From a virus: a stretch of DNA of 47,573 bases. The stretch spans positions 1 to 47,573 of IMG/VR virus record IMGVR_UViG_3300034061_003023. One strand, given 5' to 3'. A program made the position numbers and the translations under genes. Of the stretch, positions 1-47,573 are shown in pieces. Under the pieces are notes generated by a model, which was given only the letters and a program-made list of their open reading frames with translations, was not told the origin of the DNA and did no database searches. Positions within the stretch are counted from its first letter, which is position 1; each line of letters opens with the position of its first letter.

Positions 1-160
1 GATATTGAACTACTAGCAAAAGAACCACTCAAACTATATGAACTGGTGATAGAATATGAACTGGATATTGAACTACTAGCAAAAGATGCAGAAACTACAC
101 TACCTGCAAAAGAACTGGTGATAGAGTATGAACTGGATATTGAACTACTAGCAAAAGAAC
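1..160. repeat. Near-identical direct repeats in the fibre gene
   Basis: The string GATATTGAACTACTAGC occurs at 1, 64 and 136 (spacings 63 and 72). It is preceded at the latter two sites by a shared GAACTGGTGATAGARTATGAACTG block. On the coding strand it encodes the SGSFASSSISSSYSITSS peptide repeat. The array continues past the window edge. Confidence 0.85.
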
Positions 161-3100
161 CGGACAAAGCAAAAAGAGAATATGATGATGTTACAGAATT
201 TGATGCAGTTCCTAAAAGTGATCCAGCGAATGAACCAGAAAGAGATGCAGTTCCTTGATGATAGCCCCAATGAGAACCACTAAATGATCCAGAACCATCG
301 CCTATAAATGAACCGGTTACAGAACCTGTCAATGAACCGGTAAATTGACCAGTAATGAGTCCAGCAAAATAAGATGCAGTTAGTGCATACGAAGAACTAA
401 TAGCATTTGATGCAGTTGCAAATAAACTTCCACTAATGTATACCGAACCAGTAAATTGATGAGTATCCAGTATATCATCACCAAATATAGTTGAACCACT
501 ACTGAATGATTGGGTTACAATATAAACTGATGATGAAACGATATATTGCCTTGCAGTTAAATCACCATCAATCGTTAGATTAGCAAAACGGGGTGAATCT
601 GATTCTGCCAATCCTAAAACAAATCTCTGATTAGAACTTGAAACAACATTCGTTCCATATAAGTGTTCAAGTGTTTGTGGCGATCCAGATACAAGACCCG
701 CCGGTAATGAAGATGGGGATATTGATCCAGTTATTCCAGATGCTGTTATTTCTACACCACTAATTTTTATTTTATCACCATCCCAAAACAAAGATGCAGA
801 TTCACCTATAATGCTCAATTTTGAACTTGTACCAATAAATGTCATATCAAGTTTAGCAGGATACGATTGGAAATCCAAATAATCACCGGCTTCATTTATG
901 AATTGAACATTATTTTGAACAATACCAACGTTGAACGGATCACCAACATGCATTGACCAACCAAATAACGATGATGTAAGTTTTCTAACCGATGCAGTTG
1001 AAATTGTTATCGATGAAGAATAATGGGTTGTACTATCCAGTCCAAGTTGTCCAAATTCATTATCTCCCCAAGCATAAAAACTTCCACTTCGGTCTATTCC
1101 AAATGTAAAATCTTGTCCACCATGAGTATACAACCAATTTGATCCAGTTCCAATTTGAACAGGAGATGATCTAGATATTACATCACCTTGTCCAAGTGCA
1201 CCTCTAAAATTGTAACCCCAACCCCAAAGAGTGCCATCATTTTTTACTGCAAGACTATGAAATTTACCTGCGGATGCAGAAACCCAAGTCTTTAATGTAC
1301 CAATTTGAACTGGAGATGATTTTGCCAAATTATCCGTAATTTGTCCTAATACACCGTTACCACCCTCACCCCATGTCCATAATTCTCCTAATGTATTTAA
1401 TGCAATATAATGGTATTGATTACCAACAACTGATGTCCAATTTGAGAGAGTTCCTATTCGTACAGGCAAACTTCGATTAACTACGGTTGGCGTTTCCACT
1501 GTTCTTCGTCCAGAAGTAGAATCATTAGAGCCCCAAGACCAAAGTGTTCCGTCATTTTTTATTGCAACTGTTGTAGCTTGAGCAACTGCGGCATCCTTCC
1601 AATTTGTTTCCGTTCCAACTTGAACTGGAGATGACCTTGTTGTTATATCATTTAAACCAAGTTGTCCATTGTTATTTCTGCCCCATGCCCAAAGTGATCC
1701 ATCACGTTTCATACCTAAACTATGATTTGTGCCTGCAAAAACTTTATTCCAATTTGTTTCTGTTCCAATTTGAACCGGAGAACTTGTAGACGCAGCTCCA
1801 GATCCAGTAATTCCTGCTCGTCTATATGTATTTGATCCCCAACCCCAAATTGTCCCGTCAGTTTTAACAGCAATCGTATATTCATCACCTGCAGATGCGG
1901 ATGCCCAATTTTTTAAAGTTCCAACTTGAATGGGTGATGATCTATTTACCTTATCACCAAGTCCTAATTGACCAGATACATTATATCCCCAAGCCCACAA
2001 AGTATTGTCATTATTTTTTACATAGAGAGAATTTATACCTCTTGTTGTTGTTCTATAATAGTAATACAATGGATTGTTTTCTAAAACATTTTTCTTTGCT
2101 TCATCAAGTCCCTTATATCCTTCCGATTTTATTACGGAATTATCACCTACTTCTTGTGAACCAGTTACATAAGAATCATCGCCAAATATGTAAAAATTTC
2201 CACCTTGAAAAAATACACTATAAATTTCATTTACTATATTTGATTGTTGAAGTGAATCATTAAAATATTCTATTTTGAAATCTAAAAATTCATTTCTATG
2301 ATCTATTTTTATCGGAACATAAAGTCTAGCAATATTTGGTGTAAATCCAAAATCAGTTTCACTTAAAATTCTTATATTAGATACAGATGTTCCATCTCTC
2401 ATTAAAAATCTAATAATACCATCACCAACACCATTTACTGGAAGTTTTACAGAATAATCGAGTGCAAATCTATCATCTTTGTTTGTTAAAGGAACTTCGG
2501 CAACGAATGCTCCATATTCGGTATTACTAACAAATGAGCTACCACTTGCATAAATGTTTAATAAAGGTTCTCTATTATCGTATTTATTCCCTTCAACTGA
2601 ATAATCAAAAATCAAACTGTATACCACATTATCAGTGAATTTAGCAGAGTATTCTGATTTTTGTTCTAATATTATTTCTTGATTACCGGATAAAACATTA
2701 TCTGGTTTTATTGATATTGGATTCAACAAATAATTGCTACTTGATGCAATTTTTGCAGATGGTGCCCCTTTTATAGAAGTTGTTTGCCAAAATGAATATG
2801 GATCTATGGATGATGTTGTTTTTGTTTCAAAATCATATACAGATATTTTATCCGAAAATACACCTATTGGAATTTCAACAAAATAATTTGAAGAACTAAC
2901 AAGATAATTTTTTTGTGAAACTTCTCCATCATAAAACAACTCATAAGATTGATTTGGTTTTGTTGCACTTTTTCCAAATACTTTTATACGGGATACATGA
3001 CCGGAATCCGGTTCTAAACCAAAAATATCAACTACAGCAAAAGACTTTATATTTTTTGTTGCATTTCTTTCCGTTGGTATTTTATTGTAAGTAATATAAT

Positions 3101-3899
3101 ATGGTTGATTTATTGAAGAAATCAGTTCATCATTTAAATTTCTTGAACTCGATGCATACAAAGGAGAATTTAAATATAACTGATACGGTGTTAATACTCG
3201 TTGAATACTAGATGTATATGAAAAACCTATTGTATTGAAAACAGGCAATACCTCATCTGATAAATACGGAAACCAAATCGTTCCATTTTCATATTCTTTT
3301 TTAAATAAATCATTTCTTGCCCGCAATATAGGAACTCTTTCATCCGATAGAAAGTAATCTGCTGATCCACTTATTGTTATTTGTTTATTAGGATCAAACT
3401 TTTCTTCTAGAATCGAATATCTTTTTTCACTTATAGTAACTTGTGGATATTTTGAATATATTATTTGAGATTGATTTTTTTTCTTTGTATTTATTTTCAA
3501 AGAATGGGTATACTTGTAATTTTGATCAGTTATTTCATCTGAATTTAATGGGTTGCCGTCTCTATCAACAAATATGGTTGATAAAATTGTTAGAGTACAA
3601 TCACCTGGATTTGTTGTTTCATATACATAAACAACAACATTTATTGAATCATCTTTTTCTTGAAATTCCAAAACTTCGTGAAATATTGGATCCCCACCTG
3701 AATCTAGAATCTCTATGTATAACGGATAACCAATATCAACAACATCAAAATTTGGTGAAAACTTAAAAAGATTTTTACCAGCAGATAATATCTCTGGTAA
3801 GTCTGTGATGTTTAATATCCCCTCTGATAAGTTACCATCATCGTCAATATTAGTCTGAACATCTATGTAATTTCTTTTTAACCTTTTCTTTTCTATCAT
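1..3899 (-). CDS. Large tail-fibre-like protein with RCC1 propeller (C-terminus off window)
   Basis: This frame is open from an ATG at 3899 to the left edge, about 1299 codons, so the end is missing. The first ~610 residues look like a beta-rich virion scaffold that I cannot assign to a family. Residues ~620-960 hold seven repeats of ~50 residues built as G(T/S)LWxWGxNxxGQLGLGD...SSPVQIGT...NW, with WG motifs near 1990, 1840, 1685, 1535, 1375, 1225 and 1070. This is the RCC1 pattern, which folds as a seven-bladed beta-propeller. A linker follows, then a low-complexity tail rich in SGSF, ASSS, TASYAL and GSLLGTAS, typical of phage fibre repeats. The start lies 1 base after the stop of the nuclease gene. 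Likely role: distal tail or receptor-binding structure (inference). The RCC1 assignment is strong; the binding partner is unknown. Confidence 0.88.
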   Translation of the reverse strand, partial: MIEKKRLKRNYIDVQTNIDDDGNLSEGILNITDLPEILSAGKNLFKFSPNFDVVDIGYPLYIEILDSGGDPIFHEVLEFQEKDDSINVVVYVYETTNPGDCTLTILSTIFVDRDGNPLNSDEITDQNYKYTHSLKINTKKKNQSQIIYSKYPQVTISEKRYSILEEKFDPNKQITISGSADYFLSDERVPILRARNDLFKKEYENGTIWFPYLSDEVLPVFNTIGFSYTSSIQRVLTPYQLYLNSPLYASSSRNLNDELISSINQPYYITYNKIPTERNATKNIKSFAVVDIFGLEPDSGHVSRIKVFGKSATKPNQSYELFYDGEVSQKNYLVSSSNYFVEIPIGVFSDKISVYDFETKTTSSIDPYSFWQTTSIKGAPSAKIASSSNYLLNPISIKPDNVLSGNQEIILEQKSEYSAKFTDNVVYSLIFDYSVEGNKYDNREPLLNIYASGSSFVSNTEYGAFVAEVPLTNKDDRFALDYSVKLPVNGVGDGIIRFLMRDGTSVSNIRILSETDFGFTPNIARLYVPIKIDHRNEFLDFKIEYFNDSLQQSNIVNEIYSVFFQGGNFYIFGDDSYVTGSQEVGDNSVIKSEGYKGLDEAKKNVLENNPLYYYYRTTTRGINSLYVKNNDNTLWAWGYNVSGQLGLGDKVNRSSPIQVGTLKNWASASAGDEYTIAVKTDGTIWGWGSNTYRRAGITGSGAASTSSPVQIGTETNWNKVFAGTNHSLGMKRDGSLWAWGRNNNGQLGLNDITTRSSPVQVGTETNWKDAAVAQATTVAIKNDGTLWSWGSNDSTSGRRTVETPTVVNRSLPVRIGTLSNWTSVVGNQYHYIALNTLGELWTWGEGGNGVLGQITDNLAKSSPVQIGTLKTWVSASAGKFHSLAVKNDGTLWGWGYNFRGALGQGDVISRSSPVQIGTGSNWLYTHGGQDFTFGIDRSGSFYAWGDNEFGQLGLDSTTHYSSSITISTASVRKLTSSLFGWSMHVGDPFNVGIVQNNVQFINEAGDYLDFQSYPAKLDMTFIGTSSKLSIIGESASLFWDGDKIKISGVEITASGITGSISPSSLPAGLVSGSPQTLEHLYGTNVVSSSNQRFVLGLAESDSPRFANLTIDGDLTARQYIVSSSVYIVTQSFSSGSTIFGDDILDTHQFTGSVYISGSLFATASNAISSSYALTASYFAGLITGQFTGSLTGSVTGSFIGDGSGSFSGSHWGYHQGTASLSGSFAGSLLGTASNSVTSSYSLFALSGSFASSSISSSYSITSSFAGSVVSASFASSSISSSYSITSSYSLSGSFASSSI

Positions 3900-3900
3900 A

Positions 3901-6900
3901 TTATGTCTCTATTTTAGAAAAACCATTTTCTTTTTTAATCTCAATGTGAGCATCTACCATATCACGAACACTATCTATGTGTGATATAAGTATAACAAAC
4001 TCGAATTGTGTTTTCAAATACTCCATGAACAAAGAAAAGTTTGCCATTATTGTTGGATCCATGACACCCAATCCTTCGTCTATGGCAATAAAGTTTGGTC
4101 TCGGTAAAGACGAAACTTGTATCAATGCCGTTCTGATTGCAAGTGATGAAATAAATTTCTCCATACCACTTGACAATTCTAAATTCCAAAAACGGTCATT
4201 GTCATAAACAATATAAGTGTTTATACTCTTACCATCCGTATCAAATAGAACTTGAAAATCTACAATGTTTGCCAATATGTTATTTGTTTCTTCTTGAATA
4301 CTTGGCAAAGCATTACTAATCAATTCATACGGAACACCGTTTCTATTTACCGCCTTCAAATAATAATCATATGCTTCATATTCGTTTTCTAAGTCTTTCA
4401 ACTTTTTAATTGAAACCTCACATTCGTTTATTATTTTTTCACTAACCTTAACATTTCCACTATATTCCAAAATGTTTTCATCAATCTCTTTCAATTCAAT
4501 TTTCAAACTTCTATGCTTTTCTATTTCTAATTCAGCAATTTTTAATTGAATTTTCGCATTCTGATCTATAGTGTCTTCATTTTCTTTTAACTTTTCAATT
4601 TGACTATCAATTATCGATAGTTCTTCGTTAATTTTTGTAATATCTTCCTTTACTGAAAAAATACTCTTTTCTACCGAGTAAATTTGTTTTTCATATTTGA
4701 AACCACTGTTTTCAAGACTGTGTAATTTTTCTAATTCGGCATATACGGATGAACTTTCTGAAAATTCTTTTTCAAGACTTTTAATTTCAAAAATCAATTC
4801 ATCACGATCTTGTTCATAACCCCATATAAGTGATTTTGCTTTTTCTGCATCTTTTACGAATACATTATTTACACAGAATTGACAATTTGGATCATATTCA
4901 TGGTCTTTCAAATTATCAATTTTATCTTGACAATGTTGAACTTTCAACTTCACACTTCTTAAATCTGCCTCAAATTGTGTAAGTTTGTTTCGGACATCAT
5001 CAACTCTTTCTTTATTTGCCACAAGAGTTTCTTTGTCAAACTCTTTCGCCAAACCACTATATTTCTCATACGATGATTTGGCATCGGATAATTCATCTTC
5101 TAATGATGTTAATTCCTTTGTCAAATCAGTTATCTTTCTATCTAATAAATATCTCTTATCTAATAATGATTGGACAGATTTTGAAGAAAAATTGTCATCA
5201 ATCGGGATAAGTTTCTTGTTTAGTTCCGATATTGTATCTGTTAATTGTTCTATTTTCTTTTCGATATAACCTTTCTGGTCTACCGTTTCTTCTAATAAAA
5301 CGGTATTTGCTTGATGAATACCATTTGCATCGGCAAGTTTGGTTGAGTAATCTTGTTTCTTAAATTCTTTTACCAATGCCTGCAATCCCTTCACTTCATC
5401 AGTTGCAATAGTATTCAGTTCCTCAAATAGATTTAAGTCAAAAAATTGTGCCAATAAATCTTTTCTATCCTTCTGTGCCTTATCAACAAAGTTCGTATTG
5501 TTACCTTGCAATGACATTGCTGTTAGAACAAAGTCGTCATAAGTTCCAATATATTTTCTTATTGCATAATTTGTTGTATCTCGGTCTTCACCGTTCAGAG
5601 AAACCAAATCATCATTTTCTTCATACCAAAAATCTACATTAACTTTTACATTTCCTTTCTTTTCTTTGGTTGCAACTCTCTTAATGTAATAATTTTTATC
5701 ACCAATCATAAAATGTAGTTTACATTGGAAATTTTCTTTCTTATTATTAAGAACTTGTGCCGCCTTAAATGTTCTTGAACACTTATCGAATAGACAGAAC
5801 ATGAGAGCATCTAATAATGAGGACTTACCACTTGCATTTGGTGCAAACAATCCATAAACCCCATTCATGTTTGAAAAATCAATACGATTTCCTTTACCAT
5901 AAGAAAACATATTATCAAATTCAAATGAAATTGGCGTCCATACAAGATTACGAACAACATCACTTTCTGATATTTTTGTGTTTACATTACGATTTATGTT
6001 TCTTATCTTTTCAAGTATTTCGTCTGATACAGAAAACTTATCATTAACATAGTCTGTAATCAATTTGTTTTGATATTCAATGTCACGAATTTTACCTATT
6101 GGATTTACTTTTGTTTGTACATTACCATTGCTAGAACCAACGATGTGTTGTGTTCTGATGTCTATAACATTCGTCATTGATTTCAAATCAGTCATTATCT
6201 GATTGACTTCCGAATGGGGTGTGTTTGTTATTCTCAAACGAATTGAATTGTATTTTGTAAATTTTGTTGGTAGTTTTTTTATCTTTCCGTTTTCAACATC
6301 AATAGTATGATACGACCAATCATTTTCAATTTCAATAAACTTGGATTTCTTATTTTTAATATCCCACTCAATTATACCGTGAGTTAATCCTTCACCATAG
6401 TTTTGTTGAATTAGTGAACCCGCATAAGCAAACTTTCCATCAACATCAAGATATTGAAACTTATGTATATCACCAAATAGACCATAATCAAATCCTTCAA
6501 ACATTTCAACCTTTACTTGATTGTGTTTCATAAGAACACCCGCATCAGTTGCTGCCCTATCAACTGGTCCGTGGTATAAAACTATTTTCGTTTTACTGCC
6601 ACTATTAACATCTTTTGCCAAAATGAAATTTTCAGGATTCTCATAAACAGAGTTTACAACAAAATCAACATTTTCAAGTTCATATACACCAGTTTCTTTC
6701 AAATAAAAAAGAGTATTAAACTCATCATTGATAAGAGAAACTATCGGTGAAAGTGCATCCATCCTACTCATGTTGTTCAAGTTACAGTCGTGATTTCCTG
6801 CAATCAAAACCGTTGGTGCAATCCTCGAAAGTGTATCTAAAAATTCAGTAACCATTGAAACTAATTCAGGTGTCATATCTGTTTTTGCATGAACAATATC

Positions 6901-7083
6901 ACCTGCAAGATAGATTATAGTATTTTTATTTTCTTCAACTTTCTTTCTACAAATATCATAAAGTTTTTGGAATACACTACGATATTCTTCGTGTCTTTTA
7001 AGATTACGAATGTGAACATCAGCAATATGTAATATGGTATCAACACGGGAAAGTCCGCCTGCCCATAATGTTTCTTTAAGCAT
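3901..7083 (-). CDS. Fused Mre11-Rad50 (gp47-gp46/SbcD-SbcC) recombination nuclease
   Basis: This is one 1060-residue protein carrying both subunits of the DNA end-processing complex. The N-terminal metallophosphoesterase shows ADVH (~D22), GDIVH (~62), GNHD (97-99), a later histidine (~171) and GDIH (~204-207), the Mre11 metal ligands. From ~385 it becomes an SMC-like ATPase: Walker A APNASGKS (~414-421), long coiled coils around a CxxC zinc hook (CQFC, ~734), signature LSSGMEK (~973), Walker B FIAIDEG (~998) and an H-loop ISH (~1036). A longer in-frame start at 7170 exists. I chose the ATG at 7083 because AGAGG precedes it by 7 bases and it overlaps the primase stop as ATGCTTAA. In T4 these are separate genes 47 and 46, needed for recombination-dependent replication and host DNA breakdown. 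Confidence 0.93.
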   Translation of the reverse strand: MLKETLWAGGLSRVDTILHIADVHIRNLKRHEEYRSVFQKLYDICRKKVEENKNTIIYLAGDIVHAKTDMTPELVSMVTEFLDTLSRIAPTVLIAGNHDCNLNNMSRMDALSPIVSLINDEFNTLFYLKETGVYELENVDFVVNSVYENPENFILAKDVNSGSKTKIVLYHGPVDRAATDAGVLMKHNQVKVEMFEGFDYGLFGDIHKFQYLDVDGKFAYAGSLIQQNYGEGLTHGIIEWDIKNKKSKFIEIENDWSYHTIDVENGKIKKLPTKFTKYNSIRLRITNTPHSEVNQIMTDLKSMTNVIDIRTQHIVGSSNGNVQTKVNPIGKIRDIEYQNKLITDYVNDKFSVSDEILEKIRNINRNVNTKISESDVVRNLVWTPISFEFDNMFSYGKGNRIDFSNMNGVYGLFAPNASGKSSLLDALMFCLFDKCSRTFKAAQVLNNKKENFQCKLHFMIGDKNYYIKRVATKEKKGNVKVNVDFWYEENDDLVSLNGEDRDTTNYAIRKYIGTYDDFVLTAMSLQGNNTNFVDKAQKDRKDLLAQFFDLNLFEELNTIATDEVKGLQALVKEFKKQDYSTKLADANGIHQANTVLLEETVDQKGYIEKKIEQLTDTISELNKKLIPIDDNFSSKSVQSLLDKRYLLDRKITDLTKELTSLEDELSDAKSSYEKYSGLAKEFDKETLVANKERVDDVRNKLTQFEADLRSVKLKVQHCQDKIDNLKDHEYDPNCQFCVNNVFVKDAEKAKSLIWGYEQDRDELIFEIKSLEKEFSESSSVYAELEKLHSLENSGFKYEKQIYSVEKSIFSVKEDITKINEELSIIDSQIEKLKENEDTIDQNAKIQLKIAELEIEKHRSLKIELKEIDENILEYSGNVKVSEKIINECEVSIKKLKDLENEYEAYDYYLKAVNRNGVPYELISNALPSIQEETNNILANIVDFQVLFDTDGKSINTYIVYDNDRFWNLELSSGMEKFISSLAIRTALIQVSSLPRPNFIAIDEGLGVMDPTIMANFSLFMEYLKTQFEFVILISHIDSVRDMVDAHIEIKKENGFSKIET

Positions 7084-8029
7084 ATAATATCCTCTGTTTA
7101 ATAATATCATAACTGTCTGTGGGTTTTGTTTCTTGTTTAACACCAACAAAATCTTTGAAACCCATTTCATTTATATCTTTTTGTTCCATCTTAACCATTG
7201 ATACTTCGATACCTTCACATAGTAGTTTGGATGAAATTTTTATTGCATCATGTATTGCATCGTTATCAAGTGCAACAATTACTTTTGGTGGTTTACGCAA
7301 CAATATCTTTTCCATAAGTCTTGGTTGAATTATTTTGCCGAATAATGGAATTGCATTGTATCTGGCAGTAATTGCATCAAAGACACCTTCAACAATCGTA
7401 ACAGGTTCTTCCCAATTTATGAAACTCTCAAATCCAATAACATCTTTACTCCATTTTGGATTTTTATATTTTAACACGTCTTCTTCAAATATAGAACGAG
7501 AAACAAAAAAGTTTAGATTGAAATTGTCATCGTAAGATGGGATGATAATTCTGCCAGAATAGTTTCCACTCGGACAATACCCAATACCATATCTCAAAAT
7601 ATCAGTTCTACCAATTCCTCTTGATTTCAAATAATTCAATGCCTGTTTCATCTGCATTTTTACTTGAATATCTTTTATCTTTGGGATTTGATACAAACTG
7701 ATAAATTCTTTTGGTAAAGTTAGTTGTTCTTGTTCTACTTTTGTATTTTGAATGTATAGGTTTTTTGTTTTGAGTATTTTATTTAGGTCATCTAGGTATT
7801 GTTTACCTGCTTTTACTTTTTTGAAAAGAGAAACAATACTTCTACCTTTAGCATTACTAACCCAACAATGCCATGCGTTCTCTGCATTATTGTTTACTGA
7901 TAAATCTATTTCAAGTTTTGGTTTGTAATGACTGATGAATGGTGAGAAGAATGAATAGTTGTTGCCAGATGTTCTTCTACCTTTACCGAGAACTTTTTCT
8001 ACAAGTGATAACAAATCGTAGTTAATCAT
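7076..8029 (-). CDS. DnaG/gp61-type DNA primase with degenerate zinc ribbon
   Basis: A 317-residue primase-like protein that would make RNA primers for the phage lagging strand. The Toprim core is visible: IVEGVFDA (catalytic Glu) at ~210 and VALDNDA (the DxD acid pair) at ~252. It is preceded by the YLKSRGI..I.RYGIGYCP segment typical of the DnaG N-terminal core. The N-terminal zinc-ribbon region is recognisable (SPFISHYKPKLEID..NAWHCWVSNAKG) but only one Cys and one His remain of the expected four ligands. The frame can start at a GTG two codons upstream; the ATG at 8029 is preferred. The end overlaps the nuclease start, suggesting translational coupling. A hairpin with a promoter-like box lies just upstream. 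Primase family is likely; true priming activity is inferred. Confidence 0.85.
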   Translation of the reverse strand: MINYDLLSLVEKVLGKGRRTSGNNYSFFSPFISHYKPKLEIDLSVNNNAENAWHCWVSNAKGRSIVSLFKKVKAGKQYLDDLNKILKTKNLYIQNTKVEQEQLTLPKEFISLYQIPKIKDIQVKMQMKQALNYLKSRGIGRTDILRYGIGYCPSGNYSGRIIIPSYDDNFNLNFFVSRSIFEEDVLKYKNPKWSKDVIGFESFINWEEPVTIVEGVFDAITARYNAIPLFGKIIQPRLMEKILLRKPPKVIVALDNDAIHDAIKISSKLLCEGIEVSMVKMEQKDINEMGFKDFVGVKQETKPTDSYDIIKQRILYA

Positions 8030-8051
8030 AAACACACTTTATGTAAAATAA

Positions 8052-8088
8052 TAATTGTCACAAATATAGTAAAAATTTGTGACAATTA
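8052..8088. promoter_or_regulatory. Perfect stem-loop between endonuclease and primase genes
   Basis: The arms TAATTGTCACAAA (8052-8064) and TTTGTGACAATTA (8076-8088) are exact reverse complements, with one more T-A pair inside and a loop around TAGTAAAA. The right arm contains the endonuclease stop codon. Its core (TGTCaCAAA, 11-nt loop, TTTGtGACA) recurs at 45847-45875 with a compensatory change. It could be an operator, an RNA processing or regulatory hairpin, or a weak terminator: the minus-strand 3' side is ATTATTATTTT, not a clean T-run. Confidence 0.75.
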
Positions 8089-8092
8089 CAAG
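8061..8092 (-). promoter_or_regulatory. Possible Bacteroidota-type promoter for primase-nuclease
   Basis: On the minus strand CTTG, a 20-base spacer and TATATTTG match the TTTG-N19-20-TAnnTTTG pattern. The predicted start is ~25 bases before the primase ATG at 8029. The -7 box lies inside the stem-loop at 8052-8088, so a dyad-binding regulator could overlap it. A/T-rich sequence makes chance matches common. Confidence 0.35.
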
Positions 8093-8493
8093 CATTCTTT
8101 TAACCAATCTTCCGGTATTTCTTTTTTTGCCCATAGCCAACCCTTCTTGTCACAGTATTGGGCATAAGTTGTTTTACTTCCCTTGTATAACTTTGCATTA
8201 GGATTTTGAAACACAAAACGAATATCTATATCAGGATATTGTTGGAATATCAAATCAAATTTTAATCTATCTGTTTTTACCCATCGTCCCTTTGTTTCAA
8301 TATACATTTTACTTCCAGATATTTTTGTTAGAACAAAATCCGGTGTGTAATTGTGTTTGGTCTCTGGTTGTATGTAGGATATTTTTTCAGTTTCATAACT
8401 AAATGATTTTTTACTTTCTTTTAAAAAATCATTTACATTATCTTCCAACCCACTACGAAACCCATGTTTTATCGCAACTTGATTTCTACGCAT
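8086..8493 (-). CDS. T7-type endonuclease I (Holliday-junction resolvase-like)
   Basis: A 135-residue protein of the phage endonuclease I / PD-(D/E)XK fold. The active-site pattern is intact: Glu17 in RSGLE, Asp52 in YTPDF, and Glu66-x-Lys68 in YIETKG. These correspond to E20, D55, E65 and K67 of T7 gp3. A C-terminal KKGWLWAKKEIPEDWL segment also fits the family. The enzyme would resolve branched DNA before packaging or degrade host DNA. Its ATG shares a base with the stop of the upstream tail gene (TAATG), so it is translationally linked to a structural gene, and it sits directly before the primase and Mre11-Rad50 genes. The length matches T7 gp3 (149 residues). Confidence 0.9.
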   Translation of the reverse strand: MRRNQVAIKHGFRSGLEDNVNDFLKESKKSFSYETEKISYIQPETKHNYTPDFVLTKISGSKMYIETKGRWVKTDRLKFDLIFQQYPDIDIRFVFQNPNAKLYKGSKTTYAQYCDKKGWLWAKKEIPEDWLKECL

Positions 8494-10253
8494 TAAATAT
8501 CAAACCTTACTATAAAATTCATATCAACGTCATCTCTTTTTTCAATAGGATTTGCAAACTTACCAATAGCAACCAATTCTCTATTGTTGTTATACAAACC
8601 AATAGTTGTTACATACGGATTAAAATTTGGATTTGTTGCGTATGTATCGGTTAGCATAGAACCCATTTCTGGATTCGTATAAAGACTTACATTTTGTGTA
8701 AAATTAAATTCATTTTTTCTTATTTTACATATAACTTCGTGTTGCCAGTATGTAACAGTGCTTCTAAATTTTAGTGTAAATCCATTCTTACCACTATCAT
8801 AATCATAGTTACCAGTTTTTCCTAAAAAAACATTTTTGTATTTCGGTCTTGGATCAGAAACACACATTATACCATGCCCATAAAATACATTACCAATTCT
8901 GGACGTTTGGTACGCATACCCATGTTCAAAACTATTATCATATAAGTTTGATATTTCAGTTGATGTTAATGCATTTCGATATATTCTGATTTCATCCAAA
9001 TTTCCGTTAAATTTTCCAAAATCAGTTCCATTTCCAGCAATATAAAATTTATTGTTATTTTCAACAACCGTTGTTATTATTTTATTTTGTGAATTTTCTA
9101 ATATACCATCAACCCAAATTTGAAAATTACTTCCAGTTTTTTGACAAACTATATGATGCCATTCATTTGCAGTTAAAGTAGATGAAGAAACTTCTGAATA
9201 AATCAATTCCGAACCTTGTTTAAAAGTTATCGTTCTATTTTCACCAGATGTTTGATTGTTTAAGTAAATGTCAAACGGAAATTTTTTTGAATTTGTTGCC
9301 ATTTCTACTAAATTTCCGCTGTCAGAATTAGCTGTATTCATCGGATTTGTAGGATTATCAACAATAACATCTTCCATTGTTTTTTTATCAAACAAACTAT
9401 TATATGTGTATGTGGTATCTGTTTGATTTTCTGGAAGTTTTACCCAAAAACTAAATGCAAAATCCCTACCTCTGTGAAAATTAAATCTTTGATTTTCATT
9501 TACAGACAAATATGTTCCGTTAAAATATGCAGATGTTCCAGTTTCTTCATTTGTATCATTTGTTTCTATTCCATTCTCGTATCTGATGTATCGTTTGTTT
9601 TTTATTTTTAACGTATTGTAAAATGGGGATTCATCAACAACATAATCAGTTTTGTAATTTTTAGAAACATTATATTCTCTGTATTTATCGTTGAAACCAA
9701 CGTAAAGTAATTCATAAGTTCTATCGATAATTTTTGTAGAATCAAAAGAATTATCTATTAAATTACCACGACCATCATCTGTAATAACATAGTTCATAGA
9801 ACCTGTTGCTTCATCGTAAATTGTTATCTCAACAGTTTTCTTTTTTATACCCTCACCGAACATATCACGTGGAATGACAAATAATGATCCACTCAAATAG
9901 TGATTTGCAATCAAATTATCATCTGTTATAGTTAATGGTGTTTTTTGTGTTGTCACTGGAGAGTAATAATTGTGATCCATGTAATACCACAAAACTTTTG
10001 GATCCAAACTTTGTGTTGTAAAAACTCTTTCGTATAAAGATGATGAAACGTTTGCAACTTGACCAAAATATTTATAGTTTTCTGGAAAAAATGTTCTATA
10101 CAAACCAAGTTCAGTTTTTCTATAATCAATTGGTGATGCTGAATATGAGGATAATTCCCATAATTTATTTACTTGAAATTCTCTTACAGTATATTCACCG
10201 GATTTTAATTTTTTCCAAGCAAGACTTATTTTATTTCCAAATTGAAAAGACAT
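8493..10253 (-). CDS. Tail protein with LamG-like domain and shared C-terminal module
   Basis: A 586-residue virion protein. Residues ~240-445 form a concanavalin/LamG-type domain: a FSFWVKLP strand, TANEWHHIVCQKTG, WVDGILENS, and a closing GNLDEIRIYRNALTSTEI, the classic LamG_3 ending. Such domains usually bind carbohydrate. The last ~70 residues (NPYVTTIGLYNNNRELVAIGKF and following) match the C-termini of the next four upstream tail proteins. The N-terminal 230 residues are not recognised. GAGG lies 8 bases before the ATG. Probably a receptor-binding or baseplate-peripheral protein mounted through the common C-terminal module (inference). Confidence 0.8.
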   Translation of the reverse strand: MSFQFGNKISLAWKKLKSGEYTVREFQVNKLWELSSYSASPIDYRKTELGLYRTFFPENYKYFGQVANVSSSLYERVFTTQSLDPKVLWYYMDHNYYSPVTTQKTPLTITDDNLIANHYLSGSLFVIPRDMFGEGIKKKTVEITIYDEATGSMNYVITDDGRGNLIDNSFDSTKIIDRTYELLYVGFNDKYREYNVSKNYKTDYVVDESPFYNTLKIKNKRYIRYENGIETNDTNEETGTSAYFNGTYLSVNENQRFNFHRGRDFAFSFWVKLPENQTDTTYTYNSLFDKKTMEDVIVDNPTNPMNTANSDSGNLVEMATNSKKFPFDIYLNNQTSGENRTITFKQGSELIYSEVSSSTLTANEWHHIVCQKTGSNFQIWVDGILENSQNKIITTVVENNNKFYIAGNGTDFGKFNGNLDEIRIYRNALTSTEISNLYDNSFEHGYAYQTSRIGNVFYGHGIMCVSDPRPKYKNVFLGKTGNYDYDSGKNGFTLKFRSTVTYWQHEVICKIRKNEFNFTQNVSLYTNPEMGSMLTDTYATNPNFNPYVTTIGLYNNNRELVAIGKFANPIEKRDDVDMNFIVRFDI

Positions 10254-11578
10254 CAGTTTAACCTCACTCTTACTTGAAATATAGTTTCAACATTATTTTT
10301 TCTAAAAAGTGGTTTTTTCAATTTACCAACTGCAATCAATTCTCTTTGTTTATTATACAAACCAATTGTTGTTATGAAAGCACCACCTTGTCTTTGGAAA
10401 TATTTGTACTTAACATTTTCTGTGCTTCCAGACATATAAGTTGGATTATTAGAATATATCATTTCACCCGGCATCGCTCTACAAAAATAAGTTTCAACTA
10501 TTCTTTTTTCCATAGACCTTGCAAAAAAGGATCCAGTATTTTGACGTATACTTCCGTAAGGAGTATATGTTAATGGAACGAGTGATGAACTTATTGATAA
10601 AAACAATTTATGTGAATTGCTTCCGCTACTTGAAACTGTTACCGTATCTAATGAACATGAATTATCCAAAACATTTGCATCTAAAATTACAATGCCTTTA
10701 TTTGGAAATATAACACCCCAACCATCTGCATTAGATTCGTCATATATTCCGTCTTGTAAAGATCCAGATACTAAATAATAATAATCTTTTACTTCTTCAG
10801 TTTCAGTAACATATTCGTTTCCATCTGTGCTATTGTCTATTATTGTAAATAATTTACTTGCAGATGCAACTTGTTCTGATGTTAATGTTAAGCCACTTCC
10901 GGTTAAAAACGATGGATATGCCGCTAAACTTATTTGAAAATTTCCTGGATCCAATCTGTCTTTGAAAGAATCTCTACCAAATTGTAATATGTAAAAATGA
11001 TCTCCATTTTTATCATTTTTAAATTTAAATTTACCATTTGTAGTATCAAAACATTCTAACATATATTTTCTATACATTGTCTTTGATGGTAGATATTCTG
11101 TTTCATAGTCACCATCTATTTCTATGTATGATGAACCAGATCCAGATATATGTGCATATGAAATATCAAATTCATGGTGAGCATCAACTGATGAAACAAC
11201 TTTGTTGTATACTGGTAAATAGTAATTTGAATGATTTGGAGTTGCTGATCCAGAATAGATAAAACGCAATCTTTCATTTTTATTACAACTAAACAATCCT
11301 AGTGTGTGATAATCTATTATTGGAACTGATAAAACAAATGGTCTATACTCGTCAGAATTATTGACCAAATTTTTGAAAATTTTACTGTTACCATTTAGGT
11401 TTGGTGCATTATCTTTAAAAATTACGTTTGGTCTTAAAACATCTTCATTGAATGTATATGTGTATGATGGTAGTACACCATTTGACGCTCCAATGTGAGT
11501 ATTATTTTCATATTGAAATTGAACATATTCTTTTATTAAATTTAAAAGATACCTATTTGTTAATAGTGAATTTAACAT
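10253..11578 (-). CDS. Tail protein, member of the five-gene paralogue array
   Basis: A 441-residue protein with no enzyme motif. It carries the full paralogous module: an early ISYAHISGSGSS strand (family form AYGHxxGSGS), RDSFKDRLDPGNFQISLA, IIDNSTDGNE, YLVSGSLQDGIYD, VIFPNKGIVILDANVLD, NPTYMSGS, and a terminal FITTIGLYNKQRELIAVGKL. The same blocks occur in the same order in the proteins at 11986-13050, 15603 and 16660. The N-terminal ~100 residues are specific to it. It lies between a small gene and the LamG protein and abuts the latter's ATG. A structural role in tail or baseplate fibres is inferred from context and repetition. Confidence 0.78.
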   Translation of the reverse strand: MLNSLLTNRYLLNLIKEYVQFQYENNTHIGASNGVLPSYTYTFNEDVLRPNVIFKDNAPNLNGNSKIFKNLVNNSDEYRPFVLSVPIIDYHTLGLFSCNKNERLRFIYSGSATPNHSNYYLPVYNKVVSSVDAHHEFDISYAHISGSGSSYIEIDGDYETEYLPSKTMYRKYMLECFDTTNGKFKFKNDKNGDHFYILQFGRDSFKDRLDPGNFQISLAAYPSFLTGSGLTLTSEQVASASKLFTIIDNSTDGNEYVTETEEVKDYYYLVSGSLQDGIYDESNADGWGVIFPNKGIVILDANVLDNSCSLDTVTVSSSGSNSHKLFLSISSSLVPLTYTPYGSIRQNTGSFFARSMEKRIVETYFCRAMPGEMIYSNNPTYMSGSTENVKYKYFQRQGGAFITTIGLYNKQRELIAVGKLKKPLFRKNNVETIFQVRVRLN

Positions 11579-11586
11579 AATTCGTA

Positions 11587-11982
11587 TTAACCCTTAATTT
11601 CTTCATCAAAATCTAAAAACAGATAAGGTGTTATCAATTCTTCTACATCTTCTGAATTTAATGCGTTTAATATATTTGTTTCTAAATCTTTTAAATTATT
11701 TATCGCCTCATCTATCCCTTCTATGTATTCGATATAACTATCTGGATTTCCAGAATCACCTGGATATAGTATAAATTTTTTATTTTTATACAACTCATCA
11801 AATATTTGCAATGCATTATATGCAGCAAGATTCATTGCCTCTTGTGTAGTTACCATTCTTTCCTCTGAATATTCAGCAAGAGCATCATAGTGGATATACA
11901 TATCATTATTGGTTTGCTTTTTATCTGGCAATGTTTTAATAATATATTCACCTAAAGATCTGAGTATGTTCGATTCTGTCAT
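11587..11982 (-). CDS. Small acidic protein of unknown function
   Basis: A 131-residue acidic, largely helical protein without a signal peptide or membrane segment. I do not recognise a family. It sits inside the tail paralogue array, 8 bases before the 441-residue tail gene and 3 bases after the 1202-residue tail gene. A chaperone or assembly factor for the flanking proteins is possible, but this rests on position only. The frame is well supported by flanking gene spacing and the lack of any competing frame. Confidence 0.7.
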   Translation of the reverse strand: MTESNILRSLGEYIIKTLPDKKQTNNDMYIHYDALAEYSEERMVTTQEAMNLAAYNALQIFDELYKNKKFILYPGDSGNPDSYIEYIEGIDEAINNLKDLETNILNALNSEDVEELITPYLFLDFDEEIKG

Positions 11983-11985
11983 AAA

Positions 11986-14900
11986 TTACCAATTTAATCT
12001 TATTTTAATTAGAACATCATTTTCAAGACTTTTTTGTATAGGTCTACTTAATTTTGCAACAGCAAGCAATTCTCTTTTTGCATTATACAAACCAATAGAA
12101 GTTATGTATGTTACAGGATTTTCAACAAAACAATCATATTTTAATGCACCAACTCTTGTTATATCTTCGGTAACATATGTTGGATTTGTGCTGTAATTTG
12201 CATGCATTGACGGTATTCTGATAAAATAATGATTTGTTGTTTTCTCTCTAACATTTCTTGCCTTCATTGGATAACCAACAGAAGCAGCACCACTTATTGC
12301 AGTGTGTAACTTAAATGGATTATCACCCGCAATATTACTTCCAGTTACACTATTAAAACTCAAATATGAATTTAATTTTGAACCATCAAGTATCAATATA
12401 TTCAAATTTGGATATACTTTCCCATAAGTTGTAATTGTTGTTCCGGTTCCTGAACTATGAACACCATCTTCTATACTACCACTGACCAAATCATAACTTG
12501 TCAATGGCGACTCTACACAGAATTGAGAATCGTCTGAATCACCGGAGTTATCTATTAGTCGAAGTATTTTTGGATTTGATCCAAAAACTTGAACATTACT
12601 TCCAGTATGAATATTGTTTGCCTTGCCACTTCCACTTAATTCTGCAAGATTTATTTCAAAATTTCCAGGATCAATTCTATGACTTAAACCGTCTCTATTG
12701 AAATTTATGACATAAATATCACTTGAATTATTTTCAGTTCCATTATTATAGAACTTAAATGTATTTTCTGGAGGATCCAAACACAACAATTTGTTTTGAC
12801 CATAGATTGCTCGTGATGGACTATCACTGTAATCATAACCTATACTTAAAGATCCAGAACCAAATTTATGCCCATACGCAACCGAATAATATGCCTTTTT
12901 ATTACAGTTATCACAATCAGTTATTTCATAATAATATTCTTTCGATGAAACGTGTTGTGTTGAACTTGTGTGATAACAAGATAATGATTGAGATGAATTA
13001 AATAATCCCATCATTATGTTCTTTTTACTTCCACGAATAACATCTTGACCAAAAAGCAATGGATGATATATCTTGATAGACGATTCATTACACTCAGGAC
13101 TTAAAGATGGTTGTTCTCCAGTTACTTTGTAACCAGGTGGAAGCATATATTTTGAGTATGTATTTCCAAAATCTTTTGGTTCTCGTATATCCTGAATTAC
13201 AACTGGTTTACCGTTTTCATCGTAATATGTAAATCCCGTATAAAGGTCATAACAATTATACACTTCAATATCAACACACCCACAAGGATTACTTGTGTCT
13301 AATTGCCAACCAATATATTTACATTCTTCTTTAGGAATACAATTTGAATTTTTGTTTATCCCAATACTTCCCATTTTTGGCAAACCATCCGCAAATTCTG
13401 CCATGCCGGTTTGACCGTTAATTATATCATATTGTCCCTCTGTCCAAATATACCATTGTCCTATATTTGGTCCTATCGTTTCTATTTTTGGATTTCTTGT
13501 TCCAAATTGTTGCATCACCATTGTTGAAACATATTTTCCAGTTTCACTTTTTGAAAATGTAGTATTGTTTAACCTACGTCTTTCCGCTTCATTTGGAATT
13601 GGTGACATCACAGGTCTTCCATTAGAATCATATGACGATATGTAGTCTATTTTTGCACCACTAACACAGTATAACTCTATGTAATGTTTTCTTAATCTTT
13701 TTATTCTATATTTGTTTATATCAAAATATGCAGCCCAACAATCAGAACCAGCTATATTTCTATCTATTGTTCTTTTTTCGGTTCTTACAATTTGTTTCGA
13801 TACAACAGTGCTTCCTTTAAAAATAAAGTTTTTACCAACAACCGTTTGAACTGCACCATCTACTCTGCCTGGTGCAAGTATTAGTGATTCATATAAACCA
13901 TTTTTATATGTTTCTTTATTTACATTATCTTGAATATCTTGGAAATCATTCGATACTTGTTCTCTAAAGTTCCACCAACCAAGCATATCGCCATTGCCTT
14001 TCCAAGGTTTTGTGCAGTCATCTACAACTGGTTCTGGTGCTGATCCGAAACACTCTCTTGCCGTTTCTGTTAAACCTTTACAAAGAAGAACGGTTGTATC
14101 TTTATATCGTGTACTCCAATTATTTTGATATGCAGATGGTGCAAGTGACCATAAATTCATCATTGAAGATATTTCAAGTTGAATCAATAATGCCTCAATA
14201 ATTCCAGCAGACTTATAGGTACTACTTGTTGTTGAATCTTCTATTGGTTTGTAACCAAGATAATCAAAAGTTGGTAACAATCTTCCAGGAGCAGGAAATC
14301 CAGGTTTCAAACCATAGTATCTTGCCAAAGAATCTATTGCATTTGATGAATTATATCCAGCAGATGTGTATGTTCCACGAATACCAAGTGGAGATGAAAT
14401 GCATAGATTTGATTGAGTTATATTTTTACCAGCAACAAATGGACTTCTAGTTGTAGCCATTACTGAATGAATTTCTGACAATAATGTTGTTGGTATACCA
14501 GCGGTTCTTTGTGCAGACGGTGTGTAGTTTAAAGCAGAATATGTTGCTTTAATGACATCTTCTAAATCAAAATACCAAGTATAGAAAAGTTTTCCCTTAC
14601 CCTTTAAGAAGCCTTCACCTGGAAATCTTTCTGATACATTACATGGTTCGTGTACCCACGCGTTTTTACCAGTAACACTAAATGCTGCAACTTGTTGTGC
14701 TTTTCCTGGATTATATGTAGAATTGTATGTTGTTATCTGTTGTGAAGTTAAAGACAAACCAGGAACAGTTACAGGTTCACAACATCTATAAATTTCAACA
14801 TTTAATACACAAGGATAACCTATATCAAATTTATCAAATCCGTCAGGTCCCACCAAAACTCTTTCAGTTCTAATTTCGTCTCTTGATACCTTTATCCAAT

Positions 14901-15594
14901 ATCTAGGATTTTGACATGACACTGGTGTATTTATTACAACAACAGGATCATTTGGTTTATCAGGACCTATTAAATCCCTGTCATCGGCACCATCATCCGT
15001 TGGCAAACGAGATCCTGTAAAATTTGGATCAACGAAAGGATCTATAGTACCACCACCTGCAACGAAACTACCAGTTCCAATCGGATTATTGAATATAGTT
15101 ATACCACCGCCGGTGAGAGTTCTTGGATCAACCATTATACCACCACCACCTGTTATTGTTACACCACCTGAACCAGGAGCGTTTAATGGCATGAATGTCA
15201 ATAAATCTGTGAAATTCATGTATGATTCGGTAGTTGCACCGTATGGGTATGTAAGTCCCTGTCTTTGTTGTTTAAATGTTGGATTTTTGTCTGCCCAATT
15301 TCCAAAAGTTTCCATCAATGAAGACCTAGAGCCCAAATATCTAAAATAAATATTAAATGCAGTTATGAATTTACCATATGCATCTCTTGTATCTTTAGCA
15401 GCCCGAGTTGCATTTGAGTTAGGTCCATTTGTGATAACAGACTGATCATAAGCTCTAGATGCAGTGCTTTGCAAACTTCTTAACGAACTGATAACATCAT
15501 CTAGACTAGTTCTATTGGAATTTCTAACCGCAATCATTCCTGCTCTTACGGTGTTTAAACCCATACCATTAAATGCGCCTAATACGTCTGCCAT
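11986..15594 (-). CDS. Large composite tail protein ending in the paralogue module
   Basis: A 1202-residue protein in two parts. Residues 1 to ~840 are unique and contain Gly-rich stretches (ITGGGGIMVD, GGGTIDP at ~145-180) and many cysteines, often paired or clustered (RCCEP, CDDCT-like and DCDNCN motifs), unusual for a virion protein made in the cytoplasm. Residues ~850-1202 are the shared module: VAYGHKFGSGS, FNRDGLSHRIDPGNFEINLAELSGSGKANN, LIDNSGDS, LVSGSIEDGVH, VTGSNIAGDN, and YITSIGLYNAKRELLAVAKLSRP. AAGG precedes the ATG. I do not recognise the N-terminal part; a long fibre or adaptor built onto the common anchor is the simplest reading. Confidence 0.78.
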   Translation of the reverse strand: MADVLGAFNGMGLNTVRAGMIAVRNSNRTSLDDVISSLRSLQSTASRAYDQSVITNGPNSNATRAAKDTRDAYGKFITAFNIYFRYLGSRSSLMETFGNWADKNPTFKQQRQGLTYPYGATTESYMNFTDLLTFMPLNAPGSGGVTITGGGGIMVDPRTLTGGGITIFNNPIGTGSFVAGGGTIDPFVDPNFTGSRLPTDDGADDRDLIGPDKPNDPVVVINTPVSCQNPRYWIKVSRDEIRTERVLVGPDGFDKFDIGYPCVLNVEIYRCCEPVTVPGLSLTSQQITTYNSTYNPGKAQQVAAFSVTGKNAWVHEPCNVSERFPGEGFLKGKGKLFYTWYFDLEDVIKATYSALNYTPSAQRTAGIPTTLLSEIHSVMATTRSPFVAGKNITQSNLCISSPLGIRGTYTSAGYNSSNAIDSLARYYGLKPGFPAPGRLLPTFDYLGYKPIEDSTTSSTYKSAGIIEALLIQLEISSMMNLWSLAPSAYQNNWSTRYKDTTVLLCKGLTETARECFGSAPEPVVDDCTKPWKGNGDMLGWWNFREQVSNDFQDIQDNVNKETYKNGLYESLILAPGRVDGAVQTVVGKNFIFKGSTVVSKQIVRTEKRTIDRNIAGSDCWAAYFDINKYRIKRLRKHYIELYCVSGAKIDYISSYDSNGRPVMSPIPNEAERRRLNNTTFSKSETGKYVSTMVMQQFGTRNPKIETIGPNIGQWYIWTEGQYDIINGQTGMAEFADGLPKMGSIGINKNSNCIPKEECKYIGWQLDTSNPCGCVDIEVYNCYDLYTGFTYYDENGKPVVIQDIREPKDFGNTYSKYMLPPGYKVTGEQPSLSPECNESSIKIYHPLLFGQDVIRGSKKNIMMGLFNSSQSLSCYHTSSTQHVSSKEYYYEITDCDNCNKKAYYSVAYGHKFGSGSLSIGYDYSDSPSRAIYGQNKLLCLDPPENTFKFYNNGTENNSSDIYVINFNRDGLSHRIDPGNFEINLAELSGSGKANNIHTGSNVQVFGSNPKILRLIDNSGDSDDSQFCVESPLTSYDLVSGSIEDGVHSSGTGTTITTYGKVYPNLNILILDGSKLNSYLSFNSVTGSNIAGDNPFKLHTAISGAASVGYPMKARNVREKTTNHYFIRIPSMHANYSTNPTYVTEDITRVGALKYDCFVENPVTYITSIGLYNAKRELLAVAKLSRPIQKSLENDVLIKIRLNW

Positions 15595-15602
15595 AATTTA
15601 CC

Positions 15603-16655
15603 TTAATAATCTATTTTTATTTTAATAACAAGTTCTTTATCGAATGTTTTTGCAACAGATTTGTTCAATTTTGCAACAGCTAGCAAATTTTGAAAATCAT
15701 CATATAATCCAACAGTAGTTACATAAGTTCTTGGATTATCATACATTGATGGCCATTTTAATATGTTAGCACTACTGGAATAAAATGACGGATTTGTTGA
15801 ATAATTAAATTCATTATTTTGCAATCTAGCAAAATAATATGTTGAATTTAACACTTCACTTGTGTTTGCCTTAAATCCAAATGATGATGGATTAGATGCA
15901 ATAGCACCACTTATGGAAGTAAAAAATCTTTTTGTATTATCTTGAGCATACAATCCAGTTGATGGATTGTTTTCCGTAAAAAATGATGCCGATACATCAA
16001 GTGCATTACCATTTAAAATAATTACACCATAATCTGGATAAAATAATCCGTATGGTGTTGCATCTCCGACCTTCACGCCGTCTGCAATACTTCCACTAAC
16101 AACATTGTAAACTCTACCACCTTGTGATGCAAGTTCTGTTGATGAATTACCAGAGTCATCAATAAGAGAAATTATAGATCTTGGACTAGCAAGTGTTCCA
16201 GGTGAAGTTAATTTTGCCAAATTTAATTGCCATGTACTTGTGTCCATTCTGTCTTTATATCTAGATCGATTTATATTTACAACATAAATATATTTAGAAG
16301 TTTCATCATTACTAAATTTAAAAAGTGTTTCACTAGCATTTAATAACAATTGTCTATATTGTGAATAGATTGCCTTTGTTGGATAGTCTAATAAATTTTG
16401 CCCATAAGAACCAGTTCCAGAACCACTCCCATCAACGTGTCCATATGCAATACTAAATTGTGACTCTGCACCCTGTGCATTTGATTGGCTATTGAATATA
16501 TCGTAATAATATCGTTGTTCATTACTCGATTGAACAGAACTGGTAAAAACTGCAGTTAATGTTGTTTGTGAATTAGACCATAATGGTGCAGTAACTACTT
16601 CTCGTTGATTGGTGGATATAGAATCCGGAGAAAATTCTTTGAAACTAAAACTCAT
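15603..16655 (-). CDS. Tail protein, single-module paralogue
   Basis: A 350-residue protein that is nearly all shared module: SIAYGHVDGSGSG, YPTKAIYSQYRQLLL, VNINRSRYKDRMDTSTWQLNLAKL, SLIDDSGNSS, NVVSGSIADGVK, YPDYGVIILNG, FTSISGAIAS, STYYFARLQNNEFNYSTNPSFY, and a terminal YVTTVGLYDDFQNLLAVAKLN. Only the first ~60 residues are its own. It is therefore one of the two minimal family members and helps define module limits in the longer neighbours. It starts 4 bases after the upstream paralogue's stop. Function unknown; virion location inferred from the baseplate context. Confidence 0.78.
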   Translation of the reverse strand: MSFSFKEFSPDSISTNQREVVTAPLWSNSQTTLTAVFTSSVQSSNEQRYYYDIFNSQSNAQGAESQFSIAYGHVDGSGSGTGSYGQNLLDYPTKAIYSQYRQLLLNASETLFKFSNDETSKYIYVVNINRSRYKDRMDTSTWQLNLAKLTSPGTLASPRSIISLIDDSGNSSTELASQGGRVYNVVSGSIADGVKVGDATPYGLFYPDYGVIILNGNALDVSASFFTENNPSTGLYAQDNTKRFFTSISGAIASNPSSFGFKANTSEVLNSTYYFARLQNNEFNYSTNPSFYSSSANILKWPSMYDNPRTYVTTVGLYDDFQNLLAVAKLNKSVAKTFDKELVIKIKIDY

Positions 16656-16659
16656 AATA

Positions 16660-17853
16660 TCAATACTCCAATTTTACTATGATATTTAACAAATCACGTG
16701 TACCTTCAAATTTAACGGGTCTATTTAATTTTGCAACTGCAAGTAAATCCTTATCATCATTGTATAAACCAATCGTAGTAATATAAACTATACTTGCCTG
16801 TGGTGGGTTTGGTGGATTTCCCAATGAACGCCATTCTTCTTCTTTTATTATACCGGTTCCTCGTAATTGACTATCGGTTGGAAATTCAGGATCAGGAGAT
16901 TCAGCTGGAAGAACATATGTTGGATTATTAGTTGCATAACCAAATCTCGAAGGCATTATGTTTATGTAGTATGATGATTCATTTTTAACATCAATAGATC
17001 TTGCAATAAATCCAAAATCTTTATTTGATGCAGAACCACTGATTGAAGTAAACAATTTAAAAGCATTATCACCTGCAATGTTACTACCGGTTACAGTATT
17101 AAATCCTAGTTTATCATTCAATACGTCTGCATCAAGAATCATAACGCCCAAACTTGGATAAATAATACCATAACAATCAGGATTGTTTGGATTGTATACA
17201 CCATTTGATATACTTCCACTAACAATAAATCTTGGTCTTGATATAAAATCTGGATTTGAATCAACTGCTCTTTGAGTTGAATCACCAGAATCATCAATCA
17301 ATGATATAAATGTTGGATTAGAACCAGATACTTGGACATTACTTCCAGTATGAACATTATTTGCCTTTCCACTACCACTCAAACCAACTAAATTTAATTG
17401 AAAATTTCCAGGATCTATTCTATTTCCAAATTTATCTCGATTTATAGATATGGCATAAATATGTTCCGATGGAATTGTAGATCCAGATAATAAAAATCCC
17501 TCCTCGTCTCCATCCAAACACATCAGTTTAAATTGACTAAATATTGATTTTGAAGGAGCATCTCCAGACGTTGTATCTATTGGATCAAGATACAAGGAAC
17601 CAGAACCTGCCATATTTCCATATGCAACAGAAAACATTCTTTCGTCATTGCAAGTTAGTGATGAAGAACCCCAAACTTCATAATAATATGAGTTTGAACT
17701 TGAAGGTGAACCTCCTGTTTGCAATGAACTTGTAAAAAATGTTTTTAGTTCACTCGAAGCCCCACCCCAAAGTGATTTTGCATATGAACTAGCAACAACA
17801 TATTTTGGATCATTATTTGGATAAGTAACAGCGTGAAAAATAAAATTTGCCAT
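16660..17853 (-). CDS. Tail protein, single-module paralogue
   Basis: A 397-residue paralogue of the preceding entry. It shares SVAYGNMAGSGS, SINRDKFGNRIDPGNFQLNLVGLSGSG, FISLIDDSGDS, IVSGSISNGVY, IIYPSLGVMILDA, VTGSNIAGDN, and a terminal YITTIGLYNDDKDLLAVAKLNRP. The segments KANN(V/I)HTGSNVQV and VTGSNIAGDN are almost identical to the 1202-residue protein even at DNA level (compare 17330-17380 with 12580-12630), pointing to a recent duplication or gene conversion. AGGA lies 8 bases before the ATG. It has a Pro-rich insert (~residues 325-350) before the terminal block. Confidence 0.78.
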   Translation of the reverse strand: MANFIFHAVTYPNNDPKYVVASSYAKSLWGGASSELKTFFTSSLQTGGSPSSSNSYYYEVWGSSSLTCNDERMFSVAYGNMAGSGSLYLDPIDTTSGDAPSKSIFSQFKLMCLDGDEEGFLLSGSTIPSEHIYAISINRDKFGNRIDPGNFQLNLVGLSGSGKANNVHTGSNVQVSGSNPTFISLIDDSGDSTQRAVDSNPDFISRPRFIVSGSISNGVYNPNNPDCYGIIYPSLGVMILDADVLNDKLGFNTVTGSNIAGDNAFKLFTSISGSASNKDFGFIARSIDVKNESSYYINIMPSRFGYATNNPTYVLPAESPDPEFPTDSQLRGTGIIKEEEWRSLGNPPNPPQASIVYITTIGLYNDDKDLLAVAKLNRPVKFEGTRDLLNIIVKLEY

Positions 17854-17888
17854 AGTGTAATCCTATATTTTTCTTTATGAATAACTGA

Positions 17889-18578
17889 TTAGAATGTATA
17901 TGAAATTGGAATAACTAATCTTGATCCATATATTTCATTTTCTAAAATAATTTTTGTTGTTTTTGTTTGAGCATCCGAATTAGCAAATATTTTACCTTGA
18001 ATTGTAATATTAGCGTCAAGAGCATTTATTCCACCGCCTGGTAATATACCAGTATATTTTTTTGAATTACCAGATGGACTAGCAATGACACCCGAAGGAA
18101 CATTTATCAAATCCATATACGTTGTATCTAAAATAGTAACAGAATATGTCATTCCAGTTTCGGTTAATCTATTATCTTGTGGTAAATTTTCATATTTGTA
18201 AGTTGAAAATGTAATATTTAAAGTTCCATTGTCCTTTCCTTGTCTTGCAGCACTTTGGAATGAATACGAAGTTGCATTATCTGATGTTTGCAGATATGGT
18301 ATGGATTTTGTTCCAACTGGAAGAGTAATCAATTTATATTTCATCGATTGTGTTTCATCCGGAACTGCCTCTGTTACTGGCATATTTTCAATAACAACTC
18401 CATAGTAATTTGTTCCAAGTCCGTGAAGCGGATTCCATAAATCATAATCAACCTCATCATCTGAAAGAGCAAATTGTGTAATGTTGAATGCTCCTTGTCC
18501 TTTTGCCAATAATTCTCTACCTTTTTTTGTAAGAATTGCGTCTACTGTTATGGTTCCGCTGTTGCTTAGATAACCCAT
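17889..18578 (-). CDS. Conserved virion structural protein
   Basis: A 229-residue protein whose N-terminus, GYLSNSGTITVDAILTKKG-RELLAKG, followed by FNITQFALSDDEVDYDLW and AIENMP-like VIENMPVTEAVPD, is in my memory typical of a conserved structural protein in T4-like phages of marine and freshwater bacteria. No molecular function is known to me. AAAGGAG sits 9 bases before the ATG, the best Shine-Dalgarno site of the structural region, so high expression is likely. It lies at the border between the baseplate genes and the paralogue array, after a 109-base gap that holds a possible promoter. Confidence 0.75.
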   Translation of the reverse strand: MGYLSNSGTITVDAILTKKGRELLAKGQGAFNITQFALSDDEVDYDLWNPLHGLGTNYYGVVIENMPVTEAVPDETQSMKYKLITLPVGTKSIPYLQTSDNATSYSFQSAARQGKDNGTLNITFSTYKYENLPQDNRLTETGMTYSVTILDTTYMDLINVPSGVIASPSGNSKKYTGILPGGGINALDANITIQGKIFANSDAQTKTTKIILENEIYGSRLVIPISYTF

Positions 18579-18687
18579 TGTAAAACTCCTTTTATTTTTA
18601 ATATTACCATTTTATGACAAATAAAAACCCAATTGGGATATGAATAATTCTAATATAAATATGATAAAAATATGTTTTCACCATCAA
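18579..18687. other. 109-base gap with possible promoter elements
   Basis: The minus strand reads CATATTTATATTAG near 18655 (plus-strand TATAAATA at 18655-18662), then CCCAATTGGG followed by TTTTT near 18630, then AAAGGAG before the 18578 start. The GC palindrome has a stem of only three pairs with a four-base loop, so a terminator is doubtful. The gap is one of the larger ones in the structural module and a promoter for the genes below it is plausible. Confidence 0.35.
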
Positions 18688-21600
18688 TTACAATATATTT
18701 GGTCTAACTTTGATATAAGTTTCCGTAATAACGTCATTTGGTGGAATAAATGATGGAACTAATGTTTCATTTATTTCGTCACCATACACCAACACAACCT
18801 TTGAACCCAAATGTCTATGATTTTGAATAGCAGTTGGCAATGATGTTGGTCTAACATATTGAGTTTCAATTAGCGAGTGAGTAGTTGGTGTATTGTTAAT
18901 ATAATCTACCATGTTATCAAATACAGGTTGAAATTTTTTGTAATACCCATCATCTATATGACTTTCTACTTGTTCAAAAGTTGCTGTTATTTTTTCTTGT
19001 GAATTATATGATAATGACGTTACTTCTTGTTTTAATGTATAGTTTGATTTATTTGGAATAGTTGTTGGTGCCGATTGAATGGTTGGTGTTCCCCAAAATA
19101 TAGAAACATTTACATTTTCATCATCACTATTTAAAATTGATTGAAGAACAAATTTTGCCTTTGGTTTTAATGTAAATTTAATGTCAGTATATTTTCCACT
19201 TAAATTTTTAGTATCAACATTAAGAACAGTTTTTAAATTAGTATGCACTGCATTTAATTTTTTTGTTTGAGCAATAATAGTTGTCTTTTTTGGTTCAATA
19301 TCATCTGTTTTTACATTAAAATTTAAATTTATATCATTTTCAATTTCATCATATTCTGTTATTACTTCAACTTCACTTGTATATTCACCTTCTATTTCAT
19401 ATATTTTACTGCCAAGGTTTTCATCGAATCCAATTAAAACTGTTCCTTTGTTGTATGAAAATTTTGATACAGGTTTTGGCATTTTTGATAAATCGTTTGT
19501 ATCAATAACATCTTGATTTATACCTTCAAAATTTTTAAGTGGAGATACTTTAGATCTCTCCAATACATTTGGTTCAACTACAATTCCAAGTATTTCATTT
19601 ACTCTTAAAGGTAGTGTTTGCCGTATTTGTTCAAATACACTAAAATCGAATGCAGAAATCAATCTAATATATGCTGTAAAATCGTTTTTATTTTCATATT
19701 TTTGCCAATATTCTCTTGCAAACCATTTTAATCTTGGATATTCTTCTTTATTTACATTTGAATATTCACCGAAATAATCATCTAAAATTGTATACCCAAT
19801 TGATTCATATATGTCTTCGTTTATTATGTGTTGTGGTGAAAATGCAACCATCAACTTATTTGAATCAATTGAATAATTATCAAATTGTGTTACCGTATTT
19901 GATTCTTGCATACTTAATGGAGACAATAATGATGCGGAATCAATTCTTACTTTTTCTGAAAATGGAGTGTCATTTGCAACAGAAACAACTTCCATTGTAT
20001 ATGTTTCAGTTATAGATTCAAAGTCATCTTGTGTAAATCCATAAAATGAAGCAGTTTTTGGTGTTTCATAAAAAGATTTTTTAGATTGATCTGGATGAGA
20101 ACTTTTTAAACTTGCAGTAGAATCAACATCCCAAGGATTCCAAAATTTCCATTGTGCCTGTAAATCATAAAATGATGATGTTGTTGTATTACCATTGTAA
20201 GCACGAGGGGACAATGTGTGATTGTTGAAAGATGCAGTATTCAATACAGAAGACCAATATCTCAATTCAAATATGGATCCGGAAAGTATTTGATCAGTAA
20301 TAATATTCGATCCAGAACCTATGTATAGAGTTCCGGTAGAAGCCCAAGCTCTATTAAAATTCGGTTGTACACTACCACTTACAATTATACTTGCAGACTG
20401 TTCGAGTGCAATCTTTCCGTATTTACCTGTTCTTAAAATTAAATCGTATCTTTGGTCAGTTGCATTATTATCAGCGGAACCACTACTTCTACGAATCATT
20501 ATGTTTAACGGAATATCATCATACAAATATGTATCATTTATAGAAGCAGATTTGTAAGTTGAACCATCACCAATATAAAAAGTTAAACTACCCTTTTCTA
20601 CATCCGTTCCATTTTTATTTGCAGTAACAAACCAATCTACTCTACTTCCACTTTGTTTTTGAATAATTGTTTGTATTGGATCTTTTTGATAATCATATAA
20701 TTTATCAGGTTCCATTCTCCAACGAAATGTTAAAGTATCTGGATATTGCCAAACATTTATATTATTACTAACTTTATCCCAAGGAACCTCAACATGATGT
20801 TGTCTTGTTGGTAAAGGCCAACTACCATACATATTCAAATAGTATGTATGTTTTTCCCAATCGTATATTGGTGGTTTACCAAAATCCGCAGAATCAGGTC
20901 CACCAAATTCACGTATTGATAATATAGTTTGTGGTATACCATATGCTGCTAATAATGCCTTTACCGCTCTACCAGTTCCCTTTGTTTTGTAAATGTAAGG
21001 AAGACTGTTTAGTATTCTCCTCCACACTTCTTTTGTTCTTTCTTCTTCTGTTTTTACTAAATATTTATTTGTAGTTGTTCTGCCAGTCCAAATTGGTTCA
21101 CCACTTCCACTAACACCCAATGCATATTCCCAAAGATCCTTTGCTTGAGTTCCATGTGTTAATTGCCATCCTAAATTTTTTGTAGCATGATAAATTAAAT
21201 CTTGAGACATACCATCTTTCGGGTTTTCTTTTCTTTGATTTTTTCTTAAAATATGGTCTGTATACAAATACATTACATCAAAATGTTGTGCTACCATATT
21301 TACAAAAGAAACAAATTGCTCATTATCGCCATCGTCTCGTAAATATTCTGGTATTGACTTTTCTAATGAATTGTAATTTTTTAAATCATAATCGGTTGCC
21401 TTATCAAGTAAATCAGTATACCAGTTTATTGATTCTTCGGATATTGTTGGGTATAAATTAAATTTACCTTCTTTTGTTAATATATTGTAGGAACTTGCAG
21501 TGACATCGAGTTCATATTTTGGATAAGGTTTTATAGATGCAAAAGATTGACTTGTATAGTAATTACTTGATGTTGTTTCATAATACAAGAATTTTTCAAA

Positions 21601-22707
21601 ATTATCAAATCCAGAAATTAACTTATTTTTTAATTCTCGTATTTTTATTTTGTTAAAATCTACAGATCCAGTATAGGTATCCAGTAATTCAAGTTGATTA
21701 TTAAATTCTTCAATTAGTGAAATTTTGTAATTAAAATTTTCAACTCTATCTTCTGCAGAAGAATAAAATATGAAGTTACTAAATTCTCTAAAATCTATAT
21801 TCAATTGAATAGATGAACTATTTCCCCCAATATATCTATCTAAAATTTCTTGTGAAGTTTGTACATTCGTTGATAACAAATCTGTCCAAGATTTGTAATC
21901 GGTTTCACTGGATATCCAATAGTCTGTATTTGCTTCGAAATTTGCACCTTTAATGTAAGGTATTCTTTCAATCTCATCTTCACGTAAAACTTTTACACCT
22001 TCGATGTAAGGTTTTAATATTTGTAAACCAACCCAACATTCGTAATATAAATCTATATCATCAGGAAGTTCGTCATATAGTTTTACATAAAAGTAAGTAT
22101 TATCACCATCTGATGCAACATTGATTACATCGACTATCATATTTTCGCCAAAGTTTAATACTATTGGCGGCAAATATACATTTGATGATAGATAGGATAA
22201 TACAAAATTTTCTAATCTTGCAGTATTTGCAGGTGTTTCATTTATTAACTTTAATTTTAATTCACGTCTATTAGGTGAAATATCAGCAATAAACATTCTT
22301 TGATTTGCTTCTAATTCAGACGGTCCACCGATGTAATTGATAAAAAAATTGTATACTAACTTATATTCACCTGGAAAAAGTTTTAATTTCTTACTAATAT
22401 CTGTGTGTATATCGAGTATTACATCTTTTTCAGTTACAGTTTCATCCGTTCCATTGGGATTAGTAATGGTTCTGGTAACTGTTTGTATTTCAAACGGTAT
22501 ATTGTAAAAAGATCCGTTTTCAATATAAGCGGAATTTGGCAAAAACGCATGAACTTCTATCGAATTTGGATTCAATTGTTCACTATATTCTTGCATTACA
22601 GGAACAATCAACCGTCTTCTTGCAGCCGTGGTCACAAATCTGGTACCACGAATTGGCAAATTCGTGGACAAGATTTCTTCAAGATTTGTATAATTAAAAT
22701 TATTCAT
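18688..22707 (-). CDS. Very large baseplate/tail structural protein (gp7-position)
   Basis: A 1339-residue protein in the place where T4-like phages carry the large wedge protein gp7. Around residues 560-610 it has W..ILNSLPYIYKTKGTGRAVKALLAAYGIP, a motif I associate with phage tail proteins of the P2 gpI type. Residues ~660-830 look like a concanavalin/LamG-type domain (LTFRWRMEPDK, WFVTANKNG, LNIMIRRSSG, GSIFELRYWSS). The C-terminal ~300 residues are beta-rich and not recognised. The start overlaps the upstream coiled-coil gene by 8 bases. Assigning it to gp7 rests on order and size, not on clear sequence identity. Confidence 0.75.
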   Translation of the reverse strand: MNNFNYTNLEEILSTNLPIRGTRFVTTAARRRLIVPVMQEYSEQLNPNSIEVHAFLPNSAYIENGSFYNIPFEIQTVTRTITNPNGTDETVTEKDVILDIHTDISKKLKLFPGEYKLVYNFFINYIGGPSELEANQRMFIADISPNRRELKLKLINETPANTARLENFVLSYLSSNVYLPPIVLNFGENMIVDVINVASDGDNTYFYVKLYDELPDDIDLYYECWVGLQILKPYIEGVKVLREDEIERIPYIKGANFEANTDYWISSETDYKSWTDLLSTNVQTSQEILDRYIGGNSSSIQLNIDFREFSNFIFYSSAEDRVENFNYKISLIEEFNNQLELLDTYTGSVDFNKIKIRELKNKLISGFDNFEKFLYYETTSSNYYTSQSFASIKPYPKYELDVTASSYNILTKEGKFNLYPTISEESINWYTDLLDKATDYDLKNYNSLEKSIPEYLRDDGDNEQFVSFVNMVAQHFDVMYLYTDHILRKNQRKENPKDGMSQDLIYHATKNLGWQLTHGTQAKDLWEYALGVSGSGEPIWTGRTTTNKYLVKTEEERTKEVWRRILNSLPYIYKTKGTGRAVKALLAAYGIPQTILSIREFGGPDSADFGKPPIYDWEKHTYYLNMYGSWPLPTRQHHVEVPWDKVSNNINVWQYPDTLTFRWRMEPDKLYDYQKDPIQTIIQKQSGSRVDWFVTANKNGTDVEKGSLTFYIGDGSTYKSASINDTYLYDDIPLNIMIRRSSGSADNNATDQRYDLILRTGKYGKIALEQSASIIVSGSVQPNFNRAWASTGTLYIGSGSNIITDQILSGSIFELRYWSSVLNTASFNNHTLSPRAYNGNTTTSSFYDLQAQWKFWNPWDVDSTASLKSSHPDQSKKSFYETPKTASFYGFTQDDFESITETYTMEVVSVANDTPFSEKVRIDSASLLSPLSMQESNTVTQFDNYSIDSNKLMVAFSPQHIINEDIYESIGYTILDDYFGEYSNVNKEEYPRLKWFAREYWQKYENKNDFTAYIRLISAFDFSVFEQIRQTLPLRVNEILGIVVEPNVLERSKVSPLKNFEGINQDVIDTNDLSKMPKPVSKFSYNKGTVLIGFDENLGSKIYEIEGEYTSEVEVITEYDEIENDINLNFNVKTDDIEPKKTTIIAQTKKLNAVHTNLKTVLNVDTKNLSGKYTDIKFTLKPKAKFVLQSILNSDDENVNVSIFWGTPTIQSAPTTIPNKSNYTLKQEVTSLSYNSQEKITATFEQVESHIDDGYYKKFQPVFDNMVDYINNTPTTHSLIETQYVRPTSLPTAIQNHRHLGSKVVLVYGDEINETLVPSFIPPNDVITETYIKVRPNIL

Positions 22708-23389
22708 TTAAACTACCACTTAAAATTTCAGCAAAAGCAATAATAGTTGAAAGTTGCGCATCTTCGGCAATTTGAACAGATTGATTGTATTGTGTTGCAA
22801 GTAAATCTTGTATTTGTTGATTTTGTTCATCAACAATTTGTTGTATAGAATTTATCGCCTGTGTTTGATTTTCTAATTGAACAAGTGCTTTTGATCTTTC
22901 ATTTGATATTGTTGTTAAAACATTATCAAAATTAGAAATTGCTTCAATTTGATTATTTATTATCATATCTTTATTTTCAATTTCTTTGTTTAAGGATTCT
23001 ACCTTCATTGATAATGCAGCAACACTATTACTACTATCATCTATTAAATTGGAGATATTTGTTAAAAATTCTTTTTTTGCAATATCTTTTGTAAATTGTT
23101 CTAAAGCAGCTGGATTATTTGCTATTTCAGGAGGAATTGTATATCCAGAGGGTAAAGGAACTAAACCAGTAACCATATTTGATTGAGCAAATATTATTTT
23201 ATTAACAACAACTTCTTCCGCCCTAGCAGCTTCTGGTAAATCGGTAAATTTTGTGCTAATTATTCTTTCAAATTCTTCTTTTAAAAATCTTCCATCTAAA
23301 ACTGGAACATTGAGTTTTCCACGATTTAATTTATCTGCATCGTTTGTATAACTAATTATATGTCCTGACATTTTATCACGTTTCAGCAT
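22700..23389 (-). CDS. Coiled-coil tail protein of unknown function
   Basis: A 229-residue protein. Residues ~125-205 form a long predicted coiled coil rich in Gln, Asn, Glu and Ile (VESLNKEIENKDMIINNQ, QTQAINSIQQIVDEQNQQIQ). The N-terminal part has a Pro-rich stretch (GLVPLPSGYTIPPEIANNP). There is no signal peptide. It lies between a DNRLRE-like protein (2-base gap) and the 1339-residue protein (8-base overlap), so it belongs to the baseplate translation unit. A trimeric connector or short fibre stalk would fit the coil, but that is inference. Confidence 0.7.
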   Translation of the reverse strand: MLKRDKMSGHIISYTNDADKLNRGKLNVPVLDGRFLKEEFERIISTKFTDLPEAARAEEVVVNKIIFAQSNMVTGLVPLPSGYTIPPEIANNPAALEQFTKDIAKKEFLTNISNLIDDSSNSVAALSMKVESLNKEIENKDMIINNQIEAISNFDNVLTTISNERSKALVQLENQTQAINSIQQIVDEQNQQIQDLLATQYNQSVQIAEDAQLSTIIAFAEILSGSLNE

Positions 23390-23391
23390 TA

Positions 23392-24573
23392 TTATCTCGT
23401 AACCTTAAAGTAATAATTGTTATCAAATATTTGAATAGTATCTCCACCATTGGTTTCTATTTTTAACACAACTCTATAAAATCTTTCTGGTTGAAAAGAG
23501 TTCATCCACAAATTGAAATAATTACCCTTTTCGTCACAACTAATTTTTGTACCAACTGAATTAAATGGTAAAATTATTTCATCAGTATGTGCATCACGAA
23601 TTTCATAATATGATGATGATGGTAAGTAATAATTTTTTGTATAATAAGATTGTGTTGTATAATTTTTTTGTGGATAAAGTTCATTTGCATATATCCTTAT
23701 TTTTGCCTTTTCACTTTCGGAGTAAAATTTTTTAAGTTTTACATTTATATTTAAATTATTTTCCGAAATAACGGAAAGACTTCCCGTTTGAAAAGAAGAA
23801 TCATCCCAAACAACATGCAATTTTGGAACATATATGGTATTACTATCCGTTCCAAAAAATCTCAAACTCGTCAATCCTTCATTTAGTGATTCAATTTCAT
23901 TACTAAATTTTAATATCAAACCGTCATTTTCAAATCTACCGGAACCAGTTATCCATTTTTTTACAATATTTGTAACATCCATGTATACATCTGATGTCTG
24001 ATGGTTAAATGATTGAGTACATTCCAAATTATCATAGTCCCACCAAGTTCCACCACCTTCATTTGTAAAATAGGATGAAGTAACATCAGCTATTATATTT
24101 GATCCACCCCATGTATTATCGTTTTGAATCCATGTTTGTGATAAGTTATCCCATTCAAATGATGAAACGCCAGGTGGTACATCCCACATTACACCAACAT
24201 TTTTTGATGTTCTATAAGTCCAAGAAACACCATCTGTTGTTATAGGTTTGTTGTAAAATTTACCAGTACCATTTATCCAAGAAGAACTTATTGGATATGA
24301 ATAAATTGTATATTCTTGTGGTATCTCTTTAGCATCAACTGTCCTTAAAGACAAATAATATTTTGCATTTTGTGATATTTTTCCAGAATTTACCCTACTT
24401 TCAATATCAGACACGTCAAATTTCATTAAAATTCTACTGTTGTATATGTCTCCAGAACCAGAAGCACCTTGATATTCATGGGACAACTCTAATAGTTGAT
24501 CCAAACCGGTATTTTGTGTTTCGGTTTTTTCATATATTGTTGCATCTTTTTGAGCATAAATTGTATAAATCAT
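23392..24573 (-). CDS. Baseplate-region protein with DNRLRE/CBM96-like domain
   Basis: A 393-residue protein. The pattern of residues 1-265 is that of DNRLRE (CBM96-like) beta-sandwiches: ATIYEKTETQNTGLDQLLEL, then RILMKFDVSDI, a strand of YYLSLRTVDA type, YMDVTNIVKKWITGSGRFENDGLILK, and a closing RFFGTDSNTIYVPKLHVVW. These domains usually occur in secreted adhesins and fibres. The rest (~270-393) is a second beta-rich segment. It overlaps the gp6-like gene by ATGA and so is translated with the wedge proteins. A gp7- or gp8-like place in the wedge is possible, but no T4 wedge signature is visible. Confidence 0.7.
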   Translation of the reverse strand: MIYTIYAQKDATIYEKTETQNTGLDQLLELSHEYQGASGSGDIYNSRILMKFDVSDIESRVNSGKISQNAKYYLSLRTVDAKEIPQEYTIYSYPISSSWINGTGKFYNKPITTDGVSWTYRTSKNVGVMWDVPPGVSSFEWDNLSQTWIQNDNTWGGSNIIADVTSSYFTNEGGGTWWDYDNLECTQSFNHQTSDVYMDVTNIVKKWITGSGRFENDGLILKFSNEIESLNEGLTSLRFFGTDSNTIYVPKLHVVWDDSSFQTGSLSVISENNLNINVKLKKFYSESEKAKIRIYANELYPQKNYTTQSYYTKNYYLPSSSYYEIRDAHTDEIILPFNSVGTKISCDEKGNYFNLWMNSFQPERFYRVVLKIETNGGDTIQIFDNNYYFKVTR

Positions 24574-26462
24574 CCAAATGCCCTCACTCTACCGATAATA
24601 TCATTATCTGGAAATTTTATTTCAAAAATAGATGGATCAAGTGATGGAAAAATAATACCATCTTTTGTTGCTGCACCTATATCATACGCGTGTTGAGAGT
24701 AACCTAATGTTTGATCATATTTGTTAGTTATTTTTACGTTTACAACCGTCTGAACACCATCAACCCTATCTAATTCAGTAAATATATTACTTATCACTAT
24801 GGGTTGATTTATTTGCCAATTTTTTATATCAAAATATTTTTTTAGTCTATCAATACATTTTAATACAACCTGATTGCTATTTTGATCCGGCATAGTCATT
24901 ATATCAAATTCAACACCAATATTTACAATATAAGCATCTCTGATATTTATTGCGTCTGTAAGTATTCTATGATGATTTAAATATGTTTTTAGGTTTTCTT
25001 TTGTTGCATCATTTACAGTAGTCAATCTGTGGTTTGCATCATATCCTAAAATGTAGAAATTTAAAGCAAGTCCATTTTGAACTCTGTCACTATTGTAAAC
25101 GGATTCTCTAGTTAGTTGAGTATCTTTTGTTATGTATGCCTTTGCAATAGAACCATATCTGGGAGGCATACTGTATGAACGTATTATGTAATCTTCTTTT
25201 GTAACTGCACGATTTTGTGAAGCAAAATATGCCAAAGCATTTTCTCGTATTTCATTTACGGTTTCTTCTGTTTTTGCTCCAATCGCTGGCAATGGATTTG
25301 TTGTTGCAAGACTACTTACAACTTGTTGATATAATACAGAATCCAAACCAGTTTCATCCAACAATATTGTTTTATCAACTATTCTTGTTAAAACATCACT
25401 AACAACATTATCACTTATTCCATTTCCTGTTGTATAATATACTGTAAGTTCAGTGTTATTTGGTGCCAATCCATAAGTTTTTGTGTATAAAAAATTTGAT
25501 GGATCTATATTTAACGATGTTGAACTATCTATTCCAATCAAAGAATTACCAACTAAATCTGGATTTGGTATCAATTCTTCATCGTCTAAATTTGAGACTC
25601 CCGCTCCAAAATTTATTTCGTATCTAGTATCATCAACTTGTCTTGTAGAAAATCTTCTTGAAACTTTTCTTAATTTCATTAAATATGGGGTTTCGTCTCT
25701 ATATGTACTTAATTGTCTATCATTTCTTGGAATATTTAAAACGGGTTCAAATATAGTATCTTGTGCCAAAAATGGAACATGATACCATTTATTATTATCA
25801 GAATCAATTCCATATAATATTTCTATCAAATTTTCTTCATCCAATATCACACTGTCATACGGTTTTGGATCATTAAATCTATAAAGTTGTGTTTGTATTT
25901 TTCCAGAAACAGCCCTAACAGATTTTTTTAAAAGATAAAATAAAATTTCTCCGTTGTTGTCTATTTCAAATGGAGTAACTTCTGTTGGATCAAGTGAACT
26001 ACTGAATTTAAAATCAACATAATCAATTGTTCTAAATTCAATATTTGATTGAACATCAGATGTTGCAACAACCATATCAGGTTCTATGGCAAATGCATAA
26101 TTGTAATCTGGCACAATTTTACCAGAAATTTCAATAGATGGAACCAATTGAAAAACATCTAACATAACATTTGATGCAATCTTGTTTTTTGGTTTGTAAC
26201 CTAATGATTGTGCTATATTCAATATATTTGTTTTTTCAGTTGAATGTAATATCATTGATTCTTGTAAAGTAACATCCGTATAATATGATAATACATCCCC
26301 AACATATGCAGCCATTTCTAAAAACATCATTCCGGGTGATGATTCGTTAAAATCTTGATATGTATTGGGAAAATAATTTTTTGTAAAGTCAATTAGATTT
26401 TGTTTAAGTGATCCAAAATCCCTTGCCAAATAACGAATATCCTTTTTTACTAAATCAGCCAT
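24570..26462 (-). CDS. Baseplate wedge protein, gp6 / baseplate J-like
   Basis: A 630-residue protein with the N-terminus typical of T4-like gp6: DIRYLARDFGSLKQNLIDF, NESSPGMMFLEMAAYVGDVLSYYTD, NILNIAQSLGYKP. The C-terminal half has the baseplate J core: NEIRENALAYFASQNRAVTKEDY, MPPRYGSIAKAYI, and a final repeat starting IVNIGVEFDI. gp6 forms the iris-like ring of wedges around the hub and triggers sheath contraction. T4 gp6 is 660 residues, so the length agrees. The ATG overlaps the stop of the gp25-like gene by 8 bases with GAGG upstream, the same gene pair order as in T4. Confidence 0.92.
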   Translation of the reverse strand: MADLVKKDIRYLARDFGSLKQNLIDFTKNYFPNTYQDFNESSPGMMFLEMAAYVGDVLSYYTDVTLQESMILHSTEKTNILNIAQSLGYKPKNKIASNVMLDVFQLVPSIEISGKIVPDYNYAFAIEPDMVVATSDVQSNIEFRTIDYVDFKFSSSLDPTEVTPFEIDNNGEILFYLLKKSVRAVSGKIQTQLYRFNDPKPYDSVILDEENLIEILYGIDSDNNKWYHVPFLAQDTIFEPVLNIPRNDRQLSTYRDETPYLMKLRKVSRRFSTRQVDDTRYEINFGAGVSNLDDEELIPNPDLVGNSLIGIDSSTSLNIDPSNFLYTKTYGLAPNNTELTVYYTTGNGISDNVVSDVLTRIVDKTILLDETGLDSVLYQQVVSSLATTNPLPAIGAKTEETVNEIRENALAYFASQNRAVTKEDYIIRSYSMPPRYGSIAKAYITKDTQLTRESVYNSDRVQNGLALNFYILGYDANHRLTTVNDATKENLKTYLNHHRILTDAINIRDAYIVNIGVEFDIMTMPDQNSNQVVLKCIDRLKKYFDIKNWQINQPIVISNIFTELDRVDGVQTVVNVKITNKYDQTLGYSQHAYDIGAATKDGIIFPSLDPSIFEIKFPDNDIIGRVRAFG

Positions 26463-26946
26463 TATTCAATGCCTCTTTAATTCTTAAATTGCCCGTTTCA
26501 TCTATAAATATCTGTATGGGTAGATTTATATTGGTTTCAGTTAAATTAACCACTATCTCTATCCTTAAAGCATGATCACTATTTACACCTTGATCATCAG
26601 ATAAAAATATGTTTATTCTGACAACTTTTACATAAGGCATCCACTCTGAAATTGCAGAACTTATTTCCTTTTTTAAAGAATCAAAAAATTCTTCTTCCGT
26701 TGATATATTTTCAAATAAAACAATTCTTATATTAGTACCAAATGTTGGCAACATATACCTTTCACCTTTTGCAGTCAGTAAAAGGTTTCGTAGGTTTGAA
26801 TATACCTGGTCTTTACTTGTATACGATAGTTTAAATATACCATGTGGTTCATTGAATGGTATTAAAACGCCAATTGGTTTTACATACTTTTTTTGCTTTT
26901 CAATATCAACAGGTACAACTACTCGTTTTCTTCTAAAATAAGACAA
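26455..26946 (-). CDS. Baseplate wedge protein, gp25-like
   Basis: A 163-residue protein with the gp25/IraD/TssE fold signature: SNLRNLLLTAKGERYMLPTFG followed by IRIVLFENI, then the acidic helix SLKKEISSAISEWMPYVKV and a final strand DHALRIEIVVNLT. gp25 nucleates the wedge and starts sheath polymerisation. The N-terminal ~45 residues extend the usual T4 core (132 residues). The only start that includes the whole domain is TTG at 26946, preceded by GGGAG 7-8 bases upstream, overlapping nothing and 3 bases after the previous stop. A TTG start probably lowers its expression. Confidence 0.92.
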   Translation of the reverse strand: MSYFRRKRVVVPVDIEKQKKYVKPIGVLIPFNEPHGIFKLSYTSKDQVYSNLRNLLLTAKGERYMLPTFGTNIRIVLFENISTEEEFFDSLKKEISSAISEWMPYVKVVRINIFLSDDQGVNSDHALRIEIVVNLTETNINLPIQIFIDETGNLRIKEALNNG

Positions 26947-26949
26947 TGT

Positions 26950-27378
26950 TTATCTCCCTTTCTTTTCATCTATTTTTTTCATAAGAGCCGAATAATCTCT
27001 TGTTAAAGCAGACATAACTTCTGTTGGAATTTCTTGTTGTGAATAACCTTGTGGTATCACACTTGCACCTCGATCATATCCAAATCCCTCGGCCATATCT
27101 GCAGTAAAACGAAATTCATCTTCCATTTCATAACTTTCTTGAAGACTTCTTTTTGTTTCGGCAAGTAATTCTTGTATAGAACCAAATTCAGATTTTTGTT
27201 GTTTTGGTTTTACCACTTTTTTAGTAGTTTGAGACTCGTTATACATAGAAATGCCATGCTTTAAAGCACTAATATCATCTTTTTTTGTTTGTTTTTGAGA
27301 TAATTTTTTAGTAAGAGCATAATCAATTTCTTCTCTTATTATTGACCGTATTTCTTGTAAAAATTTTTTAGTGTCCAT
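26950..27378 (-). CDS. Small charged protein in the baseplate operon, unknown
   Basis: A 142-residue charged helical protein (IRSIIREEIDYALTKKL, EFGSIQELLAETKRSLQESY). No known domain, signal or membrane segment. It ends 3 bases before the gp25 TTG start and so is coupled to it. AGGA lies 9 bases before its ATG. A hub or wedge assembly role is suggested only by its position between the multi-enzyme tail protein and gp25. Confidence 0.7.
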   Translation of the reverse strand: MDTKKFLQEIRSIIREEIDYALTKKLSQKQTKKDDISALKHGISMYNESQTTKKVVKPKQQKSEFGSIQELLAETKRSLQESYEMEDEFRFTADMAEGFGYDRGASVIPQGYSQQEIPTEVMSALTRDYSALMKKIDEKKGR

Positions 27379-27436
27379 ATTAAATGTTCCTATAATAACA
27401 GTATTCCAAAACTATAAATATCTAATAAAAATAAAC
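27379..27436. other. Short gap with TATAAATA-like element
   Basis: The 58-base gap holds plus-strand TATAAATA at 27413-27420 (minus strand TATTTATA), and the AGGA of the 27378 gene. It resembles the gap at 18655. Opposite orientation to the genes makes a T4-type late promoter unlikely. Confidence 0.3.
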
Positions 27437-30400
27437 TTACCATGCAATAATATTGTTTATACCTCTGCCATCGTTTGGAAATATCATTTTATTATTTACA
27501 TATAAAAATGGTGAACCACCACCATCTAAAAATATAACATCTTTTAAATCACCGCCAGATTCATTGTTTCCATTGGCATATTTTAATATAGCATTTCTTG
27601 CTTGAATGGCAGTCTTTTTTTGAGCAGCATAAATAAATACAGATCCGTCATTGTAAATGCCGATTGCTACTCTTCCAGTTGGAGATTTTGGTCTACCACT
27701 ACCATTAAATACACTGGTTTCAGTTCTTGGTATTCCATTTTGTATACAAACTGGTTTACCAGCAACAACATACTTTGCATCAGAAGGAACTGCATTAGAC
27801 GCACCAATTGTTGCAACACCATTTTTTATCCAAAATGAAGTAGCAACACCTGCTCTTCCGGGTTTTACTCGCATATCAGAAAATATTTCATCTTTATATG
27901 GAGGAACTACTGAATCCTCTATAAAACCTCCAGTATCGTTACCATTAAAAAATGAACAGTTTATTGCATTTTTTTTACCATATTTTTCTTGCATTTCTTT
28001 TATCAAAACTGGAACTTTTGTAACAGTTGTTATACTTTTTGCATAAAATACAATATCTTGTGGATTTACTTTGAAAAACATATCACCATCAAATCCATCA
28101 GTTGCATCCGGATTAGGTTCAGGTTGGGGTTGTGGATTAACAATTACCGGTGCATTAACACCAAGTCCCAATCCATTTTGTAAAACAGATGGATATAAAA
28201 AGTATTTTTCTCCAGTATTTGCACGATGTCTTCCTAATTTTTGATTTTGAAACTTTCCGCTAGCAGCACCGTAACCTAATTGATAATATTTTGCTGCAGA
28301 CATTCCGAATGCATCTTTATTATTTGTTTTGCCACCACTTTTAAAATATTTTTGAGCTGCACCAAATCCTACTAAATGTGCTACTGCCAATAATCCAGCA
28401 AGTTCATTACATGGAATATTATCAAGAACACCCTTTTCTATTTTAGATCCAGCTTTATACAAATAATTGTAATTTATTTTAAGATATTCTTGCATTGCTA
28501 TTTCTTGAACAATTGGACAATCCATAAAATCTTGTCTAGACTTTATGCCTAACTTTCCCGTCCATGATGCAGGATTGTTTATATTACCACCTTTCTTTAA
28601 GAAACCAGTGTCAATTAAAGCAGCCTTTCCGAACTGATACCGTCCTGTAAAGTTTCCTCCCCCTCCTCCTTTTATGCTATAGATATTTGAACTTTCACTA
28701 CCAGCAAGTGCTGCCATCAAGTTTGCAATTTGAAGTGGTGTCAATCCTCCTTTACAATCAGTATTATCAATTTCACCTTCTACACCGGTTGCAGATATAC
28801 CTTGTATGTTTGTATCTGATTTTGTTAAATTATATTTTTGTCTTAATTGTTCACAGTTGTCAGTATTTACTTTATCCATTTCAGCTGATTCAACAATAAT
28901 ATCGGGTAAATATTCTGGTTCTTCTGTTGGAGATTCTTCTGAGGGGTTTGTTACCACATCACCAGTTGTTCCAGCAAAACAATCAGATTCACCGAATACA
29001 ATATATGGCATCAATTTTTTATAGTATTCGTCATTTATCTTTTCACGAGAAGTTGTTGATTCCACTTTACCAATATATTGATTAAAAATACTATCCGTAT
29101 TTACTACCAATTTTTGATCAAGTCCATTTCCACTTCTAAAAAAATCTAACGCTGGAGTTGATTTTGTTCTTGCAACAATAATTGATGCATTAACACCAAA
29201 CGTTTCAAGATTAGGTATAAATTTAGAAAAATTTGTAACTTTAACGGCTATATGATTTCCAGATTTAATCGAAGAATTTGCTCCAGGAACATTTGTATTA
29301 CCACCTAATGTTACTATTGTTCCATCTTCATCCATATACAATAATACATCTGTAAAACATTGTGAAGAATTTACTGTTGAATGTGGAACTGCAGATATAG
29401 TTGCCATGTCCCATCTTAACCCTTTGTTTATATGATTTACTAACTTTTTACCACGGTCTGTTAGTGTTCCATTTCTATTTATATGATAACCAATTACAAA
29501 AATTGCTATAGAAGATTTTTCATCATTTTCAAAATATTCTTCCTCACTCAAATATTTTGGTTCTAACCATATTTTACTTGGTTTAAATATTTTATTATGA
29601 GTTCCTAATGTTTTCATTTCTTTCCATGGCATTTTTTTATTACCAGGATGATTTACCAATCTATCACGCGATAATATAGATCTATGGTAAAAATCTATAT
29701 TCAATCCTAAATCTTCTTGTAATGTAAATCCTGAATTTCTCAGACAATGTGATGCAAATATTCCAGACCATCTTGGATAATTTGCCCAAGATGAATCTTG
29801 TACTTTTTTAAGTGCATCACTATCATTTAAACCTTGGCCAATGGCAAGTTTTCCCTTATTTATTATTTCTGATTCTAATATGGTCATGTGTAATTCATTT
29901 TCCGCCTCGTATATGTATTCTATATTATCATTAAAAACACCAACTTGATATGCATTTAATAAAATAGGAACATCTATCGGAGACTGAATTGTATCGTAAC
30001 CCTCGATTAGTTTATTCCATTCTCCTTTTACTTTTGCATCATCTTTTGGATTTTTTTCATCAAATGGTGGTTTCCAATACGGAATAACTGCAGTTATCAA
30101 TTCAATTCCATTGTCAGAAATTGTTGTTTCGTATTTCTCAAAACCATAATTTGGACCAGAATTTAATCTATATGCCCAATATCTATTATACCAAGGTCCA
30201 GATTTTTCAACCATTTTTTGCAATTCAGCTGGATTACTTGGCGGTGTTTCAAATGCTGCATCACGAAGGCCTATCGTTGGTTTAATATAAAACCTATGAT
30301 TATATTTATTTGAAGTAAATTGCGGTTTTTCATTTTTTGAAGGTGGTGGTGTATCTTTTTTTATTTCACCCGCATCCTTTGGATCACTTTGTGATTTAAA

Positions 30401-31240
30401 AACTGCATTATTTTTTTCTTCCACATTACATTTTTCAGCTGCACCAGTTTCAGAACCTTTTGGTATACCTTCCTCTACTTTCGTTTCATCTACCTTTTGT
30501 TCTTTTTTCGTTTTAACTTTTTCTCTTGCTTGTTTTTTAGTAGTTGGTATGTTTATTTTTGATGTTCCGTCTGGAGAAACAATTACATTTGCATTCAACC
30601 AATCCGCAGCAGCATTAACTGATTTCATATGATTTGATGTGTCATGTTCATATGTATTTCCCGATGGTATTCTGCGTTCAAGTTTTTTTTGAATGGACAA
30701 TAACTGATGATCACCGTTGATGAGTGGATCTGAGTCTTTTACACCGCCCGCATGAATATAAACAAATCTTGATGATTTTGGTTTTGTTATATTGCCATCT
30801 TCATATTCTGTTAATTTATCTATCATTTTTATTTGATCAGTATATGTTGATCCCTGTTTCATCATATACGCACCTGCACTAATAACTAAATCCCATTGTC
30901 CACCATCTTGACCGGTAACTAATGGTTCTATATGAGCAGCACCGAGAGAAAAACCAACTAATATAAATTTTGAAGGAGTGATACCTTGTGATTTTAATAT
31001 ACTTTTACATTCCCCCCAAGCGTCTAAAACATTTGTATCTTGTTTGCCATATTCTGAAAAATCAGTTTGTGCAATATTGTAAATATTGAATTGTTTTAAG
31101 TTACCGAATCCACGTTTTAGCATATATTCTGCAGGTTGTCCTTCTTTCGTCCTTTTCATTCCACCAGCAATAAATACAAGTGGTGCAAGTGGTGAATTAG
31201 CTGCTGGTATAAATTCTCCCAATTTTCCTTTTATTGACAT
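27437..31240 (-). CDS. Multi-enzyme baseplate/tail protein (esterase-, CHAP/DUF2272-, lysozyme- and NAGPA-like domains)
   Basis: A 1267-residue modular protein. Residues ~18-220: alpha/beta hydrolase with nucleophile elbow GFSLG (Ser98), a possible acid in GGVKDSDP (~169) and His204 in TSNHM. Residues ~235-305: charged linker. Residues ~470-690: a domain with WANYPRWSGIFASHCLRNSGF (Cys499) and later AVPHSTVNSSQCFTDVLLYMDEDG, reminiscent of CHAP/DUF2272 cysteine hydrolases (tentative). Residues ~835-1010: transglycosylase/lysozyme-like, LMAALAGSESSN (Glu849) then GRYQFGKAALIDTGF, with His/Gly-rich helices. Residues ~1055-1267: phosphodiester glycosidase (NAGPA-like), NCSFFNG, GRVAIGIYNDGS, LDGGGSPFLY (1238-1247) and terminal INNIIAW. 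It lies beside CHAP and hub proteins, so it probably opens the host envelope during penetration. Confidence 0.82.
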   Translation of the reverse strand: MSIKGKLGEFIPAANSPLAPLVFIAGGMKRTKEGQPAEYMLKRGFGNLKQFNIYNIAQTDFSEYGKQDTNVLDAWGECKSILKSQGITPSKFILVGFSLGAAHIEPLVTGQDGGQWDLVISAGAYMMKQGSTYTDQIKMIDKLTEYEDGNITKPKSSRFVYIHAGGVKDSDPLINGDHQLLSIQKKLERRIPSGNTYEHDTSNHMKSVNAAADWLNANVIVSPDGTSKINIPTTKKQAREKVKTKKEQKVDETKVEEGIPKGSETGAAEKCNVEEKNNAVFKSQSDPKDAGEIKKDTPPPSKNEKPQFTSNKYNHRFYIKPTIGLRDAAFETPPSNPAELQKMVEKSGPWYNRYWAYRLNSGPNYGFEKYETTISDNGIELITAVIPYWKPPFDEKNPKDDAKVKGEWNKLIEGYDTIQSPIDVPILLNAYQVGVFNDNIEYIYEAENELHMTILESEIINKGKLAIGQGLNDSDALKKVQDSSWANYPRWSGIFASHCLRNSGFTLQEDLGLNIDFYHRSILSRDRLVNHPGNKKMPWKEMKTLGTHNKIFKPSKIWLEPKYLSEEEYFENDEKSSIAIFVIGYHINRNGTLTDRGKKLVNHINKGLRWDMATISAVPHSTVNSSQCFTDVLLYMDEDGTIVTLGGNTNVPGANSSIKSGNHIAVKVTNFSKFIPNLETFGVNASIIVARTKSTPALDFFRSGNGLDQKLVVNTDSIFNQYIGKVESTTSREKINDEYYKKLMPYIVFGESDCFAGTTGDVVTNPSEESPTEEPEYLPDIIVESAEMDKVNTDNCEQLRQKYNLTKSDTNIQGISATGVEGEIDNTDCKGGLTPLQIANLMAALAGSESSNIYSIKGGGGGNFTGRYQFGKAALIDTGFLKKGGNINNPASWTGKLGIKSRQDFMDCPIVQEIAMQEYLKINYNYLYKAGSKIEKGVLDNIPCNELAGLLAVAHLVGFGAAQKYFKSGGKTNNKDAFGMSAAKYYQLGYGAASGKFQNQKLGRHRANTGEKYFLYPSVLQNGLGLGVNAPVIVNPQPQPEPNPDATDGFDGDMFFKVNPQDIVFYAKSITTVTKVPVLIKEMQEKYGKKNAINCSFFNGNDTGGFIEDSVVPPYKDEIFSDMRVKPGRAGVATSFWIKNGVATIGASNAVPSDAKYVVAGKPVCIQNGIPRTETSVFNGSGRPKSPTGRVAIGIYNDGSVFIYAAQKKTAIQARNAILKYANGNNESGGDLKDVIFLDGGGSPFLYVNNKMIFPNDGRGINNIIAW

Positions 31241-31255
31241 TTTTTCTTCCTATTA

Positions 31256-33070
31256 TTATCTAACAGCACTACTATTAGCAGTTCCTTTACTTCCTTCTGG
31301 ATTGTAAAATCCATCCAATAAACTATAAATTTCCGGTAAAGGATTTCCTTCTCTAGATGGTTTACCTTTAATATCTAAAAGTTCTGTATCTGTTGCGGGG
31401 TTTAAGAAAATCCAGTGCCATTGACTATCAGTTGGATAAGGAAACGGAATTTTTACGCCACCCCATTTGTTCTTATCTCTTTCATAATGACAGTGGCCAA
31501 CTGGTAATAATCTACCTCTTTTAATTTGATCTGCAGTGCAACTTTTAAATGATGGTAAACTTGCTTTTGATCCAAGACCAAAAATTTTACTTTTAACATA
31601 ATCTTCATCATGTGAAATTCTCCATGCATCTTGATAATAATTATCTCTAGGCCAAACTCTTAGGGATAAGTCTTGACCACCATTTCCTTCAATTGTAATA
31701 ATAGATCCATCTTTTGTTTTATCCACAACTATTCCAGTGTGACCACAATCACTACCTGCTCCGTCATTATTTATTTTCCAAAAAAGTGCACCTGGAGTTG
31801 GTTCCCATGATAATTTGTAATCAAAATATTTACTATTATTAGCAATACAAAGAGCAGAATTGTTGTCCTTTTTAAATGGTATTTGTATTTTTTTATTTTC
31901 AAATGGAGACCATATTTCAGATCCGTTATTTGATTGTTTTTTACTATCTTTATGACTTGCTCTCATCTGTAACATTGCATACATATAAATTACAGATGCA
32001 GTAACTGCACACCAAGCCCATGTATTTGCCACCCTAAATTCAGGATTTTTTTGATTAGAATTATGGTAAAACATAAATAATCTATCCAAAGGTAACATAC
32101 CTTTGTGATTAAATCTACCAAATATTGGATCATTAGGGTAAGTATATGAATTATAAAAACTTTTTTTGGTGTCATCAGATTTTACGTCATAATAATCCCA
32201 TCTACTTTTTTTCTTTGTTGATGAGTTAATATCAGTTGTTGGTTGCCATTTTAACATATCTAATGCAACCCAAAGCACTTCTTTTTGAAAATCATTTAGA
32301 CTATTTAAGTTTGGACTAGGACAAGTTGCTGATTTATCGGGTATTATTATTTCACTTTTTTGTGCATTTGGATCCTCACCGATTAAAACATTTTCTTTTG
32401 TCCCTTCTTTATTTTCTTCTTGCTGTTGTTTTGTATCCGGTTTGTTATCCTTTGTGCAATGTTCAGTTTTTGTATCTGCATTTCCATTGTTTCCATTTTT
32501 ATTTACAACAGGATCAGCTGGATTTTCTTTTGGATTATCTGGAATAGATTCTCTTTTATTTTCTTCACCCTTTTTTACATCAGATGTATCTACACCTTGT
32601 TTTAACAGTTCTTCTTCTTTTTTTGAATCTATTTGTGATTGATTGAACCCTTCAATTTTTTCCTGGTCTTTTTTGGCTTCTTGTTCATTGATATTTTCGT
32701 TCTCTTTTGGAGGATCCTTTGGTTTATCCGATTCATTGTCTGCACCTTCTACTTCTTCTGTAAATGGATCATCATCTTTTCCACCACCACTTGTTTCAAC
32801 TGTTTCTGCTGTTTTACTTCCATCAGTAGATGATGTTGTAGTTGTTGTTTTTGTGCCATTTGGTGTATTTTGAACTTCAACAGAAGTTTGATTCTGACGA
32901 TTTGCTGTTGCATTTTTTTTAGCTTCATCTTCTTGTTTTTTTTCTTCAATTGCACGTTTATTAGAATTTAATGTAGTTTCGCGCAATCGTCTAACTCTTT
33001 CTTTTTTAATTTTTTCATAGTCTTCTTCTTCATCTATATTTTCAATACCGGTAATAACAATTCCAGCCAT
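31256..33070 (-). CDS. CHAP-type amidase/peptidase on a long charged N-terminal stalk
   Basis: A 604-residue protein. The first ~245 residues are low-complexity and charged (KKQEDEAKKN, TTTTTSSTDG, DPPKENENINEQE), likely a flexible tether. Residues ~260-490 form the catalytic part: WAWCAVTASVIY with candidate nucleophile Cys354, EPTPGALFWKI, and CGHTGIVVDKTKDGSIITIEGNGG with His444 and a third polar residue Glu461 or Asn463. This order fits CHAP amidases and endopeptidases that cut peptidoglycan peptides. GGAG precedes the ATG by 8 bases. It sits between the LRR hub protein and the multi-enzyme protein, in the region of the T4 gp5 lysozyme, so a tail-borne muralytic role is likely. Confidence 0.82.
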   Translation of the reverse strand: MAGIVITGIENIDEEEDYEKIKKERVRRLRETTLNSNKRAIEEKKQEDEAKKNATANRQNQTSVEVQNTPNGTKTTTTTSSTDGSKTAETVETSGGGKDDDPFTEEVEGADNESDKPKDPPKENENINEQEAKKDQEKIEGFNQSQIDSKKEEELLKQGVDTSDVKKGEENKRESIPDNPKENPADPVVNKNGNNGNADTKTEHCTKDNKPDTKQQQEENKEGTKENVLIGEDPNAQKSEIIIPDKSATCPSPNLNSLNDFQKEVLWVALDMLKWQPTTDINSSTKKKSRWDYYDVKSDDTKKSFYNSYTYPNDPIFGRFNHKGMLPLDRLFMFYHNSNQKNPEFRVANTWAWCAVTASVIYMYAMLQMRASHKDSKKQSNNGSEIWSPFENKKIQIPFKKDNNSALCIANNSKYFDYKLSWEPTPGALFWKINNDGAGSDCGHTGIVVDKTKDGSIITIEGNGGQDLSLRVWPRDNYYQDAWRISHDEDYVKSKIFGLGSKASLPSFKSCTADQIKRGRLLPVGHCHYERDKNKWGGVKIPFPYPTDSQWHWIFLNPATDTELLDIKGKPSREGNPLPEIYSLLDGFYNPEGSKGTANSSAVR

Positions 33071-33086
33071 TTTTTACTCCAAATAA

Positions 33087-35663
33087 TTAAGCAACAACTT
33101 TAGTTGAATCGTTTAACAAAAGTTTTTTACGAATGATTGAAACATCAAGTTTAAATTCATTCAATTGATTGTTAATAATCAATGATGCATTTGAATATAA
33201 TTTAGGTAATATACCACCACCATCAACTTCAAATGAATTATGAGTTATGTAATTTTTACTTAAATCAAATTCACCATAAATGTCTATGTTTGAGTCCATA
33301 CTGTTAATTAAATTATTTGAAAAATTACCATTTCCGGTAATTAGTAGATTTTCTTGTTTGCCTCCGCCGGAATATAAATTTGTCAATTTGTTATTTGAAA
33401 TATTCAAATTTTTTACCGTATAAATTCCTTTTAATGATTCAATAACGTTATTCATAGCATAATATGTTCCATATACATATTCAGGTCCACCAAAAAGATT
33501 TTTTAAAGAATTATTAGAACAATCAAAATCTCCAGTTACGGTAGTCGGTGCATTATTGAGTGAAGATAAACCCATATTCTTACAAATAAAATTACCCAAT
33601 ACTTTTTCAAATTTTATTGGTATTTTTGTTAATTGATTTCCGTTTTCATCTTTTTTATCGGAAAGTATAACATTACCATTGTAGATAAAAGGTTCCATTA
33701 TTTTTCCAGTAGAATCTTTTTGGAATAAACTCATATCTAAACCCAAATATGCAGGAATTTTTTCATTGGTTTGTGGTGTTTGGTTATCAATTTTACTACT
33801 ATCAATTTCTTTTTTAATATCATCGGATGTTGTAATTGATTGAGTTTCGTATTCAAATCTTTCTTTGTCATCATTCAAATTTTTAATCGAATATGCCATA
33901 TCTATTGCAGATTGATATTGTTGATCCGTTATATTATGTTGTTCTTTGTAAGTGGGAAGTGTATCGTTATTATTTTCTTGTTGTTTATTTAAGGTTTCAA
34001 CATGACTTAATAAAGTTTCCTTTAGAGAATTTGATAATTCATCGAGTCTTCTGTATTCTTTTATTTTATTCAAAACTTCTTTTAGTTTACCAACACCCCC
34101 AACATCATCACTAAATCCCATAGATTCTGCTGCAACTTTTTGTACCCTATAATCTAATTTGTCAAAATTTTCAATAAATTCTGTATTATTGTTTGCTCCA
34201 TTAAGAGTTTGGTCTGTTGATGGTTGGTCTGATTCTGATTTGTAATCTAATATTGGTTTTAATGGATCTCTGCCTTTCTTTTTTGCCTCTGCATCCATAC
34301 TTTCAATCCATTTTTTTAAGCCTTTTCCAAAACTATCGTCTTCATTATCATTGATATAGTTTTCATACAATAGTTGAATCCATGTTGTATTTGGATAAAA
34401 ATTACCAGTAAAATAAATTTCTCGTATACTATATGGGACACCATTATGTATAACAACTCCATCTTTACTTATAGTTAATGTTTTATCTGGTGTGGATCTA
34501 TCGTCACCTAGAGTTCCTTTTGGTGTATAAACCTCTGGAGATTTTTTTAAGTTACCATTCTTATCAAATAAAGTATCTGTATTATCTGATAATATAAATA
34601 AAGGTAATTTTTCAACTTGTTTTGATGCAGTAACACCTTCAACAGGATTAACTTGTGTTGGTATTGTTACTTTATCCGTATCTGGACCACCAAGTCCAAA
34701 TAATTTTGCAAATTGTGGTTGCAAAGATTTTGCATATTCACGTGACTTTTCTGCTTTATCTTTATCAAATGAATTTAAATCAACAGAAACATTCATAACA
34801 TCTGTTAGCATTTGAGTATTTGGTAAAAAATTATTTTGTGCAATTTTATCTTTTACATTTTGATCCAAATTTGAAAATTGTTCCATACTTTTTATATCCG
34901 CTAATATCTTAACAGAATTTTGAGATGAAAACATATTTTGCAATTCAGTTGGATTTAAATTCAATGATTTACCAATGTTATCTAAAAGATCCGTATTTAA
35001 TAAATCTCCAGTTAAACCTTTTTCCGTTACCTTATCCAATAATGTTTTTTTAATATTTGTTGTATTACTCAAATCAACATTAGATAGAGAAATATCACCC
35101 ATTATATTAGACAATGATGATAATTTATTCGTATCAATACCTAATGATGAAGCAAATGTTGATAGTTTTACATCACCTAAATCTGATAATGAAAAGTTTT
35201 TTGATTTTTCTTTTACATCCTTTACTACGGAAGTTGTATTTTCTATGTTGCTTTGAACTTTTTCTTTTTCTTTTGTTAATGTAGATCCAGTTATACCCTT
35301 AAACATAGAGGTAATATTATTATTTTCTGAATTTTTTGTTTCAGTATCGCCTTTATCATCATCATTATTACCACCATCGGTTGATGGACAAACTTCATCT
35401 CCAATATATTTTTCATCCTTTAAGTATCTTGCAGTTTGTTGTGAATAATTCCAATTTATTGAAGAACAAAATTCAGATCCAAGTGTTATGACTCTTGCAT
35501 TCTTTCTATATTTTGCTGCATCTTCTGTTGAATTGGGATCGTTTGGACATTCAATAAATTCATATGTTTTTGGTAATTTTATACCACTTTCTTCTATATT
35601 CTCAATACATTTTGGGAATATAAAATCATTTGCGGTTATCGTGTATGTAGACTTTCCTGCCAT
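33087..35663 (-). CDS. Hub-region structural protein with C-terminal leucine-rich repeats
   Basis: An 858-residue protein. Residues ~85-330 are Ser/Leu/Asp-rich helices (SLSDLGDVKLSTFASSLG) and ~560-640 is probably coiled coil. Residues ~685-825 are irregular leucine-rich repeats of the phage type: IPIKFEKVLGNFICKNMG, LSSLNNAPTTVTGDFDCSNNSLKNLFGGPEYV and LNISNNKLTNLYSGG. Almost the same IPIKF..V.NFIC..MGL(S/T)SLNNAP block is in the next-door gp5-like protein, so the two share a mobile cap. No catalytic motif is seen. A place in the hub, possibly as the gp27- or tape-proximal component, is inferred only from order. Confidence 0.75.
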   Translation of the reverse strand: MAGKSTYTITANDFIFPKCIENIEESGIKLPKTYEFIECPNDPNSTEDAAKYRKNARVITLGSEFCSSINWNYSQQTARYLKDEKYIGDEVCPSTDGGNNDDDKGDTETKNSENNNITSMFKGITGSTLTKEKEKVQSNIENTTSVVKDVKEKSKNFSLSDLGDVKLSTFASSLGIDTNKLSSLSNIMGDISLSNVDLSNTTNIKKTLLDKVTEKGLTGDLLNTDLLDNIGKSLNLNPTELQNMFSSQNSVKILADIKSMEQFSNLDQNVKDKIAQNNFLPNTQMLTDVMNVSVDLNSFDKDKAEKSREYAKSLQPQFAKLFGLGGPDTDKVTIPTQVNPVEGVTASKQVEKLPLFILSDNTDTLFDKNGNLKKSPEVYTPKGTLGDDRSTPDKTLTISKDGVVIHNGVPYSIREIYFTGNFYPNTTWIQLLYENYINDNEDDSFGKGLKKWIESMDAEAKKKGRDPLKPILDYKSESDQPSTDQTLNGANNNTEFIENFDKLDYRVQKVAAESMGFSDDVGGVGKLKEVLNKIKEYRRLDELSNSLKETLLSHVETLNKQQENNNDTLPTYKEQHNITDQQYQSAIDMAYSIKNLNDDKERFEYETQSITTSDDIKKEIDSSKIDNQTPQTNEKIPAYLGLDMSLFQKDSTGKIMEPFIYNGNVILSDKKDENGNQLTKIPIKFEKVLGNFICKNMGLSSLNNAPTTVTGDFDCSNNSLKNLFGGPEYVYGTYYAMNNVIESLKGIYTVKNLNISNNKLTNLYSGGGKQENLLITGNGNFSNNLINSMDSNIDIYGEFDLSKNYITHNSFEVDGGGILPKLYSNASLIINNQLNEFKLDVSIIRKKLLLNDSTKVVA

Positions 35664-35702
35664 ATAATACTCAAGATATATTAAAATTACATAAAATTTT
35701 CA

Positions 35703-37961
35703 TTATTTTTTTGAACTTCCTTCTGGAAACACTCGTAATGATTTATCAGGAGAACCATCCCAATTTTGTTTAATCCATTTCTCAAGATCATCTGTAACTA
35801 GTTGTTTGCTTGAAACTTGATTATCAAGATATACCGATTTTGTGATCAATAAACTAGGTGTATCTTTTTTCAAAAATACACTTGTTAGATTACAACCACT
35901 TGCATATAATATTTGTATTGGTTTACCAGCTGGCAATCCACGAAGTGTAAGCAAACCTTTGTTTCCATCAACTCTATAAATTTTAGTACCATTTTTAGGA
36001 CCACCAACAAGATTCTTCAAGTTATTGCCTTCTGCTGAAAATTCTTCTGTAACAATAACTGGTCCACCTTCTAAACTCGTTAATCCACAATAATCAACTT
36101 TATATCTTACTGCAGTTTCTGGTCCACCTTCTAATGTTTTTATATTATTTGCAGAAGCATCAAATGTATTCACTTCATATGGTGCATTGTTCAAACTTGT
36201 CAATCCCATAGCGGAACATATAAAATTACTTACACTACCGAACTTTATTGGAATTTCTTTCAATTTACCAACACCTGGAATATCAACATTCGTTAAGTTT
36301 ATATCACCAGCATAGTTGAAGAAACCACCACCATCTATATCAACCGCATTTAAGTCAGTTATACCCAATTGTGCAAATGTTATACCATTTGGATATTTTA
36401 CATTTTTTGTATTTGGAATAATACTATTTAGGGTTTCATCACCTGTTTGAACTTCTTCTGATGATGAGTCATCTGAAGACACTTCATTTGTATCTAGTGT
36501 TTTACCAACTGATAGTGAATCATTTTCTAATTCTTCTAATATCTTTTGTTTTTGTTTTTCTATTTCATCCAATTTTGATGCTAACGTAACAACATTTGTT
36601 GGTTCTACAATAGTTTTTTCTGATTGAGGAATTATATCAGCAGTGGACATTAAATCAGCTTCGGATGGCATTGGATTAACATACCCTTCACCATTTTTAT
36701 TTTTTTCTTTGGCTTCTGCAGCCGCATCTGATTTTGGTCCGCCAGCTTTTTCATTAACAAAAACTAAATCGCTTGGTAACTTTTTTATTTTAGAACGCAA
36801 ACTTTTTATTTTACCTTGTAATGATGTAAATGCACCGGCATTTATTGGTGGACCAGTAGGACCAGTATTTGAAGTATGAGTCTGTTGAGCAATATGTCCT
36901 AATGCAGAATATACCAAATCACACAATTCTGCTAACCAATTCATAGTTACATCCCCAAGAAGAACAGGATGAACTGCATTTACTCCAATATTTATCCTAG
37001 ACGATTCAAGTTCTACAACGTCTTTTCCATCAATCGCAATTCCTTTCATTGATGATAAACCTATACCTTCTGCAGAATATAACGAGGTTTCTTGTTTCTT
37101 TGAATTTAATACAATTCTATCGGATGAAATCAATATTTGATTTCCAGAAAAATTATTTTTATTATACAAATCTACATTTCTATTTTGTATAGATGGAACG
37201 AATGTACTCGATGGTGTAAATTTTACTGTCTGTCCAGATGTCATCCATATTGTAGAATCATCTTTATCGATTTCCTCTTGAACGAAATCGTTAAATGGTT
37301 TTTCTGTTGGATTTGTCCCATTTGATATTATCAATATTGGATTACCAACTGCACCCAATCCCGCTTTCCATGCAGGTTTAACAGGATAATTCCTACGATC
37401 ATCTATTGTTGATCCCAATCTTATTGAATTTCCAAATCTACCCTCAAGTATAACATCACCGGGATATGGTTGTATTGGGTATACATCCAATCGTTCACCA
37501 AATCTTGGATCTATAGTTTCTTTTACTGTTAATCTGTTTTCTACTTTATTCCAAACCCCATCTCTCGATGATTGTCTTGCATCAGAATTATTAGTTGATT
37601 GACCGTTATTAAGAAATCCTGTTACACCCGGAATACCGTTGTGATGAATAGAACTCTGAATGGCGATGGGATTGGAATAGTAATATTCTCTTCCTGACCT
37701 ACCTGCACTATTATACGCAGTTGGACCTTTCGTAATAAAAACAACTTCACCTTTTATTGGCAAATTTTTTAAATTAGAGTCCATTGGTCTAGCGTTAATT
37801 ACATCACCAGTCGCCTGTGCTCCAAATGGATTTAAAATTTTACATGATACGGAATATAACTTTTCTCTGTTATTACCAAAGTAATCAACTTCTACTACTT
37901 CAGCAGCAACATATTCATATTCAAAACCATCAATTATTATTTTTTGATTGTTGAGCGCCAA
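35703..37961 (-). CDS. gp5-like baseplate hub/spike protein with leucine-rich repeat C-terminus
   Basis: A 752-residue protein. The N-terminal ~350 residues resemble the gp5-type hub of T4-like cyanophages: an OB-fold start (AEVVEVDYFGNNREKLYSV), IKGEVVFITKGPTA, YPGDVILEGRFGNSIRLGS, then a beta-helix-like segment ISSDRIVLNSKKQ, GIAIDGKDVVEL. No lysozyme domain is visible, so lysis is presumably delegated to neighbours. Residues ~560-700 are leucine-rich repeats (FICSAMGLTSLNNAP, NIKTLEGGPE, CGLTSLEGGP, NNLKNLVGGP). The start is TTG at 37961, with AGGA upstream and 32 bases inside the previous gene. No ATG gives the full domain. Confidence 0.82.
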   Translation of the reverse strand: MALNNQKIIIDGFEYEYVAAEVVEVDYFGNNREKLYSVSCKILNPFGAQATGDVINARPMDSNLKNLPIKGEVVFITKGPTAYNSAGRSGREYYYSNPIAIQSSIHHNGIPGVTGFLNNGQSTNNSDARQSSRDGVWNKVENRLTVKETIDPRFGERLDVYPIQPYPGDVILEGRFGNSIRLGSTIDDRRNYPVKPAWKAGLGAVGNPILIISNGTNPTEKPFNDFVQEEIDKDDSTIWMTSGQTVKFTPSSTFVPSIQNRNVDLYNKNNFSGNQILISSDRIVLNSKKQETSLYSAEGIGLSSMKGIAIDGKDVVELESSRINIGVNAVHPVLLGDVTMNWLAELCDLVYSALGHIAQQTHTSNTGPTGPPINAGAFTSLQGKIKSLRSKIKKLPSDLVFVNEKAGGPKSDAAAEAKEKNKNGEGYVNPMPSEADLMSTADIIPQSEKTIVEPTNVVTLASKLDEIEKQKQKILEELENDSLSVGKTLDTNEVSSDDSSSEEVQTGDETLNSIIPNTKNVKYPNGITFAQLGITDLNAVDIDGGGFFNYAGDINLTNVDIPGVGKLKEIPIKFGSVSNFICSAMGLTSLNNAPYEVNTFDASANNIKTLEGGPETAVRYKVDYCGLTSLEGGPVIVTEEFSAEGNNLKNLVGGPKNGTKIYRVDGNKGLLTLRGLPAGKPIQILYASGCNLTSVFLKKDTPSLLITKSVYLDNQVSSKQLVTDDLEKWIKQNWDGSPDKSLRVFPEGSSKK

Positions 37962-38304
37962 TGTTTTCGTCCTGTTGTTCTTGTTGGATTTCTTCTATAC
38001 CTTTTAATAGAGCTTCTTTTTCTTCATCAGTTAAGAATGATGAAGATTCTTCATTTGTACTACCCATGGCACGTTGTATTACTGCAGCTAATTTTACTAA
38101 ATGTTCATCATTCTTAACTGAAACTTCCATAAAATCTTTTATTGCAGGTACTAAAATAGCAGCATCACCTATATTATTTAACATAGGTTTTAAATCAGCA
38201 ATAAGTAAATTTATCTGTCTATCTTTCTTTTTCTGATTATCGTAAATGTCTTTCAATAAATCAGAAAATTTTTTGCTACCAAATATTTCTTCGTTAAAAT
38301 TCAT
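37930..38304 (-). CDS. Small acidic protein before the hub gene, unknown
   Basis: A 124-residue helical protein with a Gln/Glu/Asn-rich end (EEIQQEQQDENIGAQQ). I do not recognise it. The frame runs upstream to a TTG, but ATG at 38304 (NFNEEIFGSKKF) is the more likely start. The gene lies 11 bases after the sigma factor stop and overlaps the gp5-like gene by 32 bases, implying translational coupling with it. A hub assembly chaperone is possible. Confidence 0.7.
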   Translation of the reverse strand: MNFNEEIFGSKKFSDLLKDIYDNQKKKDRQINLLIADLKPMLNNIGDAAILVPAIKDFMEVSVKNDEHLVKLAAVIQRAMGSTNEESSSFLTDEEKEALLKGIEEIQQEQQDENIGAQQSKNNN

Positions 38305-38315
38305 AATAATAAATA

Positions 38316-39050
38316 TCAATTGTTCATAATATGTTGAATATCATACCAAGACATTTTTTCTATATTCATTCCTTTTTGATATTCTAAATACATTTTACTA
38401 TAAATGTATTTTATTTTATTTATTACACTTGTAATGTATTGAGAACCAACTCCGGTTCTTTCTCTAACAAGTATGTATATTGCCTTTTTATTATAGTTTT
38501 CTATATTTTCTCTTGTTTTAAAAAGATAAAGTATCGAGTCTGCAACTTGTATATCTCTATGTTTTGAAAAAAATAATGGTAAATGTTTTTCAACAACATT
38601 TACAAAAATATCTATAAAGTCTTTTTTTTCTTCTATTAAATCATGTCTAATTTTTTCATTAACAATATTTCTTTCTAAGTCTATTGCATCAATTCCTTGA
38701 CTTCTTTTATAGTGATAATAGTTCTTATTGTTTTCTGCAATAAGATAATTTTTAGCAACAATCGAAAAATAAGAAAACGCTTTACCATTTTCTGCCTTAT
38801 ACTTTGTAATCTTTTCATGTAGAAAAGAAATTACTTCATGTTTAACATCTTCATGTGATACATCAAAATTATAGAACTTAAATCTATGTATCATAATTTC
38901 CGCAAGTTTGTAAAATGCAGGATGAATTTTTTGTGTGTATATTAAATTTCTTTGAAATTCATCTTCTAATGTATTATACAATACTATTGCATCTTCCGTT
39001 TGTTGTGTGAAGTAAACATTTGGTTTTTTAGGACTTCGTTTTTGTTTCAT
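38316..39050 (-). CDS. Late-transcription sigma factor, gp55-like
   Basis: A 244-residue protein with the region-2 core of T4-type gp55: DVKHEVISFLHEKITKY, then AFSYFSIVAKNYLIAENNK, the segment that contacts the -10 element and core polymerase. The C-terminal part (IYILVRERTGVGSQYITSVINKIK) looks like a remnant helix-turn-helix of region 4 type. T4 gp55 (185 residues) directs RNA polymerase to TATAAATA late promoters; one such site occurs at 43532-43539 on the coding strand. It overlaps the upstream membrane gene by ATGA. It lies immediately before the late structural genes, an order that would let it feed their expression. Confidence 0.85.
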   Translation of the reverse strand: MKQKRSPKKPNVYFTQQTEDAIVLYNTLEDEFQRNLIYTQKIHPAFYKLAEIMIHRFKFYNFDVSHEDVKHEVISFLHEKITKYKAENGKAFSYFSIVAKNYLIAENNKNYYHYKRSQGIDAIDLERNIVNEKIRHDLIEEKKDFIDIFVNVVEKHLPLFFSKHRDIQVADSILYLFKTRENIENYNKKAIYILVRERTGVGSQYITSVINKIKYIYSKMYLEYQKGMNIEKMSWYDIQHIMNN

Positions 39051-39418
39051 AAATAATAATCCTTCTGAAATGAAACATCTGCAGGTTTCTGATTTTGAAT
39101 GATGCTTCTCTTTTCATCATCCAATGGTTGTTCACCAAAGTAAACAGAAATATCATTTACAATATCCTTCATTTCTTTGAAGAAATATCCAGTTTCATCA
39201 TCAGCTTCAAACGAACCAATCCTATCTAATTGTCTTAAATACGATTGTTGTGACCGTATTCTGTTTCTTAACTCTGTTAAAAACTTTTCATTTTCAATTA
39301 GAGCATCAATACTATTTTGTGCCATTTCATCTAATTGTTCAAACTTTCTTGTCAAATTTATATTAACAAAAATTGAAATACCCAAACATATAGTTAATAC
39401 TATTATCGTTATCATCAT
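39047..39418 (-). CDS. Small membrane-anchored coiled-coil protein
   Basis: A 123-residue protein with an N-terminal membrane helix (ITIIVLTICLGISIFVNINL, ~3-22), then a coiled coil (~25-75, RNRIRSQQSYLRQLDRI) and a conserved-looking FEADDETGYFFKEMKDIV motif. I recall similar small proteins, of unknown function, in T4-like phages of marine bacteria. It is coupled by ATGA to the sigma factor and sits 1 base after the ClpP-like gene. GAGG lies close before the ATG. Confidence 0.7.
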   Translation of the reverse strand: MMITIIVLTICLGISIFVNINLTRKFEQLDEMAQNSIDALIENEKFLTELRNRIRSQQSYLRQLDRIGSFEADDETGYFFKEMKDIVNDISVYFGEQPLDDEKRSIIQNQKPADVSFQKDYYL

Positions 39419-39419
39419 A

Positions 39420-40079
39420 TCATCCTCTATTATGTTTTGGTGGAATTATTAGATCAATAACGCCAAGGTTTATAGCATCTTTGGGTGTAATGTAATAATC
39501 TTTTATTGTAACATTTTTCCAAAATTCTATATCTTTGTTTGAATTTAATTTGAGTATTTCCAGAAGTATTTCTTCTAATTTTTCCATATGTTGAACATTT
39601 GCTTTCATATCAGAAGATTTACCGTATATGTCAGAACTAATCTCATGGAACATTATAGTAGAGTATTGTGAAGCGGCACGAACACCTGTTCCTGCACAAA
39701 GAATAAGAGCAGCAGCAGACATAGCCCTACCTCTACAAATTGTATTAACCTTTACATCAAGACTTTGAATATAATCGATGATACCAAGTGCCTCATATAC
39801 AGAACCACCATCGGAATTGATAATGAGATTGATTGGATCGTTTTTATTTTCATCTTTTCTCATATGAAGAATTGCTCTAATACGAGTGATAATATCATAT
39901 AAGGAACCATCCATTATTTCACCGAATAACAAAACGGAAGATGCTTCAACATCAATTCCGTAATCCATTTGTGTTGTTGCTTCTTTCCATCTAACTGGAA
40001 TATCATTTTCGTTTTCTTTTGATTTATTGTTAGTTGTTTCTTTTTCAACAACTTCTTCGCCATCATAAAAATCGTTCAT
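39420..40079 (-). CDS. ClpP-like serine protease
   Basis: A 219-residue ClpP/crotonase-fold protease. The catalytic triad is complete: Ser121 in GRAMSAAAL, His145 in IMFHEIS and Asp194 in IKDYYIT, with the oxyanion strand INSDGGSVYEAL (~88-97) and the ending DAINLGVIDLII. The first ~30 residues are acidic and disordered. AGGAG lies 8 bases before the ATG. In some phages ClpP-like enzymes act as prohead proteases, but the capsid genes are not in this window and the neighbours are a membrane protein and the late sigma factor. It could equally assemble with host ClpX or ClpA and change host proteolysis. The fold call is strong; the target is unknown. Confidence 0.9.
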   Translation of the reverse strand: MNDFYDGEEVVEKETTNNKSKENENDIPVRWKEATTQMDYGIDVEASSVLLFGEIMDGSLYDIITRIRAILHMRKDENKNDPINLIINSDGGSVYEALGIIDYIQSLDVKVNTICRGRAMSAAALILCAGTGVRAASQYSTIMFHEISSDIYGKSSDMKANVQHMEKLEEILLEILKLNSNKDIEFWKNVTIKDYYITPKDAINLGVIDLIIPPKHNRG

Positions 40080-40115
40080 AACAGAACTCCTGGTTAAAAT
40101 ACAATAATGACACTA

Positions 40116-41183
40116 CTATAAAGATATTCCTCGCCTATATCCTAAATCGGGTTTGGGTTGTTCTTCATAGAATGTCTTTTCAATTTCATTTTGATCTAAT
40201 ATAACATTTTCTGTTGTAACCGCCAAGGGTTTTTTTTCTTTTTTATTTTTTTGTTTTTTAGTTACCGTAACAGCATCTGTTATTTGTGATTCTACTGTTG
40301 ATTTTATTTTTTCTTGTGAGTTAAAAATATCTAAAACATCTTCAAAAACTTTTTTATCTTTTGATAGTTGTGATAAATTATTTTCTTTATCTTTATGTTT
40401 CAAATGATTTGCTGCAATAACTAAACTAACTGCCAATGGATCGAATACCGAAACTAATATGAGTATAAACCAATTAACAATTATGTCCATAGGAGCACCA
40501 GTTAATCTACTCAAATAAAGTAACGGTCCTATCTCTGATGTGAATGTTGAATTTTCAAGAACTAATTTTTCTTGTTCTAATTTAGCAACACTATCAGATA
40601 AACCAATAGATTTTTGATTTAGTTCCGATATTTCTGAATTTAGAGTTTGAGTAGAATTATCAACAGATTGGATATTTTTTTGTAAGCCCTTCGTCCCCTT
40701 TTTTTGTGTCAGTTGGTTATTAAGAGAATTTTCTTGTGACAATCTTAATTGATCATAAGATGATATTCTCTGTCCCTTTTGTTTTACGAGAGTGTCTATT
40801 TGTGATTTTTGTTCGAGGAAGATTTCTTTCTTTTTATCAATCAATGCAATTTTATTTTGTGTTTCATATATTTCTTTTGCAGTTTCTTGGTATGAATTGG
40901 TGAGATACCCATAAACACCAACCGATGTTAATATCATAAGAATAACAGCGGAAGACATTAGATAGACTTTGAAAGCAGTTTTTAGAGTTTTGTAATGGTC
41001 ATGTAGGAATGTTATTACCACCAATTTAGAAAACTCTAACATGGCGGCCATTCCAACTATTGACCAAGAACCGCCGGAAAATAGTTTGGATATACCGTAA
41101 ACAGAATAATATCCCGAAAATACTGCTAATCCGATAGCACAAAACCAGATTAGATTTTTCAGAGAGAATAGTTTGTGTAACAT
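40116..41183 (-). CDS. Four-helix membrane protein with large coiled coil
   Basis: A 355-residue protein with three N-terminal membrane segments (~9-30, 40-60, 70-94), a ~120-residue Gln/Lys/Ser-rich coiled coil (~95-215, including KIALIDKKKEIFLEQK and TQTLNSEISELNQK), and a fourth membrane segment (~226-256, NWFILILVSVFDPLAVSLVIAAN). A charged Lys-rich cytoplasmic tail ends at 355. I recall coil-containing membrane proteins of this layout in large T4-like phages, without a known role. Envelope remodelling, superinfection exclusion or lysis timing are all possible. Translation is probably controlled by the hairpin at 41188-41237, which ends 4 bases before its ATG. Confidence 0.75.
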   Translation of the reverse strand: MLHKLFSLKNLIWFCAIGLAVFSGYYSVYGISKLFSGGSWSIVGMAAMLEFSKLVVITFLHDHYKTLKTAFKVYLMSSAVILMILTSVGVYGYLTNSYQETAKEIYETQNKIALIDKKKEIFLEQKSQIDTLVKQKGQRISSYDQLRLSQENSLNNQLTQKKGTKGLQKNIQSVDNSTQTLNSEISELNQKSIGLSDSVAKLEQEKLVLENSTFTSEIGPLLYLSRLTGAPMDIIVNWFILILVSVFDPLAVSLVIAANHLKHKDKENNLSQLSKDKKVFEDVLDIFNSQEKIKSTVESQITDAVTVTKKQKNKKEKKPLAVTTENVILDQNEIEKTFYEEQPKPDLGYRRGISL

Positions 41184-41187
41184 TTAT

Positions 41188-41237
41188 ATCCCAAAGTTGT
41201 TCATAATTCCGTAAGAATAAATATGAACATTTGGGAT
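41188..41237 (-). promoter_or_regulatory. Hairpin occluding the start of the coiled-coil membrane gene
   Basis: On the minus strand ATCCCAAA-TGTTCAT pairs with ATGAACA-ac-TTTGGGAT. That is 8 plus 7 pairs with a 2-base bulge and an ~18-base loop. The 3' arm carries the only G-rich ribosome-site candidate (GGGA) and ends 4 bases before the ATG at 41183. Pairing would hide the initiation region. No T-run follows, so it is not a terminator of the upstream gene. Confidence 0.6.
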
Positions 41238-41244
41238 TTTAGGT

Positions 41245-42150
41245 TTATATTCCGTATTCGGTTAGATACCGTTTCAGAGCCAATTCTTTGGCTTTACATT
41301 CCAACATAATATCAATATCGTGTCCGTATGTGTTGATTTTTTCTAATATGTAATCTGCATGAGCTTGTGGTTTTTCTTTTGGATTACCAGTCTCTTTGAG
41401 TCTTGAAGAAGAATAATGAACGGCTGGTGTGATACCTTCTGGCCATGTTGATATGGCAAGTTCAAGTGCCTGTTGTTCCGTTAAATCACCTGTGCAAAAT
41501 TGGTGATGATGATAGTCAAATACAATAGGAATACCAACACATTCATGTATCTTCATAAGGTCTTTTACTGAATACATATTTGGTTTGTCATCATTCTCAA
41601 TCGTAAGTCTTGAACGGACACTATGGGATAGTAATTGAAAGTTTTGACACCAACGGTCAAGTGAAGCATTCTTGTCACCATAAACACCGTTACAATGTAT
41701 ATTGATTTTGTTGTATGGTGTATGTGACAATCCCATCATATCAAATACTTTACCGTGCAATTCCAAGTCAATTATTGTGTTCTTAACAACATCTGGATTT
41801 GGTGAACATAGAACATTGAATGGTCCAGGATGACACGATAGACGGACACCATGTTCGTGTGCATATTCACCGATTCGTTTCAGAACAATTTTGATTTTAT
41901 CAATATCTTTTAGTTGTTCCAAATCATATTCAGAGCCCCAAGGAAATACATTAGAAGATGTGCGGAATAAGTAAATACCGTTTTGGACATTCCATTTGAT
42001 AATTTTTTCCATATCAACAACATTCAGATATGCAAGTTCAGAACAGTAATCTAAACCTTTTTGTAGAAATGTTTTCTTAATCATGGAACGGTTGGTAGTG
42101 ATTTTATCTTTTGATAAAGTCATGTTGATGCAGGCATATCCAAGTTTCAT
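41245..42150 (-). CDS. uvsE: UV-damage endonuclease (UvdE/UvsE family)
   Basis: A 301-residue TIM-barrel endonuclease that nicks DNA 5' to UV photoproducts. Family motifs are present in order: KLGYACIN at the start, LFRTSSNVFPWGSEY (~62-76), RLSCHPGPFNVL (~103-114), INIHCNGVYGDK (~148-159), LTIENDD (~181-187), VFDYHHHQFCTGDL (~211-224) and AVHYSSSR (~244-251), with metal-binding His, Glu and Asp residues. It would repair phage DNA independently of host UvrABC, a role T4 fills with the unrelated DenV. No Shine-Dalgarno is visible. A weak TAATTTTG box at 42209-42216 could be a promoter. Confidence 0.92.
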   Translation of the reverse strand: MKLGYACINMTLSKDKITTNRSMIKKTFLQKGLDYCSELAYLNVVDMEKIIKWNVQNGIYLFRTSSNVFPWGSEYDLEQLKDIDKIKIVLKRIGEYAHEHGVRLSCHPGPFNVLCSPNPDVVKNTIIDLELHGKVFDMMGLSHTPYNKINIHCNGVYGDKNASLDRWCQNFQLLSHSVRSRLTIENDDKPNMYSVKDLMKIHECVGIPIVFDYHHHQFCTGDLTEQQALELAISTWPEGITPAVHYSSSRLKETGNPKEKPQAHADYILEKINTYGHDIDIMLECKAKELALKRYLTEYGI

Positions 42151-42213
42151 AGGTTGGCGTTAATGTTTAATGAATAATAAACCAATATACGAAATTTATC
42201 AATACGATCAAAA

Positions 42214-42897
42214 TTATTTTACTTTATGTCCATAGAACTCCGATAAACTATCGTACATACCATTCATATCAAATTGGTTGGCAATAATTTGTTGGCATCT
42301 TTTTTGGAATAATTCTATATGGTCTCCCCATCTACTTTCAAATAGATGATATGTTTTATTTTCATAGACAGTTCCTATTCCATAATAACCATAATTAGAT
42401 AGTCTCCATACACCATCTTTTTTAGGAACACCATCGAATTTTGTTGGGTATAAACAACGGTATCTCTTACCCGTTTCATCTGCAATATGACTGATTTCTT
42501 CAGCAACATCTGAACGAATGGTTGGGTAGAATGTAGGTTTACCGAGAAGTTCATAGCAAGACTTTGTTATTACAAAAAATGACGGTGCAACAAATACATG
42601 AGTTTTTGGGTGTATGTGATTAGATACTTGTGCATTACCAAATAAACTATCATTTTCAGTTACATAGTGAATTGCCTCATCGTATACATCACGATTCAAT
42701 GGAACACAGTCTACATCAAAAAATACATAAATATCCGCATCAGTATTACGGCAAACTGCATTCATCCATAACCCATGTTCTATATTCATATTGTGATATT
42801 CAACCGGAATATCGAAATGTTTCATAACATTTTTATGTGATTGTAGTATTCTATTATCTACATTATTCCAGTGAAGTGTATTTACAGAAATTTTCAT
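42214..42897 (-). CDS. GT-A-like glycosyltransferase or nucleotide-sugar enzyme
   Basis: A 227-residue protein with a GT-A-like layout: an N-terminal strand (ISVNTLHWNN), GLWMNAVCRNTDADIYVFF followed by DVDC (Asp61-x-Asp63, the metal/nucleotide-sugar DxD), then VFVAPSFFVITKSCYELLG and a late acceptor-side GIGTVYENKTYHLFESRWGD. The length is short but enough for a catalytic domain. It might modify phage DNA, virion protein or host envelope sugar; nothing nearby settles which. AAAGG lies before the ATG, directly after the terminator at 42914-42940. Confidence 0.7.
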   Translation of the reverse strand: MKISVNTLHWNNVDNRILQSHKNVMKHFDIPVEYHNMNIEHGLWMNAVCRNTDADIYVFFDVDCVPLNRDVYDEAIHYVTENDSLFGNAQVSNHIHPKTHVFVAPSFFVITKSCYELLGKPTFYPTIRSDVAEEISHIADETGKRYRCLYPTKFDGVPKKDGVWRLSNYGYYGIGTVYENKTYHLFESRWGDHIELFQKRCQQIIANQFDMNGMYDSLSEFYGHKVK

Positions 42898-42913
42898 AAC
42901 ATAACCTTTTGTA

Positions 42914-42940
42914 TAAAAAAACCCCTACAAGTTGTAGGGG
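42914..42940 (-). terminator. Intrinsic terminator after the lipoprotein gene
   Basis: On the minus strand CCCCTACAACTTGTAGGGG forms a 7-pair GC-rich stem (up to 9 pairs with a minimal loop) followed at once by seven T residues. It lies ~38 bases past the lipoprotein stop (42978) and just before the ribosome site of the glycosyltransferase gene. It is the clearest terminator in the window. Confidence 0.9.
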
Positions 42941-42977
42941 CTATTAGGGGTTTACCCTTTCCATTCCGAACAATAGA

Positions 42978-43508
42978 TCAAGGTTTAACTCTATCACATG
43001 GAACTTTACCAGTTGCCTTCCAAAGATTCCAAAGTGTGAGTTGGTCTTTTCTTAATAAAGTCTCAATGTAAGTGTGTGTATTTTTTACACAGACTGCCAT
43101 TTTTTCTCTATATTCTTTTTCTAAATCTCTTTGTGTTTGACGAAATTCAAAAGTAATCGTTTGTATTTCTTTTTTAATTTCTTCTGTTCTTTCAACACCT
43201 TTGTATTTTTCTAATTTGGCATTGTATTCTTGACGAAGTGTTTTGATACAATCTTGAAATTCATTTTTACATTCAATTTCACATTGTTTTGATTCCTTCA
43301 AGATTAAGCGGATTACACTATCTTGTTCTCTCGTCAATCCCAAACAAGGCAATACTTTTTCAATAGGAATACGTCTTTTAACTGTATCTTTTTGAATTGG
43401 TGTTCTTTTTTCAAAAAGAGTTGTGTCTGATGTTGGAAGTGGATTCTCATTACAACCAACAACAAAAATCGATAAACTAATTAAGAATAACAATAAAAAC
43501 TTTTTCAT
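42978..43508 (-). CDS. Lipoprotein with Spy/CpxP-like (LTxxQ) helices
   Basis: A 176-residue secreted lipoprotein: signal KKFLLLFLISLSIFVVGC with the lipobox VVGC, then NENPLP. The mature part is helical and Cys-containing, with LGLTREQDSVIRLIL and LLRKDQLTLWNLW resembling the paired LTxxQ motifs of Spy/CpxP periplasmic chaperones, around a coiled coil (~95-135). The longer frame begins with TTG at 43520. The ATG at 43508 has GGAG 7 bases upstream and starts the signal peptide, so it is chosen. Its own TATAAATA promoter and a strong terminator make it a separate late unit. An outer-spanin role is an alternative, though no proline-rich spanin layout is seen. Confidence 0.72.
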   Translation of the reverse strand: MKKFLLLFLISLSIFVVGCNENPLPTSDTTLFEKRTPIQKDTVKRRIPIEKVLPCLGLTREQDSVIRLILKESKQCEIECKNEFQDCIKTLRQEYNAKLEKYKGVERTEEIKKEIQTITFEFRQTQRDLEKEYREKMAVCVKNTHTYIETLLRKDQLTLWNLWKATGKVPCDRVKP

Positions 43509-43531
43509 ACATTTCTCCAATCTTAGAACAT

Positions 43532-43539
43532 TATTTATA
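43532..43539 (-). promoter_or_regulatory. T4-type late promoter TATAAATA
   Basis: An exact TATAAATA on the coding strand, 24 bases before the lipoprotein ATG and in the short gap after the 43547 stop. Together with the gp55-like sigma factor in the window it is a credible late promoter. It is the only exact coding-strand match I found in a gap. Confidence 0.6.
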
Positions 43540-43546
43540 GATATAA

Positions 43547-43816
43547 TTATCCTTTCAATACCTTTTTGACTGGCTTTTTTGTTTTTTTAACTTTTTCTTT
43601 AGCAACTTTAGCATTGTGTTCTTTTGACATCTTTTTAACATTTTGTCTTTCAATATCATCAGCGTGTTGATGAATAGTTTTGATAATAACTTTCTTGTCT
43701 TCTAATTCTGTCAATACTTCCGTAAACTTATTACGATAATACAACCACACACCGCCACCACCGATTAAAAAAGGCAATACGGATTGCAATACTATTGTAA
43801 AAATTTGTTCTGTCAT
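43547..43816 (-). CDS. Small single-span membrane protein with basic tail
   Basis: An 89-residue protein: a hydrophobic segment with a GGGG bend (IVLQSVLPFLIGGGGVWLYY, ~6-25), a helical region, then a Lys-rich end (KEKVKKTKKPVKKVLKG). A longer frame starts at 43843, but AAGGAG 7 bases before the ATG at 43816 fixes the start. Positive charges after the helix predict N-out/C-in. A holin-like or membrane-regulator role is conceivable near the lipoprotein, but there is no diagnostic motif. Confidence 0.65.
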   Translation of the reverse strand: MTEQIFTIVLQSVLPFLIGGGGVWLYYRNKFTEVLTELEDKKVIIKTIHQHADDIERQNVKKMSKEHNAKVAKEKVKKTKKPVKKVLKG

Positions 43817-43826
43817 AACGAACTCC

Positions 43827-44363
43827 TTACTGTTTTGTAACATGAAAAATAAATTGATTATCTATTAGTTTTTTAGCAGTTATAGTATCATATTCGGCAA
43901 CCAAATGTGAAAATAAATATAACATACTATATTGAAATGTCTCTGATGAAGTTTCTTTTAATGTAAAAAGAACATTGTCCGAAAATTTTAAACATTCTTT
44001 TATCACAGTATCGATGTATTGATATTGTCTTTCGCTATAAATTGGTTTATCGAATACTCCAGTTATTATAGTCCAATTGTATCTTTCATCTTCTATATTA
44101 TCAATATGTTCTTGCATACTTTCTTGTATAGAAATCCATGGCATTGTTCTTTCCATTGGTTCAAAGTCTGTAAAAAATGTTTTTACTTCATCTTTTGGAT
44201 CAACAGCCGTATACTGTATGTCAAGTTGTAACTCATCAAGTTGTTTAATTAAATTAAGTTCGTTATCACAAGCACCAAAATGCAAAACACTTTCGTATGG
44301 TCCTATACCACAAAAAATAATTTCTCGTGCTAGTTGCCCATAATTATCGTCAATTTGTTCCAT
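43827..44363 (-). CDS. Methyltransferase-like protein, unknown
   Basis: A 178-residue protein. Its layout ESVLHFGACDNELNLIKQL then LDIQYTAVDPKDE resembles the SAM-binding motif I and following acidic strand of Rossmann methyltransferases, and WTIITGVFDKPIY could be motif IV. The glycine loop is incomplete (FGAC instead of GxGxG), so activity is uncertain. The start has AGGA 7 bases upstream. It lies between ThyX and a small membrane protein. Confidence 0.6.
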   Translation of the reverse strand: MEQIDDNYGQLAREIIFCGIGPYESVLHFGACDNELNLIKQLDELQLDIQYTAVDPKDEVKTFFTDFEPMERTMPWISIQESMQEHIDNIEDERYNWTIITGVFDKPIYSERQYQYIDTVIKECLKFSDNVLFTLKETSSETFQYSMLYLFSHLVAEYDTITAKKLIDNQFIFHVTKQ

Positions 44364-44376
44364 AAAAATTCCTATA

Positions 44377-45063
44377 TTATTTCCAATTTAATGATTCCGA
44401 AATGTTCGGAAAGTTATTGACAAAAATAGATTTAATATCATCTGCAACCAAACGATGTTCTTTTTGTGTATCTGGTGAACAACGAAGTTCCAAATAGTGA
44501 ATCCAACTACGAACAGAACCTTTCATATACATAGTAGTTTCTGTTGATAATGGAAGAACATCACGGGCTGTTTCTCTTGATATACCGTGTTTAATCAATT
44601 TATCATATAACATTTTTGAATTTGCAAAATGTTGTTCAATATCACGTTCTAATGTAAAATCTGGAATTACTTCTTCTGAACTTTGTCTGTTTGTCTTTCC
44701 TTGTTTTCTTAACTCGATTGGTTGAACTTCTGTTGCAGTTGAATATCGTTGTGAAAATTCTTGGAAAGAAAAAGATTTGTGACGAAGAATTTGAGCTGCA
44801 ATACTTCTTCGAGTTACAATCTCAACTGTCATATCTACAAATTCAAATGGAGACCAGTGTTTGTGTTTAATTAAATAGTTTATCAATTTAGGAGCAGTTT
44901 CCATATTCATCTGATTATCTGGATTACTTACTCTTGCAATGTAAACTATCAATTCTTCTGGTGAAACTGTTGTTGTTGAACCATCATCGGTAAATCGAAC
45001 TAATTCTGATGGGTTTGTGATCGAAACTAATCTTACTGCATCTCTTAATTCAGTAATACTCAT
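44377..45063 (-). CDS. thyX: FAD-dependent thymidylate synthase
   Basis: A 228-residue ThyX. The signature RHRxxSxxxxSxR(Y/F) appears as RHKSFSFQEFSQRY at 94-107, with KHKHWSPFEF (~66-75) and TRRSIAAQIL (~85-93) before it and ETARDVLPLSTETTMYMKGSVRSWIHYLELR (the dUMP/FAD-binding C-terminal motif, ~165-195) after it. The enzyme makes dTMP from dUMP with reduced FAD and methylenetetrahydrofolate, fitting the needs of an AT-rich phage. T4 instead uses ThyA (td). The start codon is 3 bases after the previous stop. Confidence 0.95.
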   Translation of the reverse strand: MSITELRDAVRLVSITNPSELVRFTDDGSTTTVSPEELIVYIARVSNPDNQMNMETAPKLINYLIKHKHWSPFEFVDMTVEIVTRRSIAAQILRHKSFSFQEFSQRYSTATEVQPIELRKQGKTNRQSSEEVIPDFTLERDIEQHFANSKMLYDKLIKHGISRETARDVLPLSTETTMYMKGSVRSWIHYLELRCSPDTQKEHRLVADDIKSIFVNNFPNISESLNWK

Positions 45064-45066
45064 AAC

Positions 45067-45537
45067 TTATTTTTTACCTTTGTTTATTTTTACCAATTTT
45101 ATATTGATTCCAGTTTTATCTTCTGTGATGATAACCGAATGGTCACCTGAATATAGTATCATAGTAAGCCATTTCAGAAATTTATTTACATCAGTATCTA
45201 TTGGATCATTAAAGTTTTTATCTTTGTCAGTTAAATCTTTTTTTGAAAAAAAATCTTCTGGATTTTTCATCATTTCATTTTCAAATGTATCTTTTTCTTC
45301 TTCATCTTTCAATGGAAACATAAAATCATCCCTTTCTTCATCATCCCCCAATTCTTCTTTTCTCTTATCTTTTATTTTTTTCATTATTTCTTGTAATGTA
45401 TAGAAATCATAAATCTGATTAAATGTGTCTAAAAATTTATTCAATGCCTTTTTAGTCATCTTTTCATCTTTTTTTCCACGCAAATCCACTTCATAGTAAT
45501 TTAGCATGGATTTTAATTTATGTTCTTGTTTTGTCAT
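45067..45537 (-). CDS. Acidic/charged protein of unknown function
   Basis: A 156-residue highly charged protein (KKIKDKRKEELGDDEERDD, PLKDEEEKDTFENEMM) with a short hydrophobic strand region near the end (LKWLTMILYSGDHSVII). No known domain. It overlaps the upstream membrane gene by 20 bases and is followed 3 bases later by thyX, so it is co-translated with them. AAGG lies before its ATG. Confidence 0.65.
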   Translation of the reverse strand: MTKQEHKLKSMLNYYEVDLRGKKDEKMTKKALNKFLDTFNQIYDFYTLQEIMKKIKDKRKEELGDDEERDDFMFPLKDEEEKDTFENEMMKNPEDFFSKKDLTDKDKNFNDPIDTDVNKFLKWLTMILYSGDHSVIITEDKTGINIKLVKINKGKK

Positions 45538-45769
45538 TACTTTGCCTTTTTATTGTATCTATGACTTCTATAAACTCATAATTGCCATGTTTTATTTGTT
45601 TCAAAGAATAATCTTTCAGTTCTTTACAGATTTTTTGATTATTCCCATATGTGTTTGCCATTTCAATCATTGTTTGTTTATTTTCAATATGTGTTGGTCT
45701 CAATATACCAAATCTTAATGCAACCCACATTGCAACAAACCCTAATACGAATGATGATACTATTTCCAC
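45518..45769 (-). CDS. Small N-terminal membrane protein, GTG start
   Basis: An 83-residue protein with one N-terminal membrane helix (VSSFVLGFVAMWVALRFGIL, ~4-23) and a charged soluble tail. The start is GTG at 45769 with GGAG 7 bases upstream. It lies after the structured gap 45770-45899. A role in lysis is possible because the transglycosylase is the next gene upstream, but nothing in the sequence proves it. Confidence 0.6.
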   Translation of the reverse strand: MEIVSSFVLGFVAMWVALRFGILRPTHIENKQTMIEMANTYGNNQKICKELKDYSLKQIKHGNYEFIEVIDTIKRQSNDKTRT

Positions 45770-45815
45770 CTAATTCTCCAAAATTGTAAACTCCATTTCA
45801 GATAAATAGATATGT

Positions 45816-45887
45816 TACGAGAGAAAAATGGTCGGTATGTAAAAAATGTCTCAAATTTAGTAAACTTTTGAGACAAAATCTCTCGTA
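45816..45887. promoter_or_regulatory. Nested stem-loops after the transglycosylase gene, with terminator
   Basis: The outer arms TACGAGAGA (45816-45824) and TCTCTCGTA (45879-45887) are exact complements. Inside is TGTCTCAAA (45847-45855) / TTTGAGACA (45867-45875) with an 11-base loop. On the minus strand the inner hairpin is followed by TTTTTT, an intrinsic-terminator layout for the transglycosylase transcript. The inner hairpin matches the one at 8052-8088. A further hairpin ACTGGT/ACCAGT (45893-45908) covers the stop codon. Confidence 0.7.
45828..45840. repeat. Inverted repeat flanking the transglycosylase gene (left arm)
   Basis: ATGGTCGGTATGT here matches, in inverted orientation, ACATATACCGACCAT at 46475-46489 (11 exact bases plus GT after a 2-base insert). 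The two arms enclose the transglycosylase gene and lie in its 3' and 5' untranslated parts. They are relatively GC-rich for this genome. Confidence 0.7.
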
Positions 45888-45899
45888 TATCAACTGGTA

Positions 45900-46406
45900 T
45901 TAACCAGTGATAATTCCCCTTAATTTAAGGTCTTTGTAGACCATTTTTGAAACCTTATTCCAATAGTGCCTTGTTGCACCTTTTTTATGTCCATTAGGAC
46001 CGCCATTCCACTTCCGTGCAATGATTTCCATATCACTCATTGTGATGGTTTCCCAGTTAATGTTGGGATTGTAGAAATTCTGAAAAATCCAAAACATCTG
46101 TTCAGACTTTTCAGGATTTAGCCTATCTTGTAAAGTAAAAGTTTTATTGATTCCTTTCATTTTACAGATTCGGTTCACTTCCTTCACCATTACTGGTAAA
46201 ATTTGTACTATACCAAGTGAACCATCCTTTGATCGTGCGGTTGCATTGCCTTTTGACTCAACCCAAACGATAGATGAATATAACACATTCTTCATTGTTG
46301 CCGCCTTAACTTCAGCACTTCTATTAACAGTAGTAGTTGTTGCTACTAATGGAAAACAAAAGCCAATCAAGAATAATGCTATAACCCGTTTACATTTGTT
46401 AGTCAT
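45900..46406 (-). CDS. Secreted lytic transglycosylase (SLT family)
   Basis: A 168-residue protein with an N-terminal signal or anchor (KRVIALFLIGFCFPLVATTTT, ~6-26). The SLT/goose-lysozyme core follows: SSIVWVESKGN with catalytic Glu50 and the ES pair, DGSLGIVQILP (~61-71), then an FQNFYN..INWETITMSDMEIIARKWNGGPNG motif (~110-140) ending in the NGG loop. It would cleave peptidoglycan, probably as an endolysin secreted by the host Sec route. AGGAC lies 8 bases before the ATG. Its transcript has a structured leader and a terminator hairpin (see 46442-46528 and 45816-45887). Confidence 0.88.
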   Translation of the reverse strand: MTNKCKRVIALFLIGFCFPLVATTTTVNRSAEVKAATMKNVLYSSIVWVESKGNATARSKDGSLGIVQILPVMVKEVNRICKMKGINKTFTLQDRLNPEKSEQMFWIFQNFYNPNINWETITMSDMEIIARKWNGGPNGHKKGATRHYWNKVSKMVYKDLKLRGIITG

Positions 46407-46441
46407 ATTCTTGTCCTCATTATTGGATAATATATTTAACG

Positions 46442-46528
46442 AACCATTCCGTTGATGCCAACGATATGGTTAAAACATATACCGACCATATTTTCAAAGA
46501 ACGAACTTTGAGTATCTTTCAAAGATAC
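46442..46528. promoter_or_regulatory. Three consecutive hairpins in the transglycosylase leader
   Basis: (1) AACCAT-tc-CGTTG-atgc-CAACG-at-ATGGTT at 46442-46471. (2) TCAAAG-aacgaa-CTTTGA at 46494-46511. (3) GTATCTTTcAAAGATAC at 46512-46528, a perfect palindrome. (2) and (3) share CTTTGA/TCAAAG-type arms, so alternative pairing is possible. They lie 35-120 bases before the transglycosylase ATG and could control transcript stability or translation. Confidence 0.6.
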
Positions 46529-46576
46529 GGAAAATATAAATATAATCCAAGCATTTTTTTATTCTAATTTTCTCTA

Positions 46577-46634
46577 TTAGATCTATATATCTATATTATA
46601 TTAGATCTAATTAGATCTAATTAGATCTAGATCT
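46577..46634. repeat. Iteron-like AGATCT/TTAGATCTAA repeats
   Basis: AGATCT occurs five times: 46579, 46603, 46613, 46623 and 46629. Three are in adjacent decamers TTAGATCTAA, TTAGATCTAA and TTAGATCTAG (46601-46630). The decamer is itself palindromic, so the array reads alike on both strands. The surrounding sequence is almost pure A/T. Possible binding array or replication-initiation site near the only strand switch. Confidence 0.8.
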
Positions 46635-46717
46635 TAGCACTTTCTTCTGTGTTCACACTTTCTCCGTGTTCACTGGCAAGATAAACAATTTTGCCTATAT
46701 GATCAAAGCAATATCTG

Positions 46718-47371
46718 TTACCAAGCAAGAACATTTGGATATTTTCTCATTTTTTTAATTGGCATTTGAACATAATCATATTTGTTACCACGATATAGAA
46801 ATGTTGAACCTCCACCATCCATGTTAATTGCATCTGTGCAACCCAATGCCAACAATCTATTGGGTAAGTCCACTACTCTGATTCCATCATTTATGTAGAT
46901 AAATACACTATCCTTATTATGACTGCCAAACACAGTTCTCGGCCGTCTGGCAGTTGTAAATGAGTTACGATGTATCTTTTGTGGTATGCTGTCTTTAAGA
47001 AGTAATGGCGTTCCTGCAAAGATGTATTTTGACCATATCGCTGGCACCTCACCTTGACCGCTGAAGTTTAAGTGTGGTGTTAGATTCGGTACACCCCATT
47101 CGTGTGGATCATCAATGGAAACAAATGGCCAGTTATGTGGATTATTGGGATAAATCTTATCGTGATTCTTAAATGGTGGAACAACCGCTTTAGTTGTGAA
47201 GAATGAAAGATTAACCATATTCCTCAATTTATATTTTACAGAATACCAACTTGGGTGGCGTAGTGTATCTGACGAAAATATATGAACATCTTTGACTGCC
47301 AACTTTATCACCCATTCCTTCCCCCAAAGCATCGGTGATACTAATAGTAATAATAAAATAAATCGTTTCAT
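46718..47371 (-). CDS. Secreted phosphodiester glycosidase (NAGPA-like domain)
   Basis: A 217-residue protein with a signal peptide (KRFILLLLLVSPMLWG, ~2-17). The domain has TARRPRTVFGSHNKDSVFIY (~140-160), the hallmark DGGGSTFLY (~193-201) and a terminal PNVLAW. The same landmarks, including INNIIAW at the very end, close the 1267-residue tail protein. The family (NAGPA, DUF2233) removes terminal sugars joined by phosphodiester bonds; bacterial members act on envelope or exopolysaccharide. TTG at 47374 is in frame, but the ATG at 47371 with AAGGG 8 bases upstream is better. It is the first minus-strand gene after the strand switch. Confidence 0.85.
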   Translation of the reverse strand: MKRFILLLLLVSPMLWGKEWVIKLAVKDVHIFSSDTLRHPSWYSVKYKLRNMVNLSFFTTKAVVPPFKNHDKIYPNNPHNWPFVSIDDPHEWGVPNLTPHLNFSGQGEVPAIWSKYIFAGTPLLLKDSIPQKIHRNSFTTARRPRTVFGSHNKDSVFIYINDGIRVVDLPNRLLALGCTDAINMDGGGSTFLYRGNKYDYVQMPIKKMRKYPNVLAW

Positions 47372-47418
47372 CAAATCCCTTCAAATAAATAATTAGTAAA
47401 AAAAATTTCAAAAAGTGC

Positions 47419-47447
47419 TTGCTTGTTTCACAACAATTCATTATGTT
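47419..47447 (+). promoter_or_regulatory. Possible sigma70-type promoter for the plus-strand gene
   Basis: TTGCTT (47419-47424), a 17-base spacer and TATGTT (47442-47447) fit a bacterial sigma70-type promoter. The predicted start is ~40 bases before the ATG at 47494. It overlaps the region used by the divergent minus-strand promoter. Confidence 0.4.
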
Positions 47448-47452
47448 AGTAT

Positions 47453-47484
47453 CAAATATAAACATTTTAACTCACATTTCCAAA
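47453..47484 (-). promoter_or_regulatory. Possible Bacteroidota-type promoter for the glycosidase gene
   Basis: On the minus strand TTTG (47484-47481), a 20-base spacer and TATATTTG (47460-47453) match TTTG-N19-20-TAnnTTTG. The predicted leader to the ATG at 47371 is ~75 bases. The same spacing and -7 box occur at 8061-8092. Confidence 0.4.
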
Positions 47485-47493
47485 GGAATTGTT

Positions 47494-47573
47494 ATGGCGT
47501 TCTACCTCGCAAAAGTTCAGTTTGAAATTACAAACGAACAAGGTAAAGTAAAAAAGCACAACAGAACATATCT
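47494..47573 (+). CDS. Start of a small plus-strand protein (cut by window edge)
   Basis: ATG at 47494 with AAAGGAA 6 bases upstream opens a frame to the right edge: 26 full codons beginning AFYLAKVQFEITNEQGKVKKH. It is the only plus-strand gene in the window and lies behind a promoter-like site. The start resembles small DUF4494-type proteins common in Bacteroidota and their phages (strand-forming KVxxE..., GKxKK), but too little is present to be sure. Confidence 0.6.
   Translation, partial: MAFYLAKVQFEITNEQGKVKKHNRTY

Follow-up and report, generated by a model that had tools for sequence, protein, structure and literature searches.

Three probable envelope-cutting domains and a probable pseudoenzyme on one protein encoded beside phage baseplate genes

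Introduction

According to a 2017 review, the number of lytic domains in a virion-associated lysin is one or, as the upper limit, two; the lysins with two such domains all come from phages of Gram-positive hosts, and in one of them, Gp44, a peptidase is joined to an SGNH hydrolase (PMC5380687). Among prophages of Curtobacterium, predicted depolymerases include NAGPA-like and esterase-like proteins (PMC9862828). In the open-access literature searched, no report was found of a combination of hydrolase, lysozyme, NAGPA and CHAP-like domains, nor of NAGPA domains, by that name, on phage tails.

The stretch of DNA analysed here (the window) is a 47,573-base IMG/VR fragment of an uncultured phage (IMGVR_UViG_3300034061_003023). 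A single open reading frame on its minus strand (positions 27,437-31,240) encodes a multidomain protein of 1267 residues (P0001), which a preliminary description had read as a baseplate protein with up to four envelope-degrading domains, a combination that it called unusual and took as a possible sign of a host with a complex surface layer; set against the one or two lytic domains per lysin of the 2017 review, the word ‘unusual’ is fair. The description was largely right, with one enzyme too many: the alpha/beta hydrolase, the tail lysozyme or transglycosylase-like domain and the NAGPA (phosphodiester glycosidase) domain hold up, whereas the central domain has lost its catalytic Cys and His. 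The reading favoured here, with a probability of roughly 70%, is that this gene, lying in a domain-shuffled slot, specifies an envelope-penetration protein associated with the baseplate or hub, with three enzymes and one pseudoenzyme.

Domain architecture of the protein

The motifs that drew attention to the gene are all located as first described, namely GFSLG at residue 96 (with Ser98), His204, Glu849 and LDGGGS (with Asp1239). The copy of the gene on contig L002 is 100% identical in DNA, and the order of the four domains recurs in L003, L004 and L009, as well as in L101 minus its 5′ part. Because the same order is found on these other contigs, the four-domain fusion is no accident of assembly, and an artefact of this kind can be set aside. 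Three of the four domains are supported as probable enzymes by profile or fold evidence together with conserved catalytic residues.

The first of these (residues 1-232; 30,545-31,240, minus strand) gave no useful match in sequence searches of Pfam and PDB, and relatives were found neither in isolated phages at E <= 0.01 nor in the bacterial genomes searched. Its AF2 model, built with nine homologues, reaches a pLDDT of 85.2 and a pTM of 0.88, and a fold search with this model returned 629 PDB chains at E < 1e-3, headed by esterases, lipases and other alpha/beta hydrolases. Ser98 follows directly after a strand (residues 92-97) in the model, and Ser98, Gly100 and His204 are invariant in the nine aligned sequences, including homologues that are only about 26-31% identical. 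The conservation of Ser98 and His204, which had been put forward as a check, thus bears out the predicted alpha/beta hydrolase. The candidate for the acid of the triad is Asp177, a position occupied by Asp or Glu in most rows of the alignment, if not in every row.

The tail lysozyme or transglycosylase-like domain (residues 795-1030; 28,151-28,858, minus strand) matches the profile phrog_27932, ‘baseplate hub subunit and tail lysozyme’, over residues 823-998 with an E-value of 1e-22. In an alignment of 10 sequences around Glu849, including phages of Rhizobium, Agrobacterium, Pantoea and Pseudoalteromonas, Glu849, Gly866, Tyr868, Gln869 and Gln912 are invariant. The persistence of Glu849 across unrelated phages, along with the profile match, upholds the proposed transglycosylase-like domain with this residue as its putative catalytic centre.

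The NAGPA domain closes the protein (residues 1050-1267; 27,440-28,093, minus strand). PF09992 matches residues 1092-1265 with an E-value of 1.4e-6 (29 bits, the Pfam cut-off being 25), and is matched by all five members of the NAGPA alignment A5. The domain has the N-x-x-N-x-S motif (Asn1091, Asn1094), Arg1190 before the G motif, and DGGGS (Asp1239 to Ser1243), and these motifs align to those of solved NAGPA structures. Across 12 NAGPA copies, Asn1091, Asn1094, Ser1096, Asp1239, Gly1241 and Ser1243 are invariant, so that the NAGPA-like assignment made from the LDGGGS motif is confirmed by a score above the cut-off and by the conservation of Asp1239, Gly1241 and Ser1243 in the loop.

NAGPA domains also occur as free-standing genes. 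L003, L004, L009 and L101 have an additional copy shortly downstream of the fusion gene, and the fused domain of the window is 36-37% identical to these free-standing copies versus 28-29% to the fused copies of the same contigs. In the fused domains of L003, L004, L009 and L101, Trp takes the place of the R-x-x-x-G Arg, a residue that the adjoining free-standing copies retain; this suggests that one of the two duplicates may be decaying. The window itself has a second, free-standing NAGPA gene (46,718-47,374, minus strand; PF09992 E 5.1e-14), whose product is about 31% identical to a NAGPA protein of Microcystis phage Mel-JY01.

This additional gene, together with the depolymerases predicted in Curtobacterium (PMC9862828), could be taken to mean that the hydrolase and NAGPA domains process a receptor or capsule on tail fibres instead of helping to penetrate the wall. 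Such a role is improbable as an alternative, given that both domains are fused to a tail-lysozyme domain and adjoin baseplate genes; it is nevertheless compatible with envelope penetration, and the two need not exclude each other.

A central domain without its catalytic residues

The central domain (residues 338-750; 28,991-30,229, minus strand) had been described as a CHAP- or DUF2272-like segment with Cys499 as its catalytic residue. Pfam and PDB sequence searches with it gave no useful match, and the likeness to DUF2272 has to be abandoned, as PF10030 gives no hit in the whole window even at E <= 10. The likeness to CHAP stands as a matter of sequence pattern: it consists of a Cys/His/GGN pattern, one weak, sub-threshold match of Pfam CHAP to the homologue L117 (E 1.8e-4, along its His/GGN segment) and a profile comparison of low probability (37%). 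The structure was modelled with moderate confidence (pLDDT 71), and a fold search with the model returned nothing significant (best PDB E-value 0.011; none below 1e-3 in BFVD). Searches for relatives gave chance-level matches in isolated phages and none in bacterial genomes.

Scans of the collection yielded 13 stand-alone homologues, several of which are near-duplicates, and alignment with these puts the nucleophile column at residue 492 (codon 29,765-29,767, minus strand). This column holds Cys in 12 of the 13 homologues, whereas the window protein has Ser, and all 11 sequences of its clade have Ser or Asp (three of the 11 come from contigs beginning within the gene, where the fusion state is not readable). 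The catalytic His column, at residue 629, is occupied by His in 13 of 13 homologues and by Phe in the window protein; the GGN motif (Asn648) is common to all sequences of the alignment. Cys499 (codon 29,744-29,746, minus strand) is rejected as the nucleophile by this alignment, because Cys-bearing homologues have Leu, Met, Ile or Val in its column. The 11 sequences without the catalytic Cys make up one side of a single tree branch (support 100/99), a distribution that fits one event of loss.

Of all parts of the protein, the central domain nevertheless varies least and is under the tightest constraint. Identity between the window and L003 is 72-79% in this domain, but falls to 48% in both the hydrolase and the lysozyme domain and to 29% in NAGPA; dN/dS between L003 and L004 is 0.088 for the central domain and 0.183, 0.234 and 0.314 for the other three. 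Stronger constraint on a seemingly non-catalytic domain than on the active domains around it most likely points to a pseudoenzyme retained for structure or binding.

The same purifying selection, the strongest of the four domains, might be invoked for a protein with four active enzymes, in which the central domain would work as a Cys peptidase or amidase through Cys499, possibly in a relocated dyad with His620. Both residues occur in all 11 clade sequences and in none of the Cys-bearing sisters; however, the clade has 55 invariant positions out of 266, which makes this pair unremarkable, and Cys499 lies seven residues beyond the nucleophile column, within a helix (segment H164-175 of the model). 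Four working enzymes are accordingly an unlikely state of affairs.

With both catalytic residues of the central domain lost, peptide cleavage by the 1267-residue protein is not supported, and of the ester, peptide, glycan and sugar-phosphate cutting once attributed to this protein and its neighbour together, the peptide part could come from the CHAP domain of the neighbour.

Gene neighbourhood and variation of the slot

All genes of the window described here lie on the minus strand. Downstream of the 1267-residue gene, in the sense of transcription, are a 142-residue gene (26,950-27,378; counterparts in Mel-JY01 at E 2e-5 and in L003, L004 and L017), a gp25-like baseplate wedge subunit (26,455-26,946; phrog_261, phrog_43) and a gp6-like baseplate wedge subunit (24,570-26,462; phrog_219, E 3.7e-21), the last being 72% identical to its counterpart in Mel-JY01 and 41% to that of Flavobacterium phage immuto. 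Upstream are (i) a neighbour of 604 residues (31,256-33,070) with a CHAP domain, (ii) an 858-residue gene (33,087-35,663) without any relevant match in Pfam or phrog profile searches and (iii) a hub-like gene (35,703-37,961), which is 54% identical over 442 residues to the equally placed gene of Mel-JY01 and matches a ‘baseplate protein’ profile weakly (E 0.038). The CHAP domain claimed for the neighbour is well founded, with PF05257 matching at E 1.6e-5 (0.3 bits below the Pfam cut-off) and with the canonical Trp353-Cys354 and His444, followed by Glu461-Gly-Asn463.

The C-termini of the hub-like and 858-residue proteins resemble leucine-rich repeats, as is also seen in L025 and L028, and a slot protein of L028 weakly matches LRR_4. 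A ClpP-like protein encoded a few genes upstream of the slot (39,420-40,079) matches head maturation proteases (phrog_94, E 1.5e-34). Mel-JY01 (PP395634.1) has Microcystis elabens as its annotated host, yet Flavobacterium phages are among its gp6 relatives.

The one line of evidence behind the name ‘baseplate protein’ is the position of the gene in this neighbourhood, from which presence of the product in the virion is likewise predicted.

The interval between the hub-like gene and the 142-residue gene (which gp25 and gp6 follow) can be regarded as a slot, the contents of which vary among relatives. It holds hydrolase and lysozyme-like, NAGPA and VanY domains in L017; hydrolase and VanY, as well as Phage_lysozyme2, in L029; M15 in L024 (with GH19 weak); VanY in L089; and in Mel-JY01 one protein of GH19 type, with matches among endolysin and chitinase families. 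In L019 and L025 the hydrolase and the CHAP-like pseudoenzyme are followed by a C-terminal part that is M15-like by eye only, Pfam giving no match, and in many more distant gp6 relatives the slot holds little or nothing. Since relatives differ in their enzyme sets (GH19, M15, lysozyme, CHAP-like, NAGPA), the slot is, judged from these predicted contents, a cassette of envelope hydrolases that is reshuffled among phages and that, in one lineage, includes a conserved pseudoenzyme. Collagen-like or Gly-rich repeats are present within the slot proteins of L117 (4426-7176), L025 and L019, and L117 matches Pfam Collagen.

A part in lysis, with the protein as an endolysin-like enzyme and not an entry protein, is doubtful: some of its domains also match endolysin families (phrog_26675) and its virion location is a prediction from gene position, but the strong match to a family annotated as baseplate hub and tail lysozyme and the placement between the hub-like gene and gp25/gp6, which is kept in relatives, both argue against it.

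Proposed role

From the computed domain identities, the conservation and loss of residues, the confinement of that loss to a single clade and the variability of the slot, we infer a location in the virion, substrates, an order of action and a role for the pseudoenzyme. The phage would be a large T4-like myophage, and the envelope-penetration protein would have been assembled via domain shuffling between the hub-like gene and gp25/gp6. Its alpha/beta hydrolase would probably strip ester-linked groups, the Glu849 domain may cleave the glycan strand of peptidoglycan, and the NAGPA domain would cleave the sugar-1-phosphate diester of a surface polymer. A scaffold or wall-binding module would be the most likely role of the central CHAP-like domain, with peptide cleavage presumably supplied by the neighbouring CHAP gene. 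A more tentative suggestion, held at somewhat less than even odds, is that Cys and His were lost in connection with the fusion to the alpha/beta hydrolase, and that a former tail amidase or peptidase thereby became a conserved docking platform for interchangeable envelope-cutting domains.

With three probable lytic domains on a single chain, the protein would go beyond the two known from virion-associated lysins, and its central domain would clearly exemplify a strongly constrained phage pseudoenzyme. The natural variation of the slot may reveal which cutting domains can substitute for one another, and the isolated domains are candidate enzymes against bacterial envelopes.

Comparison with known systems

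The Glu849 domain is homologous to the hub and tail lysozyme of the Pootjesviridae (Sinorhizobium phage phiM9, Rhizobium phage RL2RES and Agrobacterium phage OLIVR5; phrog_27932), with which it shares the invariant residues; there, however, the protein has 858-862 residues and is annotated as a gp5-like hub and tail lysozyme, and the isolated-phage search gave no alpha/beta hydrolase, CHAP-like or NAGPA match in these phages. With the NAGPA or uncovering enzyme family (PF09992), the C-terminal domain has the motifs and an above-threshold score in common, whereas here it is a module at the end of a phage protein. The baseplate region of Mel-JY01 has the same gene order, and its hub-like and gp6 proteins show the identities given above, but its slot is filled by the single GH19-type protein and its NAGPA gene is elsewhere in the genome. 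Finally, Gp44 and Gp49 of phi11, Gp61 of phiMR11, HydH5 and CwlP of SP-beta are, like the protein described here, modular with more than one envelope-cutting domain, and are tail-associated; they have at most two lytic domains, whereas the window protein has three probable ones, NAGPA among them, and a pseudoenzyme.
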